Assembly: GCF_000368785.1 (NCBI RefSeq)
Contig: NZ_KB849690.1
Location: forward strand, 144,966-208,965
From: Acinetobacter towneri DSM 14962 = CIP 107472
GTDB taxonomy: Bacteria > Pseudomonadota > Gammaproteobacteria > Pseudomonadales > Moraxellaceae
Length of the DNA stretch: 64,000 bases
Direction of reading: 5' to 3'
In this document: in pieces, positions 1 to 64,000 of the stretch
How positions within the stretch are numbered: position 1 is the first letter of the stretch
How the letters are laid out: every line of letters starts with the position of its first letter
Position numbers and translations under genes: made by a program
Notes under the pieces: generated by a model
Seen by the model: the letters and a program-made list of their open reading frames with translations, nothing else
What the model was told of the DNA's origin: nothing
Databases searched by the model: none

Positions 1-6
1 CCACCA

Positions 7-324
7 TTATTTGTGTGGGCGGTCGAGCTCCGCCTGGGCGAAAAAAGCGGCTGCTTTACGTAGAATTTCATTGGCACGTTTTAATTCTTTAATTTCACGT
101 TCCATTTGCTTCATTTTTTCTTGGTCAGATATCTGTTGTACTTTGGCAGGATTTAGTTGATCCATATGCTTTAAATACCAAACACGCAATGTTTCAGGAG
201 TACAGCCAATCTTAGGTGCAATAGCTGTGATTGCAGCCCAAGTAGAAGGATAATCTTTTTCAGATTCAATCAATAATTGAACCGCTCTATCTCTGATTTC
301 AGGGGTGTATTTTACTTTTTTCAT
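7..324 (-). CDS. IS3-family transposase OrfA
   Basis: This is the small DNA-binding subunit (105 aa) of an IS3-family transposase. The N-terminal part (about residues 1-55) is a helix-turn-helix of the HTH_21/transposase_8 kind, with the segment GCTPETLRVW. A coiled-coil region with leucine-zipper character (about 65-95, MKQMEREIKELKRANEILRK) fits OrfA dimerisation. In the family, OrfA and OrfB are joined by a -1 frameshift into OrfAB. A T-rich run on the coding strand near the 3' end is a possible slip site, but I cannot confirm it. Whether the element is active depends on the unseen orfB. Confidence 0.88.
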   Translation of the reverse strand: MKKVKYTPEIRDRAVQLLIESEKDYPSTWAAITAIAPKIGCTPETLRVWYLKHMDQLNPAKVQQISDQEKMKQMEREIKELKRANEILRKAAAFFAQAELDRPHK

Positions 325-348
325 CGGGACATTCTCTCAAGAAAAGTG

Positions 349-374
349 GTCTCCGACAAACCCGGTACGGTTCA
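349..374 (-). repeat. IS3 terminal inverted repeat, outer end
   Basis: This 26-nt terminus is identical in reverse complement to 7542-7567. The start TG on the element strand is typical of IS3-family ends. The three bases outside it are ATG (375-377), while those outside the second copy are AAT (7539-7541). These two ends therefore do not share a simple target duplication. Confidence 0.8.
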
Positions 375-591
375 ATGTGATGTATGCAACCAATCAACGA
401 AACTGGAGTTTGGCACTTTATCGGCGCATTGGGGCTATGGTTCCAAGCATGACGGGGAAAGATATGAATTGCAGTTATGTGAGAAATGTTTCTTTTATGC
501 CTTGGCGACATTAAGAAAAGAGCGAGCAAATGAGTTTATGTTTGATGAAAATTTTAACCCTTCAACCCTAGATGGGTTTGGGTTGAAGTGA
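375..591 (+). pseudogene. zinc-ribbon hypothetical protein, 5' end removed by IS
   Basis: The reading frame after the IS terminus encodes about 70 residues with two paired-cysteine motifs, CDVC and CEKC, roughly 35 residues apart, which look like a small zinc ribbon. The segment LEFGTLSAHWGYGSKHDGE resembles a recurrent Acinetobacter hypothetical family (recalled, not searched). The open frame continues upstream into IS sequence, so the native start has been lost. A 9-bp inverted repeat (560-568 and 580-588) sits just before the stop codon and may be a terminator. Function is unknown. Confidence 0.6.
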
Positions 592-659
592 ACCTATAAT
601 CGCGACAGGTTCTAGAATCCAGAAAATATTTATTCAGATCCAAGCCAGCAGCTTCATTT

Positions 660-974
660 TTAATGGCGAGTAAGGGATTCAGGAAAAATATTGTTCTTTG
701 CTTCAAGGTCACTGATTTCTGAAAAGGCCTTAATACCGCCTGCGGCTTTAATTCCATCTAAAGCGACAGATAGAGCTTCCTGATCTGATGGGAATGTTTC
801 ATCCCATACCGTAGAAGTACCATTTTGGTTTACCACTTCCAGTGTCCAGTCACTATCAGGTAATCGATAAATTAGAACTTCAATTTGCTCATTATCCTCT
901 TGTAAAATTTGAGACAAGGGAGAATCGATTAAATCATTTTCATCATAATCCAGAGTACTGTCATGATCAGACAT
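660..974 (-). CDS. hypothetical acidic protein
   Basis: This 104-residue protein has an acidic N-terminus (MSDHDSTLDYDENDL) and a C-terminal part with the feel of a small alpha/beta fold (IEVLIYRLPDSDWTLEVVNQNG, then DQEALSVALDGI). I do not recognise a named domain. No signal peptide or membrane segment is visible. An AAAGG-like ribosome site lies upstream of the ATG at 974. It stands alone between two gene remnants and transcribes leftwards. Base composition resembles the neighbouring core genes, so it is probably a resident gene. Confidence 0.6.
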   Translation of the reverse strand: MSDHDSTLDYDENDLIDSPLSQILQEDNEQIEVLIYRLPDSDWTLEVVNQNGTSTVWDETFPSDQEALSVALDGIKAAGGIKAFSEISDLEAKNNIFPESLTRH

Positions 975-1074
975 CAGCGGCAGCCTTTATTGTATTTAAC
1001 ATCTTTCCATAGTAATGAATGAATTAAATTTTGCCTATAGGAATGAATGTTATGGGTGCAAAGAATGGGTAAAT

Positions 1075-1320
1075 TTAAAAAATAATAGCCCCGACAATAA
1101 AACAAAATAATCCAAAAATTACCCAAATCCAGACATTCGATTTGGGTTGTTCGGTATTTGATGTATAGAGTGGTTGTTGTTCCTGAGCAGGATTTTTTTG
1201 GTTGCCAACTCTGTTTTTATAGGGCTGGTGCTTGGAATAGGATAGGCCTGTACCAGGAATACCAACGCTGGTTCGGGTGCCTTTTTTGCCAATATTTAAA
1301 GAAGCACCAGGTTTGCCAAT
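1075..1320 (-). pseudogene. DUF4236-type small membrane protein, 5' end missing
   Basis: A minus-strand frame ending in TAA at 1075-1077 reads NIGKPGASLNIGKKGTRT, then SVGIPGTGLSYSKHQ, a polar linker, and a C-terminal hydrophobic segment VWIWVIFGLFCFIVGAIIF. The GIPGTGLSY pattern after glycine-rich beta repeats is characteristic of DUF4236 proteins. Their usual N-terminus (MGFRFRK-like) is absent: the frame loses family resemblance at about 1320, exactly where a plus-strand metallopeptidase remnant begins. This is therefore a 5'-truncated remnant at a deletion or rearrangement junction. Confidence 0.6.
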
Positions 1321-1321
1321 G

Positions 1322-1441
1322 TTGAACCGTTGTATGGGTCTGGAAGATGCCTACCCATTCAAGCTGACCGAAGCGGTAAAAGACAAGCTTCGATTTATAC
1401 ATCGGCATGTACTGGAAAAAGTTTTTAAATCATCCAAATGA
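1322..1441 (+). pseudogene. C-terminal remnant of putative zinc-binding metallopeptidase
   Basis: A plus-strand frame gives about 39 residues, LNRCMGLEDAYPFKLTEAVK followed by DKLRFIHRHVLEKVF and a TGA at 1439-1441. The pattern 'LNRxMGLxDAYPF.L...V..KL.FIH' matches my recollection of the C-terminus of bacterial putative zinc-binding metallopeptidases (PF15887 family). No catalytic region is present. The remnant begins at the junction with the oppositely oriented DUF4236 remnant. The assignment is by recall and is moderate at best. Confidence 0.45.
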
Positions 1442-1476
1442 TCTCTAAACGACAAAAAACTGAATGCAATAAAATG

Positions 1477-1505
1477 AATAAAGCCCGTATACAACGGGCT
1501 TTATT
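1477..1505. terminator. bidirectional Rho-independent terminator
   Basis: A 12-bp arm AATAAAGCCCGT is followed by a 5-nt loop and ACGGGCTTTATT. It sits just downstream of the CoA-transferase gene on the minus strand, and A/T runs on both sides allow either direction. Confidence 0.8.
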
Positions 1506-1529
1506 TAATGATCAACGCGATTAAACGTA

Positions 1530-3026
1530 TTAAGCGGTTTTCATTGAACCGGTTTCTTCAAATTGGGCATGCCAAGACAAAGCTTCATTCAATAAATGTG
1601 GTGTCTGACCACCACGCGCGCAGGCACGTTCAAAATAATAATTTAAACTATCACGGTAATCTGGATGAGCACAGATATCGATAATCTTGCGGGCACGTTC
1701 ACGCGGTGCCAAACCACGCAGATCTGCCAAACCTTGCTCAGTCACCAGAATATCAACATCATGATCGGTATGGTCGGTATGGCTGACTAGGGGAACGACT
1801 GAAGAAATCGCACCACCTTTGGCATAGGATTTGGTCACAAAGATGGCAATATGCGCATGACGGGTAAAATCTCCCGAGCCTCCAATGCCGTTCATCATCT
1901 TGGTTCCAGTAACATGGGTTGAATTCACATTTCCGTAAATATCAAACTCAAGTGCTGTATTAATCGCAATAATCCCGAGACGGCGAATCAGTTCAGGATT
2001 ATTGGAAAGTTCCTGTGGACGCAAGACAATTTTATCTTTGTATCGATCAAAATTGTTCATCACTCGTGCGGCACAGTCATCGGTCAGGGTCATGGAGCAA
2101 CCTGAAGCAAAGGTCATCTTGCCTGAATCGATAAGCTGGAAAGTGCAATCCTGCAAGACTTCAGAATACATTTCCAGATTATTGAAATTGGAATGTTCGA
2201 AGCCGGCAAAGACCGCATTGGCCACGGAGCCCACACCGGATTGCAGCGGCCCCAGATTTTCAGGTAAACGCCCTGCTGCCACTTCCTGTTCAAAGAAATG
2301 AATCAGGTGACTGGCAATCGCCAGCGTTTCTTGATCCGGTTCGTCCATGCCAAAGGAAGTGTCTGGAATCTCATTGATGACAATCGCAGAAATTTTTTCA
2401 GGTGCAACATGAATCCCGATTGTTCCAATTTTGTCACTGGCTCGAGTCAGAGGAATTGGCTCGCGGTTTGGGCGCGCTTGAGGTACATAGATATCGTGAA
2501 CACCTTCTAGCGCGGGATTAATCGTCATATCAATTTCAATAATGACCCGATCTGCCATTTCGATGAAATTTGCAGAATTTCCGCAAGAGCCTGTCGGAAT
2601 AATCTGACCGTCTTCAGTAATCGCAGTTGCAGCAATTACAGCCACATTAATCGCTGGCAAGTTTTTATGACGGATATTATCGGCCAGTTCAGAGAGATGC
2701 TGATCGACATACATCACTTCACCGGCATTAATTGCTTTACGTAAAGAAGGATCTGCCTGATAAGGATAACGGCGGGTTATGACATGTGCTTCATTGAGTT
2801 TTCCATCAATCCGGTTCCCCAGACTTGCACCTGTCGCCAAGGTAATATGAATTGGATACTTCTGTGCATATTCAGCCAAGGCCAAAGGCACAGTTTTCGC
2901 TTCACCTGCCCCCCCAAAACCACTTAAACCAACTACATCGCCATCTCGAATCAGTTGTAGTGCTTTTTCGACAGATACGACTTTATCTTGTAATGGGAGC
3001 AAACGAATGCGCTCTAAACCCTTCAT
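1530..3026 (-). CDS. acetyl-CoA hydrolase/transferase family protein (succinate CoA-transferase-like)
   Basis: This is a CoA-transferase of the Ach1/SucC-transferase class, expected to move CoA between acyl-CoA and acetate or succinate in the cytosol. It has a GxGxxG-like N-terminal loop (GLSGFGGAGEAK), the segment EMYSEVLQDCTF containing the probable catalytic glutamate, and the C-terminal GIGGSGDF and LADLRGLAPRERA blocks of the family. I choose the ATG at 3026 (MKGLERIRLL) because it aligns with the MSLDRIRLAS start of the paralogue at 48296-49819; upstream in-frame ATGs exist. It is last in an operon after an acyl-CoA dehydrogenase and a thiolase, suggesting release or salvage of a short-chain acid at the end of beta-oxidation. 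Length is about 498 aa. Confidence 0.9.
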   Translation of the reverse strand: MKGLERIRLLPLQDKVVSVEKALQLIRDGDVVGLSGFGGAGEAKTVPLALAEYAQKYPIHITLATGASLGNRIDGKLNEAHVITRRYPYQADPSLRKAINAGEVMYVDQHLSELADNIRHKNLPAINVAVIAATAITEDGQIIPTGSCGNSANFIEMADRVIIEIDMTINPALEGVHDIYVPQARPNREPIPLTRASDKIGTIGIHVAPEKISAIVINEIPDTSFGMDEPDQETLAIASHLIHFFEQEVAAGRLPENLGPLQSGVGSVANAVFAGFEHSNFNNLEMYSEVLQDCTFQLIDSGKMTFASGCSMTLTDDCAARVMNNFDRYKDKIVLRPQELSNNPELIRRLGIIAINTALEFDIYGNVNSTHVTGTKMMNGIGGSGDFTRHAHIAIFVTKSYAKGGAISSVVPLVSHTDHTDHDVDILVTEQGLADLRGLAPRERARKIIDICAHPDYRDSLNYYFERACARGGQTPHLLNEALSWHAQFEETGSMKTA

Positions 3027-3143
3027 AAAAAATCTCAAAAATATAAAATAAAGAGGCATCTGCTCCTGATGAACCAAGAGCATTAGCGTCTAAATCAATC
3101 AATAATTAATTTTGCTAATTCGAGCATTGAATTTTGGCTGGAC

Positions 3144-4313
3144 TTAAACCAGTTCCACTGCAATCGCAGTTGCTTCACCGCCACCGATACACAGTGCGGC
3201 AATACCTTTCTTGCCACCAGTACGTTTTAAGGCATGAATCAAGGTCACAATAATACGGGAACCAGAAGACCCCAGTGGATGACCGAGCGCACATGCGCCA
3301 CCGTTGATGTTGACTTTTGCAGTATCCAGTTTAAAGCCATCAATGGCTAGCATCGTCACCATGGCAAAAGCCTCATTAATTTCCCAGAGGTCCACATCAG
3401 CGGCATCCCAACCGGTTTTTTTCAGGACTTTTTCAATCGCACCGACAGGTGCAATGGTGAATTCCGAAGGATGCTGCGAATGGCTGGCATAGGCCAAAAT
3501 ATTAGCCAGCGGTTTTAAGTTACGCTGTGCAGCAATTTCACTAGAGGTGACCACCAGTGCTGAAGCACCGTCTGAAATTGAACTGGCATTTGCTGCGGTA
3601 ATGGTTCCGTCTTTTTTGAAGGCTGGACGCAAGCTTGGAATTTTGTCCGCTTTGGCATTTAAAGGCTGTTCATCCTGCTCAACCACCACATCGCCTTTAC
3701 GGTTACTGACAGTGACTGCTACGATTTCATCTTTAAAGAAGCCTTGCTGAACAGCCGTCACCGCTTTGTTTAATGAGCCAATGGCATAATCGTCCTGCTG
3801 TTCGCGTGTATAGCCTTTTTTATCTGCCATTTCCTGTGCCAGAATTCCCATCGACAGACCTGTTTCTGCATCTTCCAGACCTTCCTGGAACATGTGATCC
3901 GTGACTTTGCCATGTCCCATACGGAAACCGGCACGTGCCTTGTCCATCAAATATGGCGCATTAGACATAGATTCCATGCCACCTGCGACCACAATTTCAG
4001 CCGAACCCGCTTTGATTGCATCTGCTGCCTGCATCACCGCTTTCATGCCTGAGCCACAGATTTTATTGATCGTGGTGGCGCCTGTTGAATCCGGTAAGCC
4101 AGCTTGACGCATGGCCTGACGTGCCGGGCCCTGTTTTAAACCCGCCGGCAGTACACAGCCCATAATTACTTCATCAATATCGTTTGCAGTTAAACCTGCA
4201 CGAGCTACAGCTTCCTTGATCGCCACAGCACCCAAATCAGGCGCCGTACAGCTTGAAAGTGAGCCTTGAAAACCGCCCATTGCGGTACGTACAGCTTCTA
4301 CAATTACAATCAT
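3144..4313 (-). CDS. thiolase, acetyl-CoA C-acetyltransferase type
   Basis: This enzyme carries out thiolytic cleavage of 3-ketoacyl-CoA or the reverse condensation of two acetyl-CoA. The nucleophilic cysteine lies in NKICGSGMKAVM near residue 86, and the C-terminal catalytic block is NINGGACALGHPLGSSGSR with the family-ending GGGEATAIAVE. The ATG at 4313 has a good GGATGAG ribosome site and gives the usual thiolase start MIVIVEAVRTAMGGF; two ATGs slightly upstream (to 4337) are less likely. It is 389 aa, normal for the family. It lies between the CoA-transferase and acyl-CoA dehydrogenase genes and is presumably co-transcribed with them. Confidence 0.93.
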   Translation of the reverse strand: MIVIVEAVRTAMGGFQGSLSSCTAPDLGAVAIKEAVARAGLTANDIDEVIMGCVLPAGLKQGPARQAMRQAGLPDSTGATTINKICGSGMKAVMQAADAIKAGSAEIVVAGGMESMSNAPYLMDKARAGFRMGHGKVTDHMFQEGLEDAETGLSMGILAQEMADKKGYTREQQDDYAIGSLNKAVTAVQQGFFKDEIVAVTVSNRKGDVVVEQDEQPLNAKADKIPSLRPAFKKDGTITAANASSISDGASALVVTSSEIAAQRNLKPLANILAYASHSQHPSEFTIAPVGAIEKVLKKTGWDAADVDLWEINEAFAMVTMLAIDGFKLDTAKVNINGGACALGHPLGSSGSRIIVTLIHALKRTGGKKGIAALCIGGGEATAIAVELV

Positions 4314-4398
4314 TCTAATCTCATCCTTTTTCATCATTGTTATTTAACACCGCACAGTAGCAGCTCTGCAGTGTTTGTCCTTCGCAATATTTGCCGGT

Positions 4399-6180
4399 TT
4401 AAGCCTGTGCAGTGAAATAGTCTTCAGGTAATTGCATGACCAGTTCTGCACCTGCCTGAATACGTTGAATTCGGGCACTCAAATCCGGGAGAATTTTGGC
4501 GACATAATAGTTCGCCAGTACCAATTTGTTCTGGAAATAGCTATCGTCTTTCGTTGATGCAGCTTTGCTGATACGCGCATACATATACACAAAGCTGAGC
4601 AGACCCACCGCATGCAGATAATCGACCGCAATCGAGTTGGCAAAGTCCGGATTCAGTTGAGACTGCTCGACGATAAAGCCGGTGATGTCTTCCAGTTGCT
4701 GACAGGTCTCTAATGTCGCCGCTTTAACCGTCAATGAATCATCCAGACCTTGGGCGAACTCGCGGATTTCAGCGATATACTCTGCAATATAAGCACCTTT
4801 ACATTTGGTGGTTTTACGGCCAATCAGGTCAATTGCCTGTACACCATTGGTGCCTTCATAAATCTGTGAAATGCGCAGATCGCGAATACATTGTTCCATA
4901 CCCCATTCACGGATATAACCATGACCACCGAAGCACATTTGCGCTTCCAGTGCAGAATCCAATGCTTTATCAGTCAGATATGCTTTGGCAATTGGGGTTA
5001 ACAGAGCCACACGGTCGGTCGCTTTACGCACAGCTTCAGCATCGGTCGAATATTTGGTGATATCCAGCTGCTGACCGACATAGACAGCAAAGGCACGAGA
5101 TGCTTCATTGTTGGCGCGCACATTCAGCAACATCCGGCGCACATCACCATGTACCAGAATCGAATCGGCTGGTTTTTCCGGTGATTTCGCACCGGTCGAG
5201 GCGCGTCCCTGTAAACGGTCTGTCGCATATTGTGCCGCATTCTGATAAGCAAATTCTGCCGCGCCAATGCCCTGAATTCCCATCGACAGACGTTCGTAGT
5301 TCATCATCACGAACATGCCGGCCAGTCCTTCATTTTCGTTACCGACCATATAAGCTTTGGCACCATCAAAGTTCATGACGCAGGTCGCCGAGCCTTTAAT
5401 TCCCATCTTATGTTCGATTGAACCCGCAGATACTGCATTACGTTCACCGAGTGAACCATCTGCATTCACCAGAAATTTCGGTACAATAAACAGGGAAATG
5501 CCACGTGAACCAGCGGGTGCATTTGGTGTTTTCGCCAGCACCAGATGAATGATATTTTCACTCAGGTCATGTTCACCGCTGGTAATAAAGATTTTGGTGC
5601 CACTGATGTTATAGCTGCCATCTTCATTGGGTTCAGCCTTGGTTTTGATTATGCCAAGATCAGTACCCGAATGTGGCTCAGTCAGACACATGGTGCCCGA
5701 CCATTCGCCCGTATAGAATTTTGGTAAATAGGTTTCTTTCTGTTCTTGTGAAGCACGATCATTAATCGCCATGCCTGCACCCACGGTTAACAGCGGGTAA
5801 AGCATAAATGATGGATTGGTACTCCAGATCATTTCATCGGCCAGCACGGTCAGCATTTTTGGCATATTCTGCCCGCCCCATTCTTCACTGGCACCTAAAC
5901 CTACCCAGCCACCTTCAGCAAACTGCTTAAAGGCATCTTTAAAGCCTGTAGGTGTGGTCACTTCACCATGTTTAAACTGAGCACCACCTTCTTCATCCGC
6001 AGGACGATTCAGGTCAAGAATGACATTCTTGGAAAATTTGGCCATCTCTTCCAGAATTGCATTTGCAGTTGCCATATCTAAATGTGCAAGATTTTCATTA
6101 CCTTGCCAAAATTGTTCAGCTTGAAACACATCATTTAAAATAAATTCCATGTCTTTTAGCGGCGCATTATAAATAGGCAT
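4399..6180 (-). CDS. acyl-CoA dehydrogenase, large DmdC/AidB-like class
   Basis: This is an FAD-dependent acyl-CoA dehydrogenase of 593 aa, the longer class with a C-terminal extension (as in 3-methylmercaptopropionyl-CoA dehydrogenase DmdC and Acinetobacter/Pseudomonas relatives). Visible are the N-terminal helical domain, the FAD-binding beta-domain block MCLTEPHSGTDLGIIKTKA, KIFITSGEHDLSENIIH, and the C-terminal block CFGGHGYIREWGMEQ with RISQIYEGTNGVQAIDLIGR, which contains the likely catalytic glutamate. It is first in the minus-strand operon with the thiolase and CoA-transferase. A TetR regulator is divergent across a 527-bp gap. The substrate cannot be told from sequence. Confidence 0.92.
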   Translation of the reverse strand: MPIYNAPLKDMEFILNDVFQAEQFWQGNENLAHLDMATANAILEEMAKFSKNVILDLNRPADEEGGAQFKHGEVTTPTGFKDAFKQFAEGGWVGLGASEEWGGQNMPKMLTVLADEMIWSTNPSFMLYPLLTVGAGMAINDRASQEQKETYLPKFYTGEWSGTMCLTEPHSGTDLGIIKTKAEPNEDGSYNISGTKIFITSGEHDLSENIIHLVLAKTPNAPAGSRGISLFIVPKFLVNADGSLGERNAVSAGSIEHKMGIKGSATCVMNFDGAKAYMVGNENEGLAGMFVMMNYERLSMGIQGIGAAEFAYQNAAQYATDRLQGRASTGAKSPEKPADSILVHGDVRRMLLNVRANNEASRAFAVYVGQQLDITKYSTDAEAVRKATDRVALLTPIAKAYLTDKALDSALEAQMCFGGHGYIREWGMEQCIRDLRISQIYEGTNGVQAIDLIGRKTTKCKGAYIAEYIAEIREFAQGLDDSLTVKAATLETCQQLEDITGFIVEQSQLNPDFANSIAVDYLHAVGLLSFVYMYARISKAASTKDDSYFQNKLVLANYYVAKILPDLSARIQRIQAGAELVMQLPEDYFTAQA

Positions 6181-6707
6181 TCTTACATTCCTTAACTGGT
6201 GATACTCAATTCTGTTGCTGAGCGTTTTATAATCATTGATTAATGAAAATCTTTTTTATGATTATACTTCAATCAATGCATATCAATCGAAAATCATCAT
6301 CTCGAATTAATCCAGCAGTAAATCTCATTCAACTAAATAAGCGACATAAAATTTAAAAACCAAAGCTTCATGTCACCGTTATTTACTGAACCAAGCAGGC
6401 TTAAAATGATTCTTATTTCACCGCTATAATCCTTTGCCAGGACGGTCTTAAACCGAATAATGATTTCACTTGATGTGCTGAAACAATAAAATAATTATGC
6501 TGAAAATGGAATTTTATTTAGCAAAGTTGATCTCTAGGGTTCAGTTTTCTTGACAATATTTCCAGACTGACACCATATATATTTTGTCAGTAGGTGCTGC
6601 ATAAATATACAAAATTAGATAAATATCACGACCTTAGTTTTATAGCTATCTTGGGTAAAATTGAATATTCTTGAAAGGTTCTTTTTCGAAAAATATGGAC
6701 CAAGAGG
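6181..6707. other. divergent intergenic region, acyl-CoA operon / TetR gene
   Basis: This AT-rich 527-bp gap holds the opposing promoters of the acyl-CoA dehydrogenase operon and the TetR gene. I see no convincing small gene in it. The clearest structure is a palindrome at 6567-6590. No strong consensus -10/-35 pair stands out. Confidence 0.5.
6567..6590. promoter_or_regulatory. candidate TetR operator palindrome
   Basis: CTGACA and TGTCAG form perfect 6-bp outer arms around an AT-rich centre. Ten of the twelve positions per half match when the 24 bp are folded on themselves. It lies about 120 bp upstream of the TetR start, in the divergent promoter region, as expected for an autoregulated TetR site. 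Binding is inferred. Confidence 0.45.
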
Positions 6708-7313
6708 ATGACGACTGTAAGACAGCAGAACTTCCTTCTTCGTAAAGAGAAGATCCTGAGCATGGCTGAAAGCCTGCTACTGGACAATAATCAGGACATT
6801 ACCCTGAGTGAGCTGGCCAGTGAACTGGACATCGCGAAAGGAACGATCTACAAGCATTTCAAAAGCAAGAACCAGTTATATTTAGAACTAATTATTCTGA
6901 ATGAAAAAAGAACTCTGGAAATATCAAAAAAATATAATAACGATATTAAAAATTATGTTTCGCAATATATGCTCTATCACATGCTCAATTCCAATCGCAC
7001 CATCCTGTTGCATGTGATTGAAGAGCGTTTAACCAATAACGAAAAAAATCTGAAAGATTTATTTCAGGAGCTTTATCGGATTCGCGAAGAACGGATTATC
7101 TGGATTAAAGACATGACCCATGATTATCTGGTGGCTTTAGAAAGTGCCATGTCGATTCGGGATTATTTGTCTTATATCTGGACCGTGACTTATGGTGCTT
7201 CACTATTATTAAATTCGACCAATTATCAAAAAGCGATTGGTTCACGTGAACGCCTGATTAAGCTATATATTAATCAGGCGCTGATGACCCCGGATAAAAT
7301 CTCATCAGTATAA
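6708..7313 (+). CDS. TetR/AcrR family transcriptional regulator
   Basis: This 201-aa protein has a canonical N-terminal TetR DNA-binding domain: KILSMAESLLLDNN, then ITLSELASELDIAKGTIYKHFKSKNQLYLELI around residues 13-60. The C-terminal ligand-binding part is helical and of no recognisable subclass. AAGAGG abuts the chosen ATG closely, so the start is not certain. It is divergent from the acyl-CoA dehydrogenase operon, and TetR proteins usually repress the neighbouring divergent genes, so I infer control of that operon by an acyl-CoA or fatty-acid signal. A terminator follows directly. Confidence 0.88.
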   Translation: MTTVRQQNFLLRKEKILSMAESLLLDNNQDITLSELASELDIAKGTIYKHFKSKNQLYLELIILNEKRTLEISKKYNNDIKNYVSQYMLYHMLNSNRTILLHVIEERLTNNEKNLKDLFQELYRIREERIIWIKDMTHDYLVALESAMSIRDYLSYIWTVTYGASLLLNSTNYQKAIGSRERLIKLYINQALMTPDKISSV

Positions 7314-7323
7314 TCACTAAAAT

Positions 7324-7354
7324 AAAAAATGCCTGATTCGATCAGGCATTTTTT
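7324..7354 (+). terminator. Rho-independent terminator after tetR-type gene
   Basis: AAAAAATGCCTGAT and ATCAGGCATTTTTT form a tight hairpin with a short TCG-type loop and a T-run. It starts 10 bp after the regulator stop codon. Confidence 0.85.
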
Positions 7355-7406
7355 ATCTGGCTATATGATTTCATAAGATCACTTTCGCGATCTAACTCGA
7401 CAACCA

Positions 7407-7541
7407 TCAGGCAGCCACAGGCGGGAAACCATCTTCGGTTAAAGCTGCAACAATCTCAGACTCACTGGCTGTCGATTCAACTTCGACCAGTTTAGTGGCC
7501 CCATCAATATTCACAGTGGCATTTTCATCCAGATCTTTAAT
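7407..7541 (-). pseudogene. HMA heavy-metal-binding domain protein, 5' end removed by IS
   Basis: The minus-strand frame ending at TGA 7407-7409 reads DLDENATVNIDGATKLVEVE, then STASESEIVAALTEDGFPP and VAA. The beta-strand pattern and 'AL..DGF.P' ending fit the second half of a CopZ-type HMA domain. The metal-binding CxxC half is missing because an IS terminus (7542) interrupts the gene. When intact it would be a cytosolic copper-chaperone-like protein of roughly 65-70 aa. Confidence 0.65.
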
Positions 7542-7870
7542 TGAACCGTACCGGGTTTGTCGGAGACTTTTTTATTTAAGTTAGGCCACCTGACCTAACG
7601 GGTTAATCTTATCATAGTACATTGCTTCAAACTCAAAAGGCGATACATAACCCAGTGCACTGTGTACACGCTTTTTATTGAACCAATCTACCCAGTTTAG
7701 TGTCGCAAGTTATACATCTGCTAAACCTTGCCAATCTGCTTTTAAATATTCAATCACCTCTGTTTTGTATAAGCCATTCACCGTTTCAGCCAGAGCATTA
7801 TCGTATGAATCACCAGTTGTACCGACTGATGCTCGTAAATTTGCAGCTTCTAAACGATGAAGCATATTCA
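7542..7870 (-). mobile_element. IS3-family fragment (3' end), same element as at 1-374
   Basis: The 26-nt terminus at 7542-7567 is the reverse complement of 349-374. Inside it, on the minus strand, is the last part of an OrfB integrase. The other half of the element has been deleted: IS similarity fades between about 7857 and 7870, where the HNH nuclease frame begins. Confidence 0.8.
7581..7862 (-). pseudogene. IS3-family OrfB (DDE integrase) C-terminal fragment with internal stop
   Basis: The frame reads LEAANLRASVGTTGDSYDNA, LAETVNGLYKTEVIEYLKAD, WQGLADV, stop, LATLNWVDWFNKKRVHSALG, YVSPFEFEAMYYDKINPLGQ and VA, ending in TAA at 7581-7583. GDSYDNALAE and the WVDWFNKKRVHSALGY block are hallmarks of the IS3 OrfB C-terminus. 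The in-frame TAA at 7710-7712 probably replaced a CAA glutamine codon. The catalytic N-terminal half is absent, so this copy is dead. Confidence 0.85.
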
Positions 7871-8867
7871 GCAGATATTGCAGTCAGGGACTTTTACTTC
7901 GACATATAAGTTTGCTTTGCTGATAAGTATCACGCGTCTGGCGATTGAACAGGGGCAAGATACCGGTGCTGCCTTGCATTTGGACTATCAGGATATTGCG
8001 GAAAAGTTTATTGACCTGTACTGGAAACAGTCTCTGCCGTTTCAGTTTAACCAGTATGAGCCTTTTACTATTCATCAAAGCACTGGTAAGCAGGCAAAGA
8101 TCATCAGTGAAATTCAGAATGCACAGCAACAATTCAAGACCTTGGCCGCGTTGAGAAAGGATGTATTTTACTGGAACAGGCTAAAGCGAACAGTTGCGAC
8201 AACGGTAAAGCAAATGCCGGTAGTATATTTGCAGAATCTGAATGGTCAAACGGTAGAATTTCTCTATTGCCTTGAAGACTCCAAACAGTCCCTCAGGCTT
8301 TTACCCAAAGTGATGTATTGCTTAAGACAATTCAGTGAAATTATTGAAGAGCTGTGCCAAAAGCGCTGGATTGATTTTGTCCGACTGAACAAGCAGAACC
8401 TAGTTGTACTTGATGGCTTGCCTGACCTAGATGAATTCATGTTTGCTCCAAGTCGTAATCAATTGGGGCAGGTCGCGGACTTCTTAATCGACTTACAGCA
8501 ATGCCAGTGTTTTTACTGTGGCAAAAGCCTGAAAAACTCAAAATATGCCGTGGATCATTTTATTCCCTGGTCTCTATATCCTGCCGATACCGGACATAAT
8601 TTTGTCCTGGCAGATGATAAATGTAATTCACAGAAAAGTAATTATCTAGCGTCCGAGCAATTCCTAGATCAATGGAGAGAACGTAATCATCTGCATGATC
8701 AGGCGATTAGTCGGGAGATTTCGCAACTCGGTTTTTTGACCGATCTGCGGCGTTCACATCGGGTTGCAGACTGGGCCTATCAGCAGGCGATTGAGCATGA
8801 GTATTTAGTCTGGTTGGGGGGCAAAGATAAACAGATATTGGCTCATCCTATATCTGGTGTCTTTTGA
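7857..8867 (+). CDS. HNH endonuclease domain protein
   Basis: This protein is up to 336 aa. The C-terminal half contains CFYCGKSL, then AVDHFIPWSLYP, then HNFVLADDKCNSQKSNYL, a classical HNH (beta-beta-alpha metal) nuclease with a supporting CxxC. The N-terminal half begins TYKFALLISITRLAIEQG, like other HNH proteins of this kind that open with '(S/T)YKFALL'. The available ATG at 7857 is at the edge of an IS3 fragment, so the native first residues may have been replaced or lost. It precedes hsdM by about 300 bp on the same strand, so a defence role is plausible but inferred. Confidence 0.75.
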   Translation: MKHIQQILQSGTFTSTYKFALLISITRLAIEQGQDTGAALHLDYQDIAEKFIDLYWKQSLPFQFNQYEPFTIHQSTGKQAKIISEIQNAQQQFKTLAALRKDVFYWNRLKRTVATTVKQMPVVYLQNLNGQTVEFLYCLEDSKQSLRLLPKVMYCLRQFSEIIEELCQKRWIDFVRLNKQNLVVLDGLPDLDEFMFAPSRNQLGQVADFLIDLQQCQCFYCGKSLKNSKYAVDHFIPWSLYPADTGHNFVLADDKCNSQKSNYLASEQFLDQWRERNHLHDQAISREISQLGFLTDLRRSHRVADWAYQQAIEHEYLVWLGGKDKQILAHPISGVF

Positions 8868-9184
8868 GACGGTTATTCTTTGCAGAGATTCTGTTATCCA
8901 AAGACCAATATTTTCAAGAACAAATTGAATATTCAGCAAGATAGTATTCTATAGACAGCTGAATTAGAGCTTTCAGCCCTTACAGACTTTTAACTGGAGG
9001 CCTTCATTCTCACAATATGCTGCTACAAAATTTAGAATATTCACCTGTTTGGAGCTTGAGTTGACAGATCACTTGGCTTGAGCACGACAAATAATGTCCT
9101 TTTCCACCTTTTTACTGCTGTATGATTTAGAATTTTAGGTAAAATCATTTGATTAATGATTTACTTATTTGGACTTCCATAACA

Positions 9185-10753
9185 ATGACCCAAGTACAAC
9201 TGCAACAATTACAAAAACAACTTTGGAATATTGCCAATACTTTGCGCGGTACCATGGGCGCCGATGAATTCCGTGATTACATTCTGGGTTTTATTTTCTT
9301 TAAATATTTATCAGAAAAGTCGGTGAACTTTGCCAACGAATTGCTCGATGGCGAAGACCTCAGCTTTTTAGAATTAGATGAAAATAATCCTGAGCATGTG
9401 CCATACATCGAAGAAATTAAAAAGAATGCCATTGCCGAAGTCGGTTATGCGCTCACACCCAAACAGCTATTCCATACCTTAGCCGAGCGTGGTCGTCAGG
9501 GCGAATTCATTTTGGATGATTTAACTTCGACCTTAAAATCAATTGAACAAAGCACTTTAGGCACCGACTCTGCCGATGACTTTGCCAACCTGTTTGAAGA
9601 TTTGGATCTAAACTCGACCAAGCTTGGCAATAATGCCAGTGACCGTAATGCACTGGTGGCGAAAGTCCTGAGTCATTTAGATGATATTGATTTTGATATT
9701 AGTAATACCGAAGCCGATGTACTGGGTGATGCTTACGAATACCTGATTGGTGAGTTTGCCTCAGGCGCGGGCAAAAAAGCGGGGGAATTCTATACCCCGC
9801 AAACCGTATCGACTTTACTGGCGAAGATTGTCACCCAAGGCAAAGACCGTTTACGTTCAGTCTATGACCCGACTTGCGGTTCAGGTTCGTTGTTGCTACG
9901 GGTAAAACGTGAAGTAAAAGATGTCGATATGATTTACGGTCAGGAAATGAACCGTACCACCTACAACTTGGCACGCATGAACATGATTCTGCATGATGTG
10001 CATTTTGCCAAGTTCGACATCAAGCAGGAAAATACTTTAACCCGTCCGCAACATTTAGATAAAAAGTTTGATGCGGTGGTGGCGAATCCGCCATTTTCTG
10101 CAAAATGGTCTGCCGATCCGTTATTTTTACAAGATGAACGTTTTGCTGCGTATGGCAAACTGGCGCCAAGTTCTAAAGCCGATATGGCTTTTGTACAGCA
10201 CATGCTGTATCAACTGGATGACAACGGCACGATGGCGGTGGTGTTACCGCATGGCGTATTGTTCCGTGGTTCGAGTGAGGGCGTAATTCGTCAGTATTTA
10301 ATTGAACAGTTGAACGTGGTGGATGCGATTATTGGTTTACCTGCCAATATTTTCTATGGTACTTCAATTCCGACCTGTATTTTGGTGTTGAAAAAAAACC
10401 GCGAGCAGAGCGGCAATATTCTGTTTATTGATGCCAGCAATGATTTTGAAAAGCAGAAGAACCAAAACAAGTTATTGCCTGAGCATTTGGATAAGATTGT
10501 TGCGGCATTTGAAAAGCGTGAAAATATTGAAAAATATGCGCATGTGGCGACTTTGCAAGAAGTCAAAGATAACGATTACAACCTGAATATTCCGCGTTAT
10601 GTGGATACCTTTGAAGCGGAAGCCGAGATTGATTTAGATGCGATTGCAAAACAGCTTCAAGCTTTGGAACAAGACAGCCAAAAGACCGATGCCATCATTG
10701 CAGATTTTTGTAATGAGCTAGGTATTGTTTCGCCTTTTGCGGAGGTGAAGTAA
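9185..10753 (+). CDS. hsdM: type I restriction-modification system, modification subunit HsdM
   Basis: This is the N6-adenine DNA methyltransferase subunit of a type I R-M complex. The N-terminal helical HsdM domain (residues 5-140, LWNIANTLRGTMGADEFRDY) precedes the SAM-binding motif DPTCGSGSLLL (228 onward) and catalytic motif NPPF (301-304). I choose ATG 9185 (MTQVQLQQLQKQLWNIAN) by family alignment over the upstream ATG at 9149. It is 522 aa, normal for the family. It is the first gene of a four-gene operon; its stop overlaps the hsdS start as TAATG. Both methylation and restriction complexes need this subunit. Confidence 0.95.
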   Translation: MTQVQLQQLQKQLWNIANTLRGTMGADEFRDYILGFIFFKYLSEKSVNFANELLDGEDLSFLELDENNPEHVPYIEEIKKNAIAEVGYALTPKQLFHTLAERGRQGEFILDDLTSTLKSIEQSTLGTDSADDFANLFEDLDLNSTKLGNNASDRNALVAKVLSHLDDIDFDISNTEADVLGDAYEYLIGEFASGAGKKAGEFYTPQTVSTLLAKIVTQGKDRLRSVYDPTCGSGSLLLRVKREVKDVDMIYGQEMNRTTYNLARMNMILHDVHFAKFDIKQENTLTRPQHLDKKFDAVVANPPFSAKWSADPLFLQDERFAAYGKLAPSSKADMAFVQHMLYQLDDNGTMAVVLPHGVLFRGSSEGVIRQYLIEQLNVVDAIIGLPANIFYGTSIPTCILVLKKNREQSGNILFIDASNDFEKQKNQNKLLPEHLDKIVAAFEKRENIEKYAHVATLQEVKDNDYNLNIPRYVDTFEAEAEIDLDAIAKQLQALEQDSQKTDAIIADFCNELGIVSPFAEVK

Positions 10754-11907
10754 TGGCTGCGCCTAAGTTAAGATTTAAAGAATTTGATGGGGATTGGTCT
10801 GCGCAAAAATATAAAGATGTACTTACTATTAAATATGGTAAAGATCATAAATTACTTGAGGATGGAGAAATACCTGTTTACGGCACAGGCGGTGTGATGC
10901 GTTATGTCAATCAATACCTATACGATGGTGAAAGTATTCTTATCGGTCGTAAAGGTACAATTGATCAACCAAAATATGTAAATGAAAAATTTTGGACAGT
11001 AGATACTCTTTTTTATTCAGAAATTAAGCAGAATATTTATCCTTTATTCATTTATCAACACGCTTTGCAAGTGAACTGGCTTGGATTAAATGAAGCAACT
11101 GGTGTGCCTAGTTTAAATACAACCTCGATTAATAATGTTGATATTTATCTCCCATCCAAAGAAGAACAAACCAAAATCGCCTCTTTCCTTTCTGCCGTGG
11201 ATGAAAAGATTAACCAACTCACGCAAAAACATGAGCTGCTGAGCCAATATAAACAAGGCATGATGCAAAAGCTGTTTAGTCAGCAGATTCGTTTTAAAGC
11301 GGATGATGGTCGTGAGTTTGGGGAGTGGGAAAAAGCAAAAACAGGTGATATTACAGAAACAATTTTTGGCTACCCTTTTGATAGCAAAGAAATGGTTGAA
11401 GATAATAATGGTATTCCATTAATGCGAGGAATTAATATTGGTGAGCGTCATATTAGGCATTCTCATGAATTAGATCGTTTTTTTCTTAAAAATACGTCCA
11501 AGTTAAAAAAATATTTTGTCAAAGTGAATGATATTGTTCTTAGTATGGATGGTTCAAAAGTTGGACGTAACTCTGCTTTTGTTACAGAAAAAGATGCTGG
11601 CTCTTTACTGGTTCAGCGTGTTTGTATTTTGCGTGAAAAAGAAAATACGAATATTCAATATGTATATCAATGGGTCATCTCAAAAGAATTTCATAGATAT
11701 GTAGATCAAGTCAAAACCAGTTCTGGAATTCCTCATATCAGTGGTAAGCAAATTCAAGATTATGAAATTGGTTATCCTTGTCTAGAAGAACAAACCAAAA
11801 TCGCTAACTTCTTATCTGCCATCGACCAAAAAATTGAAGTCGTGGTACAGCAAATTGAACAAGCCAAGCAGTGGAAAAAAGGCTTGTTGCAGCAGATGTT
11901 TGTGTAG
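10753..11907 (+). CDS. hsdS: type I restriction-modification system, specificity subunit HsdS
   Basis: This DNA-recognition subunit has two target-recognition domains (TRDs) of about 140 residues each, and each is followed by a conserved helical spacer. The first spacer contains PSKEEQTKIASFLSAVDEKI, the second CLEEQTKIANFLSAIDQKIE. The near-repeat is also visible in the DNA. The two TRDs set a bipartite target that cannot be read from sequence. The gene is 384 aa and starts in the hsdM stop (TAATG), implying translational coupling. The second TRD region is noticeably AT-rich, as is common for exchanged HsdS modules. Confidence 0.94.
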   Translation: MAAPKLRFKEFDGDWSAQKYKDVLTIKYGKDHKLLEDGEIPVYGTGGVMRYVNQYLYDGESILIGRKGTIDQPKYVNEKFWTVDTLFYSEIKQNIYPLFIYQHALQVNWLGLNEATGVPSLNTTSINNVDIYLPSKEEQTKIASFLSAVDEKINQLTQKHELLSQYKQGMMQKLFSQQIRFKADDGREFGEWEKAKTGDITETIFGYPFDSKEMVEDNNGIPLMRGINIGERHIRHSHELDRFFLKNTSKLKKYFVKVNDIVLSMDGSKVGRNSAFVTEKDAGSLLVQRVCILREKENTNIQYVYQWVISKEFHRYVDQVKTSSGIPHISGKQIQDYEIGYPCLEEQTKIANFLSAIDQKIEVVVQQIEQAKQWKKGLLQQMFV

Positions 11908-11915
11908 GGGGAGAC

Positions 11916-12368
11916 ATGAAACTATACAGAGGGATAGGTAAAACTAAATTTGAAAATGATGATAAAAAACTTTTAGTAAAAGGTAGAAGAAACCAAATTG
12001 AATTACTTGCCGGATCAGAAGAATATCATGCAGGGAATGATATTTTTCGTATCGGTGCAACTGATCAATATAATGCAGCATATTTACACAATTACGATTC
12101 TCAGATATCAAATACAGCCTTTATTTCATGTACTACAAATTATGAAGTAGCTAAAAAATTTGCAACTCATGGAGGATATTCCAATGGTTATATTTTTGAG
12201 CTTTCGATTCCAGATGAAATAACTAATGTCATCGTAATAGATGATCATAACAAAGCAGCAACTAATCCTCATGAGTTTGAAGTTCTATTAGATTTAACAA
12301 ATTATGATTATACAGTTCCTCAAGAATGGATTGTAAATATAGAAGAAATTACAGGTAATCTAACGTGA
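11916..12368 (+). CDS. ADP-ribosyltransferase-like protein embedded in hsd operon
   Basis: The product is 150 aa from ATG 11916, with GGGGAGA as ribosome site 1 bp before it; it starts 8 bp after hsdS. I see an R-S-E pattern typical of arginine-type ADP-ribosyltransferase folds: R5 in LYRGIG, a central FISCTTNYEVAKKFA (residues 69-83; S71, T73, then the usual helix), and an E-x-E at 120-122 in NPHEFEVLLD. The strand order (YRG; F-[IL]-S-x-T; G-Y-I-F-E-L; E-x-E-V-L; hydrophobic C-terminal strand WIVNIEEI) agrees with that fold. Its stop overlaps the hsdR GTG start as GTGA, so it is translationally coupled to the R-M system. It is AT-rich relative to hsdM and hsdR. The family is inferred from motifs only; a non-enzymatic relative is possible. 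No signal peptide is present. Confidence 0.6.
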   Translation: MKLYRGIGKTKFENDDKKLLVKGRRNQIELLAGSEEYHAGNDIFRIGATDQYNAAYLHNYDSQISNTAFISCTTNYEVAKKFATHGGYSNGYIFELSIPDEITNVIVIDDHNKAATNPHEFEVLLDLTNYDYTVPQEWIVNIEEITGNLT

Positions 12369-15241
12369 ATATCCAAAGCGAATATCAACTTGAAAATGAA
12401 CTCATTGTACAGCTTAGAACATTAGGCTACTCATCAGTGACGATTAAAGATGAATCGCAACTACTGTCCAACCTAAAAATCCAAATCGAACGCGCCAACG
12501 GAATTGCGCCACTTTCGACAACTGAATGGAAGCAAGTCATCAGCTTTTTAAACACAGGAACCGTATTTGAACGGGCCAAGAATCTGCGTGATCTGTTCCC
12601 GGTCAAATTTGATGATGGTTCAAGTAAGCACATCTTTTTTCTGTCTGATGATCCTAGTAAGAACATCTATCAAGTCACCAATCAGATCACCATTGACCAT
12701 CGTGACTACAATGGCCGCACCAGTCGTTTTGATGTAACTCTACTGGTCAACGGCCTGCCTTTGGTACAGATTGAACTGAAAAAGCGTGGCATGGAGATTG
12801 CCGAAGCCTTTAATCAGACCCAGCGCTATACTCGTGAAGCCTATTGGGCCGGACAGGGCCTGTTTGGCTTTGTCCAGTTATTTGTCATCAGTAATGGCGC
12901 GAATACCCGTTACTACTCTAACGGCACCACTGGCATCGAGTTCGCCTTTCCTTGGGCCGATGTCAGCAACAAACACATCAATGAAATTGTCGACTTTGCC
13001 GATACTTTTTTGAATCAGCAGCATCTGACCCAGATGCTGACCCAATACATGGTGTTGCTAGAGACCACAAAATCTTTGATGGTACTGCGTCCCTACCAAA
13101 TCTATGCGGTGCAGAAGATTGTGCAGCATGTACAAAGCTCGGATCAGAACGGCTATATCTGGCATACCACCGGTTCAGGCAAAACCCTGACTTCATTTAA
13201 AGCCAGTCAAATCATCATGCAAATGCCGGACGTGGAAAAAGTCCTGTTCGTGGTGGATCGTAACGACCTCGATACGCAGACCTCAAGAGAATTCAATGCT
13301 TTTAAAGCTGAGAGCGTGGACAGCACCGATAACACGTCTACCTTGGTTAAACAGCTTGACCAACGTCATGACAAATTGATTGTCACCACCATCCAAAAAC
13401 TCAATCGGGCCATCAGCACCGACCGTTATTTAGAATCCATTGATTATCTCAAAAATAAAAAAGTGGTATTTATCTTTGATGAATGTCATCGCAGTCAATT
13501 TGGTGACACCCATCAGAACATCAAAAAGTTCTTCAGCAATGCACAGATGTTTGGCTTTACGGGTACGCCCATTTTTGAAAAAAATAGCCAAAGCAAAGCA
13601 GGTTTAAAACTGACGACAGATTACCTGTTTAATGAATGTTTGCATAAGTACGTGATTGTTGACGCCATCCGTGACCGTAACGTATTGCAGTTCCAGATTG
13701 ATTATCGTGGCAAATACACGGTCAAAGGCATGGCGACTAACGAAAGTTATGATGAAGATGTAGAAGGCATCGATACCAAAGAACTGTATGACAATCCGCA
13801 ACGACTGGAAATGATTGCCCGCTACATTGTCAATATCCACGATACCAAAACCCGTAATCGTGAATTCACGGCTATGTTCTGTGTCAGTTCAGTCGAGACA
13901 CTGACTCAATATTACGACATCTTTGAAAAGGTGCAGGCTGAAAAACAAATTGAAGATGAAGCACAAGGTCGGATATTTAAGCCTTTGACCATTGCCACCA
14001 TCTTTTCCTATGCGGCAAATGAGGCTGTACCGACTGATGACTTAACTGGCTTGATTCACGAAGAAGCCGCAGATATTCCAACTCAGGTCAACTCATCCAG
14101 TCGGGATAAGCTAGATCGCTACATTGCCAATTACAACCGACAGTTCAAAACTAACTACAATTCTGGTGATCAATTTTATGCGTACTACCGCGACATTGCA
14201 CAGCGCGTAAAAAACAGACAGATTGATATTCTAATCGTGGTCAATATGTTCCTCACGGGCTTTGACTCTAAGCCGCTAAATACCTTGTATGTCGATAAAA
14301 ACCTAAAATATCATGGCTTGATTCAAGCATTCTCACGCACCAACCGTGTCTACAACGATAAAAAACCATTTGGTAATATCATCTGTTTCCGTAACCTGAA
14401 ACGCGCCACAGATGAAGCGCTGGCGCTATTTTCCAATAAAGAAACGACCAAGATCGTCCTTGTTCCAAGCTATGCGGAAATTGAACAGGATTACCAAGCA
14501 GCGGTGAGCAAACTGTTTGCCTTAACGCCCAATTACCAATCAGTCGATGATCTTGTTACTGAAGAACAGCAACTGGAATTTATTAAAGCTTTCCGTGAAG
14601 TGATGCGCTACAACGCGCAATTACAAACTTTTATTGAGTACGATCAAGACCAAACACAACTGGATAAGCAGCACTTTGCGAATTTCGCCTCTAAGTATGC
14701 TGACCTATGCCGTGCCGTTAGAAAGACCACCAAGAAAGACAAAGTGTCGGTATTGGATGATGTCGATTTTCAGCTGGATTTACTGCACAGTGACCGCATT
14801 AATGTGGGTTATATCATCAACCTGCTACAACTGGTCGTGGACACAGACTCAGAGGACAAGCGTCAGAAGTACCAAGCGCAAATTTACGATTTAATCAGTA
14901 GCGATATTAGCTTGCACGATAAGCAAGACCTGATTCAAAAATTCATTGAAGAAAACATGCCGAAGATGATCAATGGTCAAAGCGTCCAAACGGCTTTTGC
15001 TCAGTTCTGGGATGCTGAAAAAGAACAGGCCTATCAGCATCTTTGTAAAGAAGAAAACCTGAAACCAGAAGCGATGAAGCAGGTTCTGGAGCATTATGAG
15101 TTCACCAAACGCCTACCACGTAAAGAAGAGTTGAAGGACTTACCAAACTATAAAGTGAAGCTGTTTGAGCGGGAGAACGTGTTTAGCAATTTGCTGGTCA
15201 AGACACGGAAACTGATTGAAAAATTTTATGTGGGGTTTTAA
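12365..15241 (+). CDS. hsdR: type I restriction-modification system, restriction/translocase subunit HsdR
   Basis: This is the 958-aa motor and nuclease subunit. The N-terminal PD-(D/E)xK-type nuclease shows D123 in RFDVTLLVNG and E137/K139 in QIELKKRG. The SF2 helicase core follows: Walker A TTGSGKT (about 268), DECHR (372-376) and FGFTGTPI, then motif-like VVNMFLTGFDSK and QAFSRTNR in the second RecA domain, then the C-terminal HsdM/S-contact region. The start codon is GTG at 12365, overlapping the upstream stop. With hsdM and hsdS intact, the whole system looks functional. A strong terminator follows. Confidence 0.95.
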   Translation: MNIQSEYQLENELIVQLRTLGYSSVTIKDESQLLSNLKIQIERANGIAPLSTTEWKQVISFLNTGTVFERAKNLRDLFPVKFDDGSSKHIFFLSDDPSKNIYQVTNQITIDHRDYNGRTSRFDVTLLVNGLPLVQIELKKRGMEIAEAFNQTQRYTREAYWAGQGLFGFVQLFVISNGANTRYYSNGTTGIEFAFPWADVSNKHINEIVDFADTFLNQQHLTQMLTQYMVLLETTKSLMVLRPYQIYAVQKIVQHVQSSDQNGYIWHTTGSGKTLTSFKASQIIMQMPDVEKVLFVVDRNDLDTQTSREFNAFKAESVDSTDNTSTLVKQLDQRHDKLIVTTIQKLNRAISTDRYLESIDYLKNKKVVFIFDECHRSQFGDTHQNIKKFFSNAQMFGFTGTPIFEKNSQSKAGLKLTTDYLFNECLHKYVIVDAIRDRNVLQFQIDYRGKYTVKGMATNESYDEDVEGIDTKELYDNPQRLEMIARYIVNIHDTKTRNREFTAMFCVSSVETLTQYYDIFEKVQAEKQIEDEAQGRIFKPLTIATIFSYAANEAVPTDDLTGLIHEEAADIPTQVNSSSRDKLDRYIANYNRQFKTNYNSGDQFYAYYRDIAQRVKNRQIDILIVVNMFLTGFDSKPLNTLYVDKNLKYHGLIQAFSRTNRVYNDKKPFGNIICFRNLKRATDEALALFSNKETTKIVLVPSYAEIEQDYQAAVSKLFALTPNYQSVDDLVTEEQQLEFIKAFREVMRYNAQLQTFIEYDQDQTQLDKQHFANFASKYADLCRAVRKTTKKDKVSVLDDVDFQLDLLHSDRINVGYIINLLQLVVDTDSEDKRQKYQAQIYDLISSDISLHDKQDLIQKFIEENMPKMINGQSVQTAFAQFWDAEKEQAYQHLCKEENLKPEAMKQVLEHYEFTKRLPRKEELKDLPNYKVKLFERENVFSNLLVKTRKLIEKFYVGF

Positions 15242-15247
15242 ATTGTC

Positions 15248-15284
15248 AAAGAAGTAAAGCACCTTAGTGGTGCTTTACTTCTTT
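15248..15284 (+). terminator. terminator of the hsd operon
   Basis: The 16-bp arms AAAGAAGTAAAGCACC and GGTGCTTTACTTCTTT are perfectly complementary around a 5-nt loop. It starts 7 bp after the hsdR stop codon and is the most stable hairpin in the neighbourhood. Confidence 0.85.
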
Positions 15285-15332
15285 AGGTGTATGCATTTGT
15301 TCCACCCTTTCTAAGACAGTGGCAGAGAACGG

Positions 15333-15785
<453 letters not shown>

Positions 15786-15795
15786 TTTAGAAAGA

Positions 15796-15826
15796 AAGCC
15801 AATCATCTCAGCAAGATAATTGGCTT
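15796..15826 (-). terminator. probable terminator downstream of dnaC-like gene
   Basis: AAGCCAAT...ATCT pairs with AGAT...ATTGGCTT with single-base imperfections. It lies 16 bp past the dnaC-like stop, and a T-rich tract follows on the minus strand. It marks native island sequence right up to the IS21 relic. Confidence 0.6.
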
Positions 15827-15841
15827 AAGTGAGAGTTACGA

Positions 15842-16588
15842 TTATCCGCTTATTCGTCGGTCATCCCAATAACACGGTACTATAATCAGATTGTTTTCAT
15901 GTAATCGTGACCATAATCGGACACCTAAATCCCGCTGCATATTTTGGACTGTGAAATTGGAAATCAGCAGGGTAGATTTCATATTGTCATAACGACTATA
16001 TAAGACCTTATGCACCATCTCTAGGCGTTTTTCATGCCGGTCATGCAGGCCATATTCATCAATCACCAATAAATCAAAACTGGAGAAATGGTCGATGACT
16101 TCTTTCTCAGAGCGTGAAGTATCTGACCAAGTATCCATCATTTTTTGAGCAATTTCTGCACTGGTATAGTAGCGTGCAGATTTTGTACTGTTATGCAGAA
16201 TGTTACGAATAATTGATGCACTCAGATGGGTTTTACCTGTACCTGGTGTACCAATCATCAACATGTTCGGGTTGTGGTCAGAAATAATCTGTTGTGCAAA
16301 GGCCTGACATAGCTTGATGGTATTGTCTTGTGCAGGGCATGCAACTACATAATTCTTGAAGCCACGATCCAGGTAGCGTTTATTGAGCCCTGAATTTTTA
16401 ATTTTCTGTTGTAGTAATCGCTGTTGCAGTTCGTCCTCATAGGTTGCATGTGACGACTGGACAGTTTCTTTGGCACACAATTTACAGAGTCTGTGACCCG
16501 CAATTTCCATTAGGGGTATATGATGGGTAGGGCAAGCTGTTTCCGTTGTTTCTGCGCGAAACTGGAGTGTTTTAAGCATGGTATTCAT
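15842..16588 (-). CDS. DnaC-like replicative helicase loader / phage replication ATPase
   Basis: This 248-aa AAA+ protein has Walker A GTPGTGKT (113-120), Walker B LLVIDEYGL and sensor LLISNF. An N-terminal zinc-binding segment with Cys19, Cys35 and Cys38 precedes the ATPase. In the DnaC/DnaI family such proteins load DnaB helicase at a phage or plasmid origin. It begins 10 bp after the DUF1376 gene, so the pair looks like a replication module. It belongs to the small integrated element at tRNA-Gly rather than to the chromosome's own replication machinery. It is related to IstB, but the zinc domain and context favour DnaC. Confidence 0.82.
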   Translation of the reverse strand: MNTMLKTLQFRAETTETACPTHHIPLMEIAGHRLCKLCAKETVQSSHATYEDELQQRLLQQKIKNSGLNKRYLDRGFKNYVVACPAQDNTIKLCQAFAQQIISDHNPNMLMIGTPGTGKTHLSASIIRNILHNSTKSARYYTSAEIAQKMMDTWSDTSRSEKEVIDHFSSFDLLVIDEYGLHDRHEKRLEMVHKVLYSRYDNMKSTLLISNFTVQNMQRDLGVRLWSRLHENNLIIVPCYWDDRRISG

Positions 16589-16598
16589 GACTGATCTC

Positions 16599-17153
16599 CT
16601 AAATCCACTTTGAATTTTCTAAAAAACTCTCATTTTTTTCTTCAAAATTTGAAGATGAAGATGAAGATGAAGATGAAGATGAAGATGAAGATGAAGATGA
16701 AGGGCATGGTTCAAGCATGACTTGAGTAATACTCGGGCTCTTCTCAGGAGCTGCTTGAGTATTTACTTTTCGTTGCTTGGTTGATGCTTGAGCATTACTA
16801 GCGGATTTCCCCCAACGTGCCTGAGCTGCATTTTTAGCTTTATCAGATTTCATTTGCTGATTTTGCAATGCCTGGCTTTTTAAACTGCTTAAAAAATTTG
16901 AATGAATCTGCTCAGATTCGATTTCAAACAATTCCAGGGCCATTAGCGTATTCAACAAAGTTTTAGCCTTGGTATGTTGCGATAATTTTGTGATGCTACA
17001 TACAGTAGCTAGGTCATGAGGAATGGCACCATTTTTCCAGAAATCCATCATTAACAGTAGGGTTGCACCAATTTGTTCTGCCGTCATTCGTGCAAATTTT
17101 GCCTGTAGGTCGCCAATATAGAGTGGCATCCAAATTGAAATATCTTTATGCAT
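16599..17153 (-). CDS. DUF1376 phage-type protein with poly-serine tract
   Basis: The 184-aa product starts MHKDISIWMPLYIGDLQAKF, with a helical winged-helix-like region (residues 5-90, MTAEQIGATLLLMMDFW) typical of DUF1376 proteins in prophage replication modules. A lysine-rich middle (KAKNAAQARWGKS) and a glutamine/proline-rich linker follow, then about 17 consecutive serines encoded by a hexanucleotide repeat, then a short charged tail. In phages this family sits before a DnaC-like loader, as here, so an origin-binding role is likely. The serine tract is unusual. Confidence 0.75.
   Translation of the reverse strand: MHKDISIWMPLYIGDLQAKFARMTAEQIGATLLLMMDFWKNGAIPHDLATVCSITKLSQHTKAKTLLNTLMALELFEIESEQIHSNFLSSLKSQALQNQQMKSDKAKNAAQARWGKSASNAQASTKQRKVNTQAAPEKSPSITQVMLEPCPSSSSSSSSSSSSSSSSSNFEEKNESFLENSKWI
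16651..16702. repeat. hexanucleotide microsatellite (GAAGAT)n
   Basis: Eight full GAAGAT units plus GAAG run in uninterrupted tandem, reading TCATCT/TCTTCA on the coding strand. Each unit adds or removes two serines from the DUF1376 protein. Because the unit is 6 bp, slippage changes protein length without shifting the frame. Confidence 0.95.
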
Positions 17154-17218
17154 GTGTTCACCTTTTTATAGGTATAAAGGGGCTGAGGTCATCAATTAGA
17201 TGACCTTATATGTTTGTT

Positions 17219-17470
17219 TTATGAGTGAGCGAGACTCATTAAGCGGAGACGGGCCTGTTGAGCCAAGTCATCGTAATGAGCTTGCCCTTCATCCAGCATT
17301 CGCTGTAGCCAAAGTCTCAATGCTTGGTGGTCATCGAAGCATTTATTGATTTCCAGCAAAAAGGCCAGATTGTGCAGTTTGGGAATGTGTAGCTCATGGA
17401 TTAATTCACGAGCGACCATATCTGCTTCTGGGCTAACGACTACGCCGCCAAAGAAAGCTTTACTATTCAT
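17219..17470 (-). CDS. small hypothetical protein of the integrated element
   Basis: This 83-aa protein starts at ATG 17470 (MNSKAFFGGVVVSPEADMVA), overlapping the integrase stop by 8 bp. The rest is helical and charged, ending in ARLRLMSLAHS. I do not recognise a domain. There is no signal peptide or membrane segment. Its place between integrase and replication genes in one transcription unit suggests an accessory role in the element. A longer frame reaching 17671 overlaps the integrase coding region and is not credible. Confidence 0.6.
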   Translation of the reverse strand: MNSKAFFGGVVVSPEADMVARELIHELHIPKLHNLAFLLEINKCFDDHQALRLWLQRMLDEGQAHYDDLAQQARLRLMSLAHS

Positions 17471-18644
17471 GTGCAAGCTCCTCTGTAGTGAGTCTCTCCA
17501 GCATGGCTTCAAAAGCACTGCCATCGCGACGGGTAACATTCGGAATGTAGCGGCTATAGACCCGGAACAACATTTCAGTGGTTGAATGCCCCAATTGGCG
17601 AGCGACCCATTCTGGATTTTCACCTGCCGCCAGCCAGAGCGTTGCTGCTGTATGACGTGTCTGATAAGCACGACGAGGCGTTAATCCTAAAAAGCGCAGG
17701 ATAGGGTGCCATACACGCTTATTAACTAAACGGTAGTCTAGAGGACCGCCATCACGGTTACAGAAGACGAAGTCCGATTTTCCGTTGTTGAGGCTTTTCT
17801 GTTGCAGAAAGGCTTGGTATACCCGGTCATTCATCTGGATCGTGCGGTCAGAACCATACGTTTTGGTTCCACCAAGAACACCATTCACTAACGCTTCACG
17901 GATATGGATCTCACGACGTTGCAAGTCGATATTTTTCCATTGCAGACCATCGATTTCACTGGTACGCATACCTGTGAAAAAGCGAATGGTGTAATAAGGC
18001 CTAAAGTCCTCACGCACCGCAGTGAGAATTTTATGCACCTCTTCCAGAGAAAAAGGTGTGACTTCGATTTTACTTTCCTTCAGATTGTTTATATTTTTAT
18101 ACGGCGACTCAAAATCGTATCGTTCTGCCGCATCATTCAGTATCATACGTAAAGGCGTCATGATTTGATTGATCCTCGATGCTTTCAGACTTGTTTGATC
18201 TTTTCCGTGTGTCACTTTGGCGAGGGAAGCACGGAAGTTCAGCAAGTCTGACTTCTTAATTTTTGAGAGAACCTGATTACCAAAAGCGGGGATCAAATAG
18301 TTTTTGATTACAATTGAAACCTTTTGTTGATATGAATCTCTCCATTCAATTTGTTTCTGTTTAAACCACAATTCAGTAAACTCTTTAAAAAGAGGAACCT
18401 TGGTTTGTACAGCGATTTGCTGACTTCTTTTTTCCTTAAACTCCTCAACACGTTTACTTTTTGGAAAATACTTTTCGTATTCAAAAGTTCCCAAAGTAAT
18501 TTCAGCTTGAAGCTGCTCGAGACGTTTTTTTAAAATTCGGCGATTATAGGCATTGTCTTCAAGATTGGTTGTCTCTCTGCAACGGATGCCCATGTAGCGA
18601 AAATCGGCAATGAGTTTGCCACTTCTTTCCCGGATGGTAGCCAT
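17463..18644 (-). CDS. site-specific tyrosine recombinase (integrase)
   Basis: This 393-aa phage-type integrase has an N-terminal arm-binding/DUF3596-like start (MATIRERSGKLIADFRYMGI), a SAM-like core-binding domain (about 85-180), and a catalytic domain with Arg227 (FFTGMRTSEIDGLQW), Arg330 (QTRHTAAT), His353 (LGHSTTEM) and nucleophile Tyr363 (RVYSRY). All active-site residues are present. It lies about 900 bp from the 3' end of tRNA-Gly, a common integration target. The gene order on the minus strand is excisionase-like, integrase, small gene, DUF1376, DnaC. It probably still catalyses integration or excision if the partner att site survives. Confidence 0.9.
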   Translation of the reverse strand: MATIRERSGKLIADFRYMGIRCRETTNLEDNAYNRRILKKRLEQLQAEITLGTFEYEKYFPKSKRVEEFKEKRSQQIAVQTKVPLFKEFTELWFKQKQIEWRDSYQQKVSIVIKNYLIPAFGNQVLSKIKKSDLLNFRASLAKVTHGKDQTSLKASRINQIMTPLRMILNDAAERYDFESPYKNINNLKESKIEVTPFSLEEVHKILTAVREDFRPYYTIRFFTGMRTSEIDGLQWKNIDLQRREIHIREALVNGVLGGTKTYGSDRTIQMNDRVYQAFLQQKSLNNGKSDFVFCNRDGGPLDYRLVNKRVWHPILRFLGLTPRRAYQTRHTAATLWLAAGENPEWVARQLGHSTTEMLFRVYSRYIPNVTRRDGSAFEAMLERLTTEELAHE

Positions 18645-18663
18645 CGGTTAAACCTCCTGAACC

Positions 18664-18873
18664 TTATTGAAGAGCATCCATACTTAAACCAGTGAATTTA
18701 AGCATTTCAGTTTCAATACGTTCCCAAACAAAAAGAATTTTGCGACCACCAAAAGGACGGATGTAATGAACACCTTCAATAAAGACACTGTCCTTCAGTT
18801 GGTTGCGAATAGTACGAGCGTCGTACTGGATTTTTTCAGCCAGTTGCTGGGCTGTGAGATAGGTATATGACAT
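18664..18873 (-). CDS. excisionase-like small DNA-binding protein
   Basis: This 69-aa protein reads MSYTYLTAQQLAEKIQYDAR then TIRNQLKDSVFIEGVHYIRP, a winged-helix/HTH pattern like phage excisionases and AlpA-type regulators. It directly precedes the integrase gene in the same direction (20 bp gap). The expected role is directing excision and perhaps controlling the int operon. A short inverted repeat lies just upstream in the divergent promoter region. Confidence 0.7.
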   Translation of the reverse strand: MSYTYLTAQQLAEKIQYDARTIRNQLKDSVFIEGVHYIRPFGGRKILFVWERIETEMLKFTGLSMDALQ

Positions 18874-18903
18874 AATAGAGCCTCATATTTTTTACTAGGT
18901 AAC

Positions 18904-18921
18904 TAGGAAAAATTATTCCTA
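18904..18921. promoter_or_regulatory. candidate operator, inverted repeat TAGGAA-N6-TTCCTA
   Basis: A perfect 6-bp inverted repeat separated by six A/T bases lies between the divergent excisionase-like and HTH genes. CTAGG also occurs just before it. This is a plausible binding site for the adjacent HTH regulator. It is inferred from position and symmetry only. Confidence 0.4.
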
Positions 18922-18985
18922 AGATGTAAATTATCACATATTTATGTCTTTGCAAGTACTTTTTATGATTTAAATAGGAAATTTT

Positions 18986-19213
18986 ATGATTATTTCAAAC
19001 TTGGCAGTTTTATTAGCAGAAAGGAAACTTAAGGTTGCTGATTTGGTGAGAAGTACTGGAATTAATAAATCTACTTTACATAAACTTTATAATGATGAAT
19101 CTGTACGGATTGATTTTGAAACCATTGATAAAATTTGTATTGCATTAGATGTGGAAGTGGGTGATTTATTGGTTTTTAAGAAAATTGATAATAATCAAAA
19201 TGATAATAGCTAG
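18986..19213 (+). CDS. Cro/CI-type (XRE) HTH regulator
   Basis: This 75-aa protein is nearly all a lambda-repressor-like domain: LAVLLAERKLKVADLVRSTG followed by INKSTLHKLYNDESVRIDFE and TIDKICIALDVEVGDLLVF. It matches the short 'HTH_26' type seen in prophages and plasmids. An AGGA ribosome site precedes the ATG. It is divergent from the excisionase/integrase operon, so it is likely the element's repressor or lysogeny-type switch. Confidence 0.8.
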   Translation: MIISNLAVLLAERKLKVADLVRSTGINKSTLHKLYNDESVRIDFETIDKICIALDVEVGDLLVFKKIDNNQNDNS

Positions 19214-19540
19214 TTTGGTCACAATTGGTCACATCAAAAAGTGAAATGGTCACAAATCCTTGATCGTTTGGTAAAAAACATCTTGTTTTGAAGAGAATAG
19301 GGTGATTTTTTACCTTCAAAAAAAGCTCTGAAAGTGGTGATCGATTGAAGACATTTAAGGTTAATTGAGACCATTTTTATTGTTGTGGGCACGCCATGGT
19401 CACATCTTGGTCACAAAATACAAATTACATTAAAAATATTTTTTATTGAATCGAATAACATAGGAAGAAGATTTTTTAAAAAATATAATAAAATCAACAA
19501 GAAAAAAGCCCTAATCTTTCGACTAGGGCTTTTCTGAATC
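19214..19540. other. intergenic attachment-side region with TGGTCACA repeats
   Basis: Five copies of TGGTCACA occur, with GGTCACA cores at 19217, 19227, 19248, 19398 and 19409. They lie between the HTH gene and the 3' end of tRNA-Gly, grouped as three plus two. This layout resembles integrase arm-type sites flanking an attachment core. No open reading frame is convincing here. A hairpin terminator lies at 19504-19533. Confidence 0.55.
19504..19533 (-). terminator. terminator downstream of tRNA-Gly
   Basis: AAAAGCCCTA and TAGGGCTTTT form a 10-bp stem with a 10-nt loop, 7 bp past the tRNA 3' end on the minus strand. Confidence 0.75.
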
Positions 19541-19616
<76 letters not shown>

Positions 19617-19823
19617 ATGCGGTGTATAATACATGATGCAAAAATAGGGTCAATCATTTTTTGCATGTCATTGTACTGACTGAATAAATAAACAACATTT
19701 TTGGAAAATAGTGCGGTTAAATGACTTAGGTTGTTTGTTTTATAAAAGTTTTCATTGTCTGCAAAAATATTAATATCACTTACAATGCGCTGCAGCTATG
19801 CGAAAAATAAAAGCATCAGACAT

Positions 19824-19875
19824 AAAAAATCCGCAGTACTAAATTTCTAAAAATGAAGCCGACTGCGGATTTTTT
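19824..19875 (-). terminator. terminator of glmUS transcript
   Basis: AAAAATCCGCAGT and ACTGCGGATTTTT are perfect 13-bp arms around a 24-nt loop, about 50 bp beyond the glmS stop on the minus strand. Confidence 0.8.
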
Positions 19876-19926
19876 AGGTGATTCAAAATAATTTTATTAA
19901 ATTTAACTAATTGAATTTAATCAACA

Positions 19927-21768
19927 TTATTCCACTGTTACGCTTTTTGCCAAGTTTCTAGGTTGATCGACATCAGTACCGCGCAAAACTGCCACATGAT
20001 AAGACAACAACTGCACAGGAATGCTATACACAATTGGCGCAAGCAACGCGCTGACTTGCGGTACATAAACCACATGCTGACGCTCTTTATCTGCAGGAAT
20101 GCCGCTGTGTTCATCTGCAAATACAAACAGCTCACCACCACGTGCCTGTACTTCTTCCATATTGGATTTCAGTTTATCCAGCATGTCATCTTGCGGTGCT
20201 AAAATCACCACAGGCATGTCATTGTCTACCAATGCCAATGGGCCGTGCTTTAATTCACCCGCAGCATAACCTTCTGCGTGAATATATGAAATTTCTTTCA
20301 GTTTCAAAGCACCTTCCAAGGCAATTGGGAATTGTGTGCCACGACCCAAGAACAAGCAGTGATTTTTCTCTACAAACAATTCAGACAAACGTAAAATTGC
20401 CGTATCATTTTGCAAAGTATCTAAAATTACTTTTGGTGTGTGCCACAAGTCTGCAATAATTTCCGCTGTTTCTGTCGCTGCAATTGCATTTTTCACCTGA
20501 CCAATTTTGAGCACCAACAGCATTAATGCTGCCAACTGTGTCGTAAAGGCTTTGGTCGATGCCACACCAATTTCAGGACCCGCAAGCGTTAACAAACTAT
20601 GGTTGGTTTCACGTACCATTGACGACGTTGCCACGTTACAAATGGTCATGGTTGTGATATCTAAACCTTTTGCAGCAGCACGTTTTTGTGTATCACGTAA
20701 CGCAGCTAAAGTATCTGCAGTTTCGCCAGATTGTGAAATGCACACATACAACGTGTTATTCACAATGACTGGGGTACGATAACGGTATTCGCTGGCAATT
20801 TCCACATGACATGGCAAGTTAATCAGCTGTTCAAACCAATATTTTGCAATCATCCCTGCATGGTAGCTGGTACCGCAGGCAATAATCTGTACCTGTTGGA
20901 TGTTGGCAAAATCAAGTTCAGCATCTTTCAGGAAATCTTCACGTAAAGCGTTGCCATTTAATGCTTGTGAAATGGTTTGTTGAATTGCTTCAGGCTGCTC
21001 ATAAATTTCTTTGAGCATGTAGTGTTTATATTCACCTTTCGATGCATTGCTTACAGTTGCATCCAACTCTTTTACAGGGCGTTCAACCGTTTGACCGTTT
21101 ACAAAAACTTCAATGCTGTCGCGGGTTAAGCGGGCGATATCACCTTCTTCCAAATACATAAAACGGTTGGTGATCGGCAATAACGCCAATTGGTCTGAAC
21201 TGATAAAGTTTTCGCCAATACCGACACCAATCACCAAAGGAGAACCTTCACGTACCGTGATCAATTCATCTGGATAATCGGTATGGATAATTCCCAGAGC
21301 ATAAGCACCTTTCAGTTGAGGCACGACTTGCTGTACCGCAACCAATAAATTCGGTGCAGTTTTAAGAGCATGGTTGACCAAGTGCGCAACCACTTCAGTA
21401 TCCGTTTGAGAGCTGAACATATAGCCTAAAGCTTCTAGCTCATCTTTCAGTTCTTGATAATTTTCGATAATACCGTTGTGTACGACAGCAACATTGCCAG
21501 AAATATGCGGATGTGCATTGTTTTCTGTCGGTTTGCCATGTGTTGCCCAACGTGTATGGGCAATACCGAGTGAACCTGTGACTTGAGAATCTAGTACTGC
21601 TTGCTCAAGATTTGCTACTTTACCGACACGACGCTCACGCAAGACCTGACCTTGACTAATCAATGCCAAACCTGCGGAATCATAACCGCGATATTCTAAA
21701 CGCTTTAAACCTTCAATGAGGATATTGGTAATACTACGTTCTGCAACGCCACCGACAATACCGCACAT
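19927..21768 (-). CDS. glmS: glutamine-fructose-6-phosphate aminotransferase (isomerizing)
   Basis: GlmS makes glucosamine-6-phosphate from fructose-6-phosphate and glutamine, the first step to UDP-GlcNAc for peptidoglycan and LPS. The start MCGIVGG provides the N-terminal catalytic cysteine of the class II glutaminase domain (about 1-235). Two SIS sugar-isomerase domains follow (ACGTSYHAGMIAKYWFEQL and GRGTQFPIALEGALKLKEIS), ending in DQPRNLAKSVTVE. It is 613 aa, full length. It lies 12 bp after glmU, which supplies the later steps. I see no upstream glmS ribozyme, as expected for a Gram-negative bacterium. Confidence 0.97.
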   Translation of the reverse strand: MCGIVGGVAERSITNILIEGLKRLEYRGYDSAGLALISQGQVLRERRVGKVANLEQAVLDSQVTGSLGIAHTRWATHGKPTENNAHPHISGNVAVVHNGIIENYQELKDELEALGYMFSSQTDTEVVAHLVNHALKTAPNLLVAVQQVVPQLKGAYALGIIHTDYPDELITVREGSPLVIGVGIGENFISSDQLALLPITNRFMYLEEGDIARLTRDSIEVFVNGQTVERPVKELDATVSNASKGEYKHYMLKEIYEQPEAIQQTISQALNGNALREDFLKDAELDFANIQQVQIIACGTSYHAGMIAKYWFEQLINLPCHVEIASEYRYRTPVIVNNTLYVCISQSGETADTLAALRDTQKRAAAKGLDITTMTICNVATSSMVRETNHSLLTLAGPEIGVASTKAFTTQLAALMLLVLKIGQVKNAIAATETAEIIADLWHTPKVILDTLQNDTAILRLSELFVEKNHCLFLGRGTQFPIALEGALKLKEISYIHAEGYAAGELKHGPLALVDNDMPVVILAPQDDMLDKLKSNMEEVQARGGELFVFADEHSGIPADKERQHVVYVPQVSALLAPIVYSIPVQLLSYHVAVLRGTDVDQPRNLAKSVTVE

Positions 21769-21780
21769 AGGAACTTCCTC

Positions 21781-23145
21781 TTATTTTTTCAATTTCTGTG
21801 GACGTTGATAATTTTCTTTAGTGAACTGTTTAGAACGTTCCACAGCTAAACACTGTTCTGCAACATCACGGGTAATGGTCGAGCCTGCGCCTACCGTTGC
21901 ACCATTGGCAATGGTGACAGGTGCAACCAATGAACTATTTGAACCAATAAAGACTTGGTCACCAATAATGGTTTTAAATTTATTGGCACCATCATAATTG
22001 CAAGTAATCGTACCTGCACCAATATTGCTGCCTGCACCCACTTCGGCATCACCTAAGTAGGTAAAGTGGTTGGCTTTGGAGCCTAAACCAATTTGACTGT
22101 TTTTCACTTCAACAAAGTTGCCAATATGCACTTCATTGGCCAATACCGCACCCGGACGTAAACGTGAGAATGGACCAATTTGCGCAGCTTCACCTACAAC
22201 CGCTTGGTCAAATACGCTATACGGCTGAACTTTAGTGCCCGCAGCAATTTTGGTGTTTTTGAGGATACAACCTGCACCAATTTCTACGCCATCACCCAGT
22301 TCGCAATCGCCTTCAATAATTACGTTAATATCAATGCGAACGTCTTTACCTGCAGTGAGATTACCACGTAAATCAAAACGGGTTGGGTCAATTAAATGCA
22401 CACCTTGTTGCATGAGTTGCTTGGCTTGGAAGTTCTGGAACTCGCGTTCTAATGCAGCCAATTGCACACGGTCATTCACGCCTTCTACTTCAAAAGCCAG
22501 TTGAGGTTCTACCGATGCAACTTCTAAACCATCGGCAATTGCCATCGCCACAATATCGGTCAGGTAATATTCACCCTGCGCATTGTTATTGCTCAGTTTT
22601 GGCAGCCATTCATGTAATTTGGCATTGCTGACGCAGTAAATACCCGTGTTGATTTCTTGAATTTGACGCTGTGCTTCAGATGCATCTTTATGTTCAACAA
22701 TCGCTTGAATTTTACCGTTTTCACGCACAATACGACCATAACCCGTAGCATCGGCAAGGGTGAGTGTCACCAATCCAATTTGGGTTTCACGTGAAACATC
22801 GAGCAGCTTTTGTAAAGTTTGCTCTGTAATGCAAGGTACATCTCCAGATAAAATTAGGGATACGCCTTCATGTGGTAAAACAGGCAAAGTCACTTTGACT
22901 GCGTGACCTGTGCCGAGCTGTTCCGCTTGTTCGACCCACTGCACCTGTTCATGTGCAAACGCATTTTGAACCAAAGTACCGCCGTGACCGTAAATGGTAA
23001 TAATATGATCGGCTTGTAATTTTTTTGCGGTATCAATCACGTGACCCAAGAGTGGGCGTCCTGCAAGAGGTTGTAATACTTTTGGTAAATTTGAACGCAT
23101 GCGCGTGCCTTTACCTGCTGCAAGAATAATCACGGTGGTAGACAT
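21781..23145 (-). CDS. glmU: bifunctional GlmU, N-acetylglucosamine-1-P uridyltransferase / glucosamine-1-P acetyltransferase
   Basis: GlmU is a cytosolic bifunctional enzyme making UDP-GlcNAc. The N-terminal nucleotidyltransferase domain has [20 protein letters not shown] (residues 8-27) and the GDVPCIT motif. The C-terminal left-handed beta-helix carries hexapeptide repeats and the acetyltransferase segment [20 protein letters not shown], then [11 protein letters not shown]. It is 454 aa, normal. Order glmU-glmS with a 12-bp gap indicates one transcript. Confidence 0.97.
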
Positions 23146-23163
23146 GTTGAATCCTAGTGATGG

Positions 23164-23685
23164 CTAAACCAAAGTAAAAGATAAATAAATATAAATACAT
23201 AATGCGGCCCAAAGACCCGCAATAATATCGTCCAGCATGATGCCAAAACCACCTTCGACCTGACGATCAATGACACGGATTGGCCAAGGTTTCCATACAT
23301 CAAACAGTCGGAATAGGACAAAACCCACAATTACCCAGACCCAGCTGATTTGATTGATAAAAATCAGGGGTAAAAAGGTAATCGATTGTCCTGCAAATTC
23401 ATCCCAAACAATACGACCATCATCATGTACGCCCATAACCTGTGCAGTACGTCCACAGATATATATGCCAACGAGGGACATGATGGCAATGGCAAAAAGG
23501 CTTGGAATGAAACCAAGCGCGAACCAAATGGGAATGAACAGTAGGGCAAAGGCCGAACCAAAGGTACCGGGAGCTTTGGGTAGTAGACCTGAACCGAAGC
23601 CAACACCACAGCATACAATCAGTCGGTCAGTCCAAGACATGGCTTTGAAATTAATCGCGGGTTTTTGCAAAGTGTTGGTATCCAT
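23164..23685 (-). CDS. pgpA: phosphatidylglycerophosphatase A
   Basis: PgpA is an inner-membrane phosphatase converting phosphatidylglycerol phosphate to phosphatidylglycerol. It has the family block GFGSGLLPKAPGTFGSAFAL and the later GRTAQVMGVHDDGRIVWDEF, AGQSITFLP and RLFDVWKPWPI, with hydrophobic segments between. It is 173 aa from 23685. An internal ATG at 23640 (MSWTDRL) is an alternative, and neither start has a strong ribosome site. The longer version overlaps thiL by 35 bp, a common arrangement, and implies translational coupling. Confidence 0.94.
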   Translation of the reverse strand: MDTNTLQKPAINFKAMSWTDRLIVCCGVGFGSGLLPKAPGTFGSAFALLFIPIWFALGFIPSLFAIAIMSLVGIYICGRTAQVMGVHDDGRIVWDEFAGQSITFLPLIFINQISWVWVIVGFVLFRLFDVWKPWPIRVIDRQVEGGFGIMLDDIIAGLWAALCIYIYLSFTLV

Positions 23686-24580
23686 GAAAATGAAGTGAAC
23701 GATCTACGCCATTCTGTTCAAAGCTTAAGCGGTTTTGATTGTTAATTTTGCCAATAATATGAATAGGGGTATTCAGCGGTTTTTGCAAAAGCTGCTGATA
23801 ATTTTGTGGGCTTATTGTAAAGCATAACTCATAGTCATCGCCACCTGCCAAGGCATATTGCCACTGCTTTTGTTGTGGTAATTCGGTTAATGCAGCATCT
23901 ATAGGCAGTTGGCTGAGTTCAATACAAGCACCGACCTGAGAGGCTTTGAGAATATGCCCTAAATCTTGTGCCAAGCCATCTGAAACATCAATCATGCTTG
24001 AAGCCAGACCTTTGAGTTGTTGTCCAAGTTGACAACGTGGTGTTGGGTAGTCGAGACGTTGTTTTAAAGGATGATCGAGATGATCTAAACCAAAAGCGGC
24101 ATCACCGACTTGTCCGCTGACGCAAATATAATCACCGACTTGCGCGCCTGAACGTGGAATGGCATGTCCTTGTTCAATCCAGCCTAAGGCGGTAACGGAA
24201 ATGGTGAGATGCGGGCTTTGTGTGGTATCTCCACCAATTAAACTTACCCCAAATTGATCGCAACAATCATGTAAACCCTGACTAAACCCTTTGAGCCAGT
24301 CGTGATCAATTTGGGGTAGGCTCAATGCCAATAATATACTGTGTGGGGTGGCACCCATGGCGGCAATGTCAGATAAATTGACCGCAACCGATTTCCAACC
24401 AATCGCATGTGGGTTGGTATCGAGGGGGAAATGTCGTCCAGCGACTAAAGTGTCGGCACAAATGACCAATTGTTGTTGCGGCGGAGGGGTGAGCAGAGCT
24501 GAGTCATCACCGACACCTAAATCGACTGCATCGGGACGCGGTCTGTTGAAATAGGTCTCAATAATGGAAAACTCAGCCAT
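23651..24580 (-). CDS. thiL: thiamine-monophosphate kinase
   Basis: ThiL phosphorylates thiamine monophosphate to thiamine pyrophosphate using ATP. Motifs include DAVDLGVGDDSALLTPP, SVAVNLSDIAAMGATPH, LIGGDTTQSP and the C-terminal MIDVSDGLAQDLGHILKAS and ALAGGDDYELCFT. It is 309 aa. It lies between nusB and pgpA, the usual proteobacterial order. Confidence 0.96.
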   Translation of the reverse strand: MAEFSIIETYFNRPRPDAVDLGVGDDSALLTPPPQQQLVICADTLVAGRHFPLDTNPHAIGWKSVAVNLSDIAAMGATPHSILLALSLPQIDHDWLKGFSQGLHDCCDQFGVSLIGGDTTQSPHLTISVTALGWIEQGHAIPRSGAQVGDYICVSGQVGDAAFGLDHLDHPLKQRLDYPTPRCQLGQQLKGLASSMIDVSDGLAQDLGHILKASQVGACIELSQLPIDAALTELPQQKQWQYALAGGDDYELCFTISPQNYQQLLQKPLNTPIHIIGKINNQNRLSFEQNGVDRSLHFHGYQHFAKTRD

Positions 24581-24605
24581 ACAACAATCGACTCAATACT
24601 TTGAA

Positions 24606-25055
24606 TTAGTTGCTTTGTTGCTTTTCTGCTGCACGTAAGCTGTTGGCAAGACGGTCTAATACACCATTGATGTATTTGTGGCTGTCTGCACCACCAAAGT
24701 GTTTTGCCAATTCAATCGCTTCATCCAATACCACACGGTATGGAATTTCCAGATGTTGTTCTAACTCATAAGCACCTAAACGTAAGGTGGCGAGTTCAAC
24801 ACCATCGAGGGCTTGAATGTCACGATCAAGAACAGGCACCAGTAATGCATCCAATGCTTCATGATTGGCAACCACTTGAGTCAACAATTCATGATAATAG
24901 CCGAGATCCACTTTGTGCATGGCATTTTCCACACGGGTACGTGCTTCAATTTCATGTACTGGATTGTGGCTCATCTGCCATTCATAAATACCTTGCACAG
25001 CAAAACGACGTGCTTTACGTTTTGCTGCATAAGTTGCTTGAAGTGTTTGCGACAT
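24606..25055 (-). CDS. nusB: transcription antitermination factor NusB
   Basis: NusB is a small helical protein that binds boxA RNA with NusE and supports rRNA antitermination. The 149-aa sequence opens [20 protein letters not shown], with the conserved [20 protein letters not shown] and [11 protein letters not shown] near the end. It follows ribH by 4 bp and precedes thiL by 25 bp, forming the common ribH-nusB-thiL-pgpA operon. Confidence 0.96.
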
Positions 25056-25059
25056 AGCG

Positions 25060-25530
25060 TTAAATAGCCTTTAACAAGTTAACCATTTCAATTGCAGTTA
25101 AGGCAGCTTCACTTCCTTTATTACCTGCTTTTGTTCCAGAGCGTTCAATTGCTTGTTCAATACTATCCGTAGTCAATACACCGTTAATCACAGGTAAGCC
25201 AGTATCTAAACCAACCACACCTAAGCCTTTGGCACATTCGCCTGCAACAAAGTCAAAGTGTGGAGTGCTACCGCGAATCACTGCGCCGAGTGCAATAATG
25301 GCATCATAACCATTCGATGCAGCTAATTTTTTAGCCACAACAGGAAGTTCCCAAGCGCCTGGTGCATGAACAACGGTGATATTATCCTCTGATACGCCAT
25401 GACGTTTCAATGTGTCAATTGCGCCATCAAGCAAATGCTCAACCACAAAACTATTAAAACGACCGACTAAAATCGCATAACGGCCTTCGCTAGCGAGATG
25501 TAATAAACCTTCAATACGGCGAATTGCCAT
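25060..25530 (-). CDS. ribH: 6,7-dimethyl-8-ribityllumazine synthase
   Basis: RibH condenses 5-amino-6-ribitylaminouracil with 3,4-dihydroxy-2-butanone 4-phosphate, the penultimate riboflavin step. The sequence has [54 protein letters not shown] and the [14 protein letters not shown] end. It is 156 aa. It sits between ribBA, which makes its butanone substrate, and nusB. Confidence 0.96.
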
Positions 25531-25541
25531 AGCAACCTCGA

Positions 25542-26663
25542 TTATTTCTCTGATGTTGGATCTGCGGTGATATATTCCACCACTTCTAAGTTAAAGCCTG
25601 ATAAAGCATTGAAACGTAATGGTGAGCTGAGTAGCTTCATTTTTTCAACGCCTAAATCACGTAAAATTTGTGCACCCACGCCAATGGTTTGGTATTGCTG
25701 TGACAATGCAGCATTGGCTTTGCCTTGTTTCGGGGATTTAAGGCTGTCTAGGGCAGGGCCCAAGTCTTGCAATTGAGCTTGACCAATCCAGACCAAAACA
25801 CCACGTTCACTGTTGGCAATTTCTTTTAAAGCACGGTCTAAATTCCAAGTTGCCGAACCATCTGCTTTTTTCAGCTTCAGCAAATCACGGGTTGGATTAA
25901 AACCATGCACACGTACTGTGGTAACGCCTTCTTTCGGCTCGCCTTTGACCAATGCCAAGTGAATGTCTGGGTTCCCCAGTTCACGGTAGCGATATAAGTC
26001 AAAAGTACCATATTCGGTGTCGATGCTTTGCTGATCCAAACGCTCTACAGTTTGTTCATTGGTCATGCGATAGTGGATTAAATCGGCAATAGTACCAATT
26101 TTTAACCCGTGCTTTTCAGCAAAAATTTCTAAATCTGGACGACGCGCCATCGTGCCGTCTTCATTGATGATTTCACAAATTACCGATGCAGGCTCTAAAC
26201 CTGCCAAACGGGCAAGATCACAACCTGCTTCGGTATGTCCTGCACGGTGCAATACACCACCTGGCTGTGCCATGAGTGGGAAAATATGCCCAGGCTGAAC
26301 AATATCGGCAGGCTTGGCATGTGCAGCGACAGCGGTTTGAATGGTATGCGCACGTTCTGCGGCAGAAATACCCGTGGTAATGCCTTTAGCAGCTTCAATC
26401 GACAAAGTAAAGTTCGTACCGTGTTGTGCACCATTGGCATCAACCATTAACGGTAGGTTTAATTGCTGGCAACGGTCACGACTTAAGGTTAAGCAAACAA
26501 GACCACGCGCGTGTGTGATCATGAAGTTGATATCTTCAGGGCGAACGTGGGTTGCGGCAATGACTAAATCACCTTCATTTTCACGATCTTCATCATCCAT
26601 GAGGATGACCATTTTTCCTGCACGGATATCTGCTACAAGCTCTTCGACAGTATTGAGCGGCAT
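25542..26663 (-). CDS. ribBA: 3,4-dihydroxy-2-butanone-4-phosphate synthase with degenerate GTP cyclohydrolase II domain
   Basis: The N-terminal domain (about residues 1-205) is a complete Rib[41 protein letters not shown] and [20 protein letters not shown]. The C-terminal domain (about 205-373) has the RibA fold pattern and the ending [20 protein letters not shown]. The region where GTP cyclohydrolase II has its three zinc cysteines instead reads [20 protein letters not shown], with none of them. Only the butanone-phosphate activity is therefore expected, and a separate ribA should exist elsewhere. ATG 26663 is preceded by GAAGG. I see no FMN riboswitch upstream. Confidence 0.92.
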
Positions 26664-27009
26664 CAACCTTCACCTTCTTATTTGTCTGAAACGACATTGA
26701 ATGAGAGAGATGCATAGTCTAACGGTTTTTTACCTGTTTTGCCTATGCTTATCATTTTCATTGCGTGACTTATGGTTATACACAGTGTCATCAGGCTTGG
26801 AAAGAGGTGAAAAGGAGGATTTGCTGCGTTGCTGTAGATTGTTTAGGCAATTAAGATGAAATGCAAAATCTGTGAAAAATAAAACTGTAGAGGGCATAGG
26901 ATATTATCGCCCTCATTCTCGCCTTCACTTGAGCCCAGTTGGGTTTTGGGAGAAGGCAAGAATCAGAGATGAGATAATTCATTAAATTCAGGTATAAGAG
27001 AATTTCTGT
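26664..27009. other. intergenic region with REP-like palindrome
   Basis: This gap upstream of ribBA has no credible gene and no FMN-riboswitch consensus. An imperfect palindrome lies at 26915-26963. Confidence 0.5.
26915..26963. repeat. REP-like imperfect palindrome
   Basis: ATTCTCGCCTTC and GAAGGCAAGAAT pair at 11 of 12 positions around a 25-nt loop, with further weak pairing of CTCAT/ATGAG outside. The 'CCCTCAT..CTC.CCTTC / GGGAGAAGGC' style resembles extragenic palindromes I associate with Acinetobacter genomes. This is unverified. Confidence 0.4.
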
Positions 27010-27200
27010 TTAGCGCTCACGTAAGGCTTCTTTGGCTTTGTTGAATGGTTTGATCAGATATTCCAACACCGTTTTTTCACCCGTTTTAATATCGACTGTT
27101 GCGACCATGCCCGGGGTATATCAAACGCTTGTCCTGCTTTGTTGCTGAGTTTGTCTGAATCGGTACGGATATAAACCCTTATCTTGGGATATTTTCTATC
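27010..27200 (-). pseudogene. HlyD-family secretion adaptor, C-terminal remnant, frameshifted
   Basis: Two overlapping frames together read KYPKIRVYIRTDSDKLSNKA, GQAFDI, (shift) PGMVATVDIKTGEKTVLEYL and IKPFNKAKEALRER, ending in TAA at 27010-27012. This is the C-terminus of a type I secretion membrane-fusion protein (LapC/HlyD kind, with the PGMVATVDIKTG...TVLEYLIKP signature). One base appears lost near 27117. The 5' part is replaced by the IS200/IS605 element, and no partner ABC transporter is in the window. Confidence 0.75.
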
Positions 27201-27216
27201 TCCAAGTGAAAGAGGA

Positions 27217-27240
27217 CTCCACCCGTCAGTCAGGGTGGAG
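27217..27240. repeat. left-end hairpin of IS200/IS605 element
   Basis: CTCCACCC and GGGTGGAG form a perfect 8-bp stem with an 8-nt loop. Subterminal hairpins of this sort are what TnpA recognises as single-stranded DNA. Confidence 0.7.
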
Positions 27241-27256
27241 GTGAATTTCACAAATT

Positions 27257-27655
27257 TCAACCTTGTTGATTCTGAATATATTGTTTGATTATTTCCAAAG
27301 GCGCACCACCACAAGACCCTGCAAAATATGATCTTGACCATAAAACAGGTTTTGTATAATTCCCTCTCAAGTCTAAAAACTCATTTCGCATTCTTCTACT
27401 TGTTACAGACTTTAAATTATTAACCAATTTGCTTAACTGTACCGTTGGTGGATACTGAATAAGCATGTGAACATGGTCGGATTCACCATTACATTCCTTT
27501 AATTCAGCATCAAAATCTTTACATATTTCAGTTGCACACTCATTGAAATATTTATGATGCAACTCACCTAGTATTTTTTTTCGATATTTCGTTATAAAAA
27601 CTAAATGAACATGAAGATTAAAGGCTGAATGTCGGTTTTTATATATCTCACTCAT
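27257..27655 (-). CDS. tnpA: IS200-type Y1 transposase TnpA
   Basis: This 132-aa HUH single-strand transposase is full length for the family. The HUH motif is H61-V-H63 in SDHVHMLIQYPP, and the catalytic tyrosine is probably Y126 in EIIKQYIQNQ. The N-terminus has the typical HLVFITKYRKKIL. All active residues are present, so it is likely functional. It is divergent from tnpB, with 59 bp between starts. Confidence 0.93.
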   Translation of the reverse strand: MSEIYKNRHSAFNLHVHLVFITKYRKKILGELHHKYFNECATEICKDFDAELKECNGESDHVHMLIQYPPTVQLSKLVNNLKSVTSRRMRNEFLDLRGNYTKPVLWSRSYFAGSCGGAPLEIIKQYIQNQQG

Positions 27656-27714
27656 TGAAAAAATATACCTAAAATGTTAGAATCAGCACCATATTAACAG
27701 ATACACACTCATTA

Positions 27715-29022
27715 ATGAAAATCAACAAAGCGTATAAATTTAGGCTTGAGCCTAATGTCGAGCAAGAGGTTATTTTAAATAATCTCGTTGGCTCTGCACG
27801 CTTTGTTTGGAATCAAATATTAGCAATTTCATTTGAAATGTTTGCTCAAAATAAACACATTAATGCGGTGAATCTAGTAAAAAAGATAACAGCACTGAAA
27901 AAGAATCCTCAGTTTAGCTTTTTAGATGGAAATTCAAATGCTGTGTCACTTCAACAAAAAGTTCGTGATCTTGCATCAGCATGGGGGAAGTTTTTCAACC
28001 CTAAAGAACATGCTCGACTAAAAGAAAAAAAGCGCAAACCTAAGAAACCTAAATTTTTTAAATTGGCTGATGGTACTGAGGTTCAGTTGCGCCCACTTAT
28101 GCCTAGATTTAAGAAAAAATCAGACGGTTATGATTCCATTCGCCTTGTACAATTCGATAAATACTGTTGGGTTAAAGGAAATAAACTCAAACTCCCTAAT
28201 GGCGTAGGTGTTATTAAATTCAGGAAGTCGCAAGAGATTCTAGGCACAATAAAAAATGTGACGATCAGTAAGGTGTCAGGACGTTGGTACGTTTCATTCT
28301 GTACTGAAACAGAACTTAGTGAAATGCCGATCCACCCATCAAAATCAGCGATTGGTGTTGATCTTGGTGTTAAGAAATTAATCACTACCTCAAATGGTCA
28401 GGTCTTTGACCCGATCAATAGCTTTAAAACCAATCAGATTAAATTAGCTAGACTTCAACGGAAGCAGAGAAAGAAAGTTAAATTTAGTCAAAATTGGAAA
28501 AAGCTGAATTTTAAAATCAATAAACTACATCATCACATTGCCAATATTCGTCATGACTACTTGCAAAAAATCACTACAACGCTCAGCAAAAACCACGCAA
28601 TGATTGCTGTTGAGGATTTAAAAGTAGCAAATATGTCGAAGTCAGCAAGTGGCACAATCGAAAATCAAGGAAAGAATGTAAAAGCTAAGTCAGGCTTAAA
28701 CAAATCAATCCTAGATCAAGGTTGGGGCATGCTCGTTAGTATGTTGGAATATAAGCAACAATGGCGAGGTGGATTACTTGTAAAAGTTGATCCGAAGTAC
28801 ACAAGTCAAACCTGCTGTGAATGTGGTCATGTAGCAAAAGAAAACCGACAAACTCAAGCTAAATTTGAGTGTGTCGGATGCGGTTATGTTGCGAATGCGG
28901 ATTTAAACGCATCTCGTAATATATTGTCGGCAGGACATGCCGTTTTGTCTGTGGAGGGTGGATGCGGTAAAGGTCGCCCTAAGAAGCAGAAAGCAAGCGA
29001 AATCCGTGAGGAAGTCGCCTAA
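27715..29022 (+). CDS. tnpB: RNA-guided nuclease TnpB (IS605 OrfB)
   Basis: This 435-aa TnpB begins MKINKAYKFRLEPNVEQEVI, the N-terminal HTH_OrfB region. The RuvC-like catalytic residues are all visible: D216 in IGVDLGVKKL, E300 in IAVEDLKVANM and D396 in NADLNASRNIL. The zinc finger is C367-x2-C370 and C386-x2-C389. A basic C-terminal tail (GRPKKQKASEI) follows. In the family, TnpB uses an omega RNA from the element's right end to cut the empty donor site and keep the element. It appears intact. The segment 105-115 is unusually lysine-rich. Confidence 0.93.
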   Translation: MKINKAYKFRLEPNVEQEVILNNLVGSARFVWNQILAISFEMFAQNKHINAVNLVKKITALKKNPQFSFLDGNSNAVSLQQKVRDLASAWGKFFNPKEHARLKEKKRKPKKPKFFKLADGTEVQLRPLMPRFKKKSDGYDSIRLVQFDKYCWVKGNKLKLPNGVGVIKFRKSQEILGTIKNVTISKVSGRWYVSFCTETELSEMPIHPSKSAIGVDLGVKKLITTSNGQVFDPINSFKTNQIKLARLQRKQRKKVKFSQNWKKLNFKINKLHHHIANIRHDYLQKITTTLSKNHAMIAVEDLKVANMSKSASGTIENQGKNVKAKSGLNKSILDQGWGMLVSMLEYKQQWRGGLLVKVDPKYTSQTCCECGHVAKENRQTQAKFECVGCGYVANADLNASRNILSAGHAVLSVEGGCGKGRPKKQKASEIREEVA

Positions 29023-29304
29023 GAGCTTTGCTTTTAGAATCCCCCACTTGAGTGAAAACGAAAGTGGTGGGAGTATGTCAATTCATATTACATCTTGTTT
29101 TGAGCGTTTTGGTTGTAAAATAAAACTGATTAAAAAATCCACAAAATGATCAACCTTTTTGACTGAGCGCTGAAAACATAAAAAATAAACGCTTTTCTGT
29201 GATTAATTGCACAATAAATGCAAAAAAGTCATGTCTTGCATATCCTTAATTGTCTTTGTGTGGTTAGAATATAACAACTGTGCCCAAGATCTCTCACGTC
29301 TGTT

Positions 29305-29955
29305 ATGAATATATTAATCGTTGATGATCATCCGCTGTTTCGCCATGCCTTAATTCAGGCGGTTCGTTATAGCTTACCGCAAGCTCAAATTCATGAAACT
29401 GCTGCAGTTAATGAATTGTACGAACGTTTGGAAAATGGACCTGAGCCTGATCTTGTTTTATTGGACTTGAATTTACCAGGGGCATCGGGCTTTTCTGCAT
29501 TGGTGCATGTGCGTGCGCAATATCCATCTATCCCAATTATTGTGGTGTCCGCTCACGAAGAAGCATCGATTATTCAACGTTCAATTGCGCATGGGGCGAT
29601 GGGTTATATCCCAAAATCGGCACATCCGAGCCATATTGGTGAAGCAATTCGTCAAGTTTTAGAAGGTGAGATTTGGTTGCCGCCAAACTTGGCTGCGAAT
29701 GTTAACTTTGACCCTCGCGCTGCAGATGAAACAGCTTTGGCTGAACGTATTCAGTCTTTAACACCACAGCAATTCCGTGTATTGATGATGGTGGCAGAAG
29801 GTTTGTTGAATAAACAAATTGCCTATGAATTAGATGTTTCTGAAGCGACGATTAAAGCGCATGTGACCGCAATTTTCCGTAAATTGGGTGTGCAAAATCG
29901 TACTCAGGCGGTATTGGCAATCAATGCTTTAAATATTGAAGAAAAGAAAATGTAA
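29305..29955 (+). CDS. NarL/FixJ-family response regulator
   Basis: This 216-aa protein has an N-terminal receiver domain with acidic pocket (LIVDDHPLF) and probable phospho-acceptor in DLVLLDLNLPG (about residue 53), the switch residues VVSAHE and the lysine in YIPKSAH. The C-terminal LuxR-type HTH is LTPQQFRVLMMVAEGLLNKQ then IAYELDVSEATIKAHVTAIF. No cognate kinase is adjacent. Such orphan regulators in Acinetobacter and Pseudomonas (AgmR/ErdR kind) often control carbon use, but that is inference. It starts at ATG 29305 after a weak ribosome site. Confidence 0.9.
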   Translation: MNILIVDDHPLFRHALIQAVRYSLPQAQIHETAAVNELYERLENGPEPDLVLLDLNLPGASGFSALVHVRAQYPSIPIIVVSAHEEASIIQRSIAHGAMGYIPKSAHPSHIGEAIRQVLEGEIWLPPNLAANVNFDPRAADETALAERIQSLTPQQFRVLMMVAEGLLNKQIAYELDVSEATIKAHVTAIFRKLGVQNRTQAVLAINALNIEEKKM

Positions 29956-30162
29956 GATGTGACTGATCTGTAAAAGATGAGTTTAAAACCGCTATGTTGA
30001 TCTGGAAGATTGAGCAGTGGTTTTTTATTGGGTGTTTGGTTGATAATGACCTTTTTAGAAAGCTAATTCACTTTAGGATGTGACATTTGGCGTTCAGGTT
30101 GTTGATGTGCTTAAAAACCTAAAAGGAATATTGTCTTATGTCTTTAGCTGTATGGCCTGAAA

Positions 30163-30282
30163 CATATTCAGGCTGTCATGTCGATAAAACCGATAAAAAT
30201 CGACATGAGAGAGTTGTCATGTCGATGACATAAACATATTTAGGTTGTCATGTTGATAAAATGAGTAAAAATCAACATGAGC
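30163..30282. repeat. two tandem stem-loop units with compensated stem changes
   Basis: Two units start 72 bp apart, at 30163 (CATATTCAGGCTG...) and 30235 (CATATTTAGGTTG...). Each holds a 33-nt hairpin with perfect 10-bp arms: TCATGTCGAT/ATCGACATGA (30176-30208) and TCATGTTGAT/ATCAACATGA (30248-30280). The one arm difference (C to T) is matched by G to A in the partner arm. A shorter related sequence, GTCATGTCGATGAC, lies between them. Confidence 0.8.
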
Positions 30283-30511
30283 TGAATAGCTATCAGTCTA
30301 ATGCAGGCGATATGCTTCTTTCAGATTCTTAGGCTTTGATTATATCTGTACCCATAAATCCAATAGTGTGAAGTTGTCCGCAGCGGGAAAACCCGCCACT
30401 AATAAGAAATACATAGAAGGACGAATATATTTTAATAGTAATAGATGAATGGTGATTTGAATAAATCATACCTAAGTGAGTAGGGGGCTTCCCCCTATAT
30501 GGGTTCAACTT

Positions 30512-30590
30512 TTAGAATTCACGATAACCAAGCCCGCCAGCCGTGATATGTGCTAGATTTCGATCATAGGTAATTATTTGGCTTTCTTTT
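30512..30590 (-). pseudogene. unidentified C-terminal coding remnant
   Basis: The minus-strand frame reads SQIITYDRNLAHITAGGLGY then REF and TAA (30512-30514). The composition looks like real coding sequence, possibly the end of a PIN-like or other small enzyme. It has no start and fuses directly to the integrase N-terminal remnant. The family assignment is not secure. Confidence 0.3.
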
Positions 30591-30630
30591 CCGATGGTTT
30601 TATTTTTCTGACTTGAGCATCTGTAAGCAT
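30574..30630 (-). pseudogene. N-terminal remnant of P4-type integrase
   Basis: The frame MLTDAQVRKIKPSEKKAK and stop matches the N-terminus of P4-family tyrosine integrases ('LTDxxVRxxKPxEKxxK'). It starts about 180 bp from the tRNA-Ser 3' end in the direction expected for such an integrase. Only 18 residues remain, so it is a relic. Confidence 0.6.
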
Positions 30631-30650
30631 TGCAATGATTCCACAGAATT

Positions 30651-30698
30651 GGGGGTATAGTTTTGGGGGTAATTTATTATACCCCTAGTTATATCCCC
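30651..30698. repeat. GGGGGTA repeats, probable integrase arm-type sites
   Basis: GGGGGTATAG (30651) and GGGGGTAA (30665) are followed by inverted forms TACCCC (30680) and TATCCCC (30692). They lie between the integrase relic and tRNA-Ser. I recall similar G-rich repeats upstream of P4-type integrase genes. Confidence 0.5.
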
Positions 30699-30810
30699 AA
30701 CTAGATCAAGCTTGCAATAGATAAAGTGGATTGCATTAAACATAAAAAAGGCCTAAACCCTTTAGATTCAAGCCCTTAAAACTACGGGATAATACCGTAA
30801 ACAACTAATT

Positions 30811-30901
30811 TGGCGGTGAAAGAGGGATTCGAACCCTCGATACGCTATTAACGTATACACACTTTCCAGGCGTGCTCCTTCAGCCACTCGGACACTTCAC
30901 C
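30811..30901 (-). tRNA. tRNA-Ser (GGA)
   Basis: This 91-nt class II tRNA has a long variable arm (TGTATACGTTAATAGCGTATC region), anticodon loop CTGGAAA (anticodon GGA), and encoded CCA with discriminator G. The acceptor is GGTGAAG paired with the sequence before GCCA. Confidence 0.96.
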
Positions 30902-31020
30902 ATAGGCGGTGGATAATAACCAAAAAATAGTACAAAGCCAAGTTGAAACATTTGATTTAGAGAAAAACTTTCAGCGTAGTGCTATGATTCTCAAAAATAC
31001 CGTCTAAATCGAAGACACCT

Positions 31021-32901
31021 ATGCAAAGTACTGCAAAAAAAGCAGCCTTACCCGTCATTACCTTGGCTGCACTCGGAGTTGTATTTGGGGATATCGGAAC
31101 CAGTCCTCTGTACGCCTTCAGACAAACTTTTTTAACGGCTCATCTTGCAATTACCCAAGCCAGTGTATTGGGAATTTTATCCCTAATTTTCTGGTGCATG
31201 ATGCTCACCATCAGCTTCAAATACGTCACTATCATTATGCGTGCCGATAACAATGGCGAAGGCGGGATCATGTCATTATTGGCATTGAACCTGCGCACCA
31301 CCCGCATTGCCGAAGACAAAAAAATCTTTCTGATCGCACTTGGCTTTATTGGCGCATCACTTTTCTTTGGCGATGGTATTATCACCCCCGCTATTTCAGT
31401 ATTGTCTGCCATTGAAGGACTAAGTATTGCCACGCCTATCTTTAATCAATGGCTCGTACCGCTCTCCATTGGTATTTTGGCAGGACTGTTCATTGTGCAG
31501 CGTCATGGTACAGGCACTATGGGCAAATTTTTTGGCCCACTGACTTTGCTGTGGTTTTTAGCCATTGGCGGTGCAGGGCTGCTCAGTATCATCCAAACCC
31601 CATTTGTATTGGCCATGGTCAGTCCACACTGGGCGTTTAACTTTGTAGTAGAGCAACCCTTTGTTGCATTTCTCACCATGGGTGCGGTGATTTTAACCAT
31701 GACGGGTGGCGAAGCACTCTATGCCGATATGGGGCATTTTGGGCGGATGCCTATTCGCCTCGCGTGGTTTTTGATTGTCTTACCTTGCTTGTTATTGAAT
31801 TACGCAGGACAAGGGGCATTATTGCTACGTAACCCTGCAGCAATTGAAAATCCGTTCTATATGTTGGTGCCTGAATGGGGCTTATACCCGATGATTGGTT
31901 TAGCCACAGCTGCAGCGGTGATCGCTTCTCAAGCGGTGATCACAGGGGTATTTTCAATGGTCAATCAGGCCATTCAATTGCGTTATTTACCACGCCTGAC
32001 TGTACGTCACACGTCCGATGTTGAACGTGGTCAAATCTATTTGCCATTCATTAACTGGGCCTTATTTATTTCGGTGCTTATCTTAATTTTATTATTTGAA
32101 AATAGTGCCAGACTTGCCAGTGCTTATGGCGTGGCAGTGACCATGACCATGCTGTGTGGCACGATTTTAATTTCAGTGCTGGCCTATGGTTTTTGGCGTT
32201 GGCCGATGTGGAAAGTTGCCCTTTTTGCAGTGCCATTTTTAACCCTAGATTTAATTTTTGTGGCTTCGACCTCGCTCAAAATTGTGTCAGGGGGATGGGT
32301 GCCAATTTTAATTGGCGCCATCATGTATACCATTTTAATGACGTGGAAAGATGGTCGTGCATTGGTTTTCAATCGTTTGGAAAAAGATGCCTTGCCGATA
32401 GACCTATTCATTCACAGTATTAGTATGGGCAATGAAACCAAATTTGTCCCTGGCGATGCGATTTTCTTGACAGGTACGCCCAATATTGTGCCACATGCCA
32501 TGTTGCATAATATTAAGCACAACAAGGTCTTACATGAACGCAATATCATGGTAACGGTCATCACGCGTGATATTCCATTTGTGGCGCAGCAAGATCGGAT
32601 TCAAGTCGAAAAACTGGATGATCGTTTTTATCGGATTGCCATGTATTACGGTTTTAAAGATCAGCCAAATATTCCAAATGCCTTGAAACAAGCCTATGAA
32701 CAGCTTGAGTTTGAATTCGATATGATGCAAATGAGCTTCTTTATTTCGCGTGATCGAATTGTGCATACGGTGGGCGATGGCATGTCACCGTGGCGTGAAA
32801 AACTGTTTATTTCAATGCAGCGCAATACCAGTCCTGTGAGTGATTTCTATCAAATTCCAACCAACCGTGTGGTGGAATTGGGTAGTCAAATCGAAATTTA
32901 A
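31021..32901 (+). CDS. kup: low-affinity potassium transporter Kup
   Basis: This 626-aa inner-membrane K+ uptake protein begins with the conserved [20 protein letters not shown] and has about twelve hydrophobic segments over residues 15-430. [18 protein letters not shown] and [15 protein letters not shown] are family signatures. A cytosolic C-terminal domain (about 440-626) follows. It stands alone after tRNA-Ser, with its own terminator. Confidence 0.96.
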
Positions 32902-32920
32902 AAACTGCTCAATAGATTTT

Positions 32921-32956
32921 AAAAAACCAGCATTATAAAGTGCTGGTTTTTTATTT
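32921..32956. terminator. bidirectional terminator between kup and facing gene
   Basis: AAAAAACCAGCA and TGCTGGTTTTTT are separated by 8 nt. It sits between two convergent genes. Confidence 0.85.
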
Positions 32957-32984
32957 TTAGCTCAAGATTGGTCTTAAACAGATC

Positions 32985-33590
32985 TTATTGTTCCGTATCA
33001 CTTGGTTGTAGATGGCTTAAATCTATATCGTTTACATCTGCGCCCTGTGCCGCAGGTGCTGTGGTTTCAAGCCGTTCAGTCGTGGGCAGATTGACTGCTG
33101 CTTGTTCAGATGCAGCAGGGTTTTGTGGTGCAGCATTTAGCGCTTCTGCGGTGACATCCACATCATCGCCAGCATTTACAGGTAAATCGGCTGAAGATGA
33201 CAATAATGGCGCAGAGGTGGCTTGTATGTGTTGTTCGCTCACTTGCTCTGCCTGCGCTGCGTGTTGCAGTTCGGATTCAGTCCCGACAGGCATCGTCATC
33301 GGTACATTGTCTTGAGCCAGATTGGCTTGTTCGGCTGAAATTTGGTTTGCAGGCTGTTGCGCTATATTTTCTGCTGGACTTGTTAAGTTTGTATCTGTAC
33401 TCGGTACAATGCGTATCTGACCATTGGCGATTAATTCTTGTAGTGAGCCTGCTTGCCCATTAATCGTGGTGCTTATTTTGACTTTAGATAAACTTTCTAA
33501 AGTATCACCTGCTTGAATGGGTGGTTCGGCAAAGGCAGAAATGCTGATACTGCTACCAACCAAAGCACAAGCAAAAAGATGAAAACGCAT
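32985..33590 (-). CDS. secreted hypothetical protein, Ala/Gln/Pro-rich
   Basis: The start at ATG 33590 (TGGAGA ribosome site) gives a clear signal peptide, MRFHLFACALVGSSISISAFA, with cleavage expected before EPPIQAG. A short folded part, GDTLESLSKVKISTTINGQA then GSLQELIANGQIRIV, is followed by a long low-complexity tail rich in A, Q, E and T. The length is 201 aa from this start. I recognise no domain. The front part looks like a conserved Acinetobacter exported protein, and the tail is probably disordered. It is convergent with kup. Confidence 0.65.
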   Translation of the reverse strand: MRFHLFACALVGSSISISAFAEPPIQAGDTLESLSKVKISTTINGQAGSLQELIANGQIRIVPSTDTNLTSPAENIAQQPANQISAEQANLAQDNVPMTMPVGTESELQHAAQAEQVSEQHIQATSAPLLSSSADLPVNAGDDVDVTAEALNAAPQNPAASEQAAVNLPTTERLETTAPAAQGADVNDIDLSHLQPSDTEQ

Positions 33591-33934
33591 GTATTTCTCC
33601 ATCAAAAATCGCAAAAATAAAGTTAAAACCAATTTAAATCGTCAATGACATCCAGCTAGAGCAGCGCAATGCGCTTGGGTGTCGCTGAGCGATGTCTTTA
33701 AGGTGTATTTAGCTTGGCAGATTCGCTAAAACGGATGCAATCAAATCTACCAAACTTGATCTAGACTGATGTCAAAAGTGCTTAAAACTCAGGCTGTGTA
33801 TGGCTTTTGTGGTGTTATGGCGCGGGTTTTGTTTAATTGTTAGACGAACAAGAGGTGCTTCATATACAAGCTGTGAGTGGATTGTTAAGCTCGGGCAAAC
33901 TCTGCGGATTTAGAGCGAAGTCACAGTAACGGTT
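33591..33934. other. intergenic region, divergent genes
   Basis: This gap is about 340 bp between the secreted-protein gene and the nuclease gene. I see no gene or clear regulatory element. Confidence 0.4.
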
Positions 33935-35011
33935 ATGGCAAGAAAACGGCGCAATTCCAACAACATTTGGACTCAAATTTTCAATCAAAACAGCTTGAAA
34001 GTGCTACTCGGTGTAGTGGCAACAGGGAGTTTTGTGATTGCTTTTGGTCAAGAAAAAATTAGCCAGTGGACTTCACTGGTGCCGAGTTCAGGAAATAGTG
34101 CTTGCCTAACCCAGTTCTATCGAGAAACGCCGCCCTATTTACTGAAAAATAGCCTGCAAAAAGACAGCTATCCGCTGTGTTTTAATGACTTTAATGTGAT
34201 GTATTCAGGGGTATCCAAAACCCCGTTATGGGTGGCAGAAGCCTTAACACCAGCGCGTTTGAGTCAGCGGATTCCACGTGAAGATAACTTTCACGAAGAA
34301 CCGCGCGTCAAAGCCGAGCATCGTGCGACTTTGCTGGATTATCGTGGTTCGGGTTATGACCGTGGACACATGGCACCGAATGCCGACATGACCAACTTGG
34401 CAGCCCAGTTTGACAGTTTTTCTTTGGCAAATATGGTGCCGCAAGCCCCTAAAAATAATCAGCAGGTCTGGCGTGAACTTGAAGAAGCCACCCGAGCGGT
34501 GGTGACTAAGCAAAAGCAAGATGTGTATGTGATTACGGGGCCAAGTTTTAATGCCAAGCGTCTAAAAACCATTGGGCAGGGCGTTATTGTGCCGACTGCG
34601 GTGTATAAAGCTGTGTATATGCCCAAAACAGGCGCGATAGGGGCTTATTACGCGCCCAATAACGACTCGTTACAGGTGCAAGTGGTGAGTGTCTGCTATT
34701 TAGAAGAACAGTTGGGCATTAATTTATTCCCACAATTAAGTGAAGAACAAAAGCGCAATACCTATAAATTGCCTTTGACTGCAAATGCTGTAAAAGCCAA
34801 TACACCGATTGCCTACTCACATTGGGATGCAGAAAGCCAGTGCGCAGAAGATGTATCTGCTGAGCAATTACAAGCCTTGCAAACCGAATTTAAACGCTCA
34901 GGCAGTAGTCCTGCATCGGGTGCTAGCATTGATGCAGATACCCAAGATGCAATTGTGAAGCAATTGATTGAAGCTTTATTGCAATATATTTTACAGTTGT
35001 TGAAATCTTAA
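33935..35011 (+). CDS. DNA/RNA non-specific endonuclease (NUC family)
   Basis: This 358-aa protein has the NUC ββα-metal motif DRGHMAPNADM (DRGH at 142-145), followed by FSLANMVPQAPKNNQQVW with the metal-binding Asn. Then come VYVITGPSF and VPTAVYKAVY, as in Serratia-type nucleases. A single hydrophobic segment near residues 20-38 (LKVLLGVVATGSFVIAFG) suggests an anchored or exported enzyme. The C-terminal about 60 residues are low complexity and end in a hydrophobic helix. Its role may be nutrient DNA scavenging or processing. Confidence 0.9.
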   Translation: MARKRRNSNNIWTQIFNQNSLKVLLGVVATGSFVIAFGQEKISQWTSLVPSSGNSACLTQFYRETPPYLLKNSLQKDSYPLCFNDFNVMYSGVSKTPLWVAEALTPARLSQRIPREDNFHEEPRVKAEHRATLLDYRGSGYDRGHMAPNADMTNLAAQFDSFSLANMVPQAPKNNQQVWRELEEATRAVVTKQKQDVYVITGPSFNAKRLKTIGQGVIVPTAVYKAVYMPKTGAIGAYYAPNNDSLQVQVVSVCYLEEQLGINLFPQLSEEQKRNTYKLPLTANAVKANTPIAYSHWDAESQCAEDVSAEQLQALQTEFKRSGSSPASGASIDADTQDAIVKQLIEALLQYILQLLKS

Positions 35012-35060
35012 ACTGGGTTAAGATGATGGATATTGCATCCTTCATGCTAAGGTGAATTCA

Positions 35061-35306
35061 ATGTTTAAACCGTTTCAAAATGGGACTGAATCACATGCGA
35101 TTCATGACTTAACCTTAGAAAATGATTTAGATTGCATCAATGTGTATGGCAATTTGCAAATCAGCAAAGATCAGGCGGGTTTACAGGCAGCCAAAGCACT
35201 ACAGGCTTTTTTGAATGAAGTTGTTGCAACTTTGGAGCAGACTCCGAATCTGCCTGAAAAGTTAGATCGTCCCGAAGCGGGTGAAATTGAAAATCCATTT
35301 TTATAA
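35061..35306 (+). CDS. small hypothetical protein
   Basis: This 81-aa product starts at ATG 35061, chosen over an in-frame GTG at 35052 because AAGG lies about 8 bp upstream. It contains IHDLTLENDLDCINVYGNLQ, then a helix QAAKALQAFLNEVVATLEQT and an acidic tail ending GEIENPFL. I recognise no named domain, and no export signal is present. It may be co-transcribed with the nuclease gene 50 bp upstream, and a terminator follows. Confidence 0.65.
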   Translation: MFKPFQNGTESHAIHDLTLENDLDCINVYGNLQISKDQAGLQAAKALQAFLNEVVATLEQTPNLPEKLDRPEAGEIENPFL

Positions 35307-35361
35307 TGGATGCCATCTCAAGATATTAAATCTACTTTAATCTGCTCATCTAAGCCATTAA

Positions 35362-35391
35362 AAAGCCCGTTCAAACGCTTGAACGGGCTTT
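35362..35391. terminator. bidirectional terminator
   Basis: AAAGCCCGTTCAA and TTGAACGGGCTTT form a 13-bp stem with a 4-nt loop between convergent genes. Confidence 0.85.
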
Positions 35392-35458
35392 GTTGTTTTG
35401 TGTGTTTTTAGATAAATCCCAGACATCTTGAAAAGCTGTGGATTTAAAGTTTTGAAGA

Positions 35459-36148
35459 TCAGTCTTCAGCTTTTGCCATAGCGCGATACAGCACCGCACC
35501 AATCACCGCACCTACAATCGGTGCAACCCAGAAAGCCCAAAGCTGGCTGAGTGCTGCAGTTTCAGCAAAGAACGCCACACCTGTACTACGTGCAGGGTTC
35601 ACGGAAGTATTGGTTACAGGAATACTGATCAGATGGATTAAGGTCAGTGCCAAACCAATTGCAATTGGAGCAAAACCTGCAGGTGCACGTTTGGCGGTTG
35701 CACCCATAATCACCATCAAAAAGCCAGCAGTGAGTACCACTTCAATCAATAATACTGAACTGAGGGCATATTTTCCTGGAGATAAATCACCATAACCGTT
35801 GGTCGCGAAACCGCCTGTGTCTGCAAAACCTGCCTGACCCTGTACAATCAGATACAACACCAGTGCGGCCAGAGTCGCACCAATAATTTGTGAAATAATA
35901 TACGGTGCGAGTTCTTTGGCTTCAAAACGTCCACCTGCCCACAAACCAATACTGACTGCAGGGTTAAATTGACCACCTGAAATGTGCCCAAGTGCATAGG
36001 CCGCGGTTAATACGGTCAGACCGAACGCGAGGGATACCCCCACAAAACCAATGCCCAATTCAGGAAAAGCTGCAGCCAATACCGCACTACCACAACCACC
36101 AAATACCAGCTAGAATGTGCCAGCCAGTTCTGCGAAATACTTATTCAA
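35459..36148 (-). pseudogene. aqpZ: aquaporin Z, interrupted by amber codon 13
   Basis: Reading from a TTG at 36148 (GGAG ribosome site) gives NKYFAELAGTF, then TAG at 36110-36112, then [19 protein letters not shown] and the whole remaining aquaporin. AqpZ normally has W at that place (AELAGTFWLVFGGCG), so a TGG to TAG change is likely. Both NPA boxes ([11 protein letters not shown] and SVNPARSTG) and the pore segments are intact. Translation restarting at ATG 36079 would give 206 aa lacking most of the first membrane helix. It is either a recent pseudogene, a suppressed stop, or a sequencing error. Confidence 0.8.
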
Positions 36149-36262
36149 TTTGATTCTCCAGTGCTTATTTTTTGAGTTAATTGATCAAACTTCAATTAAA
36201 TTTATCGCATTTTAGATCGATATTGTGATGAATTTAACATAAATTAAAGTAAAAAGAAGCAA

Positions 36263-37264
36263 TCATGAAGCACGTTGCATCCGCCATTGTTGTGGTGTGT
36301 GCTGCGTCCATTGTTTAAACGCACGCTGAAAGGCACTTTGTTCTGAATAACCCAGCAATAGCGCAATTTCTTGCAGACTTAAATGTGGGTCTTGTAAATA
36401 TTGTTCTGCCAATAAACAGCGTACTTCCTGCATGCGTTTTTGGTAGGTCGTGCCTTGCTGTTGCAAATGACGTTGCAACTGACGTACAGAAATATGTAAT
36501 TGCTGAGCAATATGTTCAATTTGATACATATTTTTTTGCAGCCCCGTCAAAATGGCTTGCTGTAAACGCTGATCGGTTTGGGTGCTATTCGGTAGCTTTT
36601 CCAATAAGGCTTGTGCCTGTTGCAACAATAAATGCTGTAAGGTCTGATCGCCCTGATGAAAGGGTTTTGCCAGTTCGGAAACAGGCAGCAACACTTGGGT
36701 AATTGGCTGAGAAAAACGCACTTTGCAATGAAAATACTGCTCATACAGTGCAATATTTTTAGGCGCAGGATGATGAAAATGTACTTCGTGCAGGCAAATA
36801 TCTTCAAACTGCATAAAGTGCTTCAAAAATTCCATCATTAAAGCAATGGCAATTTCATCGGTTAATTGTGTGGTCATGTGCACGGGCAATTCTGACCAAC
36901 GAATGGATAAATAATCGTTTTGTGCTTCGACTTGCAACGGGCCACCATCGTAAATCAAGCGATGAAAATCGTGGTAACGCTGTAATGCTTCACCCAGATG
37001 ATCACAGGACAAGGCTAAATACGCAATGATGCCTAAATGTTTGGGCTGCACGTATTTGGCAATTTCCAAACCCAAAGCAGGTTGTGGTAATTGTTGCTCC
37101 AAAGTGCTGAGCAAGTCACGCCAGAGGGCATAGTCAAAACGTTCCAGATTTTGAATCTGATGTAATTTTTCTGGAATGGGCAGCTTTTTTGCTTGGTAAT
37201 AGCACATCAATAAATGCCCTAAGCCACCATAGACCGAGCCCGTATATTCTTTGAATTGTTGCAT
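36263..37264 (-). CDS. AraC-family transcriptional regulator
   Basis: This 333-aa protein has an N-terminal sensor of the 'arabinose-binding AraC N-term' (PF12625) type, with LGLEIAKYVQPKHLGIIAYL and ALQRYHDFHRLIYDGGPLQ around residues 65-110. The C-terminal two-HTH domain (about 235-330) has IAQQLHISVRQLQRHLQQQG and LSLQEIALLLGYSEQSAFQR then AFKQWTQHTPQQWR. OruR/ArgR-like members of this group sense small ligands. It is divergent from the hydroxylase-like gene at 37392 with 127 bp between, so that gene is the likely target. Confidence 0.88.
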   Translation of the reverse strand: MQQFKEYTGSVYGGLGHLLMCYYQAKKLPIPEKLHQIQNLERFDYALWRDLLSTLEQQLPQPALGLEIAKYVQPKHLGIIAYLALSCDHLGEALQRYHDFHRLIYDGGPLQVEAQNDYLSIRWSELPVHMTTQLTDEIAIALMMEFLKHFMQFEDICLHEVHFHHPAPKNIALYEQYFHCKVRFSQPITQVLLPVSELAKPFHQGDQTLQHLLLQQAQALLEKLPNSTQTDQRLQQAILTGLQKNMYQIEHIAQQLHISVRQLQRHLQQQGTTYQKRMQEVRCLLAEQYLQDPHLSLQEIALLLGYSEQSAFQRAFKQWTQHTPQQWRMQRAS

Positions 37265-37391
37265 GTGTTATCGGTTTATTTTTGTCGTCATTTGTCAATG
37301 ATATTGATTTTTTTGGTCAAGATCTAGTCAATCTCACATGCCTATAGTGAACATCAGAGTCAAGATGTCCTGTGTTTAAGGAGAAATAGCG

Positions 37392-38006
37392 ATGTGGAAA
37401 GGATTTCTAGCAGGTTTGGTGGTTGCCAATGGTTTTGAATGGGTGGCACATAAATATATTTTGCACGGAACGCATCGAGCAGGGCAGCGCCGTTATAGCC
37501 CTGTGCCCGAAAGCATGAAATCACACTGGGAACATCATCGTGAAGTGCGTAAAACCAGTTTTCACGATCATGGCTATGTCGAAGGGATTCGCAACTGGCG
37601 TACCAAAAATGAAATTGTGTCTTTGGCTGTCGTGGCAACGGTGGCCAGTGGCGTGTTCTATCCTATTTCTAAGGGCATGAGTCTAGCTGCGCTATATAGT
37701 GCTGCGAATTATTATTATATTCATCGTCGTGCGCATTTAGAGCCAGATTGGGCAGTCAAAAAAATTCCGTGGCATTATGACCATCACATGAACAGCAATC
37801 AGGATGCGAACTGGTGCGTGACCAAACCGTGGTTTGATTATATTTTAGGAACGCGAGTCATTTCAGCACCTGCCTTACAGGAGCAAAATCCGTTAGGCAT
37901 TGCCTTACCTCGGGTGATTGCACAGGGTTTAAACCATCTGTCTGCTGCATATTTTCCTGCCAAATGGGTCGAGAAAAAATTAGCTGTGGCAGAACGAGTC
38001 GCCTAA
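37392..38006 (+). CDS. sterol desaturase / fatty acid hydroxylase superfamily protein
   Basis: This 204-aa membrane-associated di-iron enzyme has a histidine-box pattern: WVAHKYILHG (HX5H), KSHWEHHREVRK, HDHG, IHRRAHLEP and HYDHHMNSNQDANWCVTKPW. The last is close to the C-terminal HxxHH box of the family. Two hydrophobic stretches (residues 3-17 and 82-115) flank the boxes. AAGGAG precedes the ATG. The substrate is unknown. It is divergent from the AraC regulator. Confidence 0.82.
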   Translation: MWKGFLAGLVVANGFEWVAHKYILHGTHRAGQRRYSPVPESMKSHWEHHREVRKTSFHDHGYVEGIRNWRTKNEIVSLAVVATVASGVFYPISKGMSLAALYSAANYYYIHRRAHLEPDWAVKKIPWHYDHHMNSNQDANWCVTKPWFDYILGTRVISAPALQEQNPLGIALPRVIAQGLNHLSAAYFPAKWVEKKLAVAERVA

Positions 38007-38240
38007 ACGGTATAGGTGCTTATGACGCTTTAAACTGACTGATTTGGCAAGGCTTGTCGCAAATGGTCAATATTTTTGGTGTTTTTGGTCAATATTTCTG
38101 CTGAAATGCTGAATATATTATGTGCAGTGAAATACCTAAGGGTATTTTGAGCGAATTTAATTGTTTATTGCTTTGTTTTATTTATTTTTTTAAATTTAAA
38201 AGATATAAAAACTTCATCGCTGTGGTTTTTTGAGTTAATA

Positions 38241-38263
38241 GGAGTCTTCGGACTCCTTTTTTT
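38241..38263 (+). terminator. terminator for the hydroxylase-like gene
   Basis: GGAGTC-TTCG-GACTCC plus seven T is a classic UUCG-capped intrinsic terminator. Confidence 0.85.
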
Positions 38264-38287
38264 CTGCCTGTATTTTGGGCTAAATAA

Positions 38288-38315
38288 AAAAGTGTAACCC
38301 GAAGATTACACTTTT
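38288..38315 (-). terminator. terminator for hisF
   Basis: AAAAGTGTAA and TTACACTTTT pair perfectly around CCCGAAGA, about 40 bp past hisF on the minus strand. Confidence 0.8.
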
Positions 38316-38357
38316 AAAGCTCAAAAACTAAAGTCTAAAACAGTTTTGTTTTAGAAA

Positions 38358-39116
38358 TTACAAACGCATTTCAATGCCTTGCGCTGCCAAATATTGTTTG
38401 GCTTCTGGAATAGTGTGCTGACCAAAGTGGAAAATTGAGGCAGCTAGTACCGCATCTGCACCGCCTTTTAAAATACCATCTGCCAAGTGCTGTAAATTAC
38501 CTACACCGCCAGACGCAATGGTGGGTACAGTTACACGGTCATTGATGGCACGCATGAGCGCCAAGTCATAGCCTGCCTTGGTACCATCGGCATCCATTGA
38601 AGTGACCAATAGCTCACCTGCGCCGTAGTCTGCCATTTTCACTGCCCATTCAATGGCATCAATACCTGTTGGTTTACGACCACCGTGGGTGAAAATTTCC
38701 CATTTGTTATCACCCGTTTTTTTCGCATCAATGGCAACTACAATACATTGCGCGCCAAAACGCTGTGAGGCTTCTTGCACAAATTCAGGGTTAAACACGG
38801 CTGCAGAGTTAATGCTGACTTTATCTGCACCTGCGTTCAATAATAGGCGAATGTCTTCAACCTTGCGCACGCCACCACCAACGGTGAGGGGCACGAACAC
38901 GGTTTCTGCCATACGCTCTACAGTACGGTAAGTGGTATCACGACCATGATGGGTAGCGGTAATGTCTAAAAAGGTGATTTCATCGGCACCTTGTTCATTA
39001 TAACGACGCGCCACTTCGACAGGGTCGCCCGCATCACGAATATCAAGGAATTGCACGCCCTTAACCACGCGACCATTATCTACGTCTAGGCAAGGAATAA
39101 TACGTTTCGCTAGCAT
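38358..39116 (-). CDS. hisF: imidazole glycerol phosphate synthase cyclase subunit HisF
   Basis: HisF is the TIM-barrel cyclase of histidine synthesis and works with HisH (44691-45308 here). [20 protein letters not shown] at the start, [20 protein letters not shown] and [14 protein letters not shown] are family blocks, and the catalytic Asp residues are in CLDVDNG and [14 protein letters not shown] choose ATG 39116, which gives 252 aa and has a GGAAAA site. It is separated by about 4 kb from hisA. Confidence 0.96.
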
Positions 39117-39229
39117 AAATTTTTCCAATTATTACAGCCGATTATGAAACTCACCCACACAAGCGCTACACCTTGGCAGATGGAGCGGGTATTCTATCAA
39201 ACTTAGCTCAGGTTTTTCGCAGGTTTTCT

Positions 39230-40180
39230 ATGTCGGTTTATACTCCTTTGACTTTAAAGGAAGTTCAGGTCTTTGCAGCGCCTTATGGATTGGAGGTGGT
39301 CGAGCTGATTCCCATTCAAGGGGGGATTCAAAATACCAATTATTTTTTGCGCTGCGACAATCAAAACGAGTACGTGCTGACCATTTTTGAAGAATTAGAT
39401 CAGCAAGCGGCAGGTGAATTAATTCCTGTATTGCAGCATTTGGGGCAAGCGGGTTTGCCTGTGGCAGTGCCTTTATCCTATTCGGGACAAGCCATTCACC
39501 AATTAAAAGAAAAACCTGCACAAATTGCACCGCGTTTAATTGGGCAGCATCCGACACTGGCAACAGTGGCGCAAGTGGAAGCGATTGCGATTGCACAAGC
39601 CAAAATGCATGTGGCCTTACAAAATTTTCCTTTGCAGCGCGATCATGTACGTGATCATGCTTATTGGGCAGGGGTCGCACGCCAATTAAAACCAAGCATG
39701 CATGTGGCCGATCAAGCCTTACTGTCCAAACTTTTGGGCTTGTATGAAGCTTTAACCGCAGTCTATCCGCAGCGTCCCAAAGGTTTTATTCACTCGGATT
39801 TATTCCGTGACAATACCTTGTTTGTAGATGATCAGTTGCAAGGCATTTTAGATTTTTATGAATTAAATCAAGATGAATTGCTGTTTGATATTGCGATTAC
39901 CCTAAATGATTTTTGTACCGACTTTCCTGAGTTGAGCTTAAATGAAAGCAAGGCGATGGCATTTTTAAATGCCTACGAAACCGTGCGTCCTTTAACCCAA
40001 GACGAAAAGGCTTGTTTAGAACTGTATTTGGCAATGGCGGCAGGACGTTTTTGGTTAATGCGTTTGCAGGTGGCTGCTAAAAATGCGGCAGAAGGGCGGA
40101 CAGGCGCAGATATTTTGCAGAAAAATCCAGATGAAATGCGGAATATGCTGATTGAACGCTTAAAGTTTGTGACGGCTTGA
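39230..40180 (+). CDS. thrB: homoserine kinase, type II (ThrB, aminoglycoside-phosphotransferase fold)
   Basis: This enzyme phosphorylates homoserine for threonine synthesis. The 316-aa protein from ATG 39230 begins MSVYTPLTLKEVQVFAAPYG and has GGIQNTNYFL, then the kinase catalytic loop FIHSDLFRDNTLFVDDQLQG and ILDFYELNQDELLFDIAIT. This APH-like ThrB form is the one used by pseudomonads and relatives. A longer in-frame start at 39173 lacks a ribosome site. It is followed after 12 bp by a DUF1294 gene. Confidence 0.93.
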   Translation: MSVYTPLTLKEVQVFAAPYGLEVVELIPIQGGIQNTNYFLRCDNQNEYVLTIFEELDQQAAGELIPVLQHLGQAGLPVAVPLSYSGQAIHQLKEKPAQIAPRLIGQHPTLATVAQVEAIAIAQAKMHVALQNFPLQRDHVRDHAYWAGVARQLKPSMHVADQALLSKLLGLYEALTAVYPQRPKGFIHSDLFRDNTLFVDDQLQGILDFYELNQDELLFDIAITLNDFCTDFPELSLNESKAMAFLNAYETVRPLTQDEKACLELYLAMAAGRFWLMRLQVAAKNAAEGRTGADILQKNPDEMRNMLIERLKFVTA

Positions 40181-40192
40181 GGGATATAGAAC

Positions 40193-40822
40193 ATGCGTGA
40201 TCAAGGGCGTTTAGTCGAATGGTTTGATGAGCAGGGTTATGGGTTTATTCAGCCGAATGACCACCAAAAAGATCGCGTGTTTTTACACATTAAGGACTTT
40301 GCCCGACAAGGGCCACGTCCAATTGTGGGCTGTGCCTTGGAATACACCGTGACTGTGGATGAGCGCGGACGTTACCGAGCGCAGCAAGCGGTGTATTTAA
40401 AAGCTTCGCAGACCAAAGCAGCAAAGGCATCTGCTGTGAGTACGAAAATATCCAACAGCACGCAAAAAATGCAGCCGATGCAAATATTGTGTGTGGCTTA
40501 TATTGTTGCTTTGGCTTTGCTGATGCTGTTGGGATTGCTCAGTGGTATGTTGTTATTATTCATCAGTTTGATGAATGCGCTGAGTTATTGGCTGTATGCA
40601 CAAGATAAAGAAGCTGCACAGCAGGGCGGGCGTCGTATTCCTGAAAATAACTTGCATATTGTGGCTTTTTTAGGGGGTTGGCCTGCAGCATGGTTAGCAC
40701 AACAAAAATTACGCCATAAAACACAAAAACAACCCTTTGGTAAGATTTATTTTTGTACGATAGGCTTAAATATCTTTCTGATTTTATGGATGATTTCTCC
40801 GTTGAATCAGCTTAACATCTAA
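40193..40822 (+). CDS. cold-shock-domain plus DUF1294 membrane protein
   Basis: This is a 209-aa fusion. Residues 1-70 are a cold-shock/S1-like nucleic-acid-binding domain (GRLVEWFDEQGYGFIQPNDH, DRVFLHIKDF). A linker and two hydrophobic segments (about 100-130) follow, then DUF1294 with ALSYWLYAQDKEAAQQGGRR, IPENNLHIVAFLGGWPAAWL and KTQKQPF. The combination is a common gammaproteobacterial protein of unknown role. It probably shares a transcript with thrB. Confidence 0.85.
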   Translation: MRDQGRLVEWFDEQGYGFIQPNDHQKDRVFLHIKDFARQGPRPIVGCALEYTVTVDERGRYRAQQAVYLKASQTKAAKASAVSTKISNSTQKMQPMQILCVAYIVALALLMLLGLLSGMLLLFISLMNALSYWLYAQDKEAAQQGGRRIPENNLHIVAFLGGWPAAWLAQQKLRHKTQKQPFGKIYFCTIGLNIFLILWMISPLNQLNI

Positions 40823-40862
40823 TTGGGAATATTGTTCCAGTAACAGGCTTGTCAGGTGCATT

Positions 40863-41267
40863 ATGTCAGACGCAGAGCATTCATATTCAGTAGATCAAGA
40901 CCCACATCGTTCATTGACCATGATTTTATATGTGCTGTATATCGTGGCGATTTTTTCTGCGGGGATATTGGCCGTGATTGCCTTAATCATCAACTATTTA
41001 AAACGTAGTGATGTACAAGGTTCAATTTTTGCCAGTCATTTTACTTGGCAAATTCGCAGCTTCTGGTGGTATCTGTTTTGGAATATTGTGGCCTTTGTGC
41101 CGTTCTTTTTGGTGTTCTTTAGTCCAGATGCGCAAAGCTTTGCCAGTATGACTTTGGCTGCGACACTTTTCTGTATCGCAGTGGTTGCTATTTCGTGGTT
41201 ATGGATTGTTTACCGTGCTATACGCGGTTTAATTCGCGTGAATGATAATTTACCGATGTATCATTAA
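40863..41267 (+). CDS. conserved inner-membrane protein (DUF4870-like)
   Basis: This 134-aa protein has a polar N-terminus and three predicted membrane helices (about 18-45, 67-90, 95-118), with a small loop SDVQGSIFASHFTWQIRSFW between the first two. The pattern 'G..I.A.HF.WQIRTFW' is typical of small DUF4870-related proteins. Its position after thrB and the DUF1294 gene on the same strand suggests a three-gene unit. Function is unknown. Confidence 0.72.
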   Translation: MSDAEHSYSVDQDPHRSLTMILYVLYIVAIFSAGILAVIALIINYLKRSDVQGSIFASHFTWQIRSFWWYLFWNIVAFVPFFLVFFSPDAQSFASMTLAATLFCIAVVAISWLWIVYRAIRGLIRVNDNLPMYH

Positions 41268-41322
41268 ATTCACGTTCGTTCGTCTTTTTAAGATGTTTTG
41301 AGCGATCTTGCCTAGATGCTGT

Positions 41323-42231
41323 TCATTCAACTTTTTGGGATGATGTGTTTCGTTTTAAAAATTTTGGTCGCCATTCGCTGACCAGCACGCCTAAAACCAC
41401 CAGTAGTCCACCGAACAACGCCAGAACTGCCAAGCGCTCGCCTGCCAAACGTCCAATCAATGCGGCCCAAACAGGCTCACCTGCATAAATAATAGCAGCT
41501 TGCGCAGGGTCTACTTGTCGTTGCGCCCAGTTCATCACCAATTGAATCACGGCACTGGCAATGCCTAAGCCGAGCAAAACAGCAAGGAGTGACCACTGAA
41601 ATTCGGGCAATTGAGTTTCTCCAACCCATGGTGCAATCGCAAAACACAACAACGATGCACAGCCCAGTTGAATGAGAGTAATGCGCTTTAAATTGACCCG
41701 ATTGGCAAAGTAGCCAATTAAAATAATTTCAAAGGCAATCGCAATTGAACCGATTAAAGTAATGGCTTGTCCAAAATTTAATTGAATTGCGCCTAAGCCA
41801 TTGCCTGTTAAAAAGACCAAGCCGACAAATGCCAAAATAGCACCCAACCAAGTCATGACATGCGGACGTTGATCAAAGCATAACCACAGCAATAGCGGTA
41901 CAAGCGGGACATACAGTGCGGTTAAAAAGGCCGATTCGCTACTGCTGATACTTTGTAAGCCAATGGTTTGAGTGACATAACCTAGCGCAATGACTGCGCC
42001 TATGGCAAAGCCTGCATAGAGTTCATCGATGCTAAAACCACGTAAGCTTCGCCATGAAATCAGCCCCACGGCCAACGTGGCTGCGGCAAAACGTAAGCCT
42101 ACAAACAGTACTGGACTGCTGAAGTTCAAACCGTATTGCACGGTAATGAAGGTTGCACCCCAAATTAAGGTAATCAAAATGAGCGCCAGTTGCGGGGCTT
42201 TGCTGCGAAGCATTGGTGAAAGCTGAGACAT
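41323..42231 (-). CDS. EamA/DMT-family transporter
   Basis: This 302-aa protein has ten hydrophobic segments in two EamA repeats. The first opens LALILITLIWGATFITVQYG; the second, after the middle of the protein, contains INFGQAITLIGSIAIAFEI-like sequence and ends AALIGRLAGERLAVLALFGG. It resembles drug/metabolite exporters of the RhaT/YdcZ superfamily. Substrate cannot be predicted. It is convergent with the membrane protein gene upstream. Confidence 0.88.
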   Translation of the reverse strand: MSQLSPMLRSKAPQLALILITLIWGATFITVQYGLNFSSPVLFVGLRFAAATLAVGLISWRSLRGFSIDELYAGFAIGAVIALGYVTQTIGLQSISSSESAFLTALYVPLVPLLLWLCFDQRPHVMTWLGAILAFVGLVFLTGNGLGAIQLNFGQAITLIGSIAIAFEIILIGYFANRVNLKRITLIQLGCASLLCFAIAPWVGETQLPEFQWSLLAVLLGLGIASAVIQLVMNWAQRQVDPAQAAIIYAGEPVWAALIGRLAGERLAVLALFGGLLVVLGVLVSEWRPKFLKRNTSSQKVE

Positions 42232-42284
42232 AGAACCAGTGGGAGATGAAGAAAACTCAAAATGAGTAAAATAAAATCAAAATA

Positions 42285-42309
42285 AAAAAGAGGTCCGCAG
42301 ACCTCTTTA
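42285..42309 (-). terminator. terminator for hisA
   Basis: AAAGAGGTC-CGCA-GACCTCTTT with A/T flanks lies 17 bp beyond the hisA stop on the minus strand. Confidence 0.8.
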
Positions 42310-42325
42310 AAAATACGCGGCAGAA

Positions 42326-43057
42326 TTACAAAGATTGCTCATCTAAAAGCAACTGTGCCTCACGCAGGCTTAACGTGCCTTCGTAAATTGCACGACCTGT
42401 AATCGCACCTAAAATGCCAGGCTGACCTTTTAGGTTGCGTACGTCATCTAAATTGGTCACACCGCCAGAAGCAATCACGGGTAAGCCTGAATATTGCGCC
42501 AAGTTTACGGTTTGTTCTACGTTCACACCTTGCATCATGCCATCACGGGCAATATCGGTATAAACAATGCTAGATACACCTGCATCGGCAAAACGCTTAG
42601 CTAAATCTGTTGCCTTCACGTCTGTGACGTTGGCCCAACCATCAGTAGCCACCATGCCATTCATGGCGTCAATGCCGACAATGATGTGTCCTGCAAATTT
42701 CTTGCAGGCTTCTTCTACAAAAGTAGGCTCTTGTACGGCTTTGGTACCAATAATCACGAACGATACGCCTGCATCCAAATAGTGTTCGATGGTTTCGAGT
42801 GAACGAATACCGCCACCAATTTGAATTGGAAGATCCGGTTGTGATTTTGCAATCGCTTCAACCACAGGTTTATGAATTGGCGTACCTGCGAAAGCGCCGT
42901 TTAAATCGACTAAATGCAAGCGACGCGCGCCTTCATTTACCCAGTGTTGTGCTGTTGCCACTGGATCGTCAGAAAATACAGTATCATCTTCCATACGACC
43001 TTGTTTTAAACGAACACACTTGCCATCTTTCAGGTCAATTGCAGGGATGATCAGCAT
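42326..43057 (-). CDS. hisA: ProFAR isomerase HisA
   Basis: HisA isomerises ProFAR to PRFAR in histidine synthesis. The TIM-barrel sequence begins [20 protein letters not shown], with catalytic Asp in AIDLKDG and in [12 protein letters not shown], and the phosphate-binding IGGGIRSLE and [13 protein letters not shown] 43057 has GGAG upstream and gives 243 aa. It feeds HisF/HisH. Confidence 0.96.
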
Positions 43058-43124
43058 GCTTTCGCTCCTTGCCAAAAACTTATTGAATTCAATCTGTGCA
43101 TCTTAACAAAGTATTGTTAAATAT

Positions 43125-43802
43125 CTAAGCATCTGTTGTAGGTTTTGTTTTAGAGGGACGAATCCGCAATTTGAGTGAACTGTTTGGGATATGCTCGGGC
43201 AATAGACCCAAACGCCCCAATTCTTCAAATATCAACACAGGTGCGTAGGCATCGGCGGCAGCATAGGCAATTTGTGCTTCACTGAGCTGTTTGCATGCCC
43301 AGTTTGAGGTGCTGATACTTCGGCTTTTAGGGAAATGAACGTGAAATAATAATGCCATGGCATTTTTAAGCCCAAGCGGACTTTTAAAACCAAAACTGCC
43401 AAAACATTTGGATAGTTCAATCACGCTATTCAGTTGTATACCTTTTTTACGAAATAAATGGGCATCATTTTTCAGCCCAAAACCTACTTTAATTTGATCG
43501 CGATTGGCAAAAACTGGCTGCAAAAATTGCCAAATGTCATCATTGAGCTGAAATAGATAGGCTTTTTCTAAGGTTGCGAGCTGAATTAAATGCGGGCCTG
43601 TAGAAACTTCGCCTACATTAAACGTGGGTTTAGATTCAGAATCGAAACCCAAGACAGCTGCGGTTTTCAGTTCAGCTTCAATTGCTAGACATTGCTCTAG
43701 ATTTTGAATCAGTACAATATTTTGACGCGCAATATTTTCAAACAGTGGCAATTGCCGAATTTCATCAGGGCTAGGCAGGGTACGCAGACGAGTGAGATCC
43801 AT
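43125..43802 (-). CDS. 3'-5' exonuclease, DEDD family (RNase D-like)
   Basis: This protein of about 225 aa has exonuclease motif I in VLGFDSESKPTF, motif II region VGFGLKNDAHLFRKKGI, and motif III YAAADAYAPVLIFEEL (DEDDy type). There is no HRDC domain, unlike true RNase D (about 370 aa). It is therefore a short stand-alone exonuclease, as in many Pseudomonas/Acinetobacter genomes. ATG 43802 is chosen over an upstream TTG. Its substrate (RNA or DNA) is not evident. Confidence 0.85.
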   Translation of the reverse strand: MDLTRLRTLPSPDEIRQLPLFENIARQNIVLIQNLEQCLAIEAELKTAAVLGFDSESKPTFNVGEVSTGPHLIQLATLEKAYLFQLNDDIWQFLQPVFANRDQIKVGFGLKNDAHLFRKKGIQLNSVIELSKCFGSFGFKSPLGLKNAMALLFHVHFPKSRSISTSNWACKQLSEAQIAYAAADAYAPVLIFEELGRLGLLPEHIPNSSLKLRIRPSKTKPTTDA

Positions 43803-43916
43803 AACATTCAAAGCGGTAAAGAAGCGGTTTTAGCCTAAAGCGTTTTGCGGAATTTGGCAAAGTTTAAAAGATTGAAAATGCTGTGCAGGACAAAGATTGC
43901 AGCGAATATCCTGAAA

Positions 43917-43941
43917 AAATAGCCCAATAGATGGGCTATTT
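43917..43941 (-). terminator. terminator for DUF805 gene
   Basis: AAATAGCCCA and TGGGCTATTT form a 10-bp stem with a 5-nt loop, about 30 bp past the stop. Confidence 0.75.
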
Positions 43942-43971
43942 CGAAATATCAACCAAGTGGAATATTTTTGC

Positions 43972-44442
43972 TTAGACGTTGCTGAATATACCTGACAAGA
44001 AGCTGCCAATAATCGCCAAAATCATCAGCACAATAAAAATCCAAGCCAGTACTTTTTCCCAACCTGCAGTTTCACGTACCGCACCATAGCTATTTTGACG
44101 ATCATCGCCAGGTGCAAATACCAAATATAAACCCATAATAATATTCACCAAAGGCACCAAAATCAGCAAAGATAACCAGCCAGTATGATTGCGGTCATGC
44201 AAGCGGCGGATGGTGAAAATAAAGCTAAAATAGAACGCAACGATATAAATGATCACGAGCAAGATCATGCCGATGCCCATAGAGCCAGAGCCGAGCTCTA
44301 GCAATAAATTGGGTGCAACAACGGCAATAATTGCAATCAGTACTGCAAGCCCCAAGCTGAGCAAACAGTTCCACGCTAAAAATGATAATCGACCAAAACG
44401 CCCCGCTGCACTGAGTGCAGAATCTTCTACATATTGACTCAT
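43972..44442 (-). CDS. DUF805 inner-membrane protein
   Basis: This 156-aa membrane protein has the DUF805 hallmarks GRFGRLSFLAWNCLLSLGLA near the N-terminus and FTIRRLHDRNHTGWLSLLIL in the middle, with four hydrophobic segments. The short tail after VFAPGDDRQNSYG is hydrophobic again (LAWIFIVLMILAIIGSFLSG). The role is unknown. It stands alone and has its own terminator. Confidence 0.88.
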   Translation of the reverse strand: MSQYVEDSALSAAGRFGRLSFLAWNCLLSLGLAVLIAIIAVVAPNLLLELGSGSMGIGMILLVIIYIVAFYFSFIFTIRRLHDRNHTGWLSLLILVPLVNIIMGLYLVFAPGDDRQNSYGAVRETAGWEKVLAWIFIVLMILAIIGSFLSGIFSNV

Positions 44443-44643
44443 TGTTGTAATTCCTAGATTTTTTGAATTTTCTGTCGCATACCGTATATTTGCTCAAAAA
44501 TCTTGTGAGATATCTCTCTCACATCGCAAACATAGACCAATTATCGACAGACCCTCAGTTTATTTTGAATAAAAGGTATAAAAAACGCTTTAATTTTAAA
44601 CACAAATCAATGTGCAATAAAAGTGAAAAACATTCACGCAAAA

Positions 44644-44670
44644 ATAAAGCCGAGATTAACTCGGCTTTAT
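44644..44670. terminator. terminator after hisBH
   Basis: ATAAAGCCGAG and CTCGGCTTTAT form an 11-bp stem with a 5-nt loop, about 20 bp past the hisH stop on the minus strand. Confidence 0.8.
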
Positions 44671-44690
44671 TGATTGAAGCATCCTGAATA

Positions 44691-45308
44691 TTAGATATTC
44701 CATTCCACAAAGTTTTTTAGTAACTGCAAACCAACAGTGTGACTTTTTTCTGGGTGGAACTGCGTTGCAAACAAGTTGTCTTGATGCAGGGCTGTACAGA
44801 AAGTTAAACCATAATCACAGGTCGCGGCCACGATTTTTTCATCTTGCGGTTCAACATAAAAACTATGCACGAAGTAAAAACGCGCATCTTGTTCAATGTT
44901 GTTCCACATAGGGTGGCTCGGGTCACGTTGATGTACCTGATTCCAACCCATGTGTGGCACTTTTAAACCTGCTACTTCAGGAAAGCGTTTGACTGTACCT
45001 GCAAAAATGCCCAGTGCATCTGCTCCGCCATTTTCTTCGGAATGTTGCATCAGCGCCTGCATGCCTACACAAATTGCAAGTACAGGTTTATTAAAGACCG
45101 CGTTGCGTACCACGTCATCAATGCCAGCTTCATGCATGCCTTGCATACAATCACGCATAGCACCCACACCTGGAAACACAATTTTATCGGCTTGTGCAAT
45201 CAGTTTTGGGTCATTGGTCACATCTACCGTTGCACCCACATGCTCTAAAGCTTTCGCTGCAGAGTGTAAATTTCCCATGCCATAGTCAAGAAGGGCAATT
45301 CGGGTCAT
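44691..45308 (-). CDS. hisH: imidazole glycerol phosphate synthase glutaminase subunit HisH
   Basis: HisH is the class I glutamine amidotransferase that supplies ammonia to HisF. It has the nucleophile in [20 protein letters not shown] (Cys in CVGMQ), and the triad His and Glu in [18 protein letters not shown]. The start is [20 protein letters not shown]. It is 205 aa. Its first base overlaps the last base of hisB (45308), so the two are translationally coupled. Confidence 0.96.
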
Positions 45309-45901
45309 TAGAGTGTCCCTTTGGTCGATGCCACAGTATTTTCAGCACGTGGGTCTACTTCACATGCCATGCGTAAAGCACGTGCAAATGCTTTAAATAC
45401 GCTTTCAATTTGGTGGTGGCTGTTTTTACCTTTAAGGTTGTCAATGTGCAGCGTCATTAACGCGTGGTTGACAAAGCCTTGGAAGAATTCTGAGAATAAA
45501 TCTACATCAAAGCTACCAATGCGGGCACGGGTAAATGGAATATCCATAAACAAACCTGGACGGCCTGATAAATCCACCACGACACGACTTAAAGATTCAT
45601 CGAGTGGTGCATAAAAGTGACCGTAGCGTTTTAAACCTTTTTTATCACCCAAGGCTTGAGCAAAAGCTTGTCCAAGCGTGATCCCGCAGTCTTCTACGGT
45701 GTGGTGATCATCAATTTCCAAGTCGCCATCACAATGAATATCAATATCAAACAAACCGTGTCGCTTGATTTGATCAATCATATGGTCTAAAAATGGAATG
45801 CCAGTATTGAGTGTGCCTTGACCCGTACCGTCCAGATTCACACGAACTCGAATTTTAGTTTCGTTGGTATTTCTTACCACTTCACTGATACGTTGGGTCA
45901 T
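45308..45901 (-). CDS. hisB: imidazoleglycerol-phosphate dehydratase HisB
   Basis: This Mn-dependent dehydratase of histidine synthesis is monofunctional (197 aa, no phosphatase domain, unlike E. coli HisB). Metal-binding histidine motifs are [34 protein letters not shown] and [12 protein letters not shown] 45901 with GAGG upstream is chosen over an upstream in-frame start. It is the first gene of the hisBH pair. Confidence 0.96.
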
Positions 45902-45998
45902 AGACACGTTCCTCAAAAAACGTCAAAAATGATTGATGTAAATATGTTTTCGCTGTGACGAAGTCTCAGCATATTAGATTGCTCAGGAGGGTTAATCA

Positions 45999-46376
45999 AT
46001 GCCTATTACCGTACATGCCTATACTTCACTAGAAAATAACGAAGTGCGCAGCCAGCTTGAGCGACTGTATGATACCAGCCCTGAGTTTGGCGATGGGCAA
46101 GATGCGGTAAGCCAACTTGAGCAGAACTTAGCTCAGTATACCCTACTTTACACGGCAGAATTTAATACTAAAGTGATTGGGGCGATTTGGTGCACGGGAC
46201 AAGAGGACAGTCGGACGCTTGAATATATCGTGGTACATCCTGCAAACCGTGGGCGAGGGGTGGCAGACCGTTTGGTGAGTGAGGTATGCCGTATGGAAGA
46301 AGCCAAAGGGGTGCAGCATTTCCAGCCGGGTTGTGGCGCAATTCACCGTTGTTTGGCGCATTTGGGCAAGTTGTGA
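45999..46376 (+). CDS. GNAT-fold protein, PanZ/PanM-like
   Basis: This 125-aa single GNAT domain has acetyl-CoA loop VHPANRGRGVADRLVSEVCR (about 79-98). It resembles PanZ/PanM in size and layout: an N-terminal polar part, LYTAEFNTKVIGAIW, then the P-loop and a short C-terminus CLAHLGKL. In enteric bacteria PanZ promotes maturation of aspartate decarboxylase PanD. That role is inferred here. It is divergent from hisB. Confidence 0.7.
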   Translation: MPITVHAYTSLENNEVRSQLERLYDTSPEFGDGQDAVSQLEQNLAQYTLLYTAEFNTKVIGAIWCTGQEDSRTLEYIVVHPANRGRGVADRLVSEVCRMEEAKGVQHFQPGCGAIHRCLAHLGKL

Positions 46377-46518
46377 GTCGGTATAGACACTCAGTCTATT
46401 ATATAGGGTGATTTTTCATCAAAATAATCTTGGTTTTGCTGTAAAAGTAAACATTTGCACTGAAAAGCAAAAAAGACTATTGACGATTTATCACTGAAAC
46501 TGTTTAATACGCGTCATT

Positions 46519-46594
46519 GGCGTGATAGCTCAGTCGGTAGAGCAACGGATTGAAAATCCGTGTGTCCCCAGTTCGATCCTGGGTCTCGCCACCA
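46519..46594 (+). tRNA. tRNA-Phe (GAA), copy 1
   Basis: This 76-nt tRNA has encoded CCA, anticodon loop TTGAAAA and T-arm CCCAG-TTCGATC-CTGGG. The acceptor GGCGTGA/TCTCGCC has a T5:T68 mismatch, also present in copy 2. Confidence 0.96.
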
Positions 46595-46618
46595 TATTCA
46601 AAACGATTTAACGTTTTC

Positions 46619-46649
46619 AATCCCTGATCCCATCAGGGATTTTTTTTGC
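46619..46649 (+). terminator. terminator after tRNA-Phe copy 1
   Basis: AATCCCTGAT and ATCAGGGATT followed by a T-run lie 24 bp past the tRNA. Confidence 0.85.
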
Positions 46650-46728
46650 ATAAAATTTATGCGATCAAATAAAAAAGTCATGATTTATATTGACTATTCA
46701 GCCGAGATACGGCTTAATACACGGCATT

Positions 46729-46804
46729 GGCGTGATAGCTCAGTCGGTAGAGCAACGGATTGAAAATCCGTGTGTCCCCAGTTCGATCCTGGGTCTCGCC
46801 ACCA
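46729..46804 (+). tRNA. tRNA-Phe (GAA), copy 2
   Basis: This is identical to copy 1 over all 76 nt. The two genes are 210 bp apart, and the bases just upstream (TTAATAC-C-CATT) are also similar, pointing to tandem duplication. Confidence 0.96.
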
Positions 46805-46809
46805 TATTC

Positions 46810-46843
46810 AAAAAGCCTCAAACACTGTTTGAGGCTTTTTTTT
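46810..46843 (+). terminator. terminator after tRNA-Phe copy 2
   Basis: AAAAAGCCTCAAAC and GTTTGAGGCTTTTT with eight T form a strong intrinsic terminator. Confidence 0.87.
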
Positions 46844-46959
46844 ATGCCTAAATAAAAATGTTGAATACAAATCGGCGCTCTCTCGCTTCATCCAAAGTAA
46901 ACACTACTCATTTTAAAAGCTGTATTAGAATCAAATGGTCAGGGTGAGGGAGTTGCAGC

Positions 46960-47694
46960 ATGAAAGATTTGTTTTCGCAGGGAAGTGCGTTGTATCGTCA
47001 GGCGCGTCCACAGTATTCAACAGAAATCGTCGATACGATTTTGCAGCATGTACCCGAGCGCTGTTTGGCGTGGGACTGTGGTGCAGGTTCTGGGCAGTTT
47101 ACCCAGTTATTGGTACCACATTTTCAGCAGATTTTAGCCACAGATTTAAGTCAAGCACAGTTGGATTTGGCACCGCAGTGGGCAAATGTGAGTTATCGTA
47201 CCTGCTTGGCGCAAGACAGTGGATTGGCGGATGCAAGTGTAGATTTAATTACGGTCGCACAAGCGATTCACTGGTTCGACTTTGATGCTTTTTATGCCGA
47301 AGTACATCGGGTACTAAAACCCAGTGGTGTGTTTGCTGCGGTGGGCTATGGTCTGATTCAGGTAGAAGATAAGGCAGTGAATACTGAAATTCAGCGCTTG
47401 TATGCTCAGACTTTAAAGGGCTATTGGGATGCCGAGCGCCGTTATATTGATGACTTATATCGCACAATTCCTTTTCCATTCCAAGAAATAGTCACGCCTG
47501 AACTTTGCCTGAAATATTGTTGGTCGGCAGCTCAGTTGTTGGATTATTTAAATACTTGGTCGGGGCTGCAGCATTATTTAAAGCAGCACACAGAAACGCC
47601 TTTGCTTGAACTACAGCAATTGTTACGGCAGCAGCCTACTCAGGTGTTTGGTATTCAGTTCCCCGTGTTGCTGCGTTTAGGTCGTTTGGTATAA
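46960..47694 (+). CDS. class I SAM-dependent methyltransferase
   Basis: This 244-aa methyltransferase has motif I AWDCGAGSGQFTQLLVPHF (residues 37-55), motif II ILATDLSQAQLDLA, and the post-motif block VDLITVAQAIHWFDFDAFYA then EVHRVLKPSGVFAAVGYG. This is a typical UbiE/Methyltransf_11 type, with the 'AIHWFD' seen in trans-aconitate-methyltransferase-like proteins. The C-terminal half is specific and unassigned. The substrate is unknown. Confidence 0.88.
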   Translation: MKDLFSQGSALYRQARPQYSTEIVDTILQHVPERCLAWDCGAGSGQFTQLLVPHFQQILATDLSQAQLDLAPQWANVSYRTCLAQDSGLADASVDLITVAQAIHWFDFDAFYAEVHRVLKPSGVFAAVGYGLIQVEDKAVNTEIQRLYAQTLKGYWDAERRYIDDLYRTIPFPFQEIVTPELCLKYCWSAAQLLDYLNTWSGLQHYLKQHTETPLLELQQLLRQQPTQVFGIQFPVLLRLGRLV

Positions 47695-47792
47695 AAAGTC
47701 AATGTATTGAGTGATTTTTGAACTTAAAATATAAGTTGGTGAAAAAAGGATGTTTCTCCACAGGTGTAATTTACCTATGTGCGAGGTGTCCA

Positions 47793-48188
47793 ATGTTAAA
47801 ATTTTCTCTCCCTATTTTATTCAGTCTTGCGCTGAGTCTCCCTGCGACTGCTTTTGCCAATCTTGATCAGCCTTTACAGGTCTTGGATGATTGTGCATTA
47901 AGTGCAGAATATGGGCAATCCAACAGCTTAAATTTGCTGCATGATCAATACCGTTTTACCGCGCAAGATGTGGTGAATCAAGTTCGAGCTGAACAAAACC
48001 TAGACTTAGCAAGCAAATTTGCAACTTTGGGTTCTCGTTTTTATATCAACCCGCAAGGTCAAACCGTGCTGCAAATTCAACGTGATGTCGTGTCTTTAGG
48101 TGTGATTGAAACCACACTCAGTGTGGATGGTTTGCGTCAGTTAGGACAGCATTTTATAGATGAATTTAAAGCTTTGGCATTTGAGTAA
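47793..48188 (+). CDS. exported hypothetical protein
   Basis: The ATG at 47793 has GAGGTG upstream and gives a signal peptide [20 protein letters not shown] with cleavage after AFA. The mature 109 residues are alpha/beta in look (QYRFTAQDVVNQVRAEQNLD, FYINPQGQTVLQIQRDVVSL) with a single cysteine. I do not recognise a domain. It is probably periplasmic. A longer in-frame start at 47718 would spoil the signal peptide. Confidence 0.7.
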   Translation: MLKFSLPILFSLALSLPATAFANLDQPLQVLDDCALSAEYGQSNSLNLLHDQYRFTAQDVVNQVRAEQNLDLASKFATLGSRFYINPQGQTVLQIQRDVVSLGVIETTLSVDGLRQLGQHFIDEFKALAFE

Positions 48189-48250
48189 AGTCGAGTGCGT
48201 TGTCACAAATGACGTTGTGATAATTTATGAGACGTAAAAACTTAAGACAT

Positions 48251-48284
48251 AAAAAAACGCCCTGAAAAATCAGGGCGTTTTTTA
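48251..48284. terminator. bidirectional terminator
   Basis: AAAAAACGCCCTGA and TCAGGGCGTTTTTT lie between convergent genes. Confidence 0.85.
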
Positions 48285-48295
48285 TTGCACATGAA

Positions 48296-49819
48296 TTACG
48301 CTGGTTGCGCAGATTCTTGTTGTGCAGGAGTCAACATGTGACCATGTTCTTCGAAGTTTGCATGCCAAGACAATGCTTCACGAAGTAGGTGAGGAGTGTG
48401 ACCACCTTTTGCACATGCACGCTCGAAGTAATCGTTCAAGGCATTGCGGTACATTGGGTGTACACAGTTGTCGATAATCGCACGAGCGCGTTCACGTGGT
48501 GCAAGACCGCGTAAATCTGCTAAACCTTGCTCAGTAACCAAAATGTCAACGTCGTGTTCGTTGTGGTCTACGTGCGCAGCCATTGGAACGATAGATGAAA
48601 TGTCACCGCCTTTCGCAATTGATTTAGTCACGAAAATCGCCAAGTGTGCGTTACGCGCGAAGTCACCTGAACCACCAATACCGTTCATCATTTTGGTACC
48701 GCATACGTGGGTTGAGTTCACGTTACCGTAAATATCAAACTCAAGTGCAGTGTTAATACCAATGATGCCTAAACGACGTACTAACTCAGGGAAGTTAGAG
48801 ATTTCTTGTGGACGTAAAATGAATTTGTCTTTGTAGTGTGCAAGATTACCAAATACGCGATCGCCACATTTTTCAGACAAAGTCATTGAACAGCCAGAAG
48901 CGAACTTCATTTTGCCTGCATCAATCAATTCAAACGTACAGTCTTGGAGTACTTCTGAGTACATCACCAAGTCTTCAAAGTTAGAGTGTTTGAAGCCTGT
49001 TAATACTGCATTTGCAATTGAACCGATACCTGCTTGTAAAGGTGCCAAGTTTTTCGGTAAACGACCTTGTGCTACTTCGTTTTCAAAGAATGCGATCAAG
49101 TGATCTGCAATTGCTTGAGTTTCGTCATCTGGATCGGTCACGTTAGATGGAGAGTCAAGCAAGGTATCGTTAAATACAATACCCACAACTTTTGCAGGGT
49201 CTAACTGAATACCTTTGGTTCCAATACGTTGTTCAACGTGAGTTAATGGCACTGGACCACGTGTTGGACGTGCTTCAGGAATATAAATGTCGTGTAGGCC
49301 TTCAAATTCTGTGCTTACAGTGGTGTTGATTTCGATAATGACTTTATCTGCATATTCAACAAAGCTTGCAGAGTTACCTACAGAAGTTGTTGGAATAATT
49401 AAGCTGTCTTCAGTAATTGCAACTGCTTCAACAATCGCGATGTCTGGGCGTTTTAGCGTGTTGTTACGCATTTGCTCAACAGTTTCAGACAAGTGTTGGT
49501 CAATGAACATGACTTGACCTTGGTTAATTGCTTTACGCAAGGTGTTGTCTACTTGGAACGGCATACGACGAGCCAAAACACCTGCTTCAGTCAATTGCTT
49601 GTCTAAATCATTACCAAGACTTGCGCCAGTAATTAAGTCAATTTTTAAAGGGTTGGTTTTAGCGCGTGCCACCAATGCAAGTGGAACAGCTTTTGCTTCA
49701 CCCGCACGAGTAAAGCCACTCATACCTACGGTCATACCATCTTGAACGAATTCAGCAGCTTGTTCTGCGCTGATTACTTTGTCGTGGAGGGAGGCTAAAC
49801 GGATGCGATCTAAAGACAT
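48296..49819 (-). CDS. acetyl-CoA hydrolase/transferase family protein (second copy)
   Basis: This 507-aa CoA-transferase is paralogous to 1530-3026. It shares MSLDRIRLASLHDKVISAEQ-type start, the GMSGFTRAGEAKAVPL loop, VMYSEVLQDCTF with the probable catalytic Glu, and GIGGSGDF. In Acinetobacter the chromosomal copy is usually annotated as succinate CoA-transferase or acetyl-CoA hydrolase and probably recycles acetate. ATG 49819 is preceded by GAGAG and matches the family start; the open frame runs 126 bp further upstream without support. It stands alone. Confidence 0.92.
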   Translation of the reverse strand: MSLDRIRLASLHDKVISAEQAAEFVQDGMTVGMSGFTRAGEAKAVPLALVARAKTNPLKIDLITGASLGNDLDKQLTEAGVLARRMPFQVDNTLRKAINQGQVMFIDQHLSETVEQMRNNTLKRPDIAIVEAVAITEDSLIIPTTSVGNSASFVEYADKVIIEINTTVSTEFEGLHDIYIPEARPTRGPVPLTHVEQRIGTKGIQLDPAKVVGIVFNDTLLDSPSNVTDPDDETQAIADHLIAFFENEVAQGRLPKNLAPLQAGIGSIANAVLTGFKHSNFEDLVMYSEVLQDCTFELIDAGKMKFASGCSMTLSEKCGDRVFGNLAHYKDKFILRPQEISNFPELVRRLGIIGINTALEFDIYGNVNSTHVCGTKMMNGIGGSGDFARNAHLAIFVTKSIAKGGDISSIVPMAAHVDHNEHDVDILVTEQGLADLRGLAPRERARAIIDNCVHPMYRNALNDYFERACAKGGHTPHLLREALSWHANFEEHGHMLTPAQQESAQPA

Positions 49820-50127
49820 GGCGAACTCTCGTAAAATACTAGACTGATACCGATTGTACCGATCAAAAAAGGTATTTTGCATAGGTGTTAGGCTAAGGTC
49901 TAATTTTTTGCCTAAATGGTGGTATAAAAATATAAAATAATACATAAATAATTGAATTTAATCGTTTATTTATATATCAAAAGGTAAATATTACAATTTG
50001 TTTGATATATTTTTATACAATTTTGATATGCACCATCTGAATTTTTTACTTTGATCGTCCATCCGATTTGCTGTTGGTCTGAAATTGGTATATAGCAAGC
50101 CAGATAGAGATCAAAAGCGTCAGCCGT
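49820..50127. other. AT-rich intergenic region, convergent to none
   Basis: This gap of about 308 bp carries the CoA-transferase promoter. It is rich in A/T runs and short near-palindromes (ATATATCAAAAG... TTTGATATAT at 49972-50013). I see no gene. Confidence 0.4.
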
Positions 50128-51588
50128 TTAGAAGTGTTCACTCAAACTTTGTTTGATTTTTTCCAGCGTGCCAACATTATTTTTTTCTTCAACGATTTCA
50201 GGTTGTAACGGCAGGGTAATGATGGCTTCAAGACCACCGTGTTCACGGTTTTGAATGGTGAGCTCGCCCTGATGAATATCGACAATACGTTTTACAATTG
50301 CCAAACCTAAGCCACTGCCTTGTACAGTACGTGCTTCATTGCCGCGTACAAAAGGCTGCATTAAATCGGCAATTTGGTCTTCTGGAATGCCTGTACCGTT
50401 GTCTGCCACGCTAATCCGAATGTGTTCATCCAGCACTTCTGCAGACAACTCAATTGGCTCTGCACCATAGCGTTTCGAGTTATTAATCAGGTTGCCAATC
50501 AGACGTTTCAGCGACAAACTGCGCGCCTGAATTAAAGGTAATTCTTGTGCGTTAAAGCGAATATCCAACGGTTTAAATTGAATAATCAATTCCTGCAGCA
50601 AAACATTTAAATCGGTTTCTTGTAATTCTTCATCGGAACCATCACGCATATAAGAAATGAATTGATTTAAAATCGCATCCATATCTTCTACATCGTAAAT
50701 TAAGCCTTCTTTTAAAAAATCATCATCGGGCATCATTTCGGCACTTAAACGAATCCGTGTCAGTGGCGTGCGCAGGTCGTGTGAAATACCTGCCAACATG
50801 ATACGACGGTCACGTTCAGTCTGTTCCAAGGTATAAATCATGTGATTAAAGGCTTGGTTGACCTCACGAATTTCCTGCGGACCGTGATTGGTTTCTAAAT
50901 AAGGTGCTTTGCCTGTTTTACTGTAGCTATTGGCGGCATTTTGCAGACGACGCAAAGGACGATTCAGCTGACGTACTAGAGTTAAAATAATTGCTGCAGC
51001 TAACAGTGGAATACCCAAAAGCCAGCCAAAGACCAATTCAGGGCTGTAGTTGGCATAGGTTTTAAGGGGTTCACGTACCCAGTTGCCATTCATTTCTGGG
51101 GTTTGAATCCAAATACGCGGGCTTGGTTTGAACTGGAAATAGACCGTGACATCCTGCATTTTTAATTCAGTTGCCAGTTTCTTTTCTATTTGTTGGGTAA
51201 AAAACTCTGCAATGACTTTTTCCCGTACATTAGGAAACTCACGTGGATCGGTTACATATTCAATGCCGACCCGATTTTTAAGCCACGCATCGACATCGAC
51301 TTCGGCTTCATTGTGAAAAATGCGCAAATCTGGATTGTTTAAAATTTCCAGTTCAACCGCTAAATAGCGGGCGTGTTGTTGAATTTCAGGTAAATACAAG
51401 GTGCGCCAAAAGAACCACAACGACATAAACAGGCTAAACAACACCACAAAAACCACCAGTACCGTGGTGCGCATGGCTGCAGAGCGTGGTTTGATTTTGT
51501 CCAGAAAACGCTCCCAGCGGGTACGTTTCTTTTCAGAATACGCCACATAGTCGGTAAATTCTTGTGGGTCGATGGGTTCGAGTTTCAC
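50128..51588 (-). CDS. envZ: sensor histidine kinase EnvZ
   Basis: This 486-aa inner-membrane kinase pairs with OmpR just upstream. It has a first membrane helix (about 40-65, TTVLVVFVVLFSLFMSLWFF), a periplasmic sensor domain, a second helix (about 188-207), HAMP (RQLNRPLRRLQNAANSYSKT), the dimerisation box with phospho-His AGISHDLRTPLTRIRLSAEM, and an ATP-binding domain (LIGNLINNSKRYG, ISVADNGTGIPEDQ, GSGLGLAIVKRIVDIHQG). All motifs are intact. The pair is expected to respond to osmotic and envelope conditions. Confidence 0.92.
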   Translation of the reverse strand: MKLEPIDPQEFTDYVAYSEKKRTRWERFLDKIKPRSAAMRTTVLVVFVVLFSLFMSLWFFWRTLYLPEIQQHARYLAVELEILNNPDLRIFHNEAEVDVDAWLKNRVGIEYVTDPREFPNVREKVIAEFFTQQIEKKLATELKMQDVTVYFQFKPSPRIWIQTPEMNGNWVREPLKTYANYSPELVFGWLLGIPLLAAAIILTLVRQLNRPLRRLQNAANSYSKTGKAPYLETNHGPQEIREVNQAFNHMIYTLEQTERDRRIMLAGISHDLRTPLTRIRLSAEMMPDDDFLKEGLIYDVEDMDAILNQFISYMRDGSDEELQETDLNVLLQELIIQFKPLDIRFNAQELPLIQARSLSLKRLIGNLINNSKRYGAEPIELSAEVLDEHIRISVADNGTGIPEDQIADLMQPFVRGNEARTVQGSGLGLAIVKRIVDIHQGELTIQNREHGGLEAIITLPLQPEIVEEKNNVGTLEKIKQSLSEHF

Positions 51589-51723
51589 ATCTTGTCCTGT
51601 GGCAGAGGTTGTAAAGCGAATTTAGTGAGTGAAATTTTATGATGAATATACTTGTTATTGGAATGTCTGTTCTTTAAATCTAGCACAATGATCGGTGTGC
51701 ATAAATGTTGATCATTGCATGAA

Positions 51724-51747
51724 GATGTGAGGCTGAAGCCTCACATC
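51724..51747 (-). terminator. hairpin between ompR and envZ
   Basis: GATGTGAGGCT and AGCCTCACATC pair perfectly around a 2-nt loop. It lies immediately after ompR and before envZ, so it could attenuate expression of envZ rather than end the operon. Confidence 0.65.
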
Positions 51748-51756
51748 ATTTTCAAC

Positions 51757-52521
51757 TTATTCCGCACCATCTGGAACAAATACATAACCGACACCCCAAA
51801 CCGTTTGAATATAACGTGCACGGGCAGGGTTTTCTTCAATTAAACGACGTAAACGTGAAACCTGAACATCAATCGAACGCTCCATCGCACCCCATTCACG
51901 ACCACGCGCCAAATTCATTAACTTGTCACGGGTTAAAGGCTCACGAGGATGTTGTACCAACGCTTTGAGTACTGCAAATTCACCTGTAGTTAGGGTCACG
52001 ACCTGACCTTCACGTGTCAAAGTACGGGTCGATAAATCTAGTGACCATGGGCCAAAACCAACCACTTCCATTTGCTGACTTGGTGCACCTGGTACCTCGC
52101 GCACTTGACGACGCAATACAGCACGAATACGCGCTAACAGCTCATTTGGATTAAACGGTTTTGGTAAATAATCATCTGCACCTGCTTCAAGTCCTGCAAT
52201 ACGGTCAGAGTCACTGCCGCGAGCCGTCAGCATAATAATTGGCGTGTCGATGTTAGATTGACGTAAACGACGGCAAATACTTAAACCATCTTCAACAGGC
52301 AGCATAAAATCAAGCACGATTAAAGAGAACAGTTCACGCTGTAACAAACGATCCATTTGTGTCGCATCGTGGGCAGTTTTGACCACAAAGCCCTTATCTT
52401 CCAAGAAACGCTGTAACAGGGTACGTAAACGCACATCATCATCCACAACGAGAATGCGTTCAACGCGGTCAGTTTCGCTGTGTACGGTATCTGTTTTTTC
52501 AGCAGGTACAACTAAACTCAT
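51757..52521 (-). CDS. ompR: two-component response regulator OmpR
   Basis: This 254-aa protein has a receiver domain with RILVVDDDVRLRTLLQRFLE, phospho-Asp in SLIVLDFMLPVEDGL, and the TARG/K switch residues (LTARGSDSDR, YLPKPFNPNEL). The C-terminal winged helix has GREWGAMERSIDVQVSRLRR and LIEENPARARYIQTVWGVGY. It resembles enteric OmpR, with an extra about 20-residue N-terminal extension. envZ follows about 170 bp downstream. Confidence 0.93.
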   Translation of the reverse strand: MSLVVPAEKTDTVHSETDRVERILVVDDDVRLRTLLQRFLEDKGFVVKTAHDATQMDRLLQRELFSLIVLDFMLPVEDGLSICRRLRQSNIDTPIIMLTARGSDSDRIAGLEAGADDYLPKPFNPNELLARIRAVLRRQVREVPGAPSQQMEVVGFGPWSLDLSTRTLTREGQVVTLTTGEFAVLKALVQHPREPLTRDKLMNLARGREWGAMERSIDVQVSRLRRLIEENPARARYIQTVWGVGYVFVPDGAE

Positions 52522-52868
52522 GATGTGCTCCTTTATTCTTTATTGTCATCGTAAACAAAAAGTTGAGTTGGCTTTGAGTATACGATTCATTGGTATCTAT
52601 TGCCTATGCTCTAAAGCAACAAATATTGCAGATAAAATCAAGACATAGATACCAAATATATACAGCATTCCCATGCGAAAAACTGACATATTTGTCCGTT
52701 TGAGTCTAACATAAGCCTGAATTTTATTTAGATTTATAAAATTTAGCCGAATTGGCAAAAATCGCCAAAAAACCACCATTTATAAAATTCATAAAACAAT
52801 TGTGGATTTTATAGTCTTGGTCTTTATAATCATGGCTTTTAGTACTTATCCTTGTAGGATCACACACG
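52522..52868. other. divergent intergenic region ompR / tex
   Basis: It contains the promoters for both neighbours. A TATAAT at 52825-52830 with TTGTGG about 19 bp upstream could be the tex promoter. Besides the possible short peptide, I see no gene. Confidence 0.4.
52597..52689 (-). CDS. possible 30-residue membrane peptide
   Basis: The sequence MSVFRMGMLYIFGIYVLILS then AIFVALEHRQ and TAG is a single hydrophobic helix flanked by Arg and by His/Arg. This resembles the small membrane proteins often missed in annotation. The ribosome site is weak. It lies in the gap between ompR and tex. The claim rests only on the amino-acid pattern and may be chance. Confidence 0.3.
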   Translation of the reverse strand: MSVFRMGMLYIFGIYVLILSAIFVALEHRQ

Positions 52869-55220
52869 ATGACTGACTTAGTTCAGCAGTTAGCAAAAGA
52901 ACTTGCCGTACGACCAAATCAAGTAGAAGCTGCCATCAAACTTATTGATGAAGGTGCTAGCGTTCCATTTATTGCACGTTACCGTAAAGAAGTGACGCAA
53001 GGTTTAGATGACACGCAGCTACGTCAGCTCGATACACGTTTATCGTATTTACGTGATTTATATGAGCGTCGCGAAAAAGTAATAGAATCACTCAAAGAAC
53101 AAGATAAATTATCTGATGATTTATTGGCACGGGTTAACGCTGCTGAAACCAAAAATGCTTTAGAAGAAATTTACGCGCCTTACCGTCCAAAACGCACCAG
53201 TAAATCGTTTAAAGCTAAAGAAGCAGGTTTAGGCCCAATTGCAGCGCAAATTTTTGCAGAACAGGTTGAGCCAAGCGAAGCTTTAGCAGGCTTTAGTCAT
53301 GCAGACTATCCTGATGCAGACAGTCAGCTAGATGCGGTACAACACATTCTGATTGATGAATGGGCACAAAATATTGCCTTAACCACAGAATTAAAAGAAA
53401 TTTTTGCCAAAACAGCGGTATTAAAAAGCTTGGTTGCTTCTGAAGAGAAAAAAGAAGTGGGCAAAAAATTCCGTGATTACTTCGATTTTTCAGAAAACCT
53501 CAACAAAGTGCCTTCACATCGCCTATTGGCGATGTTGCGTGGTCGCCAAGAAAACGTCTTGGGTTTAAAAGTTGATGGTGAAGACAGTGCACCTTTGGCA
53601 CGTATTGAAACTGAATACAATTTAGATCAAATTCAGCCGCAAGCACGTCAGGACTTTTTAAAGCAAACGGCAAAATTGTTCTGGTTGGGCAAAGTGCGTC
53701 CACAAATCGAACATTCATTATTGACTGAAAAGCGTTTGGCTGCCGAAGCTGAAGCGATGGATGTCTTTGCAGAAAACTTGCGTCATTTATTGCTCTCTGC
53801 ACCTGCAGGTGCGCGTTGTACGCTGGGCGTAGACCCTGGCATCCGTACAGGTGTCAAACTGGCTGTGGTGAACCAATCTGGCGATGTGGTTGCACATAGC
53901 ACGGTTTATCCATTTGCACCTAAAGAAGACAAAGCAGGCGCGATTGAAGAACTTGCTCGTTTATGCCGTGAGCACAATGTTGATTTAATCGCGATTGGTA
54001 ACGGGACTGCAAGCCGTGAAACTGAAGCGGTTGTGGCAGAAATGATGGCGGCGCACAGTGACTTGAAATTAACACGTGTGTCTGTATCTGAAGCGGGTGC
54101 ATCTGTGTATTCAGCTTCTGAATTGGCATCGCAAGAGTTGCCAGAACTAGATGTGTCGATTCGTGGTGCAGTGTCGATTGCACGTCGTTTGCAAGACCCA
54201 TTGGCAGAGTTGGTAAAAATTGATCCAAAATCAATCGGTGTGGGTCAGTATCAACATGACGTGAATCAGGCAGGTTTAGCAAAAACCTTAGAAGCTGTGG
54301 TAGAAGACTGTGTGAACTCGGTCGGTGTCGATGTCAACACGGCATCTTCAGCAATTTTGGGTTATATCGCAGGTTTGAATAAAGCCATTGCACAGCAAAT
54401 TGTTGAATACCGTAAAGAACATGGCCGTTTTGACAATCGCCAAGCTTTGAAAAACGTACCGCGTTTAGGCGAACGTACTTTTGAACAAGCAGCAGGTTTC
54501 TTACGTATTCAGGCAGGTTCTGAGCCTTTGGATGCTTCTGCAGTGCACCCTGAATCTTATGGTTTGGTACAAAAAATTGCGGCTGCTAAAGCGACTACAG
54601 TCAAAGATATTATTGGCAATACTGAAATTATCCGTTCAGTGAATGCTGAAGAGTTTGTGGATGAGCAAGTCGGCTTACCTACCATTCAGGATGTTTTATC
54701 TGAATTGGAAAAACCAGGTCGTGACCCACGTCCTGAATTCCGTACGGCTAAGTTCCGTGAAGATATTACTGAGGTGGCACAGCTGACTGAAGGCATGCAG
54801 CTTGAAGGTGTGGTGACCAATGTAACTAACTTTGGTGCATTTGTAGATGTTGGCGTGCATCAGGATGGTTTGGTACATATTTCTGAATTGGCCAATGAGT
54901 TTGTGGCTGATCCGCATAAAGTGGTGAAACCAGGTCAAATTGTTCAAGTGCGTGTGTTACAGGTTGATGTAGAGCGTAACCGTGTGAATTTATCGATGCG
55001 TCCTGAAGGTTCGGCTGCACCTGCAAAAGCAGCGCGTGCACCACGTCGTGATCAAGAACAGCGTACAGAGCGTAAGCCACAAGCGAAACGTCCACAGCAG
55101 TCACGTCCTCAGACTGAGCGTCCACCAGTGAAAAAACCACAAGCCGCTAAACCACAAGAAAATAAAATTGGTGGTTTAGGTGCATTGTTGTTACAAGCAG
55201 GGATTAAAGGTTCGAAGTAA
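52869..55220 (+). CDS. tex: Tex family transcription accessory protein (S1 RNA-binding)
   Basis: This 783-aa protein has the complete Tex architecture: an N-terminal helical region (VRPNQVEAAIKLIDEGASVP, RYRKEVTQGLDDTQLRQLD), a YqgF/RuvC-like domain (LGVDPGIRTGVKLAVVNQSG), helix-hairpin-helix (YRKEHGRFDNRQALKNVPRL) and an S1 domain (about 640-710, LEGVVTNVTNFGAFVDVGVH). A basic, proline/glutamine-rich tail of about 60 residues ends in GGLGALLLQAGIKGSK. Tex binds nucleic acid and helps transcription and translation fitness. It is single-copy and monocistronic. Confidence 0.95.
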   Translation: MTDLVQQLAKELAVRPNQVEAAIKLIDEGASVPFIARYRKEVTQGLDDTQLRQLDTRLSYLRDLYERREKVIESLKEQDKLSDDLLARVNAAETKNALEEIYAPYRPKRTSKSFKAKEAGLGPIAAQIFAEQVEPSEALAGFSHADYPDADSQLDAVQHILIDEWAQNIALTTELKEIFAKTAVLKSLVASEEKKEVGKKFRDYFDFSENLNKVPSHRLLAMLRGRQENVLGLKVDGEDSAPLARIETEYNLDQIQPQARQDFLKQTAKLFWLGKVRPQIEHSLLTEKRLAAEAEAMDVFAENLRHLLLSAPAGARCTLGVDPGIRTGVKLAVVNQSGDVVAHSTVYPFAPKEDKAGAIEELARLCREHNVDLIAIGNGTASRETEAVVAEMMAAHSDLKLTRVSVSEAGASVYSASELASQELPELDVSIRGAVSIARRLQDPLAELVKIDPKSIGVGQYQHDVNQAGLAKTLEAVVEDCVNSVGVDVNTASSAILGYIAGLNKAIAQQIVEYRKEHGRFDNRQALKNVPRLGERTFEQAAGFLRIQAGSEPLDASAVHPESYGLVQKIAAAKATTVKDIIGNTEIIRSVNAEEFVDEQVGLPTIQDVLSELEKPGRDPRPEFRTAKFREDITEVAQLTEGMQLEGVVTNVTNFGAFVDVGVHQDGLVHISELANEFVADPHKVVKPGQIVQVRVLQVDVERNRVNLSMRPEGSAAPAKAARAPRRDQEQRTERKPQAKRPQQSRPQTERPPVKKPQAAKPQENKIGGLGALLLQAGIKGSK

Positions 55221-55236
55221 TTTTGAATTGCTCTAA

Positions 55237-55266
55237 CAAAAAGCTCCCGAAATTCGGGAGCTTTTT
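55237..55266 (+). terminator. terminator of tex
   Basis: AAAAAGCTCCCGAA and TTCGGGAGCTTTTT follow 16 bp after the stop codon. Confidence 0.87.
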
Positions 55267-55308
55267 GTTTTGCAGGAACATTTTTATATACAGATTTTTT
55301 GATGGATT

Positions 55309-55620
55309 TTAAATCAACGGTACAATCCAACTCACCAAAATCAGCATAATTCCCAAATGTCCAAGTTTACGAGTCACTGCGACTAGTTTTGACGGTGGTG
55401 CTTCAAGTTGGCGAGCATATTCCTGAAGATTTAAACCCTGTGAGGCTTTGCTGCTAAATAAAAATACGCCCAAATCAATACAAATTAAAATCGTGCCGAC
55501 ATCGGCAACAACCTCTAAAAGTTCATATTCTTGCTGATAAAGCGCCATTGCAACCTGATAACTCAGAAACAAGGCAAAGGCAAAACAGCCATATTGTAAA
55601 ATGAGGGCCAGTGCTCGCAT
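55309..55620 (-). CDS. small inner-membrane protein, family A
   Basis: This 103-aa protein has three hydrophobic segments (about 5-25, 33-55 and 85-100) and the middle FSSKASQGLNLQEYARQLEA. It resembles the next gene (55720-56016) in size, spacing of helices and the motif 'V.VGTILI/LVELG', so the two may be distant paralogues. I recognise no domain. It faces tex. Confidence 0.65.
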   Translation of the reverse strand: MRALALILQYGCFAFALFLSYQVAMALYQQEYELLEVVADVGTILICIDLGVFLFSSKASQGLNLQEYARQLEAPPSKLVAVTRKLGHLGIMLILVSWIVPLI

Positions 55621-55719
55621 AATCCATTCAAAATACTTAAAACAGCTGTGTTATAGCATAAAAATGCGGTGCAATTGAATGTTTTGTTATGGTTGAGATT
55701 GTGGATCTTAAATAAGCAA

Positions 55720-56016
55720 TTAACGGATTAAGCCTTGCAGAACAAAACTTGTGGCAATACTGCCTGCTGCCAATTTAGACATGAAATAACTGTAATTAGA
55801 AGAGGCAGAAACTTCGGACATCGCACCAGATGAATGCGACATGGACACGGCAAGTTGGCTGCGATAGCCCAATTCGACTAACAAGACCACCAGGCCTGTC
55901 AGTGTCATCACTTGAAATGTGTCTACATGATTGCGCGTAAGCTCAGTATATAAGTGATAAAAACTTAAGCCCGCAGCAGAAAAACAAAATAGCTTAAACA
56001 GATACAGAGTTTTCAT
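55720..56016 (-). CDS. small inner-membrane protein, family B
   Basis: This 98-aa protein has three hydrophobic stretches (about 3-25, 35-50, 77-97), including KLFCFSAAGLSFYHLYTELT and VMTLTGLVVLLVELGYRSQL. A polar loop SMSHSSGAMSEVSASSNYS is in the middle. No named domain is evident. It precedes the family A gene in the same direction with about 100 bp between. ATG 56016 is followed by a Lys, as for a membrane insert. Confidence 0.6.
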   Translation of the reverse strand: MKTLYLFKLFCFSAAGLSFYHLYTELTRNHVDTFQVMTLTGLVVLLVELGYRSQLAVSMSHSSGAMSEVSASSNYSYFMSKLAAGSIATSFVLQGLIR

Positions 56017-56169
56017 GTGTTGTACCTTTCATTATTGTAATGTCATTTTGAATGCTATTTCTTAAACCAATATTAAAATCACATGAAAAGTTGCGGCTGC
56101 ACAATTTAAAAATTGTTGAAGTGATGTTGTATTGTTGTGCGCTGTTCAACCTAAGCTGTAAAAACAAAT

Positions 56170-56189
56170 AGGCGACCCGTAGGTCGCCT
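56170..56189 (-). terminator. terminator of SDR gene
   Basis: AGGCGACC-CGTA-GGTCGCCT with a T-rich tract on the minus strand, 27 bp beyond the gene. Confidence 0.75.
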
Positions 56190-56215
56190 AAAGCAAAACT
56201 TGAATTGTGTATAAA

Positions 56216-57103
56216 TTACCAGTGTTCACCTGGGAACAAGCGCGCATACGCTTTTTGTACCCAGTTCAGTTTTTGCTGCTCGCCCACAGAAGCGGTAGAG
56301 CTTGGGAATAAGTTATAACCAATCGACATGAGTTTGTTGTTAATGTCTGGTGCAATCGCATAAGTGATTGAAGCCAAACGACCCAAATGTGTCGCAATTT
56401 TCTTCGGACGTTTCACAATCGCATAAGCAATTAAATCTGCCGCTTGCTCAGGTGAAAGGGTGGGCACGTACTTATAAATTTTGGTTGGTGCGATCATTGG
56501 GGTACGAACCAATGGCATATACACCGAAGTAATCGCAATTTTGTGTGTATGCGCTTCTGCAGATAGACAGCGACTAAACGCATCCAATGCGGCTTTAGAT
56601 GCCACATAAGCCGAGAAACGCGTTGCGTTGGCTAATACACCAATCGAGCTGATGTTGATGATGTGACCATCTTTACGGTGCATCATCTGCGGCAAAATAT
56701 TGAGTACCAAACGCACAGCACCAAAATAGTTGAGCTGCATGGTACGTTCAAAGTCGTGGAAACGATCAACCGACTCATGTACTGCACGACGGATTGAGCG
56801 GCCTGCGTTGTTAATTAAAATATCAATATGATCGACAGAGGCAAGAATTTGTTGCGATACAGCATCAATAGAGTCCATATCGTTTAGATCACAAGGGAAA
56901 ACTGAAGCCTTGCCACCACGTGCTTCAATTTCAGCTTTGACTTGTTCGAGCGTTTCCTGAGTACGTGCCACCAAAAGCACATGCGCACCTGCATCGGCTA
57001 GCTTATGTGCCACGGTTAAACCAATACCACTCGATGCACCTGTAATAAGGGCAACTTTACCATTTACACGCTGTTGAAAAAGTTTCTCTAATTTTGGCTT
57101 CAC
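56216..57103 (-). CDS. short-chain dehydrogenase/reductase (classical SDR)
   Basis: This 295-aa protein has the NAD(P) loop ALITGASSGIGLTVAHKLAD (TGxxxGIG), NNAGRSIRRAVHES, and the active site S...YxxxK in ISSIGVLANATRFSAYVASK AALDAF (split here). The C-terminus (VRTPMIAPTKIYKYVPTLSP, EQAADLIAYAIVKRPKKIAT) resembles SDRs associated with fatty-acyl or ketone reduction in Acinetobacter. Arg/Lys-rich N-terminal LEKLFQQRVNGK is an extension. Substrate unknown. Confidence 0.9.
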   Translation of the reverse strand: MKPKLEKLFQQRVNGKVALITGASSGIGLTVAHKLADAGAHVLLVARTQETLEQVKAEIEARGGKASVFPCDLNDMDSIDAVSQQILASVDHIDILINNAGRSIRRAVHESVDRFHDFERTMQLNYFGAVRLVLNILPQMMHRKDGHIINISSIGVLANATRFSAYVASKAALDAFSRCLSAEAHTHKIAITSVYMPLVRTPMIAPTKIYKYVPTLSPEQAADLIAYAIVKRPKKIATHLGRLASITYAIAPDINNKLMSIGYNLFPSSTASVGEQQKLNWVQKAYARLFPGEHW

Positions 57104-57410
57104 GCTAATATTCCTGATTTAGATTCCTGAGTTGTCATTTTTATTGAGATTGATGATTCAAATTTCAGACTGAATTTGAACTGTTTTACTTGGCTTTATG
57201 ATAGCCGATTGCACAAAAAAAGCTATGGAATAAGTGGTTGAATTTAAAAATGAATTTAGAGTAATTGCTCTATTTTTGTGAGCTGTATATCTTTATTTTT
57301 ACCATGAAATAAAGCTAATGCAAAGACATACAAAGAAAAATTAAAATAAAAAAGCATCCTGTTGAAATTAATCAGCAGGATGCCAGTACAAAGTTTGAAC
57401 TGATGAGTTT
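57104..57410. other. intergenic region between SDR and sulfhydrylase genes
   Basis: This gap holds the SDR promoter and the downstream terminator of the next gene (57348-57383). It is AT-rich, and I see no gene. Confidence 0.45.
57348..57383 (-). terminator. terminator of sulfhydrylase gene
   Basis: GCATCCTG and CAGGATGC with a run of A on the plus strand give a minus-strand hairpin plus T-tract, 28 bp past the stop. Confidence 0.8.
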
Positions 57411-58688
57411 TTATACGGCTGCTAAAGCTTGCTCTAAATCGGCAATTAAGTCATCGGCATGTTCAATCCCGATGGATAAACGCACCATATCTTCACTCAC
57501 ACCAGCCGCTTTGAGTTCATCTGCACTCAACTGACGGTGAGTGGTGGTTGCAGGGTGGCAAGCCAGACTCTTGGCATCGCCAATATTGACCAAGCGTGTG
57601 AATAATTGCAGTGCATCAATAAAGCGGGTTCCGCCTTCACGGCCATCTTGCACACCAAAAGACAGAATTGCAGAAGGTTTGCCTTTCACATATTTTTGTG
57701 CCAACGCATGTTGCGGGTGATCTTTCAAACCTGCGTAATTGACCCATTTCACTTTTGGATGTGCCTGTAAATATTCCGCTACTTTTTGCGCGTTTTCAGT
57801 ATGGCGTTCCATACGCAGGCTTAAGGTTTCTAAACCTTGTAAAATTAGGAATACGTTATGCGGGCTAATCGCTGCACCTGTATTGCGTAGTGGTACTACA
57901 CGTGCACGTGCAATAAATGCTGCAGCGCCTAAGGCTTCTACATAGTTCACACCATGGTAACTTGGGTCAGGTGTATTTAAGGCTTTGAAACGCTCAGGAT
58001 ATTTGCCCCAAGGGAATTTACCGCTATCGACAATAATGCCGCCAATAGACGTACCGTGACCACCAATATATTTGGTCAGTGAGTGAATGATGATGTCTGC
58101 GCCAAAATCAAATGATTTTTGCAAGACAGGCGTGGCTACAGTGTTATCCACCACCACTGGAATGCCGTATTCGTGCGCAATTTTCGCAATCGCTTCAAGG
58201 TCAATAATATTGCCCAATGGGTTACCAATGGATTCTACAAAGACCAGTTTGGTTTTGTCATCAATCAGGTCGCGTAAGCTTTCAGGCTGTTGATAATCGA
58301 AGAAACGTACTTCAATGCCTTGTTTAGGCAAGGTGTGGGCAAATAAGTTGTAAGTACCGCCGTATAAAGTTGATACTGAAGCAATGTTATCGCCTGCTTC
58401 GGTAATGGTCTGAATTGCGTAGGTAATTGCAGCCATACCCGATGCTAAAGCCAATGCGCCAATCCCGCCTTCAAGTGCTGCAACACGTTGCTCCAATACT
58501 GCAGTGGTTGGGTTCATAATACGGGTGTAAATATTGCCTTGTACTTTTAAATCAAATAAATCGGCACCATGTTGCGTATTATCAAAGGCATAAGAAGTGG
58601 TTTGGTAAATAGGCACAGCCACGGCTTTGGTGGTTGGTTCTGGGCTATAGCCTGCATGAATGGCCAAAGTTTCGTCTTTATAGGTCAT
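57411..58688 (-). CDS. metY: O-acetylhomoserine (thiol)-lyase, PLP-dependent
   Basis: This 425-aa PLP enzyme of the Cys/Met metabolism family forms homocysteine from O-acetyl- or O-succinylhomoserine and sulfide. The lysine that binds PLP is in IIHSLTKYIGGHGTSIGGII (SLTKY). Other blocks are YTRIMNPTTAVLEQRVAALE, ALASGMAAITYAIQTI and PHNVFLILQGLETLSLRMER. Its length (425, longer than MetB/MetZ at about 390) and 'GFNTxxxH-type' start favour the MetY/CysD class. It ends GIEHADDLIADLEQALAAV. Confidence 0.9.
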   Translation of the reverse strand: MTYKDETLAIHAGYSPEPTTKAVAVPIYQTTSYAFDNTQHGADLFDLKVQGNIYTRIMNPTTAVLEQRVAALEGGIGALALASGMAAITYAIQTITEAGDNIASVSTLYGGTYNLFAHTLPKQGIEVRFFDYQQPESLRDLIDDKTKLVFVESIGNPLGNIIDLEAIAKIAHEYGIPVVVDNTVATPVLQKSFDFGADIIIHSLTKYIGGHGTSIGGIIVDSGKFPWGKYPERFKALNTPDPSYHGVNYVEALGAAAFIARARVVPLRNTGAAISPHNVFLILQGLETLSLRMERHTENAQKVAEYLQAHPKVKWVNYAGLKDHPQHALAQKYVKGKPSAILSFGVQDGREGGTRFIDALQLFTRLVNIGDAKSLACHPATTTHRQLSADELKAAGVSEDMVRLSIGIEHADDLIADLEQALAAV

Positions 58689-58884
58689 GTTTACTTCATC
58701 TTCGTGAGTTAAATTGGTTTGAGTCTAGCACTTTTAAATATGAAAGAAAGTGTAAAAATGCTGCAATATTTAGCTGTAAATTTGATATAGCAGGCAAAAA
58801 GTCCTGTGCTTATCCGCTGATCGCTAGAGTTGTAACAAAGCATGCAAGATGTTTGTGGTGTCTTATTTTTTCTCCGTATTCAGG

Positions 58885-58940
58885 TATAATACCCGATTAT
58901 TTTTTCGCTCATTAGAGCAGGGGCTGCTCATCTGAGCCCC
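58885..58940 (+). promoter_or_regulatory. ettA promoter -10 and leader hairpin
   Basis: TATAAT at 58885-58890 is a clear -10 element, but no good -35 is present at 17 bp. About 30 bp further down, GGGGCT and AGCCCC (58920-58940) form a short stem in the transcript leader, 30 bp before the start codon. A regulatory role is speculative. Confidence 0.45.
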
Positions 58941-58969
58941 AGATTTGGTTTTCTATTGAGGAGTCCTAC

Positions 58970-60631
58970 GTGGCCCAATATATTTATACGATGAACCGAG
59001 TGTCGAAAATGGTTCCGCCTAAGCGCGAAATCTTGAAAGACATCTCCTTATCATTTTTCCCAGGTGCGAAAATTGGTGTGCTTGGTTTAAACGGTGCAGG
59101 TAAATCGACTTTGCTCCGTATTATGGCGGGCGTAGATAAAGATTTCTCTGGTGAAGCTCGTGCACAGCCAGGCATCAAAATTGGTTATCTTGAGCAAGAA
59201 CCACCACTAGACCCGAGCAAAGATGTACGCGGCAACGTGGAAGATGGTGTGCGTGAAGCTTTAGATGCTTTAGAGCGTTTAGACCAAGTTTTTGCAGAAT
59301 ATGCAGATCCAGATGCAGATTTCGACAAACTTGCAAAAGAGCAAGAGAAGTTAGAAGCGATTATCCAAACTTGGGATGCACACAACCTGAACAATCAGCT
59401 TGAACAAGCAGCGGCAGCATTAAATTTGCCAGCTTGGGATGCTGATGTTAACAAATTATCGGGTGGTGAGCGTCGTCGTGTGGCTTTATGCCGTTTGTTA
59501 TTGTCTAAACCAGACATGCTGCTTCTAGACGAGCCGACGAACCACTTGGATGCAGAATCTGTATCTTGGTTAGAGCGTTTCTTAAAAGACTTCCCAGGTA
59601 CGATTGTGGCAATTACCCACGACCGTTACTTCTTGGATAACGTTGCAGAATGGATTTTAGAACTTGACCGTGGACATGGTATTCCATATCAAGGTAACTA
59701 CTCTTCATGGTTAGAGCAGAAAAATAACCGTTTAGAGCAAGAACAGAAGCAAGAAGAATCTTTTGCTAAAGCCTTGAAAAAAGAATTGGAATGGGTACGT
59801 TCCAATGCGAAAGGCCAGCAAAAGAAAAACAAAGCGCGTATGGAGCGTTTTGAAGAGCTTAACTCGCGTGAATTCCAACAGCGTAACGAAACTTCTGAAA
59901 TTTATATTCCACCTGGCCCACGTTTAGGGAACAAAGTGGTGGAAGTGGAAAACATCAGCAAGTCATTTGGTGATCGCTTACTTTACGAAAACCTTTCCTT
60001 TACTGTGCCGCCTGCAGCGATTGTGGGGATTGTCGGTCCAAACGGTGCGGGTAAAACGACTTTATTCCGTATGATGACTGGCGAGCAGCAACCTGATACG
60101 GGCAGCGTGACTTTAGGTGACTCGGTAAAAGTGGCTTATGTCGGTCAGATTCGTGACACTCTAGATGATGACAAAACTGTTTGGGAAGAAGTTTCTGGCG
60201 GTTTAGACATTTTGAAAGTGGGCGATTATGAAATTGCATCGCGTGCTTATATTGGTCGCTTTAACTTTAAAGGTCAGGATCAGCAAAAACGCGTTGGTGA
60301 ATTGTCGGGTGGTGAGCGTAACCGTTTACAACTGGCAAAAATTCTACAGCAGGGCGCAAACGTGATCTTGCTGGATGAGCCATCAAACGACTTGGATATT
60401 GAAACTTTACGTGCACTGGAAGATGCAATTTTAGTCTTCCCAGGTACAGTGATGGTGGTATCGCACGACCGTTGGTTCCTAGACCGTATTGCAACGCACA
60501 TCTTGTCATTCGAAGATGAGCAACCAGAATTCTTTACAGGTAACTATACTGAGTTTGAAGAATATCGCCGTAAGAAATATGGTGATGATCTGGCAACCAA
60601 ACGTAGCAAATACCGTAAAATTGGCGCTTAA
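58970..60631 (+). CDS. ettA: energy-dependent translational throttle protein EttA (ABC-F)
   Basis: This 553-aa ABC-F ATPase gates translation initiation on the ribosome by ATP/ADP ratio. It has two ATP-binding cassettes: Walker A GLNGAGKSTLLRIMAG (about 40) and GPNGAGKTTLFRMMTG (about 357), ABC signatures KLSGGERRRVALCRLLLSKP and ELSGGERNRLQLAKILQQG, and Walker B LLLDEPTNHLD / ILLDEPSNDLD. The P-site tRNA interaction arm and linker lie between. The GTG start at 58970 has GAGGAG upstream. No transmembrane segment is present. Confidence 0.97.
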   Translation: MAQYIYTMNRVSKMVPPKREILKDISLSFFPGAKIGVLGLNGAGKSTLLRIMAGVDKDFSGEARAQPGIKIGYLEQEPPLDPSKDVRGNVEDGVREALDALERLDQVFAEYADPDADFDKLAKEQEKLEAIIQTWDAHNLNNQLEQAAAALNLPAWDADVNKLSGGERRRVALCRLLLSKPDMLLLDEPTNHLDAESVSWLERFLKDFPGTIVAITHDRYFLDNVAEWILELDRGHGIPYQGNYSSWLEQKNNRLEQEQKQEESFAKALKKELEWVRSNAKGQQKKNKARMERFEELNSREFQQRNETSEIYIPPGPRLGNKVVEVENISKSFGDRLLYENLSFTVPPAAIVGIVGPNGAGKTTLFRMMTGEQQPDTGSVTLGDSVKVAYVGQIRDTLDDDKTVWEEVSGGLDILKVGDYEIASRAYIGRFNFKGQDQQKRVGELSGGERNRLQLAKILQQGANVILLDEPSNDLDIETLRALEDAILVFPGTVMVVSHDRWFLDRIATHILSFEDEQPEFFTGNYTEFEEYRRKKYGDDLATKRSKYRKIGA

Positions 60632-60654
60632 GTCTAAAAACTTGAGTTCTCATT

Positions 60655-60687
60655 AAAAAAACCAGCCGAGAAGGCTGGTTTTTTTAT
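60655..60687 (+). terminator. terminator of ettA
   Basis: AAAAAACCAGCC and GGCTGGTTTTTT around GAGAA, 24 bp after the stop. Confidence 0.87.
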
Positions 60688-60759
60688 ATTTGCTCGATGA
60701 TGTGGTCTTGTGATCAACCTAGCAACATTTTTCTTAATCTAGATGTAGACCAGTGAGGT

Positions 60760-61101
60760 TTAAACTTCCCACTCATGTGCACATTCACGGCACTTCCATT
60801 TTTTTTGTGACTGCATAAAGGCTTGCATAGAAATTTTGAAATCAGGCAAATCACGATAAAACAAGAAACCTGCAATTACACACAGCACAAATACCGCCAC
60901 AGTAATGCTTTGTAAGGTTGTGCCTGCACCATCACCAAAAATCCACATGGCGATACTGATCAAGACAAGAAGTAATAAGACAAATACCGCTGGAATAAGC
61001 ATCACCAAGCTTTTTGGCACCACAGGACGCGGTGTTGTTTGACCTGCCTGCGCAACAGGCATGATTTTTGGGCTTTGACATTTAGGGCATCGGTATTGCA
61101 T
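60760..61101 (-). CDS. zinc-ribbon membrane protein, hypothetical
   Basis: This 113-aa protein has an N-terminal CPKC and C-terminal CREC pair (YRCPKCQSPKI and KWKCRECAHEWEV) that could form one zinc ribbon by folding back. Two hydrophobic helices (about 31-55 and 66-86) lie between. Both ends would therefore face the cytosol. Function is unknown; the pattern is common among small Acinetobacter envelope-associated proteins. It ends with the 'HEWEV' typical of transcription-factor-like zinc ribbons. Confidence 0.7.
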   Translation of the reverse strand: MQYRCPKCQSPKIMPVAQAGQTTPRPVVPKSLVMLIPAVFVLLLLVLISIAMWIFGDGAGTTLQSITVAVFVLCVIAGFLFYRDLPDFKISMQAFMQSQKKWKCRECAHEWEV

Positions 61102-61182
61102 TACAACTCCAAAATTCTAATCTGATCGTTATTCTAACCAAATGTACGGCAAATCAAAAACAGTCTGTCAGAAAACAGGGCA

Positions 61183-61216
61183 ATAAAAAAGCCCAAGTCA
61201 TTGCTTGAGCTTTATT
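61183..61216 (-). terminator. terminator after tRNA-Ala/tRNA-Glu
   Basis: AAGCCCAAG and CTTGAGCTT (one mismatch) with an A/T flank, about 40 bp beyond tRNA-Glu on the minus strand. Confidence 0.65.
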
Positions 61217-61255
61217 ATAAGATGAAGATAAGTGAGTTTATATTCATCTTGAATA

Positions 61256-61331
61256 TGGCGTCCCTACGGGGATTCGAACCCCGGTTACCGCCGTGAAAGG
61301 GCGATGTCCTAGGCCTCTAGACGATAGGGAC
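61256..61331 (-). tRNA. tRNA-Glu (TTC)
   Basis: This 76-nt tRNA has encoded CCA, acceptor GTCCCTA/TAGGGAC, anticodon loop CTTTCAC (anticodon TTC), and T-arm ACCGGGG-TTCGAAT-CCCCG. It lies just downstream of tRNA-Ala and close to gltX. Confidence 0.96.
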
Positions 61332-61367
61332 TTGATGAGGCAACACAGGTAAAGCCTTATTTAAACT

Positions 61368-61443
61368 TGGTGGAGTCAAGCGGGATCGAACCGCTGACCT
61401 CTACAATGCCATTGTAGCGCTCTACCAACTGAGCTATGACCCC
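61368..61443 (-). tRNA. tRNA-Ala (GGC)
   Basis: This 76-nt tRNA has encoded CCA, acceptor GGGGTCA/TGACTCC (with one G:T pair), anticodon loop ATGGCAT (anticodon GGC). It is transcribed with tRNA-Glu, 36 bp apart, in the same direction. Confidence 0.96.
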
Positions 61444-61500
61444 AGTCTGTGTGAGCGCAATATTAGGGCTATTGCGCGCACACGTCAACAAAAAAATGAA

Positions 61501-63009
61501 TTAAGCTAGATCAATTGCATCATTTTTCGGCAATTTGATGCTTTCATTCAGTTTTTCCCAGACTTTAACTTCTTTTTTGCTTGGTCCGCCAACCACTTCT
61601 AAGGCATGACGCAAACGCGCAAAGGTCAGGTCAGGACCAATGGTGACCATGGTTTGCATCACAGGTGTAGATGCGGTTGAACCTGCAATTGCAATAAAGA
61701 ACGCAGGCATGAAATCACGCAATTTGATTTCCATTTGGTTGGCTAAATCCATTAGGGTTTGGCTCACCGTGTCGTTGTTCCAAGTAAATAGACTTTCTAA
61801 ACGCCAAATTGCAAATTGTAGGCTTTGACGCACTTGTTCTTCAGACAGTTTTTTACTTTCAAACTGTTCCTTGCTCAAGCTTGGGAAATGGTTGAAGTAA
61901 TGTGCAGACCAATTGACCGCTTCTGAGAGTAAATTAATACGCGGTTGAATCGCGGCAGCAATCTCTTCCAATTTGGCACGATCTGCTTTCCAAGCCAATA
62001 AGGTATCTAACAGCTCAGCAGGTGAAAGCGCTTTAATCCATTGACCATTCAGCCAATTGAGTTTTTCCACATCAAAGATAGGGCCGCCTAGTGAAACACG
62101 TTGAATATCAAAGTGTTCAATCATTTCGGCTAAGGTGAATTTTTCACTTTCATCTGGCATTGACCAACCCATGCGACCTAAATAGTTCAGCAAAGCTTCA
62201 GGTAATACGCCAATGTCTTTGTAGTAGTTGATTGAAGTTGGGTTTTTACGTTTAGATAATTTTGATTTGTCTGGGTTACGCAACAATGGCATGTGGCATA
62301 ACACAGGCATATCCCAACCAAAATATTGATAAAGCAATTGGTGTTTCGGTGCCGATGGAATCCATTCTTCACCACGAATCACGTGAGTGATTTGCATCAA
62401 ATGGTCATCGACCACGTTGGCCAAATGGTAAGTTGGCAAGCCATCTGTTTTCAGCAAAATTTGCATATCGACTTGCGCCCATGGAATTTCCACTTCACCG
62501 CGCAGCATGTCATTAAATTTACATACGCCTTCGGTTGGCACTTTCATACGAATCACATGCGCTTCGCCTGCCGCTAAACGACGCTGCACTTCATCTGCAG
62601 ACAAGTTTAAACCACGACCATCGTAGCGCGGGCTTTCACCACGTGCTTGTTGTTCTGCACGCATTTGATCTAGTTCTTCGCTAGTAGCGAAGCAATAGAA
62701 AGCATGCCCTTGTTCAACCAAGTGCAAGGCGTATTGCTTATAAATATCCATACGTTCAGATTGGCGATACGGTGCATGTGGGCCGCCGATATCTGGACCT
62801 TCTGCCCAATTTAAGCCTAACCAACGCAATGAATCCAAAATCATTTTTTCAGATTCAGGGGTTGAGCGCAGTTGGTCAGTATCTTCAATACGAAGAATAA
62901 ATTCACCACCGTGTTGTTTGGCAAAACATAAGTTAAACAAGGCGATATACGCTGTTCCCACGTGCGGGAAACCAGTAGGAGAAGGCGCGATACGAGTACG
63001 AACAGTCAT
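61501..63009 (-). CDS. gltX: glutamyl-tRNA synthetase
   Basis: This 502-aa class Ib aminoacyl-tRNA synthetase charges tRNA-Glu. The HIGH-type motif is in [20 protein letters not shown] and the KMSKS-type in [16 protein letters not shown] 63009 gives the standard start [13 protein letters not shown]. The C-terminal anticodon-binding helical domain is complete. The two tRNA genes (Ala and its own substrate Glu) follow directly on the same strand. Confidence 0.97.
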
Positions 63010-63057
63010 AAGCAAAAATTAATTCAAAATGTAAATTGCAACCATTATAACGAAAAA

Positions 63058-63099
63058 GCCCAAGTACTTAATGTTAAATTCAACATTCTGTACTTGGGC
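63058..63099. terminator. terminator hairpin, GCCCAAGTAC stem
   Basis: GCCCAAGTAC and GTACTTGGGC are perfect 10-bp arms around a 22-nt loop that itself pairs (AATGTT/AACATT). It follows the small exported protein gene on the minus strand and sits before gltX. Confidence 0.75.
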
Positions 63100-63150
63100 G
63101 TTTCAACTGCATTTGAAAAGGGGATTAAAGGCAGTGAGTTTGATGCAGAC

Positions 63151-63438
63151 TTATGAGTTACCTTGCGGGAATAAGGCTTGTACGAAACGGCTAAAACGCT
63201 GATTTTGCAAGGCAAAGAAATTTTGAGTTGGGGCAAGATTAATTGAAGTCAGCACTTTTAAATCATTATTCGATTCAAACTTTTGCTTGTCTGCCTGTTT
63301 TTGCTGGGTAATGGCTTTTTCAATTAAAGAGCCTTTTGCCTCAGTTAAATTGGTTTTGCTTTCAGCAGATTTGATCACTGCACTGTGACCGACTGTACTT
63401 AAGCTGAGTAATACTGCGAACATGAGTTTAGATTTCAT
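63151..63438 (-). CDS. small exported hypothetical protein
   Basis: This 95-aa protein begins with a signal peptide MKSKLMFAVLLSLSTVGHSA and then a charged helical mature part: IEKAITQQKQADKQKFESNN and FFALQNQRFSRFVQALFPQG. It has no cysteine. A single ATG fits, and GGGGGAAT-type purine-rich sequence precedes it. The family is not recognised. It is likely periplasmic and upstream of gltX with its own terminator. Confidence 0.7.
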   Translation of the reverse strand: MKSKLMFAVLLSLSTVGHSAVIKSAESKTNLTEAKGSLIEKAITQQKQADKQKFESNNDLKVLTSINLAPTQNFFALQNQRFSRFVQALFPQGNS

Positions 63439-63942
63439 TTTGATTCCCCCTTTCCTTTATGAGTGAACTCACAATTTATAAATTGTTTTAATCACTTTAA
63501 TATTTAATCACAAAAATCATAACAAAAGTAGATTTGCGTCACACTCTTAATAAGATCTTTATCATTATTTACTCACTATATACCGATTTTTCAGATGATC
63601 TTTGATTTAGAACATGTTGTAACAAACAACTGTGGAGATATCGTGAAGATTGTTACAAAAGTCACAATAAAATAGTTTTGAAGCGGGTTTGATTGCTGTG
63701 ATGTCGCTTATTTTACCGTTGAGTCTAAAAACGGATCAAAGTTTTATTCACTTTTCATATATCTAATCCATAAAAAGGTATAAATTTGGAATAAACGCCG
63801 CATCTTGAATTAAATTGATTAAAAACAATTAATTAAAGCTAAATTATTTGAATTTAATCATTTTTTGCATGTTTTTTACAAATTGCGCAGCGCCTGAGCA
63901 TTGCATATATTGAGCGACAGATTAAAGGTGATGTGTGCTGTA
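63439..63942. other. intergenic region before the final gene
   Basis: This AT-rich stretch of about 500 bp separates two divergent exported-protein genes. I see no open frame of note and no clear operator. The direct echo TTGTTACAAAAGTCACAA-like segment near 63648-63668 is a weak candidate promoter or binding region. Confidence 0.35.
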
Positions 63943-64000
63943 ATGAAAACTCAATTGAAAGCTTTATTGGCTGCTGCGCTATTGGCAACAGGTTTTGCTG
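63943..64000 (+). CDS. exported protein, N-terminal signal peptide only (partial)
   Basis: The reading MKTQLKALLAAALLATGFA is a typical Sec signal peptide with a lysine-bearing n-region and an alanine/leucine h-region. The gene continues beyond the window, so the product is unknown. An in-frame ATG at 63931 with an AAAGG just before it is an alternative start. Confidence 0.6.
   Translation, partial: MKTQLKALLAAALLATGFA

Follow-up and report, generated by a model that had tools for sequence, protein, structure and literature searches.

What does a small ADP-ribosyltransferase-like gene do between hsdS and hsdR of a type I restriction-modification (R-M) operon? The window, by which we mean the whole stretch of 64,000 nucleotides analysed here, carries the gene order hsdM-hsdS-ADP-ribosyltransferase gene-hsdR, and hsdM, hsdS and hsdR are open over their length. 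The original prediction described a 150-residue frame placed 8 bp after hsdS and ending in a GTGA overlap with hsdR, all of which can be read directly in the sequence. More specifically, the reading frame occupies 11916..12368 on the forward strand, its ATG at 11916 lies 8 bp past the end of hsdS at 11907, and its TGA stop (12366-12368) overlaps the GTG start of hsdR (12365-12367), the two genes sharing 4 nt. The features of the operon are as follows.

9149..10753, + strand: hsdM, N6-adenine methyltransferase subunit (Pfam N6_Mtase, 2e-112, and HsdM_N; TIGR00497 hsdM above cut-off)
10753..11907, + strand: hsdS, specificity subunit (Pfam Methylase_S, 1.3e-33, two stretches)
Last 60 nt of hsdS, + strand: conserved left border of the cargo slot (junction comparison)
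11908..11913, + strand: GGGGAG before the ATG at 11916, read in the sequence; putative ribosome-binding site
11916..12368, + strand: NarE-family ADP-ribosyltransferase gene, 150 aa, with R5, S71-x-T73 and E122; the cargo of the window's locus
12365..12368, + strand: GTGA overlap of the ADP-ribosyltransferase stop and the hsdR start; putative coupled translation
12365..15241, + strand: hsdR, EcoR124-type (type IC) restriction subunit (Pfam EcoR124_C, 7.9e-53, HSDR_N and SWI2_SNF2; TIGR00348)
First hsdR codons, + strand: conserved right border of the cargo slot (junction comparison)

The start of hsdM is a TTG at 9149, and an internal in-frame ATG would yield 522 aa. We assign the operon to the type IC class on the strength of the EcoR124 C-terminal domain of HsdR. 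From the layout, the ADP-ribosyltransferase gene is probably co-transcribed and translationally coupled with hsdR. Because a promoter scan of the operon returned 15 sites against 18.7 expected, no promoter of its own can be claimed for the gene. Upstream of hsdM, an HNH endonuclease gene (window 7857-8867; PF13395, E 1.3e-7; weak PADLOC matches to PtuB and PDC-M01B) is perhaps a further defence gene. Downstream of hsdR, on the minus strand (window 15842-18644), lie genes for an IstB-like ATPase, for a DUF1376 protein containing a long run of serines and for a tyrosine integrase. They may be what is left of a phage or an integrative element; a scan for direct repeats gave no obvious attachment repeat.

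Is the encoded protein an ADP-ribosyltransferase? The Pfam family NarE (PF21641) matches residues 3-124 with 48.2 bits against a cut-off of 27 (E 1.6e-12) and is the sole Pfam match at E <= 1, while a PDB sequence search finds 2kxi over residues 3-147 (E 3.3e-11); these two matches rule out a chance reading frame. Membership of the DarT family is likewise ruled out, with no PF14487 match at E <= 1. NCBIfam and PADLOC gave no match to the protein at E <= 1, and PHROGs gave weak ones (E 0.058 and 0.14). The protein contains the motifs LYRGIG, FISCTTNYEVAKKFA and HEFEV. For residue resolution, we aligned it with 88 relatives (alignment A2, 89 rows) drawn from 120 listed proteins of 121 found, after removal of near-duplicates and of short or weak rows. 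S71, T73 and E122 are kept in 89/89 rows, and R5 in all 85 rows with a letter at that column. Of the R-S-E motif originally proposed, R5, S71, T73 and E122 therefore stand as conserved residues; E120 does not, since position 120 is E in 17 rows, D in 68 and N in 4, so that the conserved glutamate is E122 and the E-x-E is a variant of the window's protein.

The predicted structure of the protein (pLDDT 85.5) has an ADP-ribosyltransferase fold. Comparison with known folds, the check that the original prediction proposed, supports it: Foldseek retrieves 2kxi with E 3.4e-5, a TM score of 0.45 and 29% identity. Among the 50 matches listed by VIA-align, 37 are ADP-ribosylating toxins by title and 11 are Tpt1/KptA enzymes, and 2kxi is absent from those 50. 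Taken together, profile, PDB sequence match and predicted fold place the protein in the NarE ADP-ribosyltransferase family; with the active-site residues, they bear out the assignment first made from motifs alone. We infer that it is enzymatically active and, by analogy with NarE, that arginine may be the acceptor.

The named member of the family is NarE of Neisseria meningitidis (NMB1343, PF21641, PDB 2kxi), which the window's protein matches in sequence over nearly its full length and resembles in predicted fold. An iron site is attributed to NarE; the number of cysteines per protein across A2 ranges from 0 to 5. The R5 of the window's protein falls on NarE R7 if the alignment, which starts at 3 and 5 respectively, has no early gap. 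The NarE R7K mutant is reported to lose activity (PMC4440719; papers here and below are cited from excerpts of their text). The two proteins differ in setting: NarE has been studied for its effects on human cells, whereas the window's copy, 29% identical in the Foldseek alignment and putatively active, is embedded in an hsd operon.

We then asked how this operon compares with its relatives. HsdR matches of any strength occur in 117 of 173 genus genomes. The DNA upstream of hsdR was compared for 40 hsd loci from 36 genomes; 39 of them have hsdR matches of at least 66% identity and nearly full length (three, G022, G072 and G058, with stops inside hsdR), and the remaining one is a partial second copy in the window's own genome. 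Fragmented matches (G104, G174, G004 and smaller ones) and matches below 66% were left out. All 40 loci have hsdM and hsdS matches upstream of hsdR, and the interval between hsdS and hsdR ranges from 41 to 5696 bp. Counting frames of 70 aa or more as cargo, the interval is empty in 6/40 loci (41-129 bp) and occupied by one or more frames in the other 34. The partial copy in the window's genome, also of type IC (L077, G000:C37:1-3641) and cut by contig ends, has an empty slot of 129 bp.

The borders of the interval were measured as mean pairwise identities over the window and 39 loci; the hsdS of L054 was matched in pieces, so that this locus was excluded and its gap of 3904 is too large. Identity reaches 0.86 in the final 60 nt of hsdS and falls to 0.29 at 20-80 nt past the hsdS stop; on the other side it is 0.34 at 80-20 nt upstream of hsdR and rises to 0.77 over hsdR nt 4-63. 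Away from its end, hsdS itself is variable (0.34 at -240 to -180 nt), so that the conserved stretch at its end is short and isolated, and low identity as such is not peculiar to the slot. Nevertheless, the slot is sharply bounded by the hsdS stop and the hsdR start, and what lies between them is swapped among related operons.

What fills the slot elsewhere is mostly defence-like. Pfam was run on one representative each for 19 of 24 cargo clusters and PADLOC on 10. A member of the HNH, DUF5655/PDC-S18, PDDEXK_4/PDC-S26, GIY-YIG/PDC-S14 or DUF559 families is present in 24 of the 34 occupied loci, or 29 when an Abi_C-like family under the Pfam cut-off is counted too; the other five hold other genes only, with no nuclease or Abi-like family. 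Two other cargo genes resemble the window's gene in how they meet hsdR: one (L058) overlaps the hsdR start by 4 nt, and another (L046) ends 4 nt before hsdR. In the slot of genome G164 (L047:6718-8210), an IS200-type transposase and an IS605 OrfB-like protein lie ahead of HNH and DUF5655 cargo. The operon is also matched by 57 plasmid records, 54 of them from Acinetobacter; in the 40 listed, annotated features under the match, at unverified positions, include DUF5655, PD-(D/E)XK, GIY-YIG, abortive infection and hypothetical proteins beside hsd genes. With shared borders and variable content among related operons, the ADP-ribosyltransferase gene is cargo in an interchangeable hsdS-hsdR slot of a type IC operon.

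Extra genes in such places have precedents. The PrrC-like layout of the original prediction holds, in that the gene lies inside an hsd operon of the R-M class that hosts PrrC. PrrC is found in the prr type IC locus (PMC3874165; PMC12707154), and the Rlo genes are extra genes within type I operons (PMC2610378). PrrC and RloC are ATPase-type anticodon nucleases, to which the Pfam, NCBIfam and PADLOC searches at E <= 1 found no sequence relation of the window's enzyme. Embedded cargo is also represented by TgvAB and RloF, GmrSD-like genes in type I clusters, RloF lying between hsdR and hsdS (PMC11411939); TgvAB, however, carries out modification-dependent restriction, not ADP-ribosylation. The nearest parallel in activity narrows one statement of the original prediction. 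It knew of no described R-M locus with such a gene, which is too wide, since DarTG2, also an ADP-ribosyltransferase system, occupies the hsdS-hsdR interval of a type I R-M operon in EPEC, at a site that the authors call a potential recombination hotspot (PMC12255303). DarT differs in acting on DNA and in coming with the DarG antitoxin, whereas the window has one gene and no adjacent DarG macrodomain antitoxin.

Where else does the enzyme occur? At E <= 0.001, PF21641 is found in 1 of 175 genus genomes (the window's own), 2/369 at class, 3/390 at order and 3/398 at phylum level, these samples overlapping and each counting the window's genome. The Pseudomonas group gives 20/298, of which just 2 are above the cut-off; 15 of the 18 weak matches (L084-L100, L004/L007) sit in frames of 546-1664 residues, and the single one that was read (L007) resembles a repeat protein of the Rhs type, which suggests NarE-like toxin tips. 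The tips of the Rhs toxins TreTu and TreX (Xenorhabdus) were, by their entry titles, solved with immunity proteins; the window's gene differs from these in standing alone at 150 aa, with neither a delivery domain nor an adjoining immunity gene.

The search for homologues within hsd operons gives a divided answer. The enzyme is present in 0/40 of the related type IC hsd loci. Three of the seven close relatives, environmental proteins of 95-96% identity, begin with an out-of-frame hsdS tail, so that those genes follow an hsdS gene. The restriction setting of the family is accordingly seen only in the window and these three environmental relatives, with a single genomic copy observed in the slot. 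For nine other loci, with family members that are more distant or with a weak match, flanks of 5.8-16 kb per locus were searched with the window operon's own Hsd proteins and gave no hsd homologue; such a search would reveal only hsd genes that are near and related. Some have phage settings: L081 is a viral contig on which the neighbours are Gam-like, exonuclease and nucleoid-protein genes, and its layout recurs in L006; L082 is a viral contig too, and L101 is close to a terminase small subunit gene; for L005 and L078-L080, no phage evidence appeared in what was looked at. The 40 loci lacking the enzyme and the nine loci with no hsd homologue in the flank searched, some of them prophage-like, show that the family is not confined to restriction operons, and it is often phage-associated. 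Homologues lying mostly outside restriction loci with another assigned function were to count against the original prediction; the nine loci agree with the first part of this, but no other function is assigned there.

Further searches gave few matches. A scan of genome contigs with the single protein returned 72 pattern matches, none confirmed, and with alignment A3 three loci, for none of which the flank searched contained an hsd homologue. The protein search of plasmid records returned two from Neisseria gonorrhoeae only (29.5% identity), and thus the enzyme is in 0/57 of the operon-matching plasmid records. One relative (P0006, Acinetobacter harbinensis) lacks the first 45 residues, including the catalytic arginine.

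How, then, does the cell tolerate the enzyme? No antitoxin or immunity gene lies beside it, its neighbours being hsdS and hsdR, and a search of the genome for the PF03747 hydrolase gave no match at E <= 0.001. The genome has two macrodomain genes. One of them, on another contig, follows a DarT gene (PF14487, E 1.3e-52; L102:811-2537, G000:C29), and this DarTG-like pair brings the ADP-ribosyltransferase families in the genome to two. For a bare catalytic domain to persist in a genome, it ought to do no harm while idle. This could be so because its target is a phage protein, because a trigger is required, or because the Hsd complex restrains it.

Our best explanation, to which we give about an even chance, is that the NarE-family enzyme in the cargo slot would protect against phages as a second line of defence, ADP-ribosylating a protein of the phage or of the host when infection occurs. 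An anti-phage effect of the gene is likely. The enzyme would stay quiet until infection brings its target or trigger and, once activated, would modify that phage or host protein; we prefer this mode because the gene encodes a bare catalytic domain with no neighbouring antitoxin gene. The strongest rival, which is possible by analogy with PrrC although we would not expect it, is that the intact Hsd complex binds and silences the enzyme until a phage anti-restriction protein frees it, whereupon a host target would be modified and growth would stop. The operon is of type IC by its EcoR124_C domain, a class linked to PrrC (PMC2610378), and PrrC is reported to be kept bound within the type I complex until a phage infects the cell (PMC3874165). 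The lack of an adjoining antitoxin and of a PF03747 match fits such silencing as well, and the GTGA coupling to hsdR would match the amounts of the two proteins. PrrC, on the other hand, has ABC ATPase motifs (PMC2610378), whereas the gene here encodes a bare catalytic domain of 150 aa; another embedded cargo, TgvAB, is reported to be functional when produced in E. coli (PMC11411939), and the RloC of A. baylyi, unlinked to its hsd genes, not to be silenced by the R-M protein (PMC3874168). In its most specific form, that the type IC Hsd complex is itself the antitoxin of a bare NarE-type enzyme which, freed by phage anti-restriction, arrests the cell by protein ADP-ribosylation, this reading is doubtful.

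The phage settings of relatives (L081, L006, L082, L101) raise a different prospect, namely that a prophage-borne gene for host take-over, anti-defence or superinfection exclusion recombined into the slot and is functionally unrelated to restriction. Phages do use an ADP-ribosyltransferase, AcrIF11, against defences (PMC12421852). The GC content of the gene, 0.30 against 0.42-0.43 for hsdM and hsdR, points the same way, but it is nearly equalled by the 0.35 of hsdS, which weakens any argument for foreign origin or for the slot from GC. The catalytic residues are intact and an hsdS tail precedes three of the seven close relatives, which indicates that the gene is kept in its slot position; moreover, the slot carries mostly defence-like genes and phage records gave no match to the protein at E <= 0.01. 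We consider such a capture unlikely. Very improbable is a role as regulator of the R-M system, in which the enzyme would ADP-ribosylate an Hsd subunit and tune restriction, for instance as the system becomes established in a new host. The shared operon and the overlap with hsdR would suit this, as would the reported ability of NarE to ADP-ribosylate arginine in proteins and in itself (PMC4440719); yet the gene is absent from 40/40 related loci fetched, so that R-M systems of that kind do not need it.

Extra genes inside type I operons (PrrC, Rlo, TgvAB, DarTG2) are already known; what is new here is the enzyme family in the slot and the lack of an adjacent antitoxin. In the open-licence literature we found no NarE-family enzyme in the hsdS-hsdR slot and no single-gene ADP-ribosyltransferase slot cargo without an antitoxin. 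The same literature held nothing combining NarE, restriction-modification and ADP-ribosyltransferase, or ADP-ribosyltransferase, anti-phage and restriction-modification operon.

The preferred reading, a second layer of phage defence, places a NarE-family enzyme, whose named member has been studied as a possible virulence enzyme, in a likely phage-defence setting. Across one genus, this type IC family has a sharp-bordered cargo slot between hsdS and hsdR, which is a place to seek more defence genes. If the Hsd complex silences the enzyme, this would add to PrrC another instance in which a restriction enzyme serves as antitoxin; and if that R-M-guarded reading is true, the NarE family, known from a human pathogen, would have its roots in the conflict between bacteria and phages.
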